Below, piece by piece: positions 1-64,000 of a stretch of DNA of 64,000 bases. The position numbers and the translations under genes were made by a program. The stretch is from Lobosporangium transversale (taxonomy: Eukaryota > Mortierellomycota > Mortierellomycetes > Mortierellales > Mortierellaceae): contig NW_019029027.1 of assembly GCF_002105155.1 (NCBI RefSeq), positions 264,297-328,296 of the forward strand, read 5' to 3'. The notes beneath the pieces were generated by a model. It had not been told where the DNA came from and did not search any database. It saw only the letters and a program-made list of their open reading frames with translations. Each line of letters begins with the position of its first letter. Within the stretch, counting starts at the first letter, position 1.

Positions 1-869
1 TTTGTTTTTCCCAAATTACACCTGTGTACAACGGTTAGCAAAAGATCCTCCTCACCCCCTTTTTTTGTCCAATCCCCTGGCAAACAACAACCGCTGAACA
101 AACATCCATGACATCGTTTTATTTATAATCTTGGAGACGAACGAAGGTGCTCCATTACTGATCTGTGAGCGAGAGTTGCTTTCTTCGTCTTGTCTGGCAA
201 CCTATCATCGTCATCATTTCGTCAGCTCTTCCCTACCAACACCATCATCTTACTGTTTTGTTTGTCCACTGTGGCATCACGTTGGTATCCCGCTCCAAGT
301 TATGCATCCGTTCCCTCGGATAGTCATTTCTCCTCTGCTCTTATATTCTCATGATACTCGAGGAGCACTCCCCACTTCATTGCGCCTTATCACTCTTTGG
401 CTCCTAGTTGACTGTCGTATCATCTAGCGCTATGTTCTTACGCTCACTCGCTTTTGCTCGATTGCTCTCTCTCTTTCTTTTTTTTTTTTTTGAGACCTAC
501 TTCACCTCATCTTACCTAACTCCTGAATCCCAAGTGGGGTTGAGCATTTCTATTTCTATGCTTACATTCAGTGACTATCGTGATCCTAATACCCTACTAC
601 TTTTATAAAAGGCCTGCCCAACACCATGACTAACTTCAACGCTTTTATCTCCCTTCTTGCTTATAGTTTACTTTCTTCGTCTTTCAATTCCTTTACACTC
701 TTACTGTCCCACCTAGTCCTTTCTCGACATCTTCTGAAGCCCAAACAGTACATTGACCAATCTTGATCAGAATCGTCATTCCATATCATAGACTTCCTTT
801 TCCTCCCCAATTCTTGCTATCATTCTCAATCTTCATTTAAAACGAATAAGCAAAGAAAACAATAACAAA
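1..869. other. 5' flanking DNA, pyrimidine-rich
   Basis: No convincing gene. The stretch is strongly C/T-rich on the + strand and becomes A-rich just before the ATG at 870, as is common for a fungal promoter and leader. Short open frames here are low-complexity Ser/Phe/Leu strings and look like translations of the CT bias rather than proteins. Confidence 0.5.
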
Positions 870-1832
870 ATGTCAAGTCTTTGCAACAGGATGTACGATG
901 AAGGGTTTGGTTTATTGGGACCCCGGCATCAACATGGGATCCGTGCAAGACGTCTCTCCGTACGGAAGGCCCAACTTCATCGTCGTGAGGACATCACAAC
1001 GGCTGAATTCCTTTATGCATATGATCATGGCGAGATCAATGGAAATATGCATCGCAAACAATCCGATGCGATGATGCGTACATTGACATCTACCTCAGCT
1101 TTATCGTCATCCTCAATGTCATCATCGCCTCTATCACAGCTGTCTGCTTCTGGTATTCCTTCACACTCAACCCGATCAACATACTCAGCGATGGATCATG
1201 CTACATGTGCGCCTTCGTTTAACACCAGTCCAAGACATCGACGATATGAAAACCCTGCTGCCGCTGGAGTAGAGGATGATACGGCCAACTGCGCTTTCCA
1301 CGGCCACCAGTCTGCAGGCGGATTGGTATCCTGGTGTTCTTCGTCCTCATCTTCATATGCGCATGCACACAATCTCGGAATTGGAGCAAAATCATCACAG
1401 TATTCAAGTCTAGGGTTTGTGCCGCTCCCACCTGTTACATTCCGGATGAACATGCCGGGTTCACCGCTCTCTCCATATCCTGCTCACTGTACCTATTATA
1501 ACTTGAACTATCATGAAGCCGAACTCGAGTACTCTTTCCCCCCAAGACCAACAGTGACCAAGATGCGAGGAACCACTCGCACAATGGGTACTGGAGGTCG
1601 CATTGGAGGCGGGGGAGGGAGCAGCCAATACATTGATAGCCCCGTTCCTTCCAGCGTTCATCCCGGTCAAGATAGCAATGCTGATGAAAGAGACTGCAAT
1701 GATGATACAGAGGGTGGTGAGAACGAAGGCAGCAAGCCCGTACCTTCCGCATATACCTTCCGTCGTCGAAACGCGATCGTTGAAGGATCTGAAGATGCTC
1801 CTAGAGCCAATGGCTTTCCAAAGTCTGTCTAA
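870..1832 (+). CDS. Ser-rich low-complexity protein of unknown function
   Basis: This is a single uninterrupted frame of 320 codons beginning at an ATG preceded by an A-rich leader (AACAAAATG context). I recognise no family. The N-terminus (about residues 1-60) is basic, with an Arg/His-rich patch. Residues 70-105 are a Ser run, the middle is rich in Ser, Pro, His and Tyr, residues about 235-255 are Gly-rich, and the C-terminus is acidic before a short basic tail. No signal peptide, membrane segment or catalytic motif is visible. The composition suggests an intrinsically disordered regulatory protein, which is inference only. The open length makes it a probable gene; an additional 5' exon cannot be excluded. 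Confidence 0.55.
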   Translation: MSSLCNRMYDEGFGLLGPRHQHGIRARRLSVRKAQLHRREDITTAEFLYAYDHGEINGNMHRKQSDAMMRTLTSTSALSSSSMSSSPLSQLSASGIPSHSTRSTYSAMDHATCAPSFNTSPRHRRYENPAAAGVEDDTANCAFHGHQSAGGLVSWCSSSSSSYAHAHNLGIGAKSSQYSSLGFVPLPPVTFRMNMPGSPLSPYPAHCTYYNLNYHEAELEYSFPPRPTVTKMRGTTRTMGTGGRIGGGGGSSQYIDSPVPSSVHPGQDSNADERDCNDDTEGGENEGSKPVPSAYTFRRRNAIVEGSEDAPRANGFPKSV

Positions 1833-2079
1833 TGGTCCTTTTTTTTATTTTTATTTTTATTTTTATTTTTACCTTATCATTATCATCATTGCATCTCTCT
1901 AAGGCTTCTCTCTTTCTTTTTTATTACGCATTTTTAATCCTACACGCTGTATTCTGCCATTCTCATCCCACATTCAAATCTGCATATACCCCTCTTTAAC
2001 TCCATCCCCACTTTCCTTCTACAAGGCTCTTCTCACCCATTTGCCATCAATGGTTAGGGACAATTGTGGTTAGCACTGA

Positions 2080-2115
<36 letters not shown>

Positions 2116-2858
2116 CTTCATAGCTTATTTTTCGTAGCAAAGCATTTTTCATATTTTCAATAAAACTTGACTGGAAGTCAACTGATCCTCAAGCCGTGAG
2201 ACAAATAATGCCTCTGTGCGGATTGTAGTGTGCTTTTGGGATTCAGAAAAGAGAGTATTGTCTCTTTTATGTAATGAGGGATTTAGAGTTCATCCCCTGG
2301 GGCCAAGCTTTTTGAAGTTACACTTGTTATCAGTAGCGTGCACAGGGTCACAAAATTTTTCCTGTGATCTTATATTTGTTGCCACATGATATTTCAATCC
2401 TCCCTCTTTGATATCCATCTATCATTCTCTTATGGTGAGTTCCTTGCATCAATACGAATCACAAATATTATCCTTCATAGTCCAGCGACCCTTTCCTGTG
2501 TAATCTTTCTCTTTAATAAATCTCGAGCTACAGAACTACCCTTAAACTAAAAATAAACTTTTTTTTTTTTTTTTTTTTTTTTCTGTTGGCTGATCTGGTA
2601 CTACATCTTTCTTTTTCGACCGCTAAGAATCGTATGCTCCTTGGGTGGCCGTGGGCGGGACAGGAAAGGGTCGCTGGTACGGATAATGAGCGTAAGACTT
2701 CCTTTGTCGTCTTCGCTATCCATAGTTATTCATTTATTATATATATTTTAATAACGTTCTCTTCCTATTTGCAAGACGCATTGTGGCTTTGCGCTATCAC
2801 CATCCTTTAAAATACTCGCTCCATTGAAACTATTGAAACAAACATTCATAACACTACC
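1833..2858. other. Intergenic, AT-rich with long homopolymers
   Basis: Contains a T-rich 3' flank, an A run of about 30 nt near 2084-2113 and a T run near 2560-2582. A 74-codon frame at 2586-2810 has no recognisable motif. The last 50 bases before 2859 are A-rich and probably form the leader of the Crinkler gene. Confidence 0.5.
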
Positions 2859-4623
2859 ATGGCCACCGAAGTAACCCTCTTTTGCGTTAACGATGGAGAT
2901 TCCTCCATGTTCTCAGTGGATATCTCCTCTTCAAAAACGATAGACCATCTCAAGGATGCCATCAAGAAAAAGAAGCTAGAGTTTCATGATATTGATGCAA
3001 GCAAGCCCACTCTCTGGCATGTCGCCATTTCTTCTATCTCCGGGAAACCAATTACATTAAGCAATCTTACAGACGAGCAGAAGGCGCAGAAAAACCCAGA
3101 GAAGCTTGAAGATCCGACTAACAAGGTCTCTGAGGTTTTTGGCGCTGTACCACCAAAAAAAAAACCATCCATGTCATTATTGAACAACCAGGTACTATTC
3201 CACTCTACTGGTATACCTTTTTTTTGTCCACAGTTAACTATGATTAAACAAGTCATGCGCACTTTCTATTTGTATTCCTTTTTCCTAAGCTAAAAGTGAA
3301 GAGAACGAACCTACAATCGCAAGTCTACAGACGACGAACGCGGATTTACAAAAGGAAATCGCCGACTTGAAGCAACGACTGCATACGAACGTAAATTTAG
3401 AAACGATAATCATAAATTTACAAAAGCAAATCGCAAGTTTACAAACGACGAACGCAAATTTAGAAACCGACCTGAGGCAGCAACGACTGCATACGAACGC
3501 AAATTTAGAAATGATAGAAAAGGAAAACGCCGAATTGAAGCAACAACTACATGCGGACACATATACTAGTAAGTAATAATCAACAATAAGTGAAAATGTG
3601 GAATGGAAAGATGTCAAAGAGAACCATAGTGAAAGAGAGCTGATTTTGTTGTTATTCTAGCACTGAGCGTCGTGAACAAAAGAGATCGGAATAAGATTGC
3701 TTGCACATATTCCACCAATATTAAAACAGCTACTATAGAAAGTCTGCGAGAAAGCCTTCAAGGTCATTGCTTGGAGTTTGAGGAGTTCGAGGAAGTCCAA
3801 ATATTTGTGTACGATGAGGAAACGAAGGCATTTCTGTTGTTGAGACGATATTCAATTTCGTTCTATCTTGGAAAAACTTCAGAAAAAAAATGGGAAGAGG
3901 CTCACTATATCTTTGGATACCCCAGCCATTAGTTTTTCGTCATGGGGCTGGAAAAAAATTCAAGACACGTATAAAGTACAATCGTTCATGGATCTACCAG
4001 AATTTGATCTCAAGCCCAAGGAGGACTTGACAGAAGATGAAGAGGCAATATTGGGACATATTGTGCAGGATTGCATTCGCAAGGGTAGAGCCTATGCATT
4101 TAATGCAGAATCAAATGAGGCCACAAGATCAACAATTGTCGATCCATTCATGGTTGGAGCAGCATCGCTCTATGCGCCCGACATGATCCTTTCGCAACAA
4201 CAGTCTTTAAAAGGCACGCGCGGCTATGGGACTTTGGACTTTGCTGTTGTTGACCGTATCAATTCGGGGCAATTTCTTGGCATTACGCAAGTGAAGAAGG
4301 ACGATCATGTGCAAGGCTTTGCACAAAATATGGTACAGCTCGATGTAGCCTTGCACAATAGGAAACGAAAACGAACTGAGGAGGAGAATGGGGATTGCCA
4401 TAGAGTCTTTAGGGCTTATGGAATCGTAACCGACTCATGGCAATGGGCATTTGTTGAATCTACATTGGAAAATGGCGCGCTAAAATACCGAAGGTTGGAA
4501 GTGACTAAACATTTAGAAGTGAAAGGAGAAATGAAAGACGTGAGAGACAGATGCAAGCTTATATTTGGCTTTGTCCTTACTCTTTTCGAATTAATGAAGG
4601 ATGAAATGAGCACGAGAGGGTAG
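2859..4623 (+). pseudogene. Crinkler (CRN)-family protein with REase-like C-terminal domain, twice frameshifted
   Basis: Coding blocks are 2859-3191, 3290-3568 and 3661-4623, joined by two GT-AG introns whose phases agree. The N-terminus (about residues 1-110) looks like the ubiquitin-like header of fungal/oomycete Crinklers, with the ...DIDASKPTLWHVAI stretch and, one frame over, the IHVIIEQP motif that ends this header. The middle is a coiled coil built of repeated units (3311-3520, with LHTNANLE-like repeats). The C-terminal block resembles the restriction-endonuclease-like domain of CRNs: GTLDFAV, then ITQVKKDD, then GFAQNMVQLDVAL. Two breaks are seen. One base is missing in the A10 run at 3155-3164, and two bases are missing near 3843-3846. 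In addition the usual Glu of the (D/E)xK motif is Gln. Either the locus is decaying or both indels are sequence errors. The family is known for effector or inter-organism conflict roles; the role here is unknown. Confidence 0.75.
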
Positions 4624-4871
4624 TTTCAACATCGAATCCGCCTCCCCAGCAACCAAAAAATCAAAATTTGATCAGTCATCAACAACAACAATAACAACAA
4701 CACAATGATATCCGCTTAAAATAGCATACAGCAATTTTGTAATAAATAATATACCAATATCATCGGTTGAAAGCTTTCAAGTAAAATGGAGTGGTGCTTT
4801 AGAAATGTCTAACAAAACGCCTTCAATAGTGTGGTTTATTTTTATTTTAAAGAAATATATGTATAAACACA

Positions 4872-5798
4872 TTACTCAAAAGCTTTTTTTCTTTGTGCTC
4901 GACGCATCTTAATGTAGGAATTGTTGGAGCCAGCGTTGATGATAGCCTTGGAAACTGACGTTAGGGCATCAGTTTCCTTTTCCACGAACGTCATGCATGT
5001 TGATTTTGATATCTCTTCTAGCATAGTTTCAATTAGCTCCTTCTTGAATTGATACAACCTCCTCTTCTGTGCATCGAATCCTGAACGCCATTTTGCTCTT
5101 TTTTGGTCAGAGCTCTTATTCAAAGCCCAGATCGAGGACCGTCCATCGACACCATGGAACCATTCCATCCATTGATCCTTGAGAGGCGCTGCTTGCGGAA
5201 GCATTTCGTGCGAGGGCAGGGTTGTTCCAAACTGAACGTAGAGCATGGCGATCTGTTCTGCCAATTGGTCCAAATCATCTCTACCTTGCTTATCAGACTG
5301 AGATTGAGATTGAGATTGAGAGTGAGCTTGTCTTTGTTCTACAACCACCTCTTCTTCTCTTTCTCTGGCTCCGTCTACTTCATTGAAGAATGAATCCTCG
5401 CCTTGTAAAGATAAAGAAGTGTTGGTAACGCTCGCTTGCTCATGAACCGGCTCATGGTTAACCAGGTGCCCGTCTGTGTGCCCTTGCTCCTGGGTGAATG
5501 GGCTCCTCCGTCCTGCTCCACATCCCTGCTGTATCTGGAGATCGAACTCTCGCATTTGCTTTTCTTGGATTGATTTGACCTCAGATACAGTATGGCCTAT
5601 AATTCTTCCTGCACCATTGAAGGCCCCCTTTATCCCTTGAGAGAGTACCACTAGCTGACGATTGACACTTGACATATGCGTCCTGAATGAAGAGGTCAAG
5701 TTACGGTTGGATGTATCAACGCGTTCTCGTGATCGTATGAAGTCATCAAGGGCTGAAAACTGTGTTCCTAAAACATCTACTTTATCAAGAACGACCAT
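4872..5798 (-). CDS. Protein with GCR1_C-like DNA-binding domain (Crypton-related?)
   Basis: A single frame of 308 codons from the first ATG at 5798. A start further upstream, or a spliced 5' exon ending near the AG at 5799-5800, is possible. Residues about 1-110 carry a heptad-like coiled-coil region. The middle is disordered and contains a (QS)n repeat encoded by a GAGATT-type hexamer array at 5298-5325. Residues about 195-255 match the GCR1_C pattern by eye: WMEWFHG, a Gly then SIWALN, then KWRSGFDAQKRRLYQFKKELIETM. That domain occurs in the yeast glycolysis activator Gcr1 and in the C-terminal part of fungal Crypton tyrosine-recombinase elements. No recombinase domain is visible in the same frame. 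It could be a host transcription factor, a domesticated Crypton C-terminus or a Crypton remnant. Confidence 0.55.
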   Translation of the reverse strand: MVVLDKVDVLGTQFSALDDFIRSRERVDTSNRNLTSSFRTHMSSVNRQLVVLSQGIKGAFNGAGRIIGHTVSEVKSIQEKQMREFDLQIQQGCGAGRRSPFTQEQGHTDGHLVNHEPVHEQASVTNTSLSLQGEDSFFNEVDGAREREEEVVVEQRQAHSQSQSQSQSDKQGRDDLDQLAEQIAMLYVQFGTTLPSHEMLPQAAPLKDQWMEWFHGVDGRSSIWALNKSSDQKRAKWRSGFDAQKRRLYQFKKELIETMLEEISKSTCMTFVEKETDALTSVSKAIINAGSNNSYIKMRRAQRKKAFE

Positions 5799-6246
5799 CC
5801 TACCTTGTGCCAAACAAAAATAAGAATATTTCCATGGACAGCGGAGAAAAGAGAGCGATCAAGCGACAGGCGTCGACCGAGTAAGGAGAGGAGCCTAGAG
5901 GTAGCAAGAGAATTCACATTGAGCATATGTAGCTCACATAGTTTTATATAGTATAGACAATATCTGCGTGTCAGCAAACACGCTAGTCTAGTTCGGAGTG
6001 CAGGGCCAAGATTGTGCTGTACTCTCGGAGGATACATCTTGCAAAAGTGCATTTGTATGTTAAAAGTGTTGTTCAAGGAATGGAGAGTGATCAACGGCAT
6101 ATGGTAGTGTTCAGATGTTTATACAACTTCCTATGGAGCCCGAACAGTCATCATATTCAGATGAATTGCAAATGAAGTGAATTTCTAGCATATTGATAAA
6201 GAAGACCTGCGATAAAATTCTTTATACCTAATAGAATATAATCTAT
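5799..6246. other. Intergenic region between divergent frames
   Basis: A 107-codon minus-strand frame (5777-6100) crosses this region without recognisable motifs. It might contain a 5' exon of the GCR1_C-like gene, but no splice-phase proof was found. Otherwise I see nothing in it. Confidence 0.35.
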
Positions 6247-6648
6247 ATGAATGCCATTTCTAAGGAAGTTTATGCAAGAAGAGTAGCCAGCTATAAAGAA
6301 AGCCAGGTTTCATCTGATGTGACACACGTCAAGTCTATGGTGCTGGATTGCCTAGTATTTGGGGTGCATGACTATGGTAGCCCATATCGCAATATCGAAA
6401 AGGGCCTTCTGCTCCTGCATACGCCGATCACAGAAGACTCATTGTCTACAATGTTAACGTTCATACTAAAGGCATCTTTTTACGACTTGTACAAGGAGTC
6501 TTATCTCCGGGACCCTGTGAAACTACATCATGACATAACCTCGATGGACACGACACCAGAGTCAGCTACATTGGTGCTGACAAGCCAAGTTTTTACTCTT
6601 ATAAGCTTAAGAAGTCAGGCTTTCGTCTTCAGGTGTGTTCGGATATGA
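6247..6648 (+). CDS. Orphan ORF, possible gene or gene fragment
   Basis: An ATG-initiated frame of 133 codons with fairly balanced amino-acid composition, and so less like a chance frame than its neighbours. I do not recognise it. It has no membrane segment or signal peptide and ends in a short Arg/Phe/Val tail. A CAG|GTGTG sequence near its end could be a splice donor, so the true C-terminus may lie elsewhere. It may be a fragment in this accessory-looking end of the window. Confidence 0.25.
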   Translation: MNAISKEVYARRVASYKESQVSSDVTHVKSMVLDCLVFGVHDYGSPYRNIEKGLLLLHTPITEDSLSTMLTFILKASFYDLYKESYLRDPVKLHHDITSMDTTPESATLVLTSQVFTLISLRSQAFVFRCVRI

Positions 6649-7267
6649 GCAATGTCATACTGTTTTGGACAACACAGTGAATGCTGTTCATTTTAACTAG
6701 TTCCTCAGGATGGCAGCCATCAGGAGATACTAACCAAATCCCATAATTACTGATGAATCGAGGCAGACATGGAAAAACAACAGGCATCGAACAGTTGCCT
6801 ATACTCAGACGTGTCTTGAAAAAGATTTAGGCTGTAAATCAAACCACTATTTAACAAACAAGATGGAGGAGAGTATCATTGAATCTCCTCTATAGGGCCA
6901 CAAGTAGCGGTCGAGGGACTAGATCATATGATATAATCAAATAAAGTAAAAAAAAAAAGTGGAGATACATCACTCCACAAGTTAAATCTACTCTGTGCTT
7001 TGAAGATTAAGGTGGCAATCTTCATACAATACATTGGTTAATGTCGCAAGGAAAAGTTAAAACGGCATGGAGTGTGTTTGGGTATTCCTTTCTATGAAAA
7101 AAAAAAAAAAAAATGATGCCATTGATTTTTAATAGGTTTTATTTCCCTCTTCATCTGCCATTCCTTTTTTCTATTCTTGGATCTGTCTAGGTTCATCAAC
7201 ATTCTCGTCATCAACTATGAATATCAAGCGACAAGATAGAAATTGCATAAGTTGGTGAATAACGGCC
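6649..7267. other. Intergenic, no gene seen
   Basis: AT-rich sequence with A runs near 6948-6958 and 7098-7113. It forms the 3' flank of VPS26 (minus strand). No open frame longer than about 60 codons looks protein-like. Confidence 0.5.
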
Positions 7268-7543
7268 TCAACAATCTGACAAAGGATCTATAAGTTTTGT
7301 ATACAACTTTTAAACGATACCAGCAAGCTTTTCACTTTCCCCCGTTCAGGGGTGTATAAAAAACTTACCTTGTCTGCGGAAGATTGTAATTTCTTGTTGT
7401 TTGAAGTAACGTCGATTCTCCTCGTCGATAAGCACCAAATTGAGATAATATCGTGCAGAGAACTTCATGTTAACTATTCACATGAATGAAGGGCAATTAT
7501 GTCAGTGAGTGCTAGACAAAGTATATCTGGAAATCAGGCAGCA

Positions 7544-7578
<35 letters not shown>

Positions 7579-8886
7579 CTGCGCTCTTTGTTCTTTCTAT
7601 CTTTTTGCTGGCTTTACCATCGCGGAAGGTTGGAGTGAGTTCAAAGCCTCCGAGGAAGAGACGAATAGGGATAGTCTCACCACGGACAGGAGCACCATCC
7701 ATGATCTCAAACTTTGTAATTGTCTCACTTTCATTATACTGATTGGGAGGTGCGCCTGTTGTTTCCCTTCGGATAATCGAAAGTTCCATGTGCTTGATCT
7801 TAATGCGTACAAGTAAGAAGTAGATCTTGCCAACAATCACATCCTTCAAGTGATATCTAATTTTGTATTAAGAAAAGGAGCATCGTAGTTAGTCTATACA
7901 ATACAAAACCATTTGGGTTGCAACAGACTCTCGTGTTCACTCTGTCATTTTAATATAAGCCATACAGTTTTTTTTTTTCTTTTTTACCTTGACTTATTAT
8001 ACTCAAACTCGATGTGTAGACAATCTTCAATACCAACCTCCATCTTGATTGAGTTATTACCATCCGCGGGCATCACATACGAGTGCACCCAAATATCCTG
8101 CTCCTTGACCACATCTGCCAGTCTACGCTGAATTGTCACCCTGACGAAGTACCTGTCGACAATTGACCATCAGATAACAATAACAAAAAAGAGTCATATA
8201 AGAGCAATTCGTTATTTTTTATCCCTGCTTCCCCGTAAAGATAAAAAAAAACTAACCTCAGTTTAACATTAATGCCATGGTAACTTTCATATTGCTTTTC
8301 CACATTCTTAAACTCAAAGGGAAACTGAGTGTTATTGCGGAGCTCTCCAGGCATGGCTAATTCCTGTTGAATCGTCCTGAACTCATAATGATTTCCACGA
8401 TCATAGAAAAGCTCTATACTTCCAACGAATTCAACTTTGATGCCATTATGATCAACCTTCTTGCCATCCTTGACTCGGATATTGATCTATGTTTAGTTTT
8501 AATGCAAAGGTCAGGAGTAAGTAAAAAAAAATATAAAAAAAAGAGACTACATGTTTGCCTGCCACGTTTTTTCAATTCAGTAGTTAAAAAAACTAAAATG
8601 AAATAGCTAAACTTCCTTTGTCTACTTTACCTTTCCCGCAACAGTTTCTCCATCAAAATATAAAGGAAACTTTTCTCTTCTGTCTTTATCAACTTTGGCC
8701 TCAATCTGTTTTCGGTTCTCCTGACCTTCGAAACGAATCTCGACGTCAATGGGTGCCGAAAGACCAAAAAGGCTCTATGAAGTAATTCATAACAGTCGAG
8801 TTTAGAGGTAATGAAATATGTGTATGGTGTATTATTTGAGTAGTTTTTCTTTTCTCTGGTAAGCTAAACCTTACAGCCACGGACAT
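7268..8886 (-). CDS. VPS26: Vacuolar protein sorting-associated protein 26 (retromer subunit)
   Basis: Seven exons: 8886-8875, 8774-8631, 8486-8257, 8152-7988, 7856-7618, 7473-7369 and 7287-7268. All junctions are GT-AG and in phase, giving 304 residues. The first exon encodes only four residues. The product reads as an arrestin-fold Vps26: LFGLSAPIDVEIRF at the N-terminus, YFDGETVAGK, a second domain with HSYVMPADGNNSIKMEVGIEDCLHIEF, then VGKIYFLLVRIKIKHMEL and the conserved GETIPIRLFLGGFELTPTFRD. Vps26 binds Vps35 in the retromer core, which retrieves receptors from endosomes to the Golgi. Length is in the family range. The extreme C-terminus (last about six residues) depends on the acceptor chosen near 7288. 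Confidence 0.95.
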
Positions 8887-9119
8887 GGTATTATAGGGTA
8901 GGGATGAGAATGACAGAGAATGAAGTTGGTTTCTTGGAAACAAAAAGCATCAACCAACGAGTGATACATCAACTTTGAATGATAGAAACACGCCCAGCGC
9001 GTGGCTTGGTGCAACGGTCGCACGCATCACCATATCAGAACATGTGCCTGTGCATGTGGATGGCCCTCAGTTCCTGAAGCAAAATATATTAATCTTCTAT
9101 GCGAATGTCATTTATTGCC

Positions 9120-9937
9120 TTACTTGAATACTCCACTACCACTCCATTTTAAAGATGGTCGCATACCCTTCTGCACAATCTCCTCCACCACATTGACGCC
9201 CTCTCGGCTAAGTTTCTCTAGAATAGTGTTGTATACATGGGGCATCGTGGGTGCTAGTACACCCTTCTCTGGGATCTCGCCCCTCAGCAGCATCTCTGTG
9301 GCCATAGCTGCAGGCAGTCCTACAGTCTTGGCCATGGCTGTGTAAGTCTCAAAGGTACCATACGACACCAAGGTTGAGGTACGAGTCTGTTCGCTTCCAT
9401 CTTTGAGCTGAATGCCAAATTCATGATGTAAGATCACCATATCGCGCTCCAATGGATTATACTTAAGCTTGTTCATCAGCAGCTTGCAGAAACTATCCAG
9501 TGTCGTTGGCGAGTCCTTGGCCGTGAAGGGAGCCGCCGGACTGCTATTCTTGGCATTGGATAGGGGCATCAAGGAGAGCCATTGAAGAGCATCGACAACC
9601 TTGCCGACACTGGCATGATCTTTAGGAAGGTCAAGACGGTCCGCAATGGCAGCTCTCCGGGACTCATTGTCATACGACAGTGAGGTCTTTTCAAACAACA
9701 GGCTATCCATAAACTCCGGCTTGAGTAAAAAAGAATAATAAAAATTATTAACAGCATTCATTTCACCTTCACCCTTCCTTTCTTATCTTATTCAACACGG
9801 ACCGGAAGCCAAAAATGCGATACTCACCCATGTGTTAAAGTGCTGTGGACTCTCTTGAGCATTCAAAAGCCCCAGCTTGTTGAATGAATACATTAAGTCA
9901 GCATACCCCTACATTAATAAGATCACCGGCGTTAGTA

Positions 9938-9971
<34 letters not shown>

Positions 9972-12004
9972 ACTATCCGCATTTACGATGATGAATTACC
10001 TTGTAGCGAAGAGTTCCACGGAACATGGTGTCCAGCTCTTCAACAGGCCCTAATCCGTAGGTGCTGGCATAACTCAAAGAATCTCTGTTGGCAACACCCT
10101 CCAAATTGAAGCCAGGATAAATAGGCACGTCAGGGAAGTGTTTCTTCATCAAATCCTTGCCATTAATCTCATGGAAGCCATTATGCATCCTGAATTTGGC
10201 ATCATTCAATCCAGCTGTCAAAACTCCTCTTGGAGACCAACTGAACTTGTAGCTCAGGGGGACATTCGAAGCTTCAGGAGCAGGAAGGCCTCCACACCAG
10301 GACACAAATGATGTGACCTTGCCACCCTCTGCCTTCACCTCATCAATCATCTTCATGGCACTCAAGTGATCGATACCGGGGTCCAGGCCAATTTCATTCA
10401 TGATGGTAATGCCAGCGCGGCTGGCCTTCTCGTTCAAAGCGTGCATGGCCGGACTAATATAGCTTGCAGTAACCATGTTCTTTTTGTTTTGAATACAGTG
10501 CTCAGCAATGATGGGATGGAAAGGTGCGGGAACGAAGCTGACAACGATATCTGAATCCTTGACTAATGAAGCCATAGTATTGTTATCTTTGACATCTAAA
10601 GGTACGACCTTCGTATTGGGCTTGCCCAGAGCCAGAGAAGTAGCCTCTACCTCTGAGTTGCTAGCGATAGTGATACTGATATTGGAATCTCTAAGCAAGT
10701 AATCAACTAAAGGCCCTGCAACGAAGCCGGACCCACATAACAAGACTTTCTTTGGCTTGTTGCTTGATCCAGAGTTACTTTGTCCAGTGCTACCAATAGC
10801 AACCTTGAGTTTAGCAAGAGCTTCCTTTGCATTAGTATCCCTCAAAACCCCACTCAAGGCTTTGTGTGCAGGCTTGAGGGATCCATTCTCTGCAATAGTG
10901 GCTCCGGCGATAACAGGATGATCGGTGTTGTCACGGATCTAAAGTGTATTCAAGAGTGAGATGTCAACACAGGCAAAAAAAAAAAAAAAAAAAAAGCTGT
11001 AACAAAAATAATAAATTAAAATACTGCATATCAATAAAGGGCTTCATACCAATTCCTTGATGAAAGGGTAAAGTGAATCGCTGAAGTGCTGGCTGCTCTC
11101 CAGAGGTAGCTCAGAAGGAAGGATGTCAACAGACATGATCTGAATACCAGGTGCTTCATCATCCTTGTGCTCCCGTCCTTGGATAGCATCCACATAGAAG
11201 AACGGATCTTCAATTGAAGTCGCTTGAGACATGAATTCAAAAGAACCCTAAAATCAATAATATGGTGAGTACTTTCTGGGAAGTGAGAGAAATAATCAAA
11301 GCTATAGTAGTTTTTCCTTAGTCTTACACGGATATCGCATGAAATGTCTGCAAGGCTGAGCATTCTGAATCTGTTAGAAGGATCGCTCTGAATGGCCCTC
11401 AACTGGTCCTTAGTCATCAAACGAGGGTAGCGCTCGTCCCAGTAAGCACCATTGATGATCATAGATGAATACGGAGCGATCTCTTTATGGAAGACCGATG
11501 TAAATTGTTCGGGGTGATTGTAGTATTCTTCTGCTGTAGTGAAGACATTCTTGTCCTTGTGGCGAATGTGGTCTTCAATGTTGACCTCAGTAGCATAAAT
11601 ACGATCCAAACGAGCATCTAAATAGCGAATAAGGAAGAAAAAAAATCAGAACGATTCATCATACTAAGGTCTCATTCTTGTTTATGCCTCACCCTGGGCT
11701 GGAAAAAAGAGAACTATGACAAAAAACTAAGAGAATCGTGTTGATACAAAAGGCAGCAGTTTCGCTTACTCTTGCTTTGAGCAATCTTGGCAAGATCCTT
11801 TGGATCAACAAACTCGTGAGGCAAAGACTTGAAAACGTCTTGTGCACCTTTGGAGACATTTCCGCTTCCAGTAAAAGTAAACGTCATGGGACCAAACGCC
11901 TTAGGTGTGCCTTCATCTGATATTGTGTTTCCAAGGGACTGAAGTGCAATTTTTGCAGAAGCTAGAGACTTATAGTTATGAGACATTCCGACGTGCTTGG
12001 ATTG

Positions 12005-12044
<40 letters not shown>

Positions 12045-13021
12045 ATGAATGTTAGTTAAGGGCTAAAGTGGATATGGCTGTTGCATTGAGCCTGTAGGGT
12101 AGCCAGTAAGATAATCATGTCTTGGAAAGCGTACTTACTAAGAAAGGACTGCTGTAGCCTAGACCGAGCAATCGTTGGCCCAGACCGTGAATCCCATCGA
12201 TCATGCCTGCATACCCCGCATGCTTTCCAAAGAGAACCAAGCGCTGCTTCCGTTCGTTCACCATCAACTCATAGTCAATCAGACGAATTTTCTGCACGCA
12301 ATGAAACAAAGAATAGGTGCCAAAAGTAAGCATGAGTACTTTTTATAGTGTACCACATAGCGTAATAATTTTGTGCAGACTTTTTTTTTTTTTTTTTTTT
12401 TTTTGAGATGTCATATGCTATTACCTTGTCAAGGATATCTTGTAACATGGGCATGTTGTGCTTTTGGCCCTTGTGTGTATGTGAAAAGTAGACATATGTC
12501 TTCCCGGGAAGTAAGTCCTTTACTGGAACTTCCTTGATACCCAAAATCACATCAGCAGGTGAAAGATCCTCTTGGATGATGGCGCCTACAGCCCTGTATT
12601 TGTCGTCCGAGAAGATGCGCTTTGTGCTAGGTTGTACATAGACCTTGATGCCTGTTTCCTTGATCAACCTCTCGACTGCTTCGGGCGTCAAGGCTACGCG
12701 CCTTTCCCAACGGTTTTTGCCCTCTCGACGGATCGCGATAGACTTGTATGGATTCAAGGATGGAGAGGCATGTTTTTGGTATTGACGCTGGAGATTCAGC
12801 GTCGATAAGCGCGGCTGCTGTGGATTCTGCTGGATTGTAGGGGAAACTTGCGGGAAGTAGGTCTTATCTGCTGCCACAGGCGACGACGACAACTGACGCT
12901 TGCCAGAGGAAGAAGAGATGGCCATTGCGGACCGTCGCATCATCTGGGTAGGGAGGCGGTACCCAGTCACACCAAGACGTGGAAGAAAGGCCTTTGAGGC
13001 CATAGACACTTGTGAAGACAT
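9120..13021 (-). CDS. AASS: Bifunctional lysine-ketoglutarate reductase/saccharopine dehydrogenase, mitochondrial
   Basis: Eight exons (13021-12425, 12291-12139, 11995-11770, 11617-11328, 11247-11050, 10938-10000, 9908-9828, 9719-9120) join in phase to 1,027 residues. The first about 90 residues are Arg/Ser/Gln-rich and suit a mitochondrial presequence. The LKR half follows (about 95-530), with RREGKNRWERRVALTPEAVERL near its start and a FTGSGNVSKGA nucleotide-binding motif. The SDH half (about 560-1027) has KKVLLCGSGFVAGPLVDYLL (Rossmann motif), GLDPGIDHLSAM and SWCGGLPAPEASNVPLSYKFSWSP. LKR condenses lysine with 2-oxoglutarate to saccharopine; SDH then yields aminoadipate semialdehyde and glutamate. 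In yeast these activities are separate proteins, Lys1 and Lys9, in lysine synthesis. The fused, mitochondrially targeted form is the animal/plant catabolic arrangement. Introns contain T runs of 15-36 nt. Confidence 0.95.
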
Positions 13022-15098
13022 TTTGTTACCCCTTTGGTCTTATAATGATCTAAAAGTAGGACCGGTGAAAGTATAACGAGTAAGAGGAATTGGAGGGCGT
13101 GAAGAGGAACGCCAGGTAAAAATAATAAAAGGTGTAGCAACAAAAATACGGAGGAACAATGGGAGGACGAGATCAAGAGCCGGATGGAATGAGGAATGAA
13201 GAATGGAGAGGAAGGATGGAATGAGAGATGAGGCCGTAAGAAGAAAGAAGGGAAGAGAAAAAAAAAAAAAAAAAAGGGCGTCAGGGACAGAATTAAGGCC
13301 TCGCTTTTAAAGGTGTGTGTGAAGGGATGAGTCGCATTGCCCAATGATGTTTTGATCACACATACTCACCCCCACAACACCACACTTCGCTTGTTACAGA
13401 AATACAATTATCTCTCTAAATGTTCTTCTACGGCTTAATCGATGGTTTTATTACTACTATTGTTATTATTGCTACCCTTGTCTCAATGTCTTTTTGAAGT
13501 AGCGAAATAACGATTCATACAACAGTTCTGCTTTCTTTCTCTCTCTAAGAAAAAAAGTCTAGAAGTGAAAGTGAGATATATAGAGAGTGGTACCCGTGTG
13601 AAAAAAATAGGGCACCTTCCTTTTTAGGAAGGCGCATTTCTCATGGTGATACAAACCCGTGGACAGACAATAAAAAAGAGCTAATGACACAACACAGAAA
13701 TGTAAACAAGCTATATTTTCATCACGGACAGAGAATGGGGGAATTCTTGTTCCTGACTTTGTCTTAATCTGTTGGGTGATGTAAAGACCTTGATATTATA
13801 TACATCCCACTCCATTGTCTATGTTGTTGCTTCACAAACTAGTTTACTGCTGTGTTTGCTTATATCCTAGCCTCAGTCGCGTACCGCGTCCATAACTCCG
13901 TTTCTGAACCAAGGCTAGCCAATTGCTTCCAAAAGACCTATAGTCCAGTTACAGTGCCCGCTTTTTACATTGATGCCGTTGGAACGCCCGTAGAAATAGC
14001 GATTGATATCCCACATATAGTAAATCCATAGATCATCCTTACCCGAAATTTACGCATGGTTTCCTATATATACTATAAATATCATTAGCAGTTGAAAATT
14101 AAAGTGTAAATGTCTAGAACACTACACATAACAGATTAGGAGCCATGCCATGTTCTATCCATTTAAACATATAGCTTGGTTCCTGTTGCTCCTTGACTTA
14201 ATACACAAGCCATTTATTTTTGTTCTGAGTAGATCCTCGAAGATCACACATAAAGGCGTTGTTCAAGGAAGCTCCTGCTTGATCAACTTTATATCCTTGG
14301 TGGGCAGATCCTTGAGGACAAACTTAGTGGCCACCTTGTCCTGGTCAAGCCGGACGCGGGCCTTTATCATCCGTAGATCGCTATTCATAATCATCACCCA
14401 GTCGCACCGTGAGAAATGAGATCTATTAGATAACAAGCTCTTGTTCGTCAAGGCAGTAGAGACCCGAGGCAAAGACACTACCAATAACATCAGTCCCACT
14501 ATTAGTTCAGCTAGTAATAATGGCTGTGAACTGCAAAGAGATTAGGATCTGAGAAAGTCTGCTGAGTTGAGCAACTTCATCTTCAACATTGATTAAAAAT
14601 TCAGCGTTAATGACATATCACATGTTCCTCGTAGCCGGATCACTATGAGGAAGTGTTAGCTTGTTAGTCGTCAGCCAACTCACTTATTCGTGACTACAAA
14701 AAGGAACAGCCCTGTTCATCCCTCTATTCGTTACTACAATCGAGTAGTAAACTAGTGAACCGAACAGTGTATAGAGAAATGTAGGATGCAACATTGCTGA
14801 CCTAAACAAGCAAGCAGCAACAAACAACTTTATACACTGACAAATGATAAATGGAATGCCCTGTAAAATGACACAATCATGCATTTGCATCTCCGAGATG
14901 ATCATGTGACATGCCTCCCATTCAAGCAGGATAAAATGGTTGCATGCATTTTTAACCTGTAAAAAATAAAAAAAGGGCGGCGCGGAAAGACTCCTGTCGG
15001 AAAAGCGACTTCGGGTTATTCTTTTCTTCTCTTTCTCTATTTTCTTTTCTTTTCTTTTCTTTTTTTTTACACCTTTTTTTTTAATTCGTAATACTGCC
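13022..15098. promoter_or_regulatory. Divergent intergenic region between AASS and CPOX genes
   Basis: About 2 kb separates the AASS start (minus) from the CPOX start (plus). The AASS-proximal 300 bp are purine-rich on the + strand and probably hold its leader. A hairpin-like CCTTCC/GGAAGG pair sits at about 13616-13633. The CPOX-proximal 100 bp are T/C-rich. Possible gene remnants at 14260-14620 are listed separately. No defined operator could be identified. Confidence 0.4.
14260..14620 (-). pseudogene. Possible decayed gene remnant
   Basis: Minus-strand coding-like segments occur in different frames: VEDEVAQLSRLSQILISLQ (about 14600-14540), DVIGSVFASGLYCLDEQELV (about 14490-14430) and a charged 36-residue tail ending IKLIKQELP at 14263. 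No set of splice sites joins them cleanly and I recognise no family. The alternation of protein-like pieces and stops suggests an eroded gene. Chance is the alternative. Confidence 0.2.
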
Positions 15099-17065
15099 AT
15101 GACCCACATTGCTCGGTCCATTTCTCTGTGTGGACTGACTCGTGTCTGTAAGTTTTCATTGATTTAAGAATGTAATTCACTTATGCTGCATGAGAAATAG
15201 GACATTGGGACATGAGCCTGATCAAACTTTTTTTTTTTTTTTTGACTTTGGTCCGGAAAATTCATTCTTCATGGTCACAATGTTATTTTCTTTATGTTCT
15301 CGCTACTATTCGATCTTTTTTTTTCTTCTTATTGTCCACATCTTACAATAAAGCACATATCACGGCGTCCAGATCGTAAGTGCATGTTATTCATAATTGA
15401 TCATCTAATTCCCATTTATATTTTGATTCAAAAAAATATAAACATTTTTTTTTTTTGTCTTTTTTGTTGAATATTTATTAGGTTGCTCCACAGATCATAC
15501 TCGCGTGCCATTTCATCTCATGGTCGACTCTATTCAACATCGGCAGCATCAAGTAGAACCTCTCAGCAAGGTGCTCCAAAGTTCTCTTCAGCTTCAGTCA
15601 AAGCATTCACAGTCATTGGAGCAATAGCTGCTGCTACCTTTTGGAGTCAAATGCCTAATGTAATGTATTTTTTTTTTCTTCATGAAATATAGTGTGTACC
15701 CTTGCTCTCGCACATTTACACATTTGCACATTAAAACAACATGTATATTGATTTTTTTTTTTTTTTCTTTTGGCTCACATAACACCATGACCATCAGGTG
15801 AAACAAGTAGAATGTGAAGCACCACAGAAGCAGGAAAAAAAGCCGAGCAAGACTGCTCAAGCGGACCAGAAACGCGTAAGGGCCGAAGAAGAAAATCGCA
15901 CACACAGGAAAACAAAACAATGATTTTCGGACCTTGTCGGCCGATGATCTGATCTGAAATCTATTTGTGTTGCTTTCATCTTAACCTTTTTTTCTTTTGC
16001 TCTATCGCGCATTTCCCCTCCTCCTTTGTGCTCTCTTATCCTCTTATCCACATTTGCTCTCTTTTCTCCCTCCCCCTCTGTCTCCTTCTCTCTCCCCCCC
16101 TCTCTTATTAGAAACTTGAAGGGCTAACCAAGGATTCACCAATGCGCTTGCGCATGGAGGCATTCAATAAAAGACTTCAGGCTGAAATTACCGCACGCAT
16201 TGAGCAATTGGACGGGCAAGGAAAGTTCAGAGTAGATCAATGGAACCGTGTAGAAGGAGGTGATGGTATTTCAATGGTGTTACAGGACGGCAAGGTCTTT
16301 GAGAAAGCAGGTGTCGGTGTATCGGTCGTGTATGGTATGCTTCCACCTGCTGCTGTTGCACAGATGCGAGCAGAACACCCCAATATCGAAGTCACCAATA
16401 AGGCTATGCCCTTCTTCGCCACAGGTATCTCTTGTGTGATGCATCCGCACAATCCTAATGCGCCCACAGTTCACTTCAACTACCGCTACTTTGAGCTAGG
16501 TGGCGAAGAAGATGGTGAACCCATCTCTTGGTGGTTTGGAGGTGGATGTGATCTGACCCCCACAATCCTCTTTGAGGAGGATGCTGTGCATTTTCATCAA
16601 GTGATTAAAGAGGCTTGCGACAAGCATGACCCTCGATATTATAAGGACTTTAAGAAGTGGTGTGACGACTATTTTTACATTGCTCATCGTGGTGAGCGTC
16701 GTGGTATTGGAGGCATCTTTTTCGACGATCTGGATGACAAGTCGCCTGATGAATTGTTTGAGTTCGTACAGACTTGTGGAAATGCTTTTTTGAACCAGTA
16801 TATACCTATCATGGAGAGACGTAAGGACATGCCCTTCACAGAACAACAAAAGTTGTGGCAGCAGATTCGTCGCGGTCGATATGTTGAATTCAATCTGGTG
16901 TACGACCGTGGTACCAAATTCGGCCTTTTGACTCCTGGAGCTAGAATAGAGAGTATCATGATGTCGATGCCTTTGACAGCCCGATGGGAGTACATGCATG
17001 ATATCGATCTCCAAGCACATGGAAAACTCATGGAGGTTTTGCGTGCACCTAAGGACTGGGTTCCG

Positions 17066-17071
<6 letters not shown>
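15099..17071 (+). CDS. HEM13: Coproporphyrinogen-III oxidase (aerobic)
   Basis: Five exons (15099-15147, 15354-15375, 15482-15659, 15798-15875, 16112-17071) join in phase to 428 residues. The C-terminal 300 residues are an unmistakable oxygen-dependent coproporphyrinogen oxidase, with [75 protein letters not shown] and [10 protein letters not shown]. The enzyme decarboxylates two propionates to make protoporphyrinogen IX in haem synthesis. The first about 80 residues are basic and Ser-rich, followed by a hydrophobic stretch ([14 protein letters not shown]). That is the layout of a bipartite mitochondrial intermembrane-space presequence, as in animal CPOX; the yeast enzyme is cytosolic. Exon 2 is only 22 nt. 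The gene ends against an A run of about 29 nt. Confidence 0.95.
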
Positions 17072-17102
<31 letters not shown>

Positions 17103-17390
17103 CGACGTTCGCGACAAACATGACATACGCAATACGCATTACACATACAATTTCAGCTTCATGTTGTTCAGACATCACATTAATAACTGTACATATAGAT
17201 TTTTCAGAAATTTTGAATGAAGAGATAAATGAAGGAAAAAGAAGTAATAACACAATATCTATATTGTTAAAATCAATGAAAAGAAAGAAAAGAAAATGGA
17301 GCTATGAGTCTGCATTGATTAGCTCCTTTGTCTGCCAGCTACCGCCCATTCGAAAAGCTTGGATTGCTTCTTTGTCCATTCTGATCCGCG

Positions 17391-17426
<36 letters not shown>

Positions 17427-17430
17427 TTGC
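17072..17430. other. Convergent intergenic region, 3' flanks
   Basis: Lies between the stop codons of HEM13 (plus) and the bL17m gene (minus). It starts with an A run at 17070-17099 and ends with a T run at 17396-17425. No gene seen. Confidence 0.6.
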
Positions 17431-18475
17431 TTATGCCTTTGTTGAGGTGGTAGTGGCATCAAAGATCTTGTTTTCTCCTTGGATTGACAGCTCTCTAACC
17501 TTAGCCTCCAGATCATTCAACTCCCATTTATTGGAGCTCATAACCTTTGGGATATGACGAGCCAAAGCCTTGTTCTTGAAGGCAGCAGCAGCTTTTGCTA
17601 CAGTAGTTCCTGTCACTGTTGCTGTTTCTGTTTCTGTTGCTGTTGTTTTTGTCGACGATGATGATGCTTTATTCAAGTTCGCTTCCACAATCTCCTTAAT
17701 AGATCCTGGCTTGATAGCCTCCTGTCTGGCCAGAGCCTTAAACAACATCTGGTTCTTAAGATCGCCTGGACCATCAATTAGTTCAATCACAGCCACAGGA
17801 GCATTGTCACCAAATCGATTGCCCAATTTGTGAATACGAGTGTAGCCGCCTTTACGATTCTTGAAACGCTCTGCTAAAGGACCAAACAGCTTCGGAAGTG
17901 TAGTCTCATGCTCCTAATAACAATAATAATAATAGTAATAGTAATAGTAATAGTAATAGTAATAGTAATAGTAATAGTAATAGTAATAGTAATAATAAAA
18001 GAGGAAAGATATATGTTTTAACAATGGCATATTAATTATTTGTAAAGCAAGTCCAAGAAAGAAAAGAAAAAAAGCAACATACTCTTAGGAACGAAGCGGC
18101 TTGGACCTTGGCGTGTAAATCCCCACGCTTTCCCAGGGTGATCATCTTTGTTTAAAGATACAAATCAAATCAAATAAATAAATAAATAAAATTAAGATGT
18201 ACCCATCATGCTCCATTCCTTCCAATTCCTTTCAAACAGAAATAATTAAAAATACGCACAACATCCACACACACTTCTTTTTTTTTTTTTTTTTTGGAAG
18301 TTAATTTTCAAAGTTTACACATTACTTGATCAGCTATCGCCTTCAGTTCCTGAGCTTTGGGTAATGTGGTCTTGATGCGATCATGTTGAATCAACTGTGT
18401 GACCAAGTTGCGGAACATCGACTTGCGATGTGATGATGTCCTATTAAGACGACGAAAATGCTTTCCGTGATGCAT
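17431..18475 (-). CDS. MRPL8: Mitochondrial large-subunit ribosomal protein bL17m
   Basis: Three exons (18475-18326, 18145-18083, 17913-17431) join in phase 0 to 231 residues. The N-terminal about 115 residues are a bacterial-type L17: [20 protein letters not shown], then [27 protein letters not shown], and [24 protein letters not shown]. The family core is about 120 residues. Here an extra about 110 residues follow, including an Ala/Thr/Glu-rich low-complexity linker and a terminal helix. Such extensions are common in mitochondrial L17. The second intron carries a trinucleotide microsatellite. The protein acts near the exit tunnel of the mitoribosome, as known for the family. Confidence 0.93.
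17916..17996. repeat. (TAATAG)n-type microsatellite in an intron of the bL17m gene
   Basis: About 80 bp of uninterrupted TAA/TAG trinucleotides, mostly the hexamer TAATAG, begins just inside the intron at the border of the third exon. It is a candidate length polymorphism close to a splice acceptor. Confidence 0.9.
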
Positions 18476-18820
18476 GGCGCGTTTTTATTTATTCGTTTGT
18501 TGTCTTCTGATGCCAAAGTGTAAGTGTATAGACAGAATAGGAATCAAGAAAATATGACAATATACGAAAGTGTATGTGCCTCTCTTTGCGTGTAATTAAA
18601 ATGAGAACGAAGTAAAATAAAGAGAGAGCTACAAGTGGTACAGGGAGTGGCGTCGCCCGGAACGAATGAAAAGAGTGTTCTTGGTTCAAAGGAAAGTGCA
18701 TGCAAATCAGGAACTCAAACAAGTTCATGACTGCTCATGTCCGGATTTGTTTATCGTTGGTGTGACCGCTCTGGTTTCTGTTCAAGTTGATTTTTTTTTT
18801 TTTTTTTTATTTCACTTTTT
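18476..18820. other. Intergenic, promoter side of the bL17m gene
   Basis: 345 bp between the bL17m start (minus) and the end of the TTC4-like gene (minus). It holds a T run at 18791-18808 directly before the TTC4 stop. No gene seen. Confidence 0.5.
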
Positions 18821-20185
18821 TTACTTGCCATACTTAGCCAGCCAGTCCTTTTTCCATTGACTATCTTCTTTGGGCACTACAATAAACCGTGCGATGCCAT
18901 CCCGCAGTACATGCTTTGAATGTGATAAGACTGTTAAGAACTTGACATTCAGTCCAACTTTCATCAGCCCAATATTACCTCCTTGATCCTCTGTCTCAAA
19001 ATAAGTTTGCACTGTTTCTGGACGATATTTATGTTCAGGATCCCATGGCGCTGGATCATAAAAGATTTCTGCCAACTGTTCTCCAATCGTATCCTGTTCA
19101 TTAAACGCTTGGATCAAATCTGACTCATTATACTCTGGATACAAAAAAAATGTCGGTATAGTCAATTGATCCATCTCTTGATCCAATTGAATCTCGTGAG
19201 GATGATCTGGCTTAAATCCTGGTGTGGACGCTGTCCGGATCTTTCGTTTCTCTAATGCAGCTTCAATCATTTCCTTCTTCTCCCGGATCTTGCGCTCTCG
19301 TTCTTCCTTCTCTCGCCTTAATTTCTCTTTCCGATCAAACTCGGCTTGGATCTTGACACGTTCATCTTTCACAGCCCGGTTGTCTGGATCATGTATAAGT
19401 GCATGATCGCAGCAATCAAGAGCCTCTGGATACATTTCAAGTGCAAGTAATGCCTTGGCCGATCGGAACAAAGCCTTCACATTCTTTGGATTTAGTTTCA
19501 ATGCACTCCCGCAGTCCGTCAACACTCTGCGATAATTGCCTATTGATGTGGTATCATGAGTAGACGGCACAGATAAAATAAAATAAGCCAAAAGAAGAAA
19601 GGTAGATGAGCAAAACAGAGTAAGCGATCACACTGTCTTTGTTCATACCAAAGTGCAGATTACAGGCGGCTCGATTGACTAAAAGAGTCTCATTAAGTCT
19701 ATCGTCTTTGCAGGAAGCTTCCAATCCACTAGTATAATACATTAGAGCATCCTTGTAGTATTTCGTCCCTTGTCTGAAGCATTCATTTCCTTGATTCTTG
19801 AAGTTCTCCGCCACCTCTAGAAACATAAATGTATGTTGATTACAATAGTTCAGGAACATGCATCAACATAGACAAATCCCATTGGTTAGTTAGTCAATTC
19901 AAGATGAAGGGTAGAGAAAATAATAAAGTAGTAAAATAGAAACAGTAAAATCAAAGGAAAAAACTTTTTTTTACCTTCAGGTGTTCCATCAAATGCTAAA
20001 TCTTGTAATGCTTGAATAAGGGGGTTCTCGTCAGCGTCCTCGGGCAGAGACTTCATGAACAGAGGGATATTGTCCATTTCTTTTAGGAAATCCTTGTCAT
20101 CAAGCGCCCAATCTGGACGGCTGGGCCTCTCAGGGCCGGGAATTGGAATTCCTGTAGCAGATCTCTTGATGCCGTCGTCAGTCAT
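18821..20185 (-). CDS. CNS1: TPR cochaperone TTC4/Cns1 family
   Basis: Three exons (20185-19975, 19816-19649, 19539-18821) join in phase to 365 residues. The N-terminal about 70 residues include DKDFLKEMDNIPLFMKSLPED, typical of Cns1/TTC4. Three TPR repeats occupy about 75-200: FKNQGNECFRQGTKYYKDALMYY, the LLVNRAACN repeat, and RSAKALLALEMYPEALDCCDHAL. A long charged helix (about 205-245) links to the C-terminal wheel domain, with PTFFLYPEYNESDLIQAFNEQDTI and DPAPWD. The family binds Hsp90/Hsp70 C-termini through the TPRs and is essential in yeast. Length is close to yeast Cns1 (385 residues). Confidence 0.93.
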
Positions 20186-21242
20186 TTTAAAAAAGTGTGA
20201 ATGAAAAAAATAAATAAAATAAAATAAAAGAATAATCAAGCATATTTGATATTAAGGGTCTTAAACCTTATTTTTTTACACTAAAGTTTCCTTTGAGGAC
20301 GACAGGGATAGTCAGCCCTACCTTATTGAGATCTATCTACATTATAGTCTCGCATTGGCAGGGACTATATTCTGTCCAAGTAAACCAAATGAGGCCTCTA
20401 CCAGAATATCATATTGTATATACGCTGCCGTGATAGATTTCCCTATTGCAAAAATAAAAAAAAAATAAAAAATAAAAAAAAAAAAGTCGGGTTTTAAGGA
20501 TTCATTTATGTGTCAACAATAGCTTTACCAATATACTGTTTTGTTCCCCTCTCTGCAAATGAATTGATTTCTCTAATCTGCAACTTGGGGAATATCTTTG
20601 TTACACATCTCTTATATCCCAAAAAGTTGTTTAAAAGGGTCCAAAACAACTTGCTCATGTATTCAGTACAGTTGGTTCATTTGAATTTTCCCCTTGAATA
20701 AATTATCAGACCTCAATTGGCATGTGGAAATGTCCTGTCGTGGACGATCCGAAATTTAATTATTCCTTTGTACCACTACATCGTTAATTAACCAAGGACG
20801 TTAACGCTTATCTTTCAGCTAGACTTGAGTAAAGACATTGACTAAGGGTTGTATATATAATAATAATCACATATCTCTTTACGAAAAGTTGATATTATAC
20901 ATACCATTTGTAGTTTTAAGGAATGGGAATCTGTGTTGGTGTATGGCATGAATAAAATAAATGATCAACAATATGCCCTGTCTAAATTAAAAAGATGAGG
21001 TAAAATTGCTTCAAACGGCATCGGTATGGTACTGAGTGAGCTTTTGTCAACTACATGTGAGCTTGTTTCATGAAGCTACTCCAAATTGAGCCTGAAGTTG
21101 TCATGCCTCTTTTGCACTAATCTCCAATGAATAATAAAAAGTCAAACATTATTATGACTATCTTTGATAAGCTGACACTTTTTTTTTTTTTTGTATATGA
21201 TTGAATTTATTATGTTCCTTGTACAGATTGGTGGTATGCATG
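20186..21242. other. Intergenic, no gene seen
   Basis: About 1 kb between the TTC4-like start and the end of the cyclin gene, both on the minus strand. Short A-rich tracts lie at 20450-20485 and a T run at 21180-21193. A 63-codon frame at 20510-20701 has no recognisable feature. This region should hold the TTC4-like promoter. Confidence 0.5.
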
Positions 21243-22977
21243 CTAATGAATGGGTGAGGGTGCGGCAAGTCGATTGGCATGGGTCATTTCTGTTGGCGTG
21301 ATCGGTGTCTGTTGAGATGTATGGTACCGGCCACCGTCTGAGCTGTATTCGGCATCATGACCTTGTTTGTATTGACGACTACTGCCATTCTTGTGAAGAT
21401 GCTGTTGGTGTTGCGACTGCGAATGAGAAGCATATTGCTGCTGATGTTGAGTTGAAGAGTGATGATCTTGTCTGTATTCACGCGTGTGTTCCGGCCGATG
21501 TTCTCGCCTGTGTTGTTCATGACGGGGTTCATTAGCATGATGTCTATAATCATGTCTAGACTGTGATGCTGTTTGTGCTCTGTGATCAGTTTCTTGTCTG
21601 CTATTCAGCTCTTTTCGACCATTGTCATGGTTTTGCTGTGGTCTTGACGAGACATGTCTTGATATCTGATAGCTTTGCTCTGATTGTCCTTGGCCATCAA
21701 GCTCAGGTTCATCACTATATTGATCTTGAGTGCCAGATGGCGGTGGTGCAGGTAATGCAGCGGGCATTGATGGCGAAGGCCTCTCGTCCTCTGGATCTCT
21801 ATTGGCAACCTCCTCGCACATCCAATGCTTCATCAATTGATCGCCATAGGTCTGAAGCTCTTCAATAGAGATGGCCAGTGCAAAGTTGTTGAGTGTTAGA
21901 AACTCGACCTCTAATTGGTTCAATTCTGATACAGGAAGACCTCCGACCTAAGGATACGAAAAAAAAAAAAAAAAAAAAAAAAAAAAGTGGAATAAGGATC
22001 ACAGTTAGAGGTGTTTCTATTAGCTCCTTGCAGAAATTCATCTATTCCTGGCTTGCTCTACTCAAGCATGCACACACAAAAAACGGCGAAAAGATGTGTA
22101 TCCAGCACAAGAAAACACATTATCACACAATAAGTTCCAGTAACAAGAATCCCTACTGTCTTGAACTGATGTACCACGCCCCGCTTCCGCGACCCTGTGG
22201 GAATCTTTAGTCTTCATTTTGGGCAGCACCCAGTCAGAAAAAAAAAAAAGAAAGAAAGAAAAAAAAAAAAGGCCCTGAAAATATGTTCTCGAAGAACCTG
22301 CTGTTTCGTTTTTTTTTGTGTCCAGTGAGAAAAAAAAATCCAGAAAAAGAAAACAATGTATTTTTCTGAACAAGGAGACTGCTCAGCTAATCACGTTCTT
22401 GTTTCGAGCAAGGTGATTGCGCTTCGTTGACTGTCTGTTTGCAGCCCACAATATCCGTCTATGCAGCTGCAGTTCACGTCCAAATAGGAGGATTTGATGG
22501 GAAGATTGCCTGATTTGATTTAATGTAGAGTTTTTTTACCTTTGCGTATCTGGAGTTGGTGAAAAAGACATCGGAAAAGTACTTTGCAGAGACCATGATA
22601 CCAGCAATGATTAGACGATGGATATTGTAACTGTCGATTGAAAACTGACGCCCCTCGCCTCCTGTGATTTCCTCTACATTCCTAGCCATCCTGTCAAAAT
22701 ATACAAGTAAGCTGAGGAAACACTCGTTTGCACAAGGGCAGTATTTGAGAATACGAGTGAGGTAGGCATTAATACTGATGGAAGGAATCGACCTTGCATG
22801 AAAGCGCGTGAACGAGGTATGGATCTGATGCTGGGCAGGAGTCATGACGAGTGGTGTCTCTGGCTCGGGCAAAGATTGCTTGATCTTGTCATTGGCGGTA
22901 GTAATTCGTTCTAGCAAGCTGGCAAGCATCTTGAGAGTCGAGGTGACTGGGTGAATAGACAGGTCGAGGGTATGCAT
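21243..22977 (-). CDS. Pho80/PCL-family cyclin with long Q/H-rich tail
   Basis: Two exons (22977-22540 and 21947-21243) join in phase 0 to 380 residues. Residues about 5-190 read as a Pho80-like cyclin box: LLERITTANDK, FHARSIPSISINAYLTRILKYCPC, ECFLSLLVYFDRMAR, NIHRLIIAGIMVSAKYFSDVFFTNSRYAKVGGLP, and LNQLEVEFLTLNNFALAIS. Such cyclins partner Pho85-type kinases in phosphate and nutrient signalling. The remaining about 185 residues are disordered and rich in Gln, His, Ser and Arg, which is longer than in yeast Pho80. The intron contains an A/T run and is about 590 bp, long for this window. The start is the first ATG in the domain frame; a spliced leader is possible because a CAG lies just upstream. 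Confidence 0.88.
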
Positions 22978-25638
22978 CTTGCTGAAATGATTTAGAAACG
23001 AAGAAAAGAATGCAACAATGAAGCAAGGAAGCAAAGCAATGAAGCAAACAGAGAAGAATAAAAGATGTCAACAAACAAGCAGGTAGAATGAGCAAGCGAA
23101 AAAGGGTGTTGGCTGATGCAGAGCAAAGCAAGAGCAACAGATAAAAAAGACAGTGTCCAAAAGAAAAAGAGCAGACGAGCTACAACAGCAAAGAAAAAGA
23201 GGCTCACTTTTTTATGTCTCGCTGAATTCCTTGATAATGTTATTTCCGGATGTTTGTTTAAAAAAAAAAAAAAAAAAAAATAAAAAGTATGTAGAAAAAG
23301 ATAAAGGGTATGGAAAGAGAAGGGAATTGTAAAGAAAAGAGAGGAAATGAACCCAGGTTGATATGAGGACTTTAATTCTCCAGGAAGTGTCTGGTCAACA
23401 GTAAGGGTTGTGGAAGGAAGCTAAAGCTTAAACTAAAAGTAAAAAAAAATTGGTGGCAGGTGGTCCTTTTTGAACACGCGCTTGACAATCAAAAGAACAG
23501 AAGCCAACACAGCGACAAGGAGTTGGTCGAGAGTCCAAGCCCAAGGAAGGGTGATTTAAAAAAAGATTCAATCCACACAAACACGTACAAAAAAAAAGAA
23601 AAAGAAAAGCAAGGAGACACAGAAATAGCCAGAAGTAAAATAAAAAAAAAAGTCAATCCTGCAAGTCAAATGAAATATGATAAAATTATAAGGGTAAAAA
23701 AAAAAAAAAAAAGTTTAAAAGAATAAGGAATGGAATGTAAGTGAATGAAAGAATGGGGAATGTATTTTTTCTTTCTTTACAAATTAAGGGAAAGAGAAGG
23801 AGAAGGAGAAGGAGGAGAAGGAGGAGAAGAAGAGAGATGAGGAGAAAGATAAGAGAAAGAGACGTAGAAAAGAAACCAGAACCACACGATGATTACGACA
23901 CAATAGGGAAGAAAAGAATAATTGTATAAAGATATGGTTACAACTGTTCACAAAAAGCAGAGCAATTGAACGATCGTGTCAAGGAAAAAAAAAAAAAAAA
24001 AAAAAAAAGAAAGAACAGTCAAGGAAGAATGAAGTGAAGAAAAAAAAAAAAGGAGGTAAAGATAAAGAGAATCTTTTTTAATCAGAGAAAAAGAGTAGAG
24101 GAGGGAAGGGACAGAGAGAGACAGAGAGAGAGAAAGAAGAAAGGGGGGGTTAAAATGTAGTTTTATATGAAAGGTGAAGGAGTGTGTGAGAGTGCAAAGA
24201 CAAGTGTGAGAGTGTGAAGACAAAGTGTGAAGACAGTGAAGGAAGAAAGAAGAGAATGGCTCGATCCAGCCGTTCGATTGGATAGATCCGTCTTCGTTCA
24301 GCTTTTTTAACCCCTTCTCTCTCCTTCCCTCTCTCTCTCTTTGCTTCTCTTCCCTTTCCTTTTAATGTTTGTTCAATTGAATGTCTTGCAGCATTGCATT
24401 TCTTGCATTTGCTGGGAATGAACACTATTTTTTTTTATCATGGAAAAACAAGGGACAAAAGGACCCGTTTTTTTTTGACTTTATTCCCTCTCTTGTCCCC
24501 CAACCAACCAGCCAGCGCGTGTTTGTGCCACACCAGGCTATTTGCGCATTTCACATTCAAGACTTTCAGCATTGTATGCAAACATATACGCACCACACGC
24601 ATGGGACACACCCTCACAAAGCACGTTTTTACTTTTTACCTTTTTTTTTTTATATTTTTTATTTCTTATTTTATTTTTTTTTTCCAAACAGGAAACTGTA
24701 TTCGACAATGAATAAACAATCAACAAAACTAAAGAATTGCCTACCCAAAGAAGCACTCTTCGGTAACACTGCAGTCATATTTTGTCCCATTTATCATCAA
24801 TTCCATAACAGCCATCGATTAGGAACCTATTTCTTTGTCCCACCATGTTCATTATCATCAACTATGCACAATTGAGTTGCTGTGTCCTACAAGGGTCCCT
24901 AAAAGAAAAAGAGCATCCACGCGAGTGACGATCGAGATATTCGCTTCACAAACCTTGTAGATGTGCTTTCTCTTTCTCTCCTTGCCACCAAAAATACGAT
25001 ATGAAGAATGATTCGTGATTGAAGTAAACTAGATCGTGCACAAGCTTGATTACATAGTCAGGTTCCAGAAAGGTACACTTTTACCCCACACATCAACACT
25101 GCAATTTAAAAAAAAGTGAGGACCATCTGACCAAAAAAGCAACTAGGATAAACACCATTACGGTTTCAGCTGCTTGCTCCTATTAATTCAACTCAATGTA
25201 CTTTCTGTTCCATTAACCCAAAAAAAAAAAAAAAAAAAAAAAAATCAAATGAAAAGGAATGAATATTTATACCAACACGCCAATATAAAGCTCAGGGGTT
25301 TATTTTAAGAATGTCAAAACTGATCTAATTGGCTCAACAATAGCTGAAGATGGTGGACCAAGGATAGTCTCTTGGTTTCTGGGATGATGAACATAAAATG
25401 AAAGCCCAAAACCATGGTAACGCAAAATCCGGGGATCTGGAGCAGGAATGCATGCTATCCAAACTTGTCACCAGTCTTTACTAGGGCAGTACTCTAAATC
25501 GGAGTAGTTCCCTGAAAACGAAGAATCGAGCAACATCCGTGCCTCCAAGTAACATTCAATGCTATTTAGAAGATGGGTTACTACCATGATAGATATATTA
25601 AAATATATTGAATATATCAACGAATACATAAGTAGGTA
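22978..25638. promoter_or_regulatory. Long purine-rich flank upstream of the Pho80-like cyclin
   Basis: About 2.6 kb without a convincing gene. From 22980 to 24250 the + strand is almost pure A/G, so the cyclin-sense strand is C/T-rich. It includes GGA/GAA repeats at 23790-23845, GA repeats at 24110-24140 and A runs at 23259-23281 and 23984-24008. The sense transcript leader may be very long and pyrimidine-rich. 24250-25638 is AT-rich with T runs at 24640-24682 and an A run at 25220-25244. Open frames here follow the base bias. Confidence 0.45.
23790..23845. repeat. Imperfect GGA/GAA purine microsatellite
   Basis: Tandem AGGAGA/AGGAGG units on the + strand within the purine-rich region upstream of the cyclin gene. 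The tract is able in principle to form triplex DNA, which is inference. Confidence 0.8.
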
Positions 25639-25901
25639 CTATCGAAGAACATGTAACACATTGTTCATCCTGCTGTGTGCTGGTGACATCTCTATCTTTG
25701 TCAGTCTGTTTTTAAAACCATAATCAAAATCTAAGCAGGTTCGGAGACCTATATAGCTTGCTAATCCAAATGTAGTCAGGATGGTTCCCAACTTACCCAG
25801 TGCTGTTAGGGTACCTCTCTGGGGACCATAAAGTTTAAAATTGAGGAGAACTATATTGAACATGAAGGTGGCAATGAAGAACAGCGTGATATTTCGAAAC
25901 T
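25639..25901 (-). CDS. Putative membrane-protein C-terminal exon, unidentified
   Basis: A minus-strand frame reads from a CAG acceptor at about 25902 through 25639 and encodes about 87 residues. It has two hydrophobic segments (ITLFFIATFMFNIVLL and LGTILTTFGLASYIGL) and a polar tail. A coding-like stretch (SVRYLAPMTGVHGFDQVNTS followed by GTAAGT) lies upstream at about 25948-26015, but its phase does not fit the acceptor, so the two cannot simply be joined. I recognise no family. It may be a real small gene with a different exon structure or a decaying copy. Confidence 0.3.
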
Positions 25902-26039
25902 GAGATGAAGTATAAAGTAGTCAACATTCCATAAATTGAATGTACTTACGAGGTATTAACTTGGTCGAAACCATGAACCCCTGTCATCGGAGCCAGATAC
26001 CGCACAGAATGATGTTCATAGATCTTTTTTAACATTTAG

Positions 26040-26872
26040 TCTGCATATAAGTTGCCCAATAAGGTTGCAATGTGCATCCACGAGTTTGACTACAGGGATG
26101 GACAATGCGTCAGGTCTGAATAAATGCATGGACTATCCAATGTCCCAACAGACAATTTTGAAGTATGTTAAGGATTCAACGTGACACCTGACGACAATTG
26201 AATGTTGAAAAAAAGATCTCCGTTTAGCATCAATGCCTGCCACCCAGCACCCGACTAACAACTGAAGGTTGGCGGTTCAATTCCCAGCGGGAGAGCAGGT
26301 TTACTACACTAAATAGCGCCAATATCTCGAGGGAGAAGTCTAGCGATAGGACCTGCTCTATGGTCTAGAGGTGATAAGCCTTTCAGAATGCCGCGCGGAA
26401 CGACCCTGAAAGAACGGCCGAACGCTAGGCAAAACAGACATTAATCCCCACCATCTACAGTACGTTAGTAATATAGTTCACACACAATGTTGTCCTTGCT
26501 TAGAAATGTGCGATAGTGAAAGGCCTTTAATAGTTAAAAATGTCAGAGGCATTGCTAGAATAAAAAAAATAAAATAAAAAATAAAAAAACCACCATCCAG
26601 CAAATGCAAGTTCACGATGCGGCGAAAAGACGTATTCACAATAGAATTGTCGTGTCAGTGAAATGTGTATAGAGGGGTATTGGTGGAAATAGGGAAAACA
26701 AGCGCATGGACCTCGTGCGTCTATGTGACCATGATCTAGCGCGATTAATTGGTAGTTCAATAAACGAGAACAAAAGGCGTGGGAATGTTTTTATTGGATG
26801 TGAACTGCTAAGAAGATGGATGGATGTGTCCATTTCATTCATTTCGACATCTCATCTTTTCTCTTCCTAGCT

Positions 26873-26905
<33 letters not shown>

Positions 26906-26975
26906 TTTTATAACTTGTCCCTTCGGTTATTCCATCTGAGAACAATAGATCAACCATACAATATATAAGAGTGTC
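26040..26975. other. Intergenic upstream of alpha-mannosidase
   Basis: Holds a tRNA T-arm-like motif (GGTTCAATTCC at about 26274) with no complete cloverleaf, an A-rich stretch near 26563-26590, and a T run at 26874-26902 just before the alpha-mannosidase leader. No gene can be supported. Confidence 0.45.
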
Positions 26976-29311
26976 ATGGCTACTCTTAGCGCGCACCCGA
27001 GGTTCATACGGTCTATCACACTAGATCGTGCCGCCAAGTTCAGCTCTCCCGACATTTATAGCGACATTAACCTCTTCTCACAGCTCTATTCCAAGCGATC
27101 AACTGAAGCTATCGAGCTCTCAGTTTACTCTGTTCCTGACCTTAGACGTATTTCTTTCGACGAAGCCATAAAACAGAATTTCAAACCAACTATTCCGGGC
27201 ACCAAATTTGGTCCCAGCTGGGTATTTTAACGTTTATCTTAAATCAAATGACCAATTCACAAGAATCTATTCAATCGATGTCATTCATTGACAAACTTTA
27301 AATCTTGTAGAGTACGCATTGGTTTAAGCTCAAGATCACTGTCCCTAAACAATGGTCTGGAGAGCACGTCGAATTGCTATGGGATTCAAACAGCGAAGCC
27401 ATGGTCTGGTCCACAGAGGGCATACCCCGTCAGGGTTTGACAGGCGATAGTATGTTCGGAAATTACTTTTTATTGTATTTTATATATATCTTACGTGTGT
27501 TTACGAAGATATTTATATTAATTCTTCCTCGGTCATTCTTAACAAGAGGGTAACGATCGACGAGTCGAATATACTCTCACGAAAAAAGCTAAAGGTGAAG
27601 AGATCATTGAGCTATTGATTGAAATGGCCTGTAATGGCATGTTTGGTGCTGGCAAGGATGGGGTAATCAATCCGCCTGAAGAGAACAGATATTTCCAGCT
27701 CAGCCAAGGTAAACTCGTTGCTTTTCTAAATGCAACAGCTTTTTGATAACCTTATCCTTTTGCATATTTCGGTATTCTTACTTGAACATTCATTCTACAT
27801 TTGAGCAGTCGAGATTGCAGTTCCAAATAAAGCCGCCTGGCAGCTCTTTTACGATATGCAGGTCATACTTGGTATAGCAAACGAGCTTCCTCACGAGGAT
27901 GTCCGTGCTCAAGAGGCTCTTTATGCCTGTAACAATATCATTGACAACTTCAATAGGCGAGACATAGATGTTTCACTAAAGAAATGTCTTGAAATCAGTA
28001 GCGAGTTTTTGTCAAAGAAAGCTGCCCCAGGGGTTCATACGGTCACGGCGGTCGGGAACTGGTATGTGGTGTCAAATACGTGTCCATCATTTAACATTTT
28101 TTGAATGCTGGTTGTTTACAAGCCGTTGCATTGTGATCAAGTATAATTCTGCTAACATTTTATTCTATTTTGGTTTTTTTATGAATAAGTCATATTGATA
28201 CCGCTTGGCTGTGGCCGTATGCTGAAACACGCCGTAAGACTGCCCGCAGTTGGTCCACACAATTACGACTTATGGAGGACTATCCAGAGTATGTTTTTGT
28301 GTGTTCACAAGCGCAGCAGCTTGAGTGGCTTTCCCAGGATTATCCAGAACTATTCAAAGAGATCCAGGCGGCTTCAGAAAAAGGCCGTTTTCAAGTCATT
28401 GGAGCCACATGGGTTGAGATGGACTGCAACCTGCCCAGTGGTGAAGCGCTTTGCCGTCAGTTTTTATATGGCCAACGATACTATGAAAAAAATTTTGGGT
28501 CTCGCTGTAAAATTTTTTGGCTTCCAGATACATTCGGATATTCTGCTCAGGTATTAATTAAACGAGGCTACGAAAAGCTTTTCCATGTTTAGGAGAAAGG
28601 GACACTGAAGCATCCCTTGATGTGTTTTGTATTTTTTTTTTTTTTTAGTTGCCTCAAATCCTTACACTTGCCGGTGCTAAATACTTTTTCACGCAAAAAC
28701 TGTCTTGGAATAATATAAACAAGGTAATTTAGATACCTATTTATATCATGGGTTGGAATCAATGTGCTTGGCATGACTCCTAGTATATTAACCCTCCACC
28801 TTTGTTATTATACTTTTTTTTTAAAGTTCCCCAACACGACATTTACTTGGGTGGGCCTTGATGGAACGAAGGTTTTGACTCACATGGCGCCATGCGAGAC
28901 GTAGGTTTTCTGTTGATATTGAGTGAAATCATAATGTTTTAGAAACTTATAATTTGTTGCTTGATATAGTTATACCGCGCAAGCTGATGTTTCCGACATG
29001 ATCCGCAGGTTAGATGTGCTTCAATGATAAAGGAAGCTCTTGTTTAAACATGTACATCAGTACTTAATATTCTAATGACACACGATGATGTTTTGGATAG
29101 CGTCAAGAATAATCGCGACACAGCTTACAGCAACCAAAGTCTGATGCCTTATGGTAATGGTGATGGTGGCGGAGGGCCCCAACGCGCTATGTTAGAGCGT
29201 ATTCGGCGCATGGCAAATCTTGTAAGCAGGCGTTTTTCCATAGATAGCCTTGTACTCATTTATATCTTCAATCCTTCAGATACAGTGAAATTATACAACT
29301 ATTGAATGAAA

Positions 29312-29342
<31 letters not shown>

Positions 29343-32032
29343 TTCCTTCCAAATTTTTACTCCAGGACGGCATACCTCGCTGTAAATCAGGAAGTGCTGA
29401 AGGCTTCTTTGAGAATGTAGAGAGGCAGGCAAAGGGACTGCAGGAGTGGAAGGGTGAGCTTGTAAGGAGCCTGTTCGTGCCTTTTTTTTTTTTTTTCTTT
29501 TTTTTTTTTTAAACTCTTTTGTTGCCCGAGGATCAAGGTTTTTATTACTAATTACTTTTGATCGGCTCCATGATATGCTATAATCCATGTAAAAGTACTT
29601 TGAGCTTCACCGTGGCACTTACACCTCGCAAGCAGCAACCAAAAAGTACAACAGGAAACTTGAGTTCCTCCTTCGTGATGTGGAAATTGCTGCAACCTTA
29701 TGCCTTGGCTTTGGAAGAAGTGGGTTTAAATACCCTAAGGAAGAACTCGATTCCTTGTGGAAGGATCTTTTATTGTAAGTGTTACGACTTAGCTCTTCAA
29801 TTCGCAACCTGGTTTTATTGTACTAATTCAAGAAATACAGGAATCAATTTCACGACATCCTCCCAGGGTCGGCTATTGAACTCGCCAATATCGATGCTCG
29901 TGCCTTGTACAAAGCAATTGAGACCAAAGGTACTCCATGGTAGCCATAGAGGACAAATGAATAGTGGGCATTTCAGAGAGATTCCGACGATAATACTGAC
30001 CATTAAAATGCCAACCAACCTTCTATTCGATAATCGTACACGCACCTGTCCAGCAACAAAGCTACTAGATAATAGTCTCCATTCGCTTTATCAATCTTCA
30101 TCGCAGCTTGAAGGAGGCGAAGCACGATATGTAGCATTCAACACTTTAGCTTGGTCTCGATCTGAAATCCTTGAGGTCCCGGTGCGGCCAGGAGATAATT
30201 TACAACAATACTCTGCAGACAAGAGCATAGGATACGCTGAGGGTAAGCTCATCACTTTTTAATTTGGACTATCTTGTTTGCTCCAAAATATGCTTATCAA
30301 TCTCGGACTATATCTTTATACTTACTCGCGAATAGTTGAAAATGAAGGGTTCTCCTTCAAAGAGATTTCTGGCTCCAAGGCGGAAAAGGAGGGAGTCCGA
30401 GGTAAAGTAAAGCATTTGTGAATGATTGTATCAAATAGCCCTTGCTCGAAATGGTCTGGCAGACCTTATCCTTAATCGCGTTGTATTTTCCAAACTTATA
30501 AGCATTTACCGAAGGCCAGCATATTATCCTGGAGAACAGCTGGATCGTAGCCAAGTTTAACCAGCAAGGTCATCTGATCGGTCTCTACGATAAACAAGAG
30601 GTCCGTGAACTTATTCCTGAAGGTCAGGCAGGCAACAGGCTAAAGTTTTTTGAGGATGTTCCACTCTACTGGGATGCATGGGATGTAGAGATTTATCATC
30701 TCAACACTGGAAGAAATGCAGGCACTGCGAAAGCTCGTATCGAAGAAGTGGGTCCGCTAAGGGCGACTATTATTGTCAATCATACGCTGTCAGAGAATAG
30801 CACAGCTGTACAAAGTATTGTGCTGAGTGCTGTGTCACCGCGACTCGACTTTCACATGGAGGTAGAATGGCACGAGAACCGTGTTATTTTGGTAAGTAAC
30901 ACGCTTTCCTCATTCCATCATTCCCAAAGATACACGTTGGATTTACTATAAACGTATAAATGCGTAGATGGTCTTAACCCACGCCGTTCTTCTTTATCTC
31001 GCCTATTTACATGTTTATAGAAAGCTGAGTTTATATGGGATATTTGTTCTGATTTCGCAACGTACGATTCACAGTTTGGTATTGTACAGCGTACTACGAC
31101 CTACAACACTAGTCACGATTATGCAAAGTTTGAGGTCTGTGGACACAAATTTGCAGATCTCTCAGAGCATGGGTATGGTGTGGCGCTGCTCAATGACAGT
31201 AAGTTTGGATATTCATGCCATGGGAATATGATGCGGCTATCATTACTGCGTTCGCCTAAAGCTCCAGATCTTAACTGTGATATGGGTGAGTACCTTTATA
31301 GTCCTTTCCTCTTTTCAGTAAATTGGCTACAGTACTTCAATTGGTCCTAAGTCCTTTCTCATTTGTTTAATTTGTCTGTGTAGGGCATCATGAGTTCTCA
31401 TTCGCAATTTATCCTCACAAGGGGACATTTCATGAGTCGAACGTAGTGCGTGAATCGTATCAGTTCAATGCGCCAATGGTTGTCAAGTAAGCCTCATATG
31501 GCCTTGCTACTGTTGAAACAAATTACTGTATATCCTGTAGCCTGTAGATTCTGCAGACCTTTCCCTTTGAACTAATGAGACTACTTTGAACCTTATATAT
31601 ACGTGATATATGTGCTTGCTTTTGTGCAGGGCTGTATCTCAGGATGCTCGGGCTGAGCGTATGCCTGAGTCAGCTTTCAAGATCGAAGGCGCCAGGAATG
31701 TAGTACTGGATACGATCAAAAGAGCTGAGGACTCGGACCATGTCATATTACGACTACATGAAGCTTTTGGTGGCCGTGCCATGTTTAAGCTCAAGAGGTA
31801 TATAATACGAAGCTTTAGATCCTTCTAATAGTGATATTTACATTATCACCTGCTAACATGTTGTATATTCTGTGGGTCATTTTAAAGTGTACTAGATATC
31901 CAGACTATCCATAGATGTAATATCATGGAAGATGAAGGGGTCCCTGTAGACTACAACAAGAATCAAAAGACCTCAGGATGGATCATTTTGCATGCATTTG
32001 AGATTTTGACTCTAAAGCTGAAGCTCAAGTGA
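26976..32032 (+). CDS. AMS1: Vacuolar alpha-mannosidase, glycoside hydrolase family 38
   Basis: Nineteen exons can be chained in phase to 1,077 residues (yeast Ams1 has 1,083). They are 26976-27221, 27311-27449, 27547-27708, 27809-28061, 28190-28550, 28649-28723, 28827-28900, 28970-29008, 29101-29221, 29366-29461, 29596-29774, 29841-29929, 29979-30242, 30336-30401, 30503-30891, 31021-31285, 31384-31486, 31630-31797 and 31888-32032. The GH38 signature [11 protein letters not shown] spans an intron after residue 184. [19 protein letters not shown] (a junction at exons 5/6) carries the catalytic-site Asp region. [10 protein letters not shown] and [13 protein letters not shown] are further family motifs. 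The enzyme hydrolyses alpha-mannosides of free oligosaccharides in the vacuole. The exon starting at 29979 is the least certain junction. A mariner element lies 407 bp downstream. Confidence 0.93.
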
Positions 32033-32436
32033 GACAAAGAAATGAAAAGACTAGAATGAAAAGGGTTATAAACAATAAACTTTGATCTCAGTTAGTTCGC
32101 TCATCTCCACAATTCGCGTCATGTCGTAGAATAAGACAGTATTTCAGTCGACATCCGATCTGAAAAGCGTTCTTTTAATGCGCAGTAGCTCATTATGGAA
32201 TGGTAGATAGTGGGCTCTAAGAAAGGAGACGATGAAGGCAAAGGTATATAGCGTACGAACAGTGACAGACTCTAGAATATTGACATTTAATAAGCCTGTG
32301 ATCATCGCTAGCACAATCAATAAGGTTATTACAAGAGCTGTGATGAATGGGAATACCATATCCACTTCCACTGGGGCTATTGTGACAGATAGCGTCAATA
32401 GAGTTGGGTCTCTAGATAAGCCACCAATGGTCATTG
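32033..32436. other. Intergenic between AMS1 and the mariner insertion
   Basis: Open frames exist on both strands (32232-32483 plus, 32144-32434 minus with one hydrophobic stretch). Both are cut by the mariner insertion at 32437 and neither is recognisable. Whether the element interrupted a gene cannot be decided. Confidence 0.35.
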
Positions 32437-32438
32437 TA

Positions 32439-32466
32439 CAGTCACATGAAAAAATTATACGGCAAA
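32439..32466 (+). repeat. Left terminal inverted repeat of the mariner element
   Basis: Starts CAGTCACATGAA directly after the TA at 32437-32438 and ends in TACGGCAAA. Pairs with 33746-33773. Confidence 0.93.
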
Positions 32467-32559
32467 ATAAATTTAGAAAATAATTGACGCGAAGATAGCA
32501 TCATCCTCTCTCTTTCTTTTTCTCATTTTTCACAACAATAACAACTTGAAAAAACCACC

Positions 32560-33573
32560 ATGCCTTTAAATTTGGATATCGAGGATAAAGCTATCATGGT
32601 TGGAATGCATCTTGCGGGAATGAAGGATGCGGAGATCGCGCTGAAACGTAATGTATCAAGATCAACGGTCTACACTATTATTCAAAGATATTACAAAAGA
32701 GGTACCACCGCTCGCGCCCCCGCCCCAGGACGACCAAGAGCACTGAGTGAAAGAGATATCAGGAGCATAGTGCGCTGCACAAAGAGAGAAAGGAGAGCCA
32801 CTCTTAAGGACATCACCAATCAATTGGCGAAGAAAGTGTGCACAAGGACCGTTGCAGAGATATTGCATTCACTGGGTATCTTCAGCCGGATCGCGGTTCC
32901 AAAACCATACTTAAATGAAGATCATATGAAGAAGCGACTGGCTTTTGCCAAAAAGTACGAGAGTTGGTCCAATGAAGATTGGAGTCGGGTAGTTTGGACT
33001 GATGAATCGTCATTTGAAGTTGGCGAGAATTTCCGTAAGATAAGAGTTTGGCGTACGGCGGAGGAAAAGTACGACCACGATTGCCTTATACCCACTTTCA
33101 AGAGTGGTAGAACATCCTTGATGGTCTGGGGGGCATTCACATCAACCAAAAAGTCTCGGTTGGTTATATTTAAACGAGGTCGTAGAGATGGGCAGTGTTT
33201 TGTGGAAGATGTATATAAAGTTGAACTAATCAGGTTTATGGCTGAAGTAGAGGGCGGCATTCTCATGGAGGATAATGCTCCAGTCCATACTTGTAAGATA
33301 GCAAAAGAATGGCGTGAAAATAACAACATCTCTAGGATTCCAGACTGGCCAGCATGTTCTCCGGATATAAACCCCATCGAGCGTGTATGGTCATTTCTCG
33401 CTAATGCACTCGATAAGCGCTCCAGAGGACCAAGAGATCTCCCCAGTCTCGCAGTAGCTCTTACTAAGGAGTGGAATAATTTGCCACAAGAGAAACTGGC
33501 AAGCCTTGTTGATTCCATGCCCAACAGGCTGAAAGAAGTGAGGAAGGCTAAAGGTGGGCACACTCATTATTAA
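32560..33573 (+). CDS. Tc1/mariner-family transposase, DD35E
   Basis: One uninterrupted 337-codon frame from an ATG in an ACCACCATG context. Residues about 8-45 form a helix-turn-helix (MKDAEIALKRNVSRSTVYTII). GRPR at 57-60 is the AT-hook-like linker common in Tc1 transposases, and a second HTH follows at about 80-105. The catalytic triad is D148 (WTDESSF), D238 (MEDNAPVH) and E274 (SPDINPIERVW). Counting codons gives 35 residues between the second Asp and Glu, one more than the DD34E of classical Tc1. No stop or frameshift is seen. It cuts and pastes the element at TA sites, as known for the superfamily. Confidence 0.95.
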   Translation: MPLNLDIEDKAIMVGMHLAGMKDAEIALKRNVSRSTVYTIIQRYYKRGTTARAPAPGRPRALSERDIRSIVRCTKRERRATLKDITNQLAKKVCTRTVAEILHSLGIFSRIAVPKPYLNEDHMKKRLAFAKKYESWSNEDWSRVVWTDESSFEVGENFRKIRVWRTAEEKYDHDCLIPTFKSGRTSLMVWGAFTSTKKSRLVIFKRGRRDGQCFVEDVYKVELIRFMAEVEGGILMEDNAPVHTCKIAKEWRENNNISRIPDWPACSPDINPIERVWSFLANALDKRSRGPRDLPSLAVALTKEWNNLPQEKLASLVDSMPNRLKEVRKAKGGHTHY

Positions 33574-33745
33574 ACCCACATAGTACTTTTACCTTTCATA
33601 CAGTATATCCTCAAAACCTCCATAAAGAAACAAAATCGACCTCTTTAACGAATTCTAAAGTTTCATGTTGATTGATAAAGTCTTTGTGTATGTTGTCTAT
33701 GATCTGTTTGTCAAGGGTGCTCAAAAAATTACAAAAAAAATAGAA

Positions 33746-33773
33746 TTTGCCGTAAAATTTCTTCATGTGACTG
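33746..33773 (-). repeat. Right terminal inverted repeat of the mariner element
   Basis: Reverse complement starts CAGTCACATGAA and matches the left repeat at 26 of 28 positions. Followed by the TA at 33774-33775. Confidence 0.93.
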
Positions 33774-33775
33774 TA

Positions 33776-34687
33776 CATCTATTAAAGTGCCCATGACGAT
33801 TACTTACAGACACGACTTATGGGCGGGGTTCCTATAGGGATTTCGATTGACAGGCGAGATGTCACATTGAGCCAGGTGTGCACGACTACAATGCTAACCA
33901 TTCCGCCCGATGTCATGTCCAGTTGCAGTTGCTAAACTAATGGTGTATTCCGTGGAAGGTTTGCCAGGTGAATATGGTTATCTCAATATTAAAGTTTTCA
34001 CATGTGATAACACTACGCAGCGGTATTTGCAGCTCAATTCATTGTCAACAGGAGGATGGTCTCAAAGACTACATGGTTCGTGCACAACGTGTTGTCTCCA
34101 CAGGCGCTGTCTGGATCATTAGTGTACACTAGTACCAGTATTTACGATTAAAAGACTACAGGAAAATTTCCGGTTATTGGTGTCAGTAAATATGGCGCAG
34201 AAATGTAAGCAAGTAGCCCTTCCTTTTAAATAGGACAACCCACGGATTGATGGGCTGCTGTTCCAGCTCTGAACCCTCTAAGGCCATACCCATACATGAC
34301 CCCAGATAAGATGCTTCATTCAGTGAGAAGACCCTAAGGCGCATCTGCAGGACCTTGCTAGGGAATGGCATTTGATAGCTAGGGTTGGTTCAAAACGTCC
34401 TCGATTACAGATAGCTAGATCACTAAAGAAAAGGCATCCAAGAATTGATATATTGGGCCTTCTGGCACAAACAAAGGGAAAAAAAGATCTAACGCACAAG
34501 TGTGTATCTAGCAAAAGAAAGAGGACGATTGCGGGCTATGGGCTATTGCTGTACCTATCCTGCCACTTTGAACGAAGAAACAAACAATTGCAAAGCCACG
34601 TTTGCCTTAAATCACTGCGCTTGATAGGCGTATGTTTATTCATTCTCTTCATTTAACACTGTCAATACAGCAATAGCAATAGCAAAT
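33776..34687. other. Intergenic before GPN1
   Basis: Frames at 33910-34122 and 34372-34656 (plus strand) are short and unrecognised. A protein-like stretch in another frame (GVPIGISIDRRDVTLSQV at about 33836-33890) ends at a stop. It may be debris of a gene on the far side of the mariner insertion. The last about 50 bp (CAATA repeats) form the GPN1 leader. Confidence 0.35.
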
Positions 34688-36237
34688 ATGAGCGACAACA
34701 CTCCTACACAGTCTGCTGGACGTCCTCCAGTCATTCTCTGCATCGGCATGGCAGGCTCTGGAAAGACAACGTTTATGCAGGTACTTTTTTCTTTTCCACA
34801 TTACATTGTTTTGTTAAAACAAGAATTAACCAAGCATGCATTCGACTCATACGCTGACGACTATATTTCGTTTATTTTGATAGCGCCTTAATGCTCACCT
34901 GCATGCAAAGAAGCAGCCCCCATACATTCTCAATCTCGACCCTGCTGTTGCTGCACTTCCCTTCGCCGCCAACATCGATATTCGCGACACTGTTAACTAC
35001 AAAGAAGTCATGAAGCAGTATGTGGGATATAGATACAGATCGCGAAAAGTCTCTTAATTGTTCTTGTGAAGCTCATGACTTGTGTGCAAGGGATATTCAG
35101 AGCTAATGCGGCTTGCCGTGGCACACTGGTTTTCTTGAATTTACGTTCTTTCTCTCAAAAATATATACACATATATATCAGGTATAATCTTGGACCCAAT
35201 GGTGGTATTCTCACAGCTTTGAACTTGTTCACCACAAAGTTTGACCAAGTTCTTGGCTTCATTGACAAGCGATCCTCGTCCCTTGAGTAAGTATTACTCT
35301 TTCTTATCGATCTGCATCTTGTTTTGCTTTACTTCAGGGAATCCTGTGAGCAATAGTAGTATGTTTGTTACAACTGAATGGTTGATATTTATGATGGACT
35401 GTGGATGATCACTTAATAAATAGCTACATCTTGGTCGACACACCTGGTCAAATTGAAATTTTCACATGGTCAGCATCAGGGTCCATCATTACAGACACTT
35501 TGGCAGCTACATACCCCACCATGGTTGCTTATATCATCGACACTCCACGCACAGCTGCTCCAGCTACATTTATGAGCAATATGTTGTACGCCTGTAGTAT
35601 TCTCTATAAGACGAAAGTTCCATTCATTCTAGTTTTCAACAAGACCGACGTCAAATCACACGACTTCGCAGTAGAATGGATGACGGATTTCGAGGCATTT
35701 CAAGAGGCATTGCGGAAGGATACAACATACATGAGCAGTCTGATGAACTCAATGTCATTAGTTTTAGATGAATTTTACTCTCACTTAAAGGTTGTGGGTG
35801 TTAGTGCTGTAACAGGAGCTGGTATGGATGAATTCTTAAAGGCAGTAGATGAGGCAGTAGTCGAATATAATGAAGAGTATAAGCCAGAATTAGAGAGAGT
35901 TCTTGCTGAGGTGCGGAGGAGGAAAGAAGCGGAGAAAGAGGAGCAAATGGAACGATTGATGAGAGATATGGCCATGGAAGAGAAAGGCAAGGAAGTTAAG
36001 TTTGATGGCACAAAGGGCGAGTATCCTCTCGAAAGAAATAGAGGCGAAGATGAAGATGAAGATGAAGATGAAGATGATGGTTATGACGAATTTGAACGGA
36101 GACCAAGATATAGACACGAGGTTGATTCAGATGAAGAGGAGGATATTGAGGCCTATAAGGCGGACCTAGAAGGGCGTCGGGCACGTTCTGAAGAAGAGTC
36201 TCTGAAACGCTTCCTTTCGGGTCAGCGACTTGAGTAA
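34688..36237 (+). CDS. NPA3: GPN-loop GTPase 1 (Npa3/XAB1)
   Basis: Four exons (34688-34780, 34884-35017, 35182-35286, 35424-36237) join in phase to 381 residues. G1 is GMAGSGKTT (residues 20-28), the diagnostic Gly-Pro-Asn loop is [17 protein letters not shown]3 is [10 protein letters not shown], and G4 is FNKTDV. The C-terminal about 110 residues are a charged helix and an acidic (DE)n stretch encoded by a GATGAA hexamer array at about 36046-36077. GPN1 works with GPN3 in assembly and nuclear import of RNA polymerase II, as known for the family. Length matches yeast Npa3 (385 residues). Confidence 0.96.
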
Positions 36238-38200
36238 AGGATAACAATATCTCATTCCTCGCAACGCTTTCCTATTTATTTATTATAACTTCGTCCGTAA
36301 CAAGGGCAAATTTGCCATTATAAATGGGCTTAAAATCCAGCAATCCATGGGCATTGTCTTGAAATTTTATTTCGATGTCGAAATAAATGACCGAAAACTA
36401 AATTGTCATAGAGCTATCCTGGCTTCTTTGTTTGTGCAAATAAAAAACTCTTGAAGACTTTCGCATGACCCTAGCATCCGCTTGGGAGTCCATTGTATCG
36501 TTTATTTATTGACTAGTGTAATAGCAGTGATAATATTCGCTGTCGTAGTCTCGACTTGGAAGGAGGGCAATCTGAGTCGATTCATTCTACCGCACCATAG
36601 AGCTTGACTAACTTGATCTTTTCCTGTACAGCTCGGCAAGACTTGATTTGTCACATCGTTTGCTTGCTCGTCTTCTTGCGTTCCCTTGATGTATCTGGGT
36701 TGGTAAGCACTGCTAATAGAGATTGTTGGGCCTGCTGAAACCGGGAACCACAGCAACATATCATACCCAAGGTGATACAAATATCTCTGTTGGAGTGAGT
36801 GGTGAACTGTGTGTGGCTCAGATGTAGTGGACATAAACGGCGAAAGAATGCATCGAAAGGATGTGAGCGGTTATGAGAGCAAGGAAGAAGGGGTTGGTAT
36901 GCCTGTTCAAGTCCTTGGCAAGAGAGCATGAGTAGCAGTTGTGATCACAAGTTGATTTCGGTGAGTCCGCATAACAATAGTATAGTTTCTAGACCCTATC
37001 TTCCACGTACAGCATTGCATTATTGTTGTTTTCAGACCTAATCATGCGAGGTATTTCTCTTTCTGAGGGTTCCTTGTGTTAAACGGCCAGACAGAAAGCT
37101 TAGAAGAGATACAGACACAACGGTGAAAAAAATGTATGTGAGCAAACAGTTGCTGTGTTTATTTGTTGTCTGCACATGCCTTCTTTTATCGCGGGCTTTT
37201 TTTTTTATTGTTTCGCAAATCTTGTTTCCTTTTTTGTTCGTCAATCACTGTGTGCACGAATAAGCAGCTGAAGCATCTCTTTGGTTTCTGTACATGTATA
37301 AACACATTTTACATCGCGGCGTCGTTCAAAACACAAGCGTTTTCCATTGGTGCCTCCAGACAAACTTTATTTTGGTGGCCACTCCACAATCATCCCATGG
37401 TTATAACAATCCCTAGGAAAGGATCAAATGCGTCGGTACCAATCTCGCTTCTGTATTTCTAGATGCAAATGTTTTGGCGATTGGTATCAACTATCAAATT
37501 CACACATACACACACCAAACGACCGCCAAAAACCACCACTCTCGCTTCTGCTCTCCCTCCATCCACAAGGCGCTGCGCAATATCACCATTAACAAGGCAT
37601 TGTCCAGTAAGAAAGGGTGCTTAGATAGCTTTTACTCCAAGCAATAAGCGCATGCAACTACATCACTCCTATCTCCGCCATTGATGCCGGAATCTGAGAG
37701 TCAACGAATATCTCTGCTTTAATGCAATAGTACTGGGGCTGTTGGAGCAAAGAGCATCATATGAAGCCATTCTCTGATAAAAAAGACTTTTTTTTCTTTA
37801 GTTGTTACCTTTGACAAGGATATAATCACCGAGTCATATCTGTCAATGCATTTATTACCCCTGTTCAAAATTATAAATCTTCTTTTATTCATTAAATTCC
37901 TCACAAAGCACAAAGCAAGGGCCAGTGCAAACAAAAGAAACTGAAAAAAAAAAAAATTGTGTAAAAAGGATTGACATCGACACTGTATGCTGTATATGGA
38001 GATGATTTTTTCGAATGCTCACTTTGGTATCTCAATGCTATTGTTTCCAATCTGCCGTTCATGCGAGAGCTTGTATTTATTTGTCAATCTCTGCTATTGA
38101 CTTGAACAAAATCCCAATCCAAACAAAGGAACTGAATAAAGATTGATGTGGCCTGTGAAGCAAAGGATCGATATCAAAACTATATGAGACAATGATAAAA
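36238..38200. other. About 2 kb without a supported gene
   Basis: Contains a 22-bp near-perfect palindrome at 36366-36387 (10-bp arms, 2-bp centre) in the GPN1 3' flank. Overlapping minus-strand frames lie at 36502-36929, one of which (starting MSTTSEPHTVHHSLQQRY) looks mildly protein-like but is unrecognised. No RNA gene was seen. Confidence 0.4.
36366..36387. repeat. Palindrome with 10-bp arms
   Basis: TTTATTTCGA, then TG, then TCGAAATAAA. The position downstream of the GPN1 stop would allow a hairpin in its 3' flank, but function is unknown. Confidence 0.7.
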
Positions 38201-38322
38201 CCAGAGGGTCAAGCTTGTCGCTCTTTTTGGTTAGTCCTTTTTCAATTATAAGGATTTTGTTAAGTAAACCATTTATATTTGAAAGAGTCTAGCCAAAAAG
38301 AGCGACAAGCTTGACGCTCTGG
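38201..38322. mobile_element. MITE-like inverted-repeat element
   Basis: Arms of 33 bp (38201-38233 and 38290-38322) are reverse complements with two mismatches. They begin CCAGAG and contain GTCAAGCTTGTCGCTC. The centre is only 56 bp and AT-rich. The hexamer ATAAAA directly flanks both sides (38195-38200 and 38323-38328), as expected for a target-site duplication. There is no coding capacity. It sits 249 bp upstream of the XPG-Fanzor ATG, so it may lie in that promoter. The superfamily is not clear from the termini. Confidence 0.75.
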
Positions 38323-38570
38323 ATAAAACTCATCATCAATCCAGGATATAAAAAGGTATCATTGTCTTCCTCCTTCAATGTCCCATCCCTTTTACCACTG
38401 CCACTTGTTCCTGTATCTTTCCCTCAATATCCTTTATCTATTCACTTTGGATCTTTAAACCATAAAAAAGCTCATCCTTTTATACCTTTGTCGCTCTTTT
38501 TTTTCTTTTTCATTTCTTTTCATCACCACTATTTTTCCTTTTTTCTTTCTCTTTCGCTTAGATATTGACC

Positions 38571-40454
38571 ATGGGGCTGAAGTCCTTCTTCAAACTGGTT
38601 GCGGATCGCGGGGTTTTACCTTCGGAAACTGACGTGGGCACTTTCTTGGCGGCAAATCCTGACCATTCTGTTCATGTAGATCTCCTCGGTACTTTCTATT
38701 ACGACATCCTCCGCAGAGTCGTCCATGCAAAGATGAAAAACGAATCCATCATTGATGTAGGAAGGCCCCTGGCTCTCGTGATAAAGGATCTTTTCATAAC
38801 GGACAATTTGACTATACATATTGATAGGAAACCTTGTACTGAGAAAGAAAAAGCAAGGACAGAACGGCAAGGCATAAGAGAAAAAAATATGGATGCTTTG
38901 GAGAACGATATGAGCACCTTCGAGAGAAATTCTCGGAGTGGGGTATGGACTCGTCCTCAAGTCATGAGGCGCATCCAGAAGGGTCTTCGAGAAGTCCACA
39001 CCCTCAGCGTCCAGGACAAGGATCAGCTGGCAACAGGCCTTAGCTCTGTCTTCGATGTCTGTCTGTGTGCATATGAAGCGGACCCATGCATAGGGTGCCA
39101 TAATGAGGAGAATGATAGGATCGTGATATCCCAAGACTCTGATTTTTTTGCGTACGAACGAGTCTGCATCCTAGTGCGACCCCTTCTGCACCGCAGACGG
39201 AAGTTTGGGGTTTACGATGTAGACAACGTTATCCAAGCACTAAGACTGCCATCACACGCGCATCTGGTGTTATTCTGTGCCATCGCAGGCAATGACTACT
39301 CAAGGAACCTCGAGACCTTAGGCCCGGTTAATAATCTTCGATTAATTCGAAAGGTTGCGTGGAACGAGAACTACAATAAAATGCTTCGGGGCTACCTAAG
39401 GGAAGCTAGTAAGGTGTTGGGAAGGAACGCAGCCTCTGAAGAAGGCCGTTTCAGAGTAGCTCTCCGCATTTTTACTTCCGGCCATCAAACGTCGGCCCAA
39501 GCGTTACCATTGAACAATGAGTTCGATAGCTTCAAGCAGCGTCTACTCAATGGAAAGGATCTTCGCCATAGAATGGCTCAGCAAAGGCGAGCGCAGCGCC
39601 GCAGAACGTAAGAAAGCTCAAGCTATAGTTTTAGCCTTGAAACCATACGTCCCCAATACTAATCGTTAGTCCCTTTCTTGGATAATGTAGAGGCGCACCA
39701 TCATTCTATATAGCGGAAGGGTCACATAGGAACCAGTTTCGGCCCGTCTTTTCTGACAAGGCGAGCATATTGAATGGGCGCACAGTTGATATCAGTAACT
39801 GCCGTCAGCACGATAGGCCGGGCCTTAAGCATCCACCACGTCGGAAAAAGGCAAAAAGAGGCAACAGAAAAAACAAAAGCGGAAGCACAAAGGCAAGAAG
39901 CGCCACAGGGCTAAAAAAGAAGGTGCACCAATTAGGAACTTGAAGAATGCTACGAAGGTTGATCACAGCTACAGCAGTAAGCACCCTATCAAGGCCTTAA
40001 CAATTGGGTCCCTTAAGGCCTCCATGGTAAGGAAAGGCGGACTGGATGCAGATGAAAGGGATAGTATTGCAGGCCAGATCCGAGGGGTAGTTGTTGTCCT
40101 CAACCGACTACGCCGCTATGCATACTGGGCGATTGCCTTGGACATTGAGAGGATCATGCGGTTACCAGGGGCAGCAAGGTCGAGGACAAAAAACAAGGAA
40201 GGCGGTAGAAACGCCCCATTATCTCCTCGCTTATGAACATTTCAAGGCCACCACTGAACTTTCCCCAATAAAGGAAATAGACATCACATTGGGGGGCGTG
40301 CAAGGCTTTGATCCCAAAAAGATCTCATTTCCAAGAGCGTCAGAGCTACTAATGGGCCAAGTACAGACATCATTAAGGCAGCACTACAGGAACGCAATGG
40401 TATAGCTTGTGTAGGGTATTTTCATGTGTATTCTGCAATCAAATGCTCTTTATT

Positions 40455-40485
<31 letters not shown>

Positions 40486-41974
40486 AGCTTGATGTCGAGA
40501 AAACAAACGAAGATATGAGCGACATTGAGTTTTTTTTGCGGGAGAACAAAAAAGTGAAAAAATACTCAGACTTTCCTACGTCCCCCTGGTCACCCGGGTA
40601 TGTATATCTGTCTGAACACGCCCTAGTTGACACCCTCTGGGCGAACGAAGATACCAAGCAGCTGCTGGAGCGTATTCTGCCTCTCGACAATTCTTCCAAG
40701 ACTGCAATGTTTGAGTGTGTACAGGGAACAAAAGGGGTTTTGATTCAGGCTCTCTTTTGTGACATTGGAGGCGATCGCATGGTTCTTGGATATCGAGACA
40801 AAGTATCCCTGCAGTCACAGGACAAAGATATAACTCGGTTCAAACTCAAAGGAACGATTTCTACCAACGGTCTAGTTCTGAATCTACTTGCCTATGACAC
40901 AACCCAGACGAAGAGACAGCAGCAGTTTGACGTAGATGAAGAAGACGCCAGCCAAGAACTGGAGCTTTCTCAGGGATTCCTCAACACGACGTGTTCAAAG
41001 GCAGCCGGTGAAGGTCTGACAGATGAAGACTATGCAAACATAAACTGGAAGAGGAACTCCAAACTGCTTGAAAACGTTGAGCTCACATTCAACAAACCAG
41101 GGCGGTGCCCATCCGCAAACACCACAACTATCGTCGAATGCGATCCTGGTATTGTTAACGCCCTTACGTTTTCCTCCCTAGATCCTCACAACCCTAACTT
41201 GCGGCAAACGGTAAAGGTGAGAAGCAGGTTCTTGTACCTCCCCGTCCTCCGCTTCAATCACCTGTTGAACAAAAGGAAGCGTGAAAAAGGAATGATTGAG
41301 GTTGAGAGCGCCATCCCTGTGTTTGGAAGGGATACGTACAATGAGCACTTTCAATGGATGAACGAGGAGTCCCAGACACAGATAGGATCAAAGAATTTGG
41401 ATGTGCTTCAAGAGTTCTACGAGTCCAGATGGCACCTGAAAAAAAAATGGGACCTACGAAAGGCTCAACGAGCTACGTTCGACTACGCGGTACAGCGAGT
41501 GTTGGAGATGCTTGGGGAAAAAGGAGTGCTTGTCGTCGGTCTAGGGTCCTTTGAAAGTAGTAAAGGAGTTCCCAGCAAGCACACTGCTATAACGAGACAC
41601 CTTATCACACAGGTATGACTTTTTTTTTTAAAAAAAAAAAATAAGAAAAGCTGGAAAGCCATAGAACCCTTGCTAATAAACGACTGACCATTTGAAACGC
41701 TTAGATCAAAGCACGAGGACACTTCGCTGTAGGAGCGCACGGATTTTACACCAGCGCCCGCTGTCCCCGACCCCTCTGCGATAGCTTTTTAGAGACGGTG
41801 TACCCTCGCTCTAAATATTGCCGGACATGTAAGGTATTCTTCGACTGTGACGCAGTAGGGGCGGAAAACATCGCAAGAATCGGTCTTGCTCAAATTGAGA
41901 GGCAAGAGAGGCCTGCAAAGTACAAGCCCACGGAAGAGTCGCCTGCTCCGGCTGCAAAGCGCGCACGACGCTAG
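38571..41974 (+). CDS. XPG/FEN1-like nuclease joined to Fanzor (TnpB-like) RuvC nuclease
   Basis: Four exons (38571-39607, 39691-40399, 40488-41612, 41705-41974). The N-terminal domain (residues 1-270) is XPG/FEN1-like: MGLKSFFKLV, then acidic residues at D37, D85, E169, D171, D189, D191 and D242, in the order and close to the spacing of the FEN1 metal ligands. A basic Lys-rich linker and a helical region follow (RLRRYAYWAIALDIERIM). The C-terminal about 460 residues look like Fanzor: RuvC-I VECDPGIVNALTF, then VLVVGLGSFESSKG in place of a canonical RuvC-II, a zinc ribbon (CPRPLC and CRTC), then RuvC-III FDCDAVGAENIARI. A KRARR tail could be a nuclear signal. Splice phases connect all exons. 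Exon 2 needs two shifts: one base missing in the A-rich stretch about 39842-39940 and one extra near 40150-40185. The breaks could be sequence errors or real decay. RNA-guided DNA cleavage is known for some Fanzors; here it is inference. Confidence 0.75.
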
Positions 41975-42364
41975 ACACAAGTATTTGGGTGCCGGCACAC
42001 CCACAAAAAATTTGTAAGTTCTGTTTATTTTCGTCTCCTGTATCCTCTCTAATCTTTTGCCCCTGAATTTCTGGACTAACTTTAAAAACCATACAGATCA
42101 ACAGATAACTGAACCTGGACATTACGGTGCATAATTTCTTGTGCGACTGCTTTTATGACAAACAAACAAAGGCAACGCGATGCTCACCATCAAGCACTCA
42201 TTTTCTTTTCTTCATCGACACTCAACAGGCGATATTGCTATATCCTTATTCTTTCTTAATATAAATCGTCTAATATCAACATTTATTTTAATCGCCATTC
42301 AATATTACAACCCATCGAATACGAAGCAATTCCTTTTTTTATAGACAAGAACTCTCCTCACATC
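41975..42364. promoter_or_regulatory. 3' flank of the Fanzor-like gene and leader of the CAF-1 gene
   Basis: A GC-rich inverted repeat (palindrome GTGCCGGCAC at 41989-41998, wider stem GGGTG/CACCC at 41987-42002) lies 12 bp after the Fanzor stop, then AT-rich DNA. In Fanzor/TnpB loci the guide RNA is typically encoded at or just past the 3' end of the nuclease, so this is the place to look for it. The CAF-1 leader occupies the right end. Confidence 0.35.
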
Positions 42365-45300
42365 ATGCCACCAAAGACAGCATCACCGATAAAGACTAAG
42401 ACACTGGGAGATTTTTTTACCAAAGATGACTCATTACATAGTGCCTCCAAACTTGAGAAACCTGCAAATAATCGTAAGGCGTTAAATACATGGCGTTAAA
42501 GAACCAATAATTTCATATTTTCTTACAATACATGATCGACTAAGGCCTATTTCCATCTATGTTAAAATACAGAAGCTATGACCAGTACCACTGCTATTAT
42601 GTCTGCCGCCAATGATACAGTAGACAGCACTGGTTCACCTAAATCAAAAGCAAAAAAGAAGGCTAATAAAACCAGAACAAAGGAAGATCATGAAAATCAG
42701 CAGCCTATGTCAAATGATGTCGATACACAGCAGGTGCAAAATGATACGCCATCAAAAGATTCTACATTATCGAAAGGGAAACGTACACGCATGGAGGTTT
42801 CAGTTGTTGTCCCATTAATGCAACATCCTCAAGCTGCCTTGGCTACCTCTAAATTTATAGAGAGGCCAATACTTGCTACAGAGGCAGCTCCACCCTCTTC
42901 TCTAATTGACTCAAAGGAAGCAACGCAGTCTGGCAAACCAACGACTTCTGCCGTCAGTACATCTGGCAGTCTAACTCTTGGTGGAGGCTCTAGCAATATC
43001 AGTAAATTTAACAAGGTTGATACTGCCTCCATGTTTAAGGTCAGAAGCGGGAAGGCTTACATCACTGAAAGCAAACTCAAATTTTCTGCTCATCCATCGG
43101 CAATCGCAGACTTGTATCGATTTCACGAGTACCGAGAGAGCCTGCAGATGTCTGAAGATTTGTCTCAATATACAGGAGTTAGTGTTGAAACGGACCATGT
43201 AGAGATCACAAGTATACCGACTAAGCATTATGGACTCATTGCAAAGTTAGTAGAGGAAAGCGAGCTTGTTCTAAACGAAGCAGCTGCTCATATCATGAGC
43301 ACACTCTGTCCTTCTGGATTTGATACTCTTGAGGATCCTACAGCACCGTTCAATGCACAGGATGGTGAAGGGGAGATGGACGTGGATAATGACGTGCAAA
43401 CGGACGGCTCCACGCACGAACAGGCTCTTGTCAAGAGAAATGTCACAACTGTTTCAACGACAGCCATCATGGATGCCATCCAAGCGGTAGCACAGAGAGT
43501 CAATTATGGTGTACCGGTCTCCAGCCTTCCAGCATCAATTACTGTGACGCCTTCTAACCTATCTGTTTATAGATGGGAGGTGCAAGATATCGACCGTTAC
43601 TTTCCGAGCGATATGAAAGCAGTGGTTCTCAAACGAAGGAATAAGCGTATTGGAGCTTCGGCTGCATTAACAGCTTGGTTTCTGGGATTAGAGACAAAGC
43701 AGCAGGAAGAACTCTGTCCCCTTCCCATCACCCCTGTTATAGCTCCAGGAGCTGAAGGTGGTTCGACAATAGGCAAGAAGAGTCGGCTATCTCTGGGCGG
43801 TGAAAGCATGGATGTAGATGCAATTGGGAACCGTACTAACGAAGAACCTTTAGATGCATTGAGTGTCCATAATCAATCAACTGTTGCGGCTGTTGTGGAC
43901 CCTGCAGTCCTAGAAGCTAAGTTAAAAGAAGCAGAAGCTAAGAAGAAGGAAGCTGAGGCGAAGGAGGAACGCCGGCTGGAAAAAGAACGCAAAATGCTTG
44001 AGAAACAGCTGGAGAAGGACCAGAAGGAGGCGGAGCGCTTGCAGAGGGAAGAGATCAAGAGGAAGAAAGCGGAAGAAGAGCGATTGAAAAAAGAGCAAGT
44101 AAGTAAACACATCAAGCTGTTTGCTATAGGGATTTCTCGATTTTTTTCATGCCACTCTTGGCACCCTAACATCAGTTCATCTTTGGGCTACTTAGACCTC
44201 CATGCGGTTTGTTGGTTTTTTCAAACCAATCACAAGTTCTGCCACTAAGAAGGATGCACCTGAGTCTTCTGCAAAAAGCGATTTATCTGCGCCGCCACTT
44301 TCAGAACTATTCCATCCGTTCCATATCAAAAAGAACACTTCTCTAGCACCAATCAATCAATTCACAAAACATATTTCTGCCGAGAAAATTGATGAAGCAC
44401 TGGATATTAAAGCAGGAAAAGATGGGGATTTGAGTGGTATGGACGTGGACATGGATTTGGGTCATAATGTTCCAAAGGTAGCTGAAACAAAGTATGCTAG
44501 GGAGACAGTGCGCTCGTTGTTCTCAAGGAGACCACAGTCCAAAGGTGTAGATGCGCAGCAGCAAGAAAAGAAACTACCAAGGCATTACAAGTCTATGACT
44601 GTCTCTGAAGCAGTTCGATCAGGATTGTTAGTTCAAGACGAAGGAAATGATATTAGTTACATGCTCACATGGAAAGACATACCCTCCTTACGCATGCGTT
44701 TACTGCAATTTGCAGAGAACTATCGACCTGCTTACTATGGCAAGTGGAAGCTTCTGTAGTTTGTATGGACAGGATATAGTTTGCATAATTTATTTGATAT
44801 TAACCATTATTATTACTCTCTTTTTTTCTTTTTTGCTTGGAACTCTAGGCACTTGGTCGAGACAGAGCAAACGCATTACTGGACGTCGATTTCTTGGTAA
44901 GGATACCGAGCTGGTTGACTATGACTTTGACAGTGAAGCCGAATGGGAAGAGGATGAAGAAGGTGAGGAGTGCAAGAGTGATGATGATGAAGAGGACGTA
45001 GAGGATGTTGGCAGCGATCAGGATGAGGAGGTAAGACCCAGCATTCATGCATTATTAGTTATGATGTTACTGGCATGTTTGAGCTAAGATGTATCAATGT
45101 TTTATTGGTGTGTTAGGATGATTGGTTAGTTCCCGAAGGATATCTATCTGAGGACGAGGGGTTGGATGCAGGCGAAGAAGGTGGAGCCGAGATAACATCG
45201 CAAAGAAAATCAAAAGAAGTCCGTCGCGTAAGTGAAAGTAGATACCTATCAGTCAGTATTACAAAAAGAAAAAGAAAAAAGAGAAAAAAAGGCATTTGAT

Positions 45301-45619
45301 CTCATATCAACAATCCTTTAATTGAATACAGCCTGCGCTTTCGCAAATGACGCCGATCATCGTCGGCCCTATTTTTGAGACAGTTTTGGGTGAATGCTCA
45401 ACCCATCCGGTGCTGGAGGCTTATCATGTTGAATTCCTAGGAGGTAAATCGATCTATTAGGTTATAATAACGCGTTGAATGTGGGGCTGTCGATATAGCT
45501 TTATGATAATAACAATTATAATGTCTAATGATTTCTGGCATATTGTAGATTACAATATTGGAATGGATATGTACCATGCTGTGGATTCCTATCCATATCC
45601 TATTCAAGTAGTGGAGTAG
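42365..45619 (+). CDS. RLF2: Chromatin assembly factor 1 large subunit (p150/Cac1)
   Basis: Seven exons (42365-42473, 42573-44098, 44196-44739, 44849-45030, 45117-45227, 45332-45443, 45549-45619) join in phase to 884 residues. The short first exon encodes KTKTLGDFFTK, a PCNA-interaction-like motif. The middle is disordered. A KER helix (about 480-545, KEAEAKEERRLEKERKMLEKQLEKDQKEAERLQ) is followed by QTSMRFVGFFKP, resembling the second PIP box, then the conserved LLQFAENYRPAYYGTWSR and the acidic ED domain beginning at DYDFDSEAEWEEDEE. The C-terminus carries a further conserved block. Cac1 deposits H3-H4 behind replication forks. Intron 3 begins with GC (GCAAGT), needed because YYG|TWS spans it. 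Neighbouring MON2 is convergent. Confidence 0.9.
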
Positions 45620-46008
45620 CGCTGTTCATAATTGCGTCCTTTTGAAGCAGGTCTTTTAAGGATGCCCCGACAGAATACATGGCTTATTCTGCTGTTCATA
45701 ATTGTACATTAAGGAATAAATAACTCTTCCGACTATCTCTTATAAATCTAGGACTCTCCTGCCACTTTTGTTCTTTTGTTTACCTTATTTAAAATATCTG
45801 ATATCCTTTTCTCTGTTCAACTGTCATCATGTCCAATAACCTTTATTTCCCTACAAACAATTACAAACCACTAGTTCACATTGCTTCTCTGCTGGCAATA
45901 ATGCCTACATTGGTGAAATCCACCCGCCTTCTCCACTCTCTGGCTTTGAAAAATAAAATCATCCTTATCCTGGTTTAAGAAGTCATATTCTTATTGGAGT
46001 TTAATAGC
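45620..46008. other. Convergent 3' flanks of CAF-1 and MON2 genes
   Basis: 389 bp between two stop codons, with AT-rich sequence including AATAAATAA near 45714. No gene seen. Confidence 0.6.
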
Positions 46009-49000
46009 TCATTTCGAAAGGCCGATCGAACGTCCAGCAGTCTTGAGACAAGACTTCAGCAACAATAGTACCTCAGGATCGTGACAAAACATGGCGTCTG
46101 TGAGGGGTTCATATAGATAAAATAAATGGGCACGTGGCCCTGCGAGAAGCGATTGCTTGAAATTATCTACCATTGAGTCAATATCATTAGTCTTTCAGGA
46201 GCGGAGCCATAAAAAAAAGATAGTTTCGCTATAACGTTCAAATACGCCATCAAGATGCTTACCTTGCGGTGACTCATTCTGACACTCATTCTGGCCATGG
46301 GAAATAAGGACTCCTGGAACAAGCTCAAGTTCGCTCAGTCGCCGAAGGATTAAGCAAATTTCTTGATGGCGTAGCCGTGGGAAGGGACACTTCCCTAGCA
46401 AAGCCTGATCTGAACTATAGGCATCCAACAGTACGTGGCACCGTTGCATTAATACTGGAGCCGTTATCATGGCTGTCCTAGTTCGAAGCTCTGTCTCAAT
46501 AGCAGCAGATGGTTGGTTTGTAGAGTTGGAAACATTGTTTCCCTCAGTGCATTCATTTGGCTCCCCATGTCCTAACGAGCAGAGGTCAAATAGAGTTTCA
46601 AGACAGGCAAATGCAAATCGTTCGCGCCGTACGGGAACCATTGTGTTTGTGGTTGCATGTAATGTAATGCCTAAGCCTTGTATAATGTCTAAATGAATGT
46701 TTTCCACAGAAGACGAAGATGGAATTGTGGTCTCTCCCTTAGATTCAGATACGCTTGACTGACGAATATTATCAACAGAGAGTGGAGGGGCCGACGATAA
46801 AGATAAGTTATCAATCATGGACGGCGTGGACAGTATATAAAGGTTAGCAGCATGATCGAGAATCTGAACCAGCTCCCTAAGAGTCTCCAGAGGGACTCGA
46901 CGGTATCCCATGCGAAAGAACACTTTGGATTTTAAGCTCTGAAGGAAAACCAAGTCAAATGACTCATCCATAGCTTGATGTTTCAGAGACATCTCATTAA
47001 GTGGGATTGGCCTATGTCCATGATACGCATAAGCAGTTGTACTTGTGGTTAGTGTTGAATACTATGGCTACAAAAAAGAGAAAAAGAAAAAAATCAGCAA
47101 ACTTACAGTGCAGGGGCCATGGTTCCGCGACAGACCACGACCAGCTCTCGCCAAATTTCGAAAAACTGAGCATCCGGAATATCTAAAAGTTAACAAAGGA
47201 AGACAGCAGGATTGCGTAAGGACTGGTATTGGCGCTGTATTACTCTGCATTAAAAGGTATCTCACCTAAGGCTACATCATGGTACCTTTTTCAAAACTTT
47301 CAACAACAGTGATGCTATTTTTGATGGATTCCACAAAGGCGGTTGTGGCCGTTTTCCAAAGTGGGATATCCTCCACATGTTTGTAAGATGGAGGACATTT
47401 ATAGCGAAGCTTCATGGCGACACCTAGAGACTGTAAAACAGAGGGGGTTAGCATCAATGATACGTATAGTCCTAGCGGCAAAGTGACATCACGAACAATT
47501 CAAACGTACTTTGAGTACGCGCGCATAAACACCGCTTGCGTATATTCCTTTTTCTTGTTGATACTTATCCAGCAAGAACACAATCCTCGTTAGCGTCGCC
47601 TTGCACAGCGCAATATACGTTGGCCTTACAGGCCCTGATGAGTTCAGAGATGTATTCGAAGCACTACTGCCAGTATTGTAAGAGTCGGTTTGGAAGGCTA
47701 AGAGGAACTGGTTTGTAAGCTGCTCCAAGACCGCGGCCGGTCCTCCATCAATAGAACCCAAATCAAGTTGTATCAGTGCATCGTGGATGGAAGCCTGCAA
47801 TGGAGACAGATAATCAATATCTGGCCGGTAAACAGGGCTTGCATCAAATATCAAAATCAGGTGCACAACATCAAGAAAGGCTTGCAAATCCTTCAGCCTG
47901 AACTTGCTTGCCAGAATAGGATAGAGCTGATGCATGATGTTAATATATTCAGTAAGAGTTTCTTGAGTGAATTGAGTGGTCATTGTCCTACTGCCTGCAT
48001 TATAGTGCTCACGTCGTGTACCAATCGATGGTTTTCGTCCGACAATAGCACAACCGATTCGTTCCCAAATACACCAAGCAGTGTCCCAAAGTTTCGCCAG
48101 ACGCTTTATGCGCTCTTCTATGGATACGTAGCTTTCTACTGCATGTGCGTCCTTGGTAGAGGGAGTCTTCACTATGGTCTGAATCGCCTTCAGTGCGGCT
48201 ATAGCAACATCCGGTGACGAAAAGAGCGATGCTGACTCAAGATGCTCCATTAGAAATACCCAAGCATCCAAGTAGTCATCAAGCTCTACTAGTCGGAACA
48301 AAAAATTCTGGAATACGTCTGCCAATCCATTGAAGAGAAGCACATGCGTCTCATCCCACTGTTTGCTTGGTGAGTCGTTACGCATAACAAATGCGCCTGT
48401 TGGGGCGGGTTCTGGCACCTCGTCCACTTTTCGACTTGATGCGGCATCAACCTCGTCCAATAGTGGAAGGAGGATCTTCCATACACATTTGCGCCAAGAT
48501 CCCTTATCCAAACTGCTAGCATTTATTTGGATTGTTCGGAGCAGTGTCTGAATAGCGCCATTCCTGACTTCGGGGCGCATGTCTGAACATAGGGTCGAGA
48601 TTTTAAAGAGAAGTAGCATCCAAAGTCCATTAAGATTTTTATGTGTAAGATCAGGGTCCGGGAACTCCAAGGTGATCTCATCGACTGCCTCTGATTCGGA
48701 TTGATTTTCATCAGGCTTCAAATCCGATGCGCTGCGATCTAAGTCTCTGATACTCTGTTGAATAAAATCTGAGATGTTCCAGAGGAGGCCTACAGAAGTA
48801 AGCGAAATATTCAGGTCTTCCGTTTGATAGCCAAAGGCAGCTAGAGTATCAATACATAGCTGTAAATTCCTTGCGTTCAACAGCGATAAAAAGTCTGCAC
48901 ATATCAACTGCAGACATGGGAAAGCAATTCGAACTAAACCAGTGATCCTGGATGCGCCTGTAGATGAAGTCTGTGGGTTATTTTCCGCGCCAGTAGATGC

Positions 49001-52000
49001 TAGCTCTGGTAGTGCCTCGTGAAATGTCCTCATTGACAATGCCCCAATTGAGTTTTGGATCATTTCAAAGATGATATCCCAGCCAAAAGACAAGGATTGG
49101 CCTGATGTCTGAAGGAGCTTGTTCAAAGTTTCCAACCCCATGCGTTGAATTTCGACTAGTGCGTTCCCGTGGCCTTGTATCAGCTTACGCAAGTTTTTCA
49201 TCACCCGCATTTGAGTCTCCTCCTGTTTGGAAAGCGAATTTTGCTCTGCGTGAGACATTGTGGCAATGATGATATCTGAGACCACATCGCAAGCTTGCAT
49301 GCGGATCCTGACTGAAGGTGCTGGATGGTTGGCTGTCTCAATTAAATATTTAACTGCTATGTCCCAGACTGTAGCACCCTTATCTCCTGATACAATGCGA
49401 TCGACATTAAGAAGACAAACATGTCGTAATTTTTCGATAGCAAATGATTTATCGTCGGATTTCTAATACATCAGTAAGCCCAATTAGTAATAAGATATAT
49501 CAGTATAAAGCAGAGTTGCTAATTATGAATACATACATTAACGTGTCTTAGTCCTTTGAGAAACGGCGCTGCAGTTGAGCCCTTGCTGTCTGCCAAAGGA
49601 AGGCCACTTCCTGCGGCACCCAATTTACATAGTGCACGTATAAAGCTTTTGAACGAAGAGGGTTCCAAATGAATTGAAAGATCGAATAATTGCTTGAAGG
49701 ACGCAAGTAACGCTAGAACATCTGCCTCCTGGTGGGATGGACCTGCATATTCTGTACCAGTATTGGTAGGCCTATTAGAGCCGCTCTGTGATGGAGAGGC
49801 GTTTTTGCTGGATGATGGATTGTTGCTAAAGCCAGTGGTCCCTGCTTTTTTCATTGGTCCGGAAGTACCACTACGATGAAGTTTAGCCTTTAAGAGATGC
49901 TCGGCTTGTTGCATAGTCTCTAACACAAGATACCAGCTGTCGAACAAGGTTCCTCCAAGATATTGCGCAACATTGAGTAAGATTCGCAAACAATACATAT
50001 TTTTGTCTGTGATATTGGAACCAGTCAGTTCCTGGGGGGTATGGTTTGCTACAGCAATGCCAGATCTCTGTTCCAGAGCTGGCGGAACAGGAAGGCAGTT
50101 CTTACAAAGTGATGTCAAGAAAGCATCACGGGGCGTAGCCAGTTGTAAGACACCACATACGCTCGTGAAGTTCTGATAAGCACGCATCACGTTGTGGAAT
50201 AGTTCCTCATCCAAGTTGGCGCCTAGGAAATAAGAGAATGCAGCCAGAAGTCCTGGCCAGGCAGACTCAGCCATAATGGTCACTAGCGCTATATCCTCGG
50301 CCTCATTTGTCTTTGACAGCTCCAATGCATTGATGTCTGGGAACACTGTAAGAGTCGGGCGCGGGGGTACAGGATCCACATTCTCAGCCTCCTCCATTTG
50401 CTTCTGTGCTAGCCGCTGTTGATCAAGGAGTACCTGCGATACGATTGGGAAAATGAACGATGCCAGCCCATCCGCTATTGAATTAATGCATACTAAAGAC
50501 AAGTAGTACAAGTATGTCTCCGGGATCTGGGGCGGGTCAGCTTTGTCCAATTGGTCAACACTATAAAATAAGCATGACTTCCATGTGAGCCTGAGCATTC
50601 TGAGAGTATGTTTAGATCTTCTAGGTCATTATAAAATATCCTACCATTGAATTCGCATTGTCGAGGATGTAACGCTTAATCCGCCTATCCCACCTTCGCC
50701 TGCGTCCCGTTCATTGATATTAGTCAGTCGGTTTGTATCAGAACTATCCTGCACAAAACTCCCTGCGCCAATGAGCAAAGGTTTTTCGGTAGAGAGTCGT
50801 CCTATGGCAATAATCATGTCCCCGAAGATATCTGTACTGGTTCCTTGTTGGTCATAGGCCCTATATATCCTACGCATGAGAGTGTTATCTCCGCAGATGC
50901 CTCTAAAAATTTCCATGGCCAGGACTCTTTGCCATAAAATATTTCCCTCTGGCTCCAACAGTTTGATCAGCATTGATAAAAATATTTCGCATTCGATTGC
51001 CTAAATATAAAGAAGGTTGATCAGAGAATAAGAAACTGTCCAATACATAGGAGATGCACTGTTTCATTAGCTGATGAGAATTGAGGATATCATACGTACT
51101 AGGATTTCATGAAACTGCTTTATAAGGATATATACCACTCGCATGAGGCGCATGGTCTGCGGAAAGTCTTGTTTGTCTGAAAAGTTCTTAATGATTAGAG
51201 GACACACTCTTTCACGCAATAAAGACGCAAACTCCTTGTGCTAATATTACGTTTTTTTTTTGTTAAATATTAGACCGCAGTAACTGTGAAGTATATATTT
51301 GGCTCCAGAACCTTTTAGAAGCAGCTGTAGCTTACCTGCTTAAAGAGGTGGAAATGGTTGGTGAGAACACTCTCAATAAGTTCTAATCCAAAAGTCCTGC
51401 TGATGCTACTAAGATTAAGGAAGCGGGCGTGTTCAGAGTTGGTCAAAAGACACAGATCCTGGAAGAGCAGATACGCGTCCGAAGCGCATGGTCCCAGCTG
51501 CTCCTCACTCTCTTGTTCTAATACTGTAGTTGGCGCCTCTATTCCCTGCGCTTCTTTCCCTGTTAATGGAGCATACATTATTGTAATAAGTAACTAAAGG
51601 CTTGATCGATGAACGAGTTCCTTATGAAAAACAGATTGGTTCTCATACCAGACTCGTGCTTTTTCAAGTCCTCATCGCCGACCTTTTCAAAGATGTAAAT
51701 TACTAGTTGACGAAGCGTGGCTGCCGCAGTATTGTTCACAAAAACCACTCTGGAATCCTGCAAGCGGAAGCAGAGAAGAAGGGCCTATAAAAGATTGTAA
51801 AAACATGAAGAGTCAATTATCCTTCAAACTAGATCCTATAATATAGCATGCTGATGTTACACAGCTGACGCCACAAACCTCAGCAAGAGACTCGCTATGG
51901 ACATTGTAGTTTGTAAGGAGGGGAAGGATTGTCTGCAAAATCTTGAGTTGAATCTCCACGCCGTGCGACATAATATCGTTCAGGGTCTTAAGCACCACCT

Positions 52001-52549
52001 CCACAGAGTCCTATTCATAATTGAAAAGCATCTGAGCTAAAGAGGAAACGACTATACAGCTTTATTTATTTCGATTTGTCAAAATATGCAGATATATCGT
52101 ACCTCTGGCATAGCATGATGAGATATGAGTTCACGTAGACACCCCATAGATATCGTAACAAGCTTAACGTTTTTGGTATCACATGCTAGCAGAAATGGCT
52201 TGAGAACATCTTGATTTTGGCTAAGAACTATAGTATAATAAAAAGTCATCATGTCAAGACTTTGTGCTTTAACAGTCTTTTTTTTTCTTGATAGATTTGC
52301 GATGCTTTACCAGTAGTAAGACTGATGCCTTGTCCTTGCCCTGGGTGCCGTAGTAACGCTATGACTCTCTCAGCTGCCTAATTGCCCCAAGCAAATTATG
52401 CCAAAATACATTAGAAAAGGTGTGTAGACGCTAGTGCCTGGTGAGAATACCACAAGCGGTGAGAATACCTCCTTAATTTCTGGGTGCTTGCGCCTTGCTT
52501 CATTCGATAGGGCGACGAGCTCTGTTTGAAGATAGGCGGCGATACTCAT
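46009..52549 (-). CDS. MON2: MON2 homolog (Golgi/endosome trafficking, Sec7-related scaffold)
   Basis: A many-exon gene of roughly 1,600-1,700 residues. The first exon (52549-52469) encodes [27 protein letters not shown], matching the Mon2/BIG DCB start. Exon 2 is 52377-52311. Further DCB/HUS exons lie between 52236 and 50650, with blocks such as [25 protein letters not shown]-type helices and [21 protein letters not shown]. Large blocks follow at about 50590-49535 and 49462-47510, then 47440-47280 and about 46990-46264. The last exon (about 46169-46009) ends [20 protein letters not shown]...SIGLSK. All visible junctions are GT-AG. Mon2 resembles large Arf-GEFs but lacks the Sec7 catalytic domain; it scaffolds Dop1/Neo1 at the trans-Golgi. 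I did not verify every internal exon boundary. The start is head-to-head with p150Glued. Confidence 0.85.
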
Positions 52550-52994
52550 TTTAGGTTTCCTGAAATCCCGCCTGTTCGTTTAGTGGCTATAAACCCTATG
52601 TCTATCCTTCGCTGCCTCAATGGCAGGCTCTAAGCAATCAATGTAAAGTTGATGTTCAGGTTGGTTTGCGAGCAAATGGTCCTTGAAGATGCGATGATGC
52701 TTCTGGTCACAAAATCACGAGATTGTGACGTTATTTTAATACAGTTGGCGCGTGTGCCTGAAATGACTTTTTTTTGGGTGCATTGGTGAGTGAGGGCCAG
52801 CACATCATCCCCATCGAGTCTGCAAACGCATGATAAGGGCATCATCAAGCATAGCCTCTTTATCACTATACACAATTCGATAAATACCGCCAATACCCTC
52901 TTATTATTATTACTATTTTCTTTCACAGCATTCGTCAGCTGTTCTGGTACTCCAACCTCAAGAAGAGGGAGTATAAGAGCAAATTCCCTACATC
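52550..52994. promoter_or_regulatory. Bidirectional promoter region of MON2 and p150Glued
   Basis: 445 bp between two divergent ATG codons. Both genes must be transcribed from within or across it. The p150-proximal part carries a (TTA)n-like stretch at 52901-52917. No gene is seen inside; short frames do not resemble proteins. Confidence 0.6.
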
Positions 52995-54578
52995 ATGGCT
53001 GAATCTGCATTACAACAGCCGTCAAATGAGATCACCATTGGCACTAGGGTTGAGGTTAGCGGGAATCTGGGTTATGTGCGCTACGTAGGACAAACTTCTT
53101 TTGCTACTGGACGATGGGTTGGTGTTGAATTAGATCTTCCGCGTGGTAAAAACCCAGGTGTAGTTGAAGGTAAACGCTACTTTGATTGTAGAGACAAGCA
53201 CGGTGTATTTGTCCGAGTTTCGCAAGCACATCCAGTCGTAGATGAAGGAACGGGAGGAGTGCAGGTAACCAACTAACACATTAGGAGCTATACCATCGCC
53301 GCTAAGAGAATTTTCACTCTTTATTAAGCAAATGAAGCCATGTCAATGATATTCTTACTTACATATACTATATCATTAACTTCAATTGATATGTGTAGTC
53401 TACAGCCAGTGGCAGAACATCACGGCCAACATCCATGACAGGGCGTTCATCTACAGCCGCAGGATCTCGTCCCAACGCCACTCCTGGACGAGCCGGTGCT
53501 GCTGCGAGGGCTCCGAGTGCGGCTACTACGCCTGCAGCGACGGCTGGCGTCTCACGCCTTTCTCGGCCATCCGCCACCAGGAGACCTGTTGGAGCGGATT
53601 CTACACCTGAATCACCTGTATCAGCATCAGCCAGAAGGGCTCGATTCCCTGTTCAGGCAACGAGAGAAGATGACGTTGGCTTAGCTGACCAGTCTCGATT
53701 AATGACCCCATCTAGTTCTACTAATTTCAACACCACCATTGTTGGCCATCAGCAACAATCGGACCACCTTCGGAATGAGCCTACCATAGTGAACGACCAA
53801 GAGGAGCAGGATAATCTACTAGCACAGGAGAGGCAGATACAGGAGGAGCTTGAGCAAGAGGAAGCTCTTGCTCAGAAACAGCTTCTACTGGATCAACAAG
53901 GGTTTGCACCTCCTCCTCCATACACACAGGCGTCTATGAATGGTGGAAGCGCACCTCCGCCTTCCTCTTCACAAACCAACAGCAATGCTAACACTGCAGT
54001 AGCGGGAATACAGGCTATTGCTGGAAGTGGGGTTCAGAGGGCCGAAGCTACTGTGTCGCTCAAGGAGTATGAAGAGCTGAGGATTAAACTGCGTATCTTG
54101 GAGGCTAAGCGAACGGAAGACCGCGAACGAATTCGTGATGCTGAAAAGGTCAAAGAAGAGTCGGAGCAGTTTTTGAACATTCGTGCCAAACTTCAAGGTA
54201 TTTGTCTGATTATGTGTTTTTAATATTACTATAAGGCTATACCCCGAGTATGGATGGTGCGCTAACTATGGTTGCTACGAAACTATTATTATGTCTTGGA
54301 CAGCCAAGCTTGCGGATATGCAGCAGGAACTTCGGGACTCGAAACGCTCTCTCAAGGAGGCTCTTGCGGAGAAGGAGGCGTATGAGGCCAAGTATAACGA
54401 CGTGGTGGACTCGATGGAAGTGACTTTGATTGATAAAGAGATGGCGGAAGAAAGAGCTGAGAACTTACAGCATGAGGTTAATATGTTGAAGGAGAGAGTC
54501 GAGGAGATGCACGTTGATCTTAATGTGTTCCAACAAGATGAAGGTAGATAATGTGTCATCAAGTGAACTTTGCTCTTC

Positions 54579-54612
<34 letters not shown>

Positions 54613-57600
54613 ACATGTTGGTACATTCACACGCGGAAATCTTCATTAATAGCAAATCGCTCATATTTGTGCTACAAACAAATTAGCTAACCTCTCAAAC
54701 CCTGTAGTCAATCAAGTCCAACTTGAGAGACAGAATGAGCGTCTTAAGGAAGCATTGATTCGGTATGACTTGGTTTTGTTTTTACATCAAAAGAGGCTAA
54801 AAGTGCGTGTCAACTATAACTACTATGCTTCCATAAGTACTAAGGTCCTTATCCGCCGTTTCATTCCAAACCACTAGACTGAGGGATGTAACCAGTGAGC
54901 AGGAAGCTGAAATGACCAGGAAGTTGAAGAACTTAGAGAAGGAGGCATCTTTGGTACAGGAAGTACAGATTCAGAACGAAAAGCTGAGAGAGAGTTTAGA
55001 TTTGGCCGAGAGTCAAATTGAAGAGTTGAAGCAGCGCCTGGATGATGCCATTGGTGCTGAGGATATGATCGAGCAATTGTCTGAGAAGAACATCACTCTC
55101 GGTGAAAAGATTGAGGAAATGCAGAGTGCCATTGATGACCTTGAGGCTCTCAAGGAACTCAATGATGAGCTCGAGGAAAACCACAGCGAAACAGAGAAGC
55201 AACTCCAAGCAGAGATTAATATGAAAGATACACAACTCAGGGAACATCAGAAGAAGATAGAAAATTTGGAAGAGAACCTTGGTGACTATGAGAATACCAT
55301 TCTCCAGTTCCGTGAGCTGGTGGCGCATCTACAAAGTGATCTAGAGCAGCTGCGTCAAAAGGAGGAAACGAAGGCTGGTGGACTTGGAAGCCAATCTCAG
55401 GCGATGCTTAGTCTCAACTTGCAGCTACAATCGACAGCTATGAAGGCTCAGGCCAAGGCTATTGACCTCGAACTTAGAAAGCTGGATGCACTGCAGGCAA
55501 ATGACAACTTGATGTTGGTCCAACCTTACTTACCAGATGGATTCTTCAAGACAGAGAACGATTCGATTCAATGCCTACTTTTGTTTAAACGCTTGTCGTT
55601 TAAGTCAGAGCTTATGAGCAAGCATTTGGAGCAACAGTACTCTCTCTCTGATAAAATTACCCAAGGTGAGGTTTTACCAGAGCTTGCTTCGGTTTGCGAG
55701 GTCCGACAGAAGCTTACCTGGTTAGGCGACATGGCTAGGCGATTTGTCTCTTATATTGAAGGTTGCTCTGTCGAGGTCTTTGCAAAGATGGGGCAAGTTT
55801 ACCATGACCTTGTAGGTACTGAGCGTCGCCTTAACGCTTGGGTTGAGCAACTGCGTAAAGAGGAGCTTCGGGAATCGGACTGCATAGTTGATCTGCAGAG
55901 AGCCATTGCCCAAATGGATCATTTGGCTGAGACATATTTGGCTGAGACTCGACTGGATATTGTTGAGCGTTACCACGGAGCTGCTCATGCACTAGATCTG
56001 AACTTTGATCGCATCTTCGTAAACCTAACTGCTGTTGGATCTATGTTCAAGTCAAGTGAGGATGGCATTCGCTTGGTGGATACTGATGATATCCAATATC
56101 AATTGTTACAAACGTTGTCGCATTTGAGTTCACAGGCTAAGAGCGGAAAGACTTTAACAAAGTATGAGAATACCTTTGCTTTACTTACTTTTAATGTCCA
56201 CGCATCAAAATGTCGGTTTGATTTGAAAAGTACCAAAAACGTTAATTTTCGTCCCTTTTCTACATTATTTAACCCATTATTGCATTTCTGTAGAAAAATT
56301 TTACGCAAGTTCGACGAATTGGCATCTCAAGACTCAATTGTTAAGCCTGAAGGGTTTACGCACTATAAAAACGCTTGCAGCACAAGCTTCAAGCTGGGTG
56401 ACTTTTCGTATGAAGTCAGGATTCGTGTCGCACAATATGTCCAGGCTCGTAGAGAAGGAACTAGCACAGATAGCATTCATCAAACCATCTATCATGTTAC
56501 TGATGCCCAGCTTGGTATCAGTGAGACGAGCATGTGGGAAGGCTGCCGGAAGTTATTAAATGGCCTATTACAGGATGTTACGGCGTTGGCTGAAAGTATT
56601 CAAGACCCCGAAATTGCCGTTAAAGGTATACAGAATGACTTCTATTATATTCAATCTTTTTCAATGCTTTTTTTTTTTTTTTTTTTTTTGTTTTGCTTTG
56701 CTGACTATTTGTTCTTTACATGATGTTGTGTAGTTGCAAAATCAGAGAAGGTCTGGGTTAAGAGGGCCAAGGAGATGAAGGATGTAGTAGTTGTAAATGT
56801 TGATGCAGAGCAAAAGGTTCAATCACTTCAAGAGCAGATGCTGAAGCTTGTCAAGGAAAGCAAGTTGAAGGTATGCATTTGTATCATTTTAGAGTAACCT
56901 ACTTGTCTCATATCAAAGAGAGACAAGGCCTTTTTATGCTTTGACACAAAATGAGCGCTCATACTTGTTCCTACTTACAATAATTAGGATAAGGATATGC
57001 AAGAGTCCAACCTCAAGATTGAACTGCTTGAGAAGCAGGTGGAGACATTGAAGAAACAAGCTGAACAGATCCAGATACTGGACCGCGATGTTGACAAAGC
57101 CAGGAAACAGGAGAGAGATTATGACGAAGCTATTAGTGCTCTACAGGCAGATATGGCGGCGCTTGAGGAACAAAATGCTCAACTAAAACGCCAGGTCAAG
57201 AAATCAGAAGGCAGGAATCTTGTACCGCCTATAAGGAGAACACCACATCACAGTACACATGGATCTACTGGCTCTCTTATTGATCCAGATGCAGCTGGCT
57301 CAGCAACTCTGGATAATGCAGAGGGAGGCTCTGGTAGAGATCTTATGATTCAAATAGAGTCTCTTAGATCAGCCTTGCGTTTCTTGCGATCTGAGAATGC
57401 ATCTTTGAGGACTAGGGCAGCCATGCAGGATCTGGGCCTGACAATGAACATGTCTGTGTTGATTTGTCCCTTGAACCGTAGACCTGAAAGTGGTGGACTA
57501 CCCTTGCTTCAGTCAATTTCTGATAACCCAGAGACTCAGAAGCGACTGTTGTCAGCAGAAAATGAGTTGAAGGCTGTGGCATTAGAAACCAAGAGGCTGC

Positions 57601-57973
57601 TTAAGGATGCTCGAGAGATCTGTGCATCGCCGAAGGTTGTTGATCTGACTAAACATACTGCATTTAAGGGACAACAAAAGCCTGCTATTATTACTACAGA
57701 GACAACAAGTGGTACTGATGGTGTTGGCGTTGGCCGTCGATCATGGCAAGCACAACAGACTCGTCCTGAATGGCAATACCATACACAACAAGCAGCTTTG
57801 CATACGATTCAACAAAGAAGCGATGAGCTCAAAGAGAGATTGGCCAAGGTATCCCGAGTTCATCCTGCGCCGGTCAAGTTGAAAAAGGCGAGTTCTACTT
57901 TACCATGTTTATCATTATATTCATTGCTTTTCCAAGTTTATGTCTTCCACCCTCACCCTCATTCTCACCCTCT

Positions 57974-58009
<36 letters not shown>

Positions 58010-58175
58010 GCTGTCATTAGCAGACGCGCCGATTGCACGTGTGCGCTTGCCACTGAGCGTATCTGGGTTAGTAGGGGCTCCAGAAAACACGCAGACCGGC
58101 ACGCGGAGTGATCTTGCAGTATTCCTGCGTAGTAGTTCAGAGTTTGAGGCCATGCATCAACTCTTTGTACGTTGA
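52995..58175 (+). CDS. DCTN1: Dynactin large subunit p150Glued
   Basis: Nine exons (52995-53264, 53399-54197, 54304-54543, 54708-54762, 54878-56161, 56294-56625, 56734-56870, 56988-57887, 58011-58175) sum exactly to 1,393 residues. A CAP-Gly domain occupies about 10-85: GTRVEVSGNLGYVRYVGQTSFATGRWVGVELD, then GKNPGVVEGKRYFDC and HGVFVRVSQ. The usual GKNDG is GKNPG. A Ser/Thr/Ala/Pro-rich basic region follows (about 90-200), then coiled coil (about 320-530, dynein-binding CC1 equivalent). The dynactin p150 domain runs about 590-850 (AKAIDLELRKLDALQANDNLMLVQPYLPD), then a second coiled coil (about 950-1090). The last intron starts GC (AAG|GCGAGT). The protein links dynein to microtubules and cargo. 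Head-to-head with MON2. Confidence 0.95.
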
Positions 58176-58560
58176 GATTGGTTGTTAATATTTATGCATG
58201 ATAGTGTTACAGAATATTTGTATGCATCAAGGAAAAAATAAAAAAATAAAAAAATTCCCCGCAACCTTGATCTGTTCTTTGTCGGAGAGGGTGAAAGAGT
58301 GGATCATTCCGGATGTAACCGCATGTGGGAAATTCATCTTCAATGTTATACGTCCAGCCAATCATAATACAGATCATTTGTTTTTGCTTCAAAGCACAAA
58401 AACGCCCTTCGCCCGTCTTTTCTTTTTTATTCAAATCTTTTTTTTTTTTTTCTTTTTCCTTCTCTCTTTTTTTTCCAGCCCAGTCCTCGTCTTTCATTGA
58501 TCGTCTAATTCTGTTCATTCATTTCTCCATTCCTGCTCTCACACTAATTTACAATTTGCA
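58176..58560. promoter_or_regulatory. Intergenic/promoter of allantoinase gene
   Basis: 385 bp with an A-rich stretch at 58231-58254 and a T/C-rich stretch at 58430-58482. It ends in a TTTACAATTTGCA leader directly before the ATG at 58561. I could not identify a convincing GATA-factor cluster by eye. Confidence 0.45.
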
Positions 58561-59069
58561 ATGTCCGTTGCTCCTCGTCTTGTAATCGTTTCTTCTCGAG
58601 TCTTGCGCTCACCCGCTGCCCCTCCAGCTCCAGCCACCATTGTCGTCGACAAAGCATCAGGCAAGATCATGGAGGTGCTTGATACCATCAAAACCCCTGC
58701 AGATTATGCTCACGCTGAGGATGAGTTTATTGATGCTGGTGATAATGTCGTCATGCCAGGAGTAGTTGATGCTCATGTAAGAGAAAATAGTATATTCTGC
58801 TTTCCTTGTTTCCATACTTTCTTTTATTGCTTCTTTTTATTTGAGTTCAATGTATCAATTGGGCACAATCAATCGCAACACAAGCTCCCAATGATTCTAA
58901 TATCTATTTTTTAAATCTTTTTACTTCAGGTTCACATCAATGAGCCTGGCAGAACAGACTGGGAGGGCTTTACAACTGCCACCAAAGCAGCAGCAGCAGG
59001 TATACATAAATTTGTTTCTGCGAAAATGAAAGCAATGAAGGCCTACAATGAAATATTGAACTTGTCATA

Positions 59070-59102
<33 letters not shown>

Positions 59103-60288
59103 CTTTTGGAAAATTCAGGCGGCGTCACAACATTGATCGATATGCCTCTAAACTCCATCCCTCCAACCACAACTGTTGAAAATCTTCATGTTAAGACCAA
59201 TGCTGCCCGTGGTCAGACCCATGTGGATGTCGGATTTTACGGTGGAGTAATTCCAACGAATGTGGAAGATCTTTTACCATTGGTGAAGGAGGGTGTCAAA
59301 GGATTCAAATGTTTCATGATTGAATCGGGTGTGGATGAGTTCCCCTGTGTGAATGAAGAACAAATTGAGGCTGCAATGAAGAAGTTTCAACTGACGGATT
59401 CAGTGTTCATGTTCCATGCAGAGATGGATTGTGGTGACATCCCCAAGCCTGAAGGAATGGATCCCAAGGCTTTTAATACCTTCTTACATTCACGTCCTCA
59501 AGTGTTGGAGACGAATGCGATCCGCACGATTATCAAGTTGGCTAAAAAGTATCCCCAGGTGCGCTGCCATATCGTCCATCTTTCTGCATCAGATGCATTG
59601 CCTATGGTTCGTCAGGCGAAAGCTGAAGGAGTCTTGTTGACTGTGGAGACTTGCCCACATTATCTCTCATTGAATTCGGAGAGTGTTCCTGAGGGAGCGA
59701 CCGAGTACAAGTGTTGCCCACCTATCCGTGAAGATGAAAACCGAAACAAGTTGTGGGAGGCATTAAAGGAAGGAACGATCGATTATGTCGTCTCAGATCA
59801 TTCTCCTTGTGTCGTTGAACTCAAGTTGATGGACGAAGGCGACTTTGTTGGCGCCTGGGGCGGTATTGGTGGGCTTCAGTTTGGCATTCCTGTTGTCTGG
59901 ACTGAGGCTCGTCGCCGTGGATGCAGGTAGGCCTTTTTTTTTAAAAAAAAGTAACATAAATTGAACCCCTTAATTACAGACTGACATTTTTTTTTTTAAT
60001 AGTCTCCAAGAATTGACAAAGTGGCAGAGTTACAACACAGCTCGCCAGGTTGGATTGGGTGGCGTCAAGGGTTCAATTGAAGTTGGTGCGGATGGAGACT
60101 TTGTGATCTGGAATCCTGATGAGACTTTCGTAGTCACAAAAGAGATTATTGAATTCAAGAACAAGGTGACTCCTTACATGGGCCGTACCCTACATGGTGT
60201 TGTCAAGGAAACCTTTGTTCGCGGACAGAAAGTTTGGTCCCAGGGCAAGTTCATGTCCGACAAAGCACTGGGAAAGCTTTTGTTGTAA
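58561..60288 (+). CDS. DAL1: Allantoinase
   Basis: Four exons (58561-58776, 58930-58999, 59119-59926, 60003-60288) join in phase to 459 residues, the usual length. It is a cyclic amidohydrolase: [17 protein letters not shown] (metal-binding HxH, split by intron 1 after DAH), [13 protein letters not shown] with the Lys expected to be carboxylated, [26 protein letters not shown], and SDHSPC with the catalytic Asp. These and the IESGVDEFP stretch favour allantoinase over dihydropyrimidinase or dihydroorotase. It hydrolyses allantoin to allantoate in purine nitrogen use. Convergent with PUS7 with only 111 bp between the stop codons. Intron 3 contains T8A8 and a T run. Confidence 0.93.
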
Positions 60289-60399
60289 ATAATTGATAAA
60301 TAAAACCTAATAAAACATGTTATTCTATGAACGACTGTTTCTTTTTTTTTTTTTTTGCTTTTCCGTTTTCTGCTTGATTTAATTTCTATGCTAGGTATT

Positions 60400-63086
60400 T
60401 TAGTCTTTGGGCATTTTTGCTTCTGGTGCATTCTCTGCACCTTCTACTTGCTCAATGTCTCTCTTTGTAGATGATAAGGACGACGTAACTGAATATTTAT
60501 CAAGAGCTACTGACGATGGAGCTTCAAGAGCACCTGGTATCACTGCAGACCCTTCGATACTTCCACTAGCAAGCGTTGACGATGTAGCTGTAGTTTCTGC
60601 GCTGTTTTCACCACCAACATTCAACGTACTCTGGAAAGCAGCCGAAGTGTCCTGCTTACAGACTTCACGGATTGCCATGGTCGCATACTGGCTTGATCGA
60701 AGCGTCAGATCCAAAATCAGAGCCAGATATTTGCCCTCGGCATCATCAACAACGCCCTCGGCCTTGGTTTTACCCTCCAATCGATCAAGATCAGTCAACG
60801 TTAGGGGTAAATTGGGCTCATTGTAGCGGACAATCTCCCATTCAACATTCTCGGGCTTGGTCAGGATGTAGCGGTAGGAGCCCGTCAAGGAATAATCCTT
60901 GTTGGAGCGAAGCATCTTATACGGCTCCAGGCCATCTTTAGCCATGAATTCCTTGTACTTTTCGCCGATCGCGTGCGTTGGATAGATAATGTCATGTCCT
61001 GGAAGTGGCAGGACAACGTCATAGATCGTATACTGGTCAACATCGACTTCTGTCAATACTTTCGCCCTTACATAGTCACTCCCACGAGGGTTATTTGTTG
61101 TTGTTTGTACCAAATTTGAGTCCTTGCTATTAGGTGTATCATTTACCTCCATGTCCTCCTCAGCCTCTAGCGCAGACTTATTTTCAACCACTAAATCTCC
61201 TACTAACGCTTTGTCTGCTCCATAGAGACGAACGCGCTCTGACAACATATGATTCCACACGTAGGATTGGTAGGCATGTACATACATCAACCTCAAGTTC
61301 CTGGGGATGTTGGTTAATGCTTCGAAGGGGCTTCGCATATGACCTGCCTTTTGGAAAGACCAAAGGATTTGATGCTCTGCAACCCATCTCTTTGGAAACA
61401 ACTTGAGAGCCTCTTTCGGGTTCTTATGCTCTGCCCAATACTTTCTAGCCTTCTCTAGATCGGGACCTTCACCGAGTCGAGGTTTCATGATCAAATCGAC
61501 AGCTTCTTCCCATTGGCCTCTCAACATGGCAGCGCCGACTTGATGAGTCCCCACAGATCCTGTTCCGAACCGTTGCATGCCAAAGTAGTTGATGAAGCCT
61601 TTGTCACGCAGAGAGATCATGGATCGATTCAGGGTTTCTTCAGAGTCTACAAGAACATTGCGAAGTGTAATTGTAAATCGATTTCCATTAAGATCTCCCA
61701 GTTTGAGCCCTTGAGAAACATAAGAAAAGTTGCCGAGACGCATGTTGCGAAGAGATTTATTGAGCCCATTCAATCGATCAGCTTTGACTTTGTGAGCCGT
61801 GACCCATTGGCTCGTTACACCTCTCCTGTCCTTTGTTCCTGCAAACGAAAACACTTTTCCAGGGACGCTAAATTAGAAAAAAGAAAGAAAAAAAAAAAAA
61901 AAAAAAAAAAAAAACATACTAATGAATAAGACAAAGCGGAGTGAAATAAATACTCATTAATGATAAACACTCTCCACATATACAGCTTTTTTGCCTTTAC
62001 CGAAGACATGATGTAAGAAAGTTGATAGCTTCCATCGTTTCACGATTCTCCTTGAATAGACAAAAACGGCAAAACTCACCCCCAAACTCCTTCCAAATAT
62101 CTGTTCTCGCTTTGCCTCTTGTGTCTTAAAAAATAAAATAAATAAAATTAGCAAGGAAAGGCTTTTCTTTTACACAAAATTAGTATATACATCTTAAAAT
62201 CAAAATAACGGGTAAAATAAAGCACCTACCGAGATCATCTTTCTTCTTGTGCATACGGAGGCGAATGATGCCATCGACAGTCTCCGAGACCATCTTGCCT
62301 GAAAATCGCTCCTTGACTAGCTTATGTATCTCAGTGCGCTTTGCCTTATCGTCCTCGGGCTTTTATATATTTAAATGAAAAAGAATAGTCCCATCAGGAG
62401 TGCATCAGTTATTATTCTCGTATTATCTACTACTAGTCACAAAAACACAAATTTCAGGAAACGCTAAAGAAAAAAATAAGAAAAAAAAAAAAGAAAAGCT
62501 AAAATGAAATCTTTTCCTACTCTTCCATCCTACCTTCAAATTGACAGATTCGAGATCATTGCCAGAACTGTCCAGCATTTTTTTAATCTGCGACATGATC
62601 TCTTCATCGTCCTTGAGGAGTACACTAAGCTCATTTAATTTATCTTCGTCCGACATGTTGCTGTTGTTAATTAGCTTTTCACCTCCTTCGGCTTCCAGTT
62701 TATCCTTCCCTACACTTTCTTTCGCAATGGGTATCTCATGCGAAGTTAACCGGACACATGTATTCTCTAGATCTATTTCGTTTACAATGAAATCAGAATA
62801 TCTACAAGTCATTAACAAACAAACAAAAAGAAAAAAAAAAAAAAAAAAAGGGAAAAATAAGAAAATGAAAAGAAAAAGAAATCATCAGCACAAGTTGAAA
62901 TAAAGAAAGATACACTCATCCTGCTGGAAAAATCAGGAAAGATTTTTCCGATAATGAAGAATGGTATCATATTTACCGCTGTTTGATAATAGCAGAAAAT
63001 CCAGGGATAGAAGGATCGACAAATGTTCTGATGCCGACTAGATCCTCGCTCATCGTGAGTGGTGTTGCTGCCTCTGTCGCTGTCAT
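60400..63086 (-). CDS. PUS7: tRNA/RNA pseudouridine synthase PUS7 (TruD family)
   Basis: Five exons (63086-62977, 62801-62534, 62359-62230, 62124-62001, 61867-60400) join in phase to 699 residues. The N-terminal part includes YSDFIVNEIDLEN (Pus7 motif). RGKARTDIWKEFGG leads without a break into a LFKENRETMEAINFL stretch. The catalytic motif FSFAGTKDRRGVTSQ has its Asp at about residue 224. RLGNFSYVSQGLKLGDLNGNRFTITLRN, GFINYFGMQRFGTGSVGTHQVGAAMLRG and YQSYVWNHMLSER are TruD hallmarks. The last about 80 residues are Ser/Ala/Thr-rich and disordered. Pus7 makes pseudouridine in U2 snRNA, tRNAs and mRNAs. An apparent GTGAGT inside exon 4 (GGGGGTGAG) is a decoy: reading through restores the conserved sequence and phase. 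Confidence 0.95.
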
Positions 63087-63477
63087 GGCTAATCTACTAA
63101 AACGAGGATGAATGGATGGATTAAGAAAAACAAAAAAAAAATGCACTGTCTTATTATCGTTAAGATATGATTTGTGGAAGCCACTTAAAAGCAGTCATAC
63201 ATTCACACAAAAAGAGGTCGCGTCGTTGGTCCGTGCGACGCGTACAGTTGATCACTTTGATGTCTTTAATGAAATGATATTTATAATGCATGTACAAAAA
63301 AAAAAAAAAAAAAAAAAGATATTTGTTCTCTGATACCTGATGTCCTATGTTGAAAAGCCAAAGTTTAAAAAATAAAAAAATAAAAAAATAAAAAAAGACC
63401 ATGGGATTGTTGAAAGATGTGCAAGACCCACAAGTCTTTTTTTATAAAAAAAAAAAAAAAAAAAAAAAAAAGGGGCT
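63087..63477. other. Intergenic upstream of PUS7
   Basis: 391 bp between the PUS7 start and the stop of the next minus-strand gene. It contains A runs at 63296-63317 and 63447-63471 and an A5-7T repeat near 63366-63396. No gene seen. Confidence 0.55.
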
Positions 63478-64000
63478 TTAGTAGTCATCAAAGATGTCCT
63501 GTTCATTCGGGTCAAATGATCGTTCCAGGACAAGTTTAGAATTTGACATGCGCTTGAACTCTCGATCGTTAGAGGGCCATGATACTGGAGAGTTTAATGG
63601 CAGACGATGAGGCGGCTGTGTCTGGCCTTGTTGATGTTGTTGTGGCCGATGCTGCTGTTGATAGGGCATGTATACTGCATTCTGTTGAGACCTGGTTGAA
63701 GAGTTAGCACCACCTATTGTTCTTGCACCACTGATGGCTGGTTGATGAACATAGGATCGATTGTCGCCCAGGAAACGTCCAGCTCTTGATCCATTGCTGT
63801 TACTATGGTTCAATGATAATTTTTGAAGCTCGGGCGTATCATCATCCATGTTTAATGACCCAATGGCCAATCGTTCTTTCGCGACTCGAGTCTCATCATC
63901 CTCATCGTCCCCTCGATCACTACAATCAAGGTTCTGGTCACTATCTTTGATGTGCCGCAAATCTCCCACGCCTCCAGTGAGACCAATCTCATTATTCAAG
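63478..64000 (-). CDS. C-terminal part of an unidentified protein (cut by window edge)
   Basis: An open minus-strand frame enters from the right edge and runs about 173 codons to a stop at 63478. It is disordered: an acidic DRGDDEDDE stretch, an Asn/Ser-rich stretch, then a Gln/His/Pro-rich run, ending KLVLERSFDPNEQDIFDDY. No domain is visible, so the family cannot be named. The N-terminus lies outside the window. Confidence 0.65.
   Translation of the reverse strand, partial: LNNEIGLTGGVGDLRHIKDSDQNLDCSDRGDDEDDETRVAKERLAIGSLNMDDDTPELQKLSLNHSNSNGSRAGRFLGDNRSYVHQPAISGARTIGGANSSTRSQQNAVYMPYQQQHRPQQHQQGQTQPPHRLPLNSPVSWPSNDREFKRMSNSKLVLERSFDPNEQDIFDDY

Follow-up and report, generated by a model that had tools for sequence, protein, structure and literature searches.

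The question raised by this locus of Lobosporangium transversale is whether an XPG/FEN1-type nuclease and a Fanzor RuvC nuclease are joined in one spliced gene, as the initial annotation proposed. The window analyzed here is the whole stretch of 64,000 nucleotides of contig NW_019029027.1, and the putative gene occupies its positions 38571..41974 on the plus strand. Three families of the gene were distinguished in L. transversale, namely A (which includes the window copy), B, and C. We found that the proposal holds for the gene family, for which there are an open family-B copy, conserved intron phases, and annotated fusion proteins. However, it does not hold for the window copy as an intact gene, which has stops and deletions and has lost a catalytic Glu.

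The two nuclease halves

The gene model has four exons. Exon 1 (38571..39607, +) is open and encodes an XPG/FEN1/EXO1-type 5' nuclease domain, and exon 2 (39691..40399, +), which is broken in the window copy, encodes a linker and the start of the Fanzor half. Exon 3 (40488..41612, +) extends from the Fanzor N-lobe to RuvC and includes the RuvC-I motif DPG (41142-41150) and GLGSF (41538-41552), whereas exon 4 (41705..41974, +) encodes the zinc ribbon (TNB) and the RuvC-III Asp. The three introns (39608..39690, 40400..40487, and 41613..41704, all +) are of the GT-AG type with phases 2, 0, and 0, respectively. In the aligned sister copies, the intron boundaries are the same as in the window, except for one acceptor that reads AA in L012. 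Thus, the exon and intron boundaries drawn by the initial annotation are sound. In addition, the seven acidic residues that it assigned to exon 1 and the Fanzor motifs that it assigned to the last two exons all lie where it had placed them.

In the N-terminal half, D37, D85, E169, D171, D189, D191, and D242 of the window protein correspond to the seven FEN1 active-site positions, all of which are present. Their FEN1 equivalents are D34, D86, E158, E160, D179, D181, and D233, and the numbering of D86, D181, and D233 also occurs in PDB titles. The I-region of the window protein could be aligned to FEN1/Rad2/EXO1. Among the seven rows compared, the exceptions at the carboxylates were the Mortierella alpina protein P0003, in which the EAD segment is missing, the sister copy L048, which has N at D191, and the Benniella protein P0005, which has ESD for EAD. 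Furthermore, K92 and R99 were invariant in 7/7 rows; they correspond to the catalytic K93/R100 pair of FEN1, and their distances from D85 (+7 and +14) match those in that protein.

The initial annotation had made its reading depend on an XPG fold at the N-terminus, and structure prediction did give this fold. The Pfam profile XPG_I gave 16.5 bits for the window, 13.9 bits for family B, and 13.0 bits for Podila against a curated cut-off of 24.9 bits, which is a detection limit and no defining trait, and a family-C locus (C13) reached 25.9 bits, above this cut-off. The match to the NCBIfam profile fen_arch was far below its cut-off. The N-terminal half thus has the same predicted fold and active-site residues as the FEN1/EXO1/XPG (Rad2) superfamily, and nuclease activity of the fusion is predicted. 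However, its identity to the EXO1 and FEN1 rows is only 11-19%, and unlike these nucleases, it is transposon-borne and continuous with a Fanzor.

For the C-terminal half, PF07282 passed its cut-off of 26.3 bits with E values of 3.1e-7 for family B, 1.2e-7 for M. alpina, and 6e-8 for Podila, whereas exon 4 of the window stayed short of it (E = 0.00041, 20.9 bits). The cut-off was not reached in P0001, P0005, P0010, or P0002, the last of which stops short of the zinc ribbon. The NCBIfam profile guided_TnpB gave E values from 1.8e-5 to 5.6e-7, far below the cut-off, and PADLOC gave weak Cas12 zinc-ribbon matches only. The C-terminal profile A7, which was partly shortened by hand, matched the TnpB-like L79 (9e-5) and SpuFz1 (1.1e-3, or 0.057 when its best stretch is scored by itself), and the patterns G..IES.IPS and E..TS..CP in its alignment are common with SpuFz1. 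When the longer profile of the Fanzor half (A4) was compared with the PDB, no Fanzor was found, unlike with the shorter A7. The AF2 model of the full-length Benniella protein P0002 had a mean pLDDT of 49, a low confidence at which the Fanzor half is uninterpretable; a fold search with this low-confidence model placed the XPG type first and gave no Fanzor among the best 50 listed.

The motifs were also compared with those of Fanzor1. PMC10711439 describes DPG at RuvC-I as a Fanzor1 feature and places the relocated catalytic Glu of Fanzor1 six residues before the zinc finger. DPG was found at RuvC-I in 19 family-A and 2 family-B loci matching the search pattern (L044 was unmatched), and also in P0002 and the Podila protein P0004. 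It is replaced by EPG in M. alpina (P0003, with E at the place of the RuvC-I Asp), by DSG in P0005, and by DLG in family C. The relocated Glu is kept in both family-B loci, in all 5 aligned rows, and in each of the 20 family-A loci outside the window whose sequence extends to its codon. With the window included, the count for family A is 20/21, as the window copy has Gly at this codon (41741-41743) and reads HGFYTS (41738-41755) for HEFYTS. The relocated Glu of Fanzor1 is therefore present in the gene family and absent from the window copy. The initial annotation overlooked this loss, as well as the multi-copy mobile nature of the locus. It had noted GLGSF in the place of RuvC-II, which is indeed present and is normal in Fanzors, in which the Glu is relocated (PMC10711439).

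In addition, the Fanzor signature given in PMC3627910 consists of [TS][TS]xx, a C4 zinc finger, and RD. We found the whole combination in family B, Podila, M. alpina, and family C. In the window, CD replaces RD of this signature, as it does in 3 of the 19 further family-A loci whose sequence covers the codon in question. This profile and motif evidence supports the RuvC half as a nuclease of the Fanzor1 type, which is likely RNA-guided.

Decay of the window copy and conservation of the fused gene

The initial annotation held that the four exons are linked by their donor and acceptor phases. When joined, the exons of the window do come to 3141 nt, a multiple of three, but exon 2 has four in-frame stops. 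Compared with the sister copy L048, exon 2 of the window has a 1-nt and a 104-nt deletion; the frame is lost between them and regained after them. The outer phases of the window exons still fit because the net loss in exon 2 is a multiple of three. Given the in-frame stops, the deletions in exon 2, and the loss of the Glu, the window copy is what remains of a genuine fused gene.

Better evidence of the fusion than the window copy comes from family B (L050) and from proteins of three other genera. L050 has an open frame of 1209 aa in four GT-AG exons, and the XPG exon of family B is ~31% identical to that of family A. A total of 15 family-B loci were matched without a stop in the XPG exon (C58 from residue 26 only), and two of the family-B loci, L050 and L049, were read. 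L049 loses its frame close to the end of exon 2, where a stretch present in L050 is missing. The intron phases 2, 0, and 0 are common to families A and B, and the positions of intron 1 are no more than four columns apart in the alignment, which has gaps there. Furthermore, the alignment of exons 1 and 2 between family A (L048) and family B crosses the junction (32% identity, E = 6.9e-84), and exon 2 starts with a block that is conserved between the two families and has no ATG before it.

Around the family-B gene of L049, there are 74-bp inverted repeats (L049:656-729 and 5934-6006). The similarity of L049 to L050 extends to L049:6082, and these repeats may therefore be subterminal. Upstream of the same gene, on the opposite strand, L049:1039-1589 is a fragment of a family-A Fanzor exon with 86% DNA identity, and other family-B loci are also adjoined by protein matches to the family-A Fanzor exon.

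Within family A, exon 2 is open in 3/9 distinct loci that were cut out (C66, C2, and C51), and a tenth (L008, C41) gave none. The C66 copy loses the frame late in exon 3, and no fully intact family-A copy was found among the copies read. In family C (L091 and L092), the XPG-Fanzor order is the same, the XPG exons are 26-28% identical, and the family is partly frame-broken. An XPG_I-positive ORF of the MGIxGLW type at L005 (G000:C117:643640-643861) resembles family C.

To describe the arrangement across the genome, 77 XPG places, obtained from 122 matches by merging or dropping fragments of the same place, were paired with all 69 zinc-ribbon places. Both lists are lower bounds, with only the best candidates scored. 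An XPG match lies upstream, on the same strand and within 5 kb, at 38 of the 69 zinc-ribbon places (31 are without one), and three pairs were in another close arrangement. The mean pairwise dN/dS was 0.64 for exon 1 (55 pairs from 11 open family-A copies) and 0.37 for exon 3, which could be cut out open from 3/20 loci. These values amount to mild constraint in copies that were chosen as open, which fits selection on the source gene without proving it.

In other Mortierellaceae, annotated fusions were found in Benniella sp. (P0002, 1160 aa), Podila verticillata (P0004, 1260 aa), and Mortierella alpina (P0003, 1404 aa). The two-domain order, which the initial annotation proposed to look for in other genomes, is thus present in these proteins. 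P0002 includes both halves, P0005 is a shorter Benniella model, and P0009, from Entomortierella beljakovae, represents part of a Fanzor half. Among the models of L. transversale itself, P0006, P0007, and P0008 start inside the gene and cover the Fanzor half only. Of exon 1, only the tail is left in P0001, yet this model crosses intron 1 as predicted. P0010, which comes from a different L. transversale record, begins with XPG sequence and includes pieces of the Fanzor. The protein searches returned 3, 4, and 7 proteins, with ~8000 candidates scored in each, and all of them were from genera of Mortierellaceae, the family of Mortierella and Entomortierella. Scans of viral and of prokaryotic contigs with profile A2 gave 57 pattern matches each and no confirmed relative.

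These results bear on two other readings of the locus. If the window copy itself were a working bifunctional enzyme, as the initial annotation read it, the intact exon 1 and the summed exon length would be easy to understand. However, the stops and deletions of exon 2 and the missing RuvC Glu rule out an intact gene in the window. This reading could be saved only by unpredicted splicing that takes out the shifted stretch; the loss of the Glu would remain even then, and we give the reading hardly any credence. The other reading is that an XPG-like nuclease and a Fanzor are two adjacent transposon genes and that the fusion is an artefact of gene models. The three L. transversale models that begin within the gene agree with it, and the splicing is predicted from sequence. 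However, the exon 2 start common to families A and B lacks a preceding ATG, the models of Benniella, Podila, and M. alpina span both halves, and P0001 crosses intron 1 at the predicted place, so that two separate genes are very unlikely. At the sequence level, the architecture of the gene and its conservation are established, and we consider it highly probable that the XPG-Fanzor fusion is conserved as a gene.

The mobile element that carries the gene

The gene of the window is part of a family-A mobile element of 5.8 kb (36283..42107, +), which has many copies and shows a sharp loss of similarity at both ends. The ends read (T)TATC... at the 5' side and ...CAGATCAACAGATA at the 3' side, and the inverted ends consist of the 4-bp TATC/GATA only. 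With the window included, there were at least 42 genome matches to the left end and at least 40 to the right end. The XPG exon gave 122 matches and the Fanzor exon 144, many of which are fragments. In addition, L065 and L067 are internal-deletion derivatives of the element. In the window, the element is flanked by two host genes, a GPN-type GTPase gene (PF03029, 2.3e-45) and a CAF-1 p150-like gene (weak matches).

No long terminal inverted repeat (TIR) was found in family A, and visual inspection of the window copy and of 10 paired copies showed no target-site duplication (TSD). A classical TIR DNA transposon was therefore rejected for family A, the inverted ends of which are TATC/GATA only. 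Helitrons have 5'-TC and 3'-CTRR ends, and a Helitron was also rejected because the family-A ends TATC.../...GATA are unlike these. The 5' part of the element (2.3 kb) yielded neither a transposase nor a third gene; the five ORFs tested had no Pfam match (E <= 0.1), and the small ORFs of this part differ among the three copies compared. The noncoding right end (41975..42107, +) is conserved, with a mean consensus frequency of 0.96 in 18 copies. A guide RNA scaffold would be expected there by analogy only; as such a scaffold, the right end gave an RNA fold z-score of 0.41 and no Rfam match. No TAM motif was found among 16 distinct left flanks, and the right flanks have a purine lean at +1 only (17/22).

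A MITE-like hairpin of ~120 bp lies at 38202-38321. Its ends read CAGAG, its target-site duplication is 8 bp long (GATAAAAC), and by these features it is hAT-like. The site is empty in 3/4 copies compared (L047, L048, and L059; L054 was without a match). Meanwhile, two family-A copies, G000:C14:11700-24200 and G000:C66:87100-100600, have in common the element and ~6.8 kb of the right flank, the first 984 bases of which are 96% identical and three sampled 200-base stretches 97-100%. Their left flanks (~600 bases) are unrelated, and the break lies at the left end of the element. This pair could be caused by either a rearrangement or a one-ended copying event.

Relation to known systems, possible mechanism, and meaning

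Like Fanzor1 proteins such as SpuFz1 of Spizellomyces punctatus, the C-terminal half has DPG, the relocated Glu, the TSxxC zinc ribbon, and the RuvC-III Asp, and it is transposon-borne. It differs from them in that a complete XPG-type nuclease precedes it, and signals of a guide RNA or a TAM were not found here. PpFz1 of Parasitella parasitica is likewise a Fanzor1 of an early-diverging fungus with an acquired extra domain; however, this FRI domain is a small cyclophilin-binding RuvC insertion and no second nuclease (PMC11423790). The Fanzor elements MCi-2 and MCi-5 of Mucor circinelloides also have no recognizable TIRs and are of unknown transposon class. However, (putative) TSDs are present, transposase genes of the Crypton or Harbinger type occur in part of them, and no XPG domain is reported for them in the part of the account available (PMC3627910). 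"Candidate Fanzor flap endonuclease homologs" are mentioned for two virus contigs, their contents being unstated in the part of that source at hand (PMC11071296).

The initial annotation knew of no description of such a layout. The literature searched, which lacks most subscription journals, gave no description either, and no paper was found in it that combines Fanzor with XPG or with names in Mortierell-. Some members of the Academ DNA transposons include an XPG nuclease. The element described here resembles them as a DNA transposon with an XPG-like nuclease; however, no Academ-type transposase gene was recognized in it, and family A is without a long TIR or TSD. No paper on Academ together with XPG was found in the same literature, from which most subscription journals are likewise absent. 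Thus, the parts are known, and the joined XPG-Fanzor architecture appears to be new.

For the function of the fusion, we infer nuclease activity, a guide RNA, and a role in resection. In the mechanism proposed here, a right-end RNA of the element would guide the Fanzor half to cut DNA matching the sequence adjacent to the element, for example on an allele or a sister chromatid that lacks the element. Next, the 5' nuclease joined to the Fanzor would strip 5' flaps or resect 5' ends, and the 3' tails left after resection would favor homologous repair, by which the element could be copied back into the gap. According to PMC11870625, the emptied site is cut by TnpB, and the homologous recombination set off by this cut restores the element. 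The cuts of SpuFz1 leave 5' overhangs, but a 5' overhang is not general among Fanzors because others leave blunt or 3' ends (PMC10432273). The resection model is tentative, and we put it somewhat below an even chance; for the fused architecture and the resection model judged jointly, we lean slightly in favor.

Other roles have to be weighed against resection. The fusion may be real while its XPG half acts on RNA or an R-loop, for instance by trimming the guide RNA or cutting the displaced strand, and is no resection enzyme; we regard this as unlikely, though worth keeping in mind. It is also about equally probable as not that XPG-Fanzor is a passenger or a decayed accessory and that the element is mobilized by an unseen transposase encoded at another place in the genome. 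The missing transposase gene and the internal-deletion derivatives agree with a passenger, and Fanzors ride several transposon superfamilies, some without a transposase gene of their own (PMC3627910). However, mere decay is difficult to reconcile with two active sites that are conserved across genera. Furthermore, a passenger concerns the mobility of the element and not the fused protein, and it is thus compatible with the resection model. The resection model leaves the route of the element to new sites unexplained, because no transposase was found within it. We consider it improbable that XPG-Fanzor is the sole protein that the transposon needs, with a guided cut and 5' resection spreading it by homology-directed or one-ended copying. 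If this were true, it would be a eukaryotic transposon class that moves without a transposase.

The natural role of Fanzors, the RNA-guided nucleases of eukaryotes, is still debated. A Fanzor joined to a resection-type nuclease and kept across fungal genera would point to the processing of break ends and homologous copying as part of this role. If the resection model is true, the fusion would be a ready-made enzyme that makes a guided cut and prepares the ends for homologous repair, a combination that genome editors at present attempt to engineer. Because the family-B copies are near-identical and the host is a saprotrophic soil fungus, this is directly testable.
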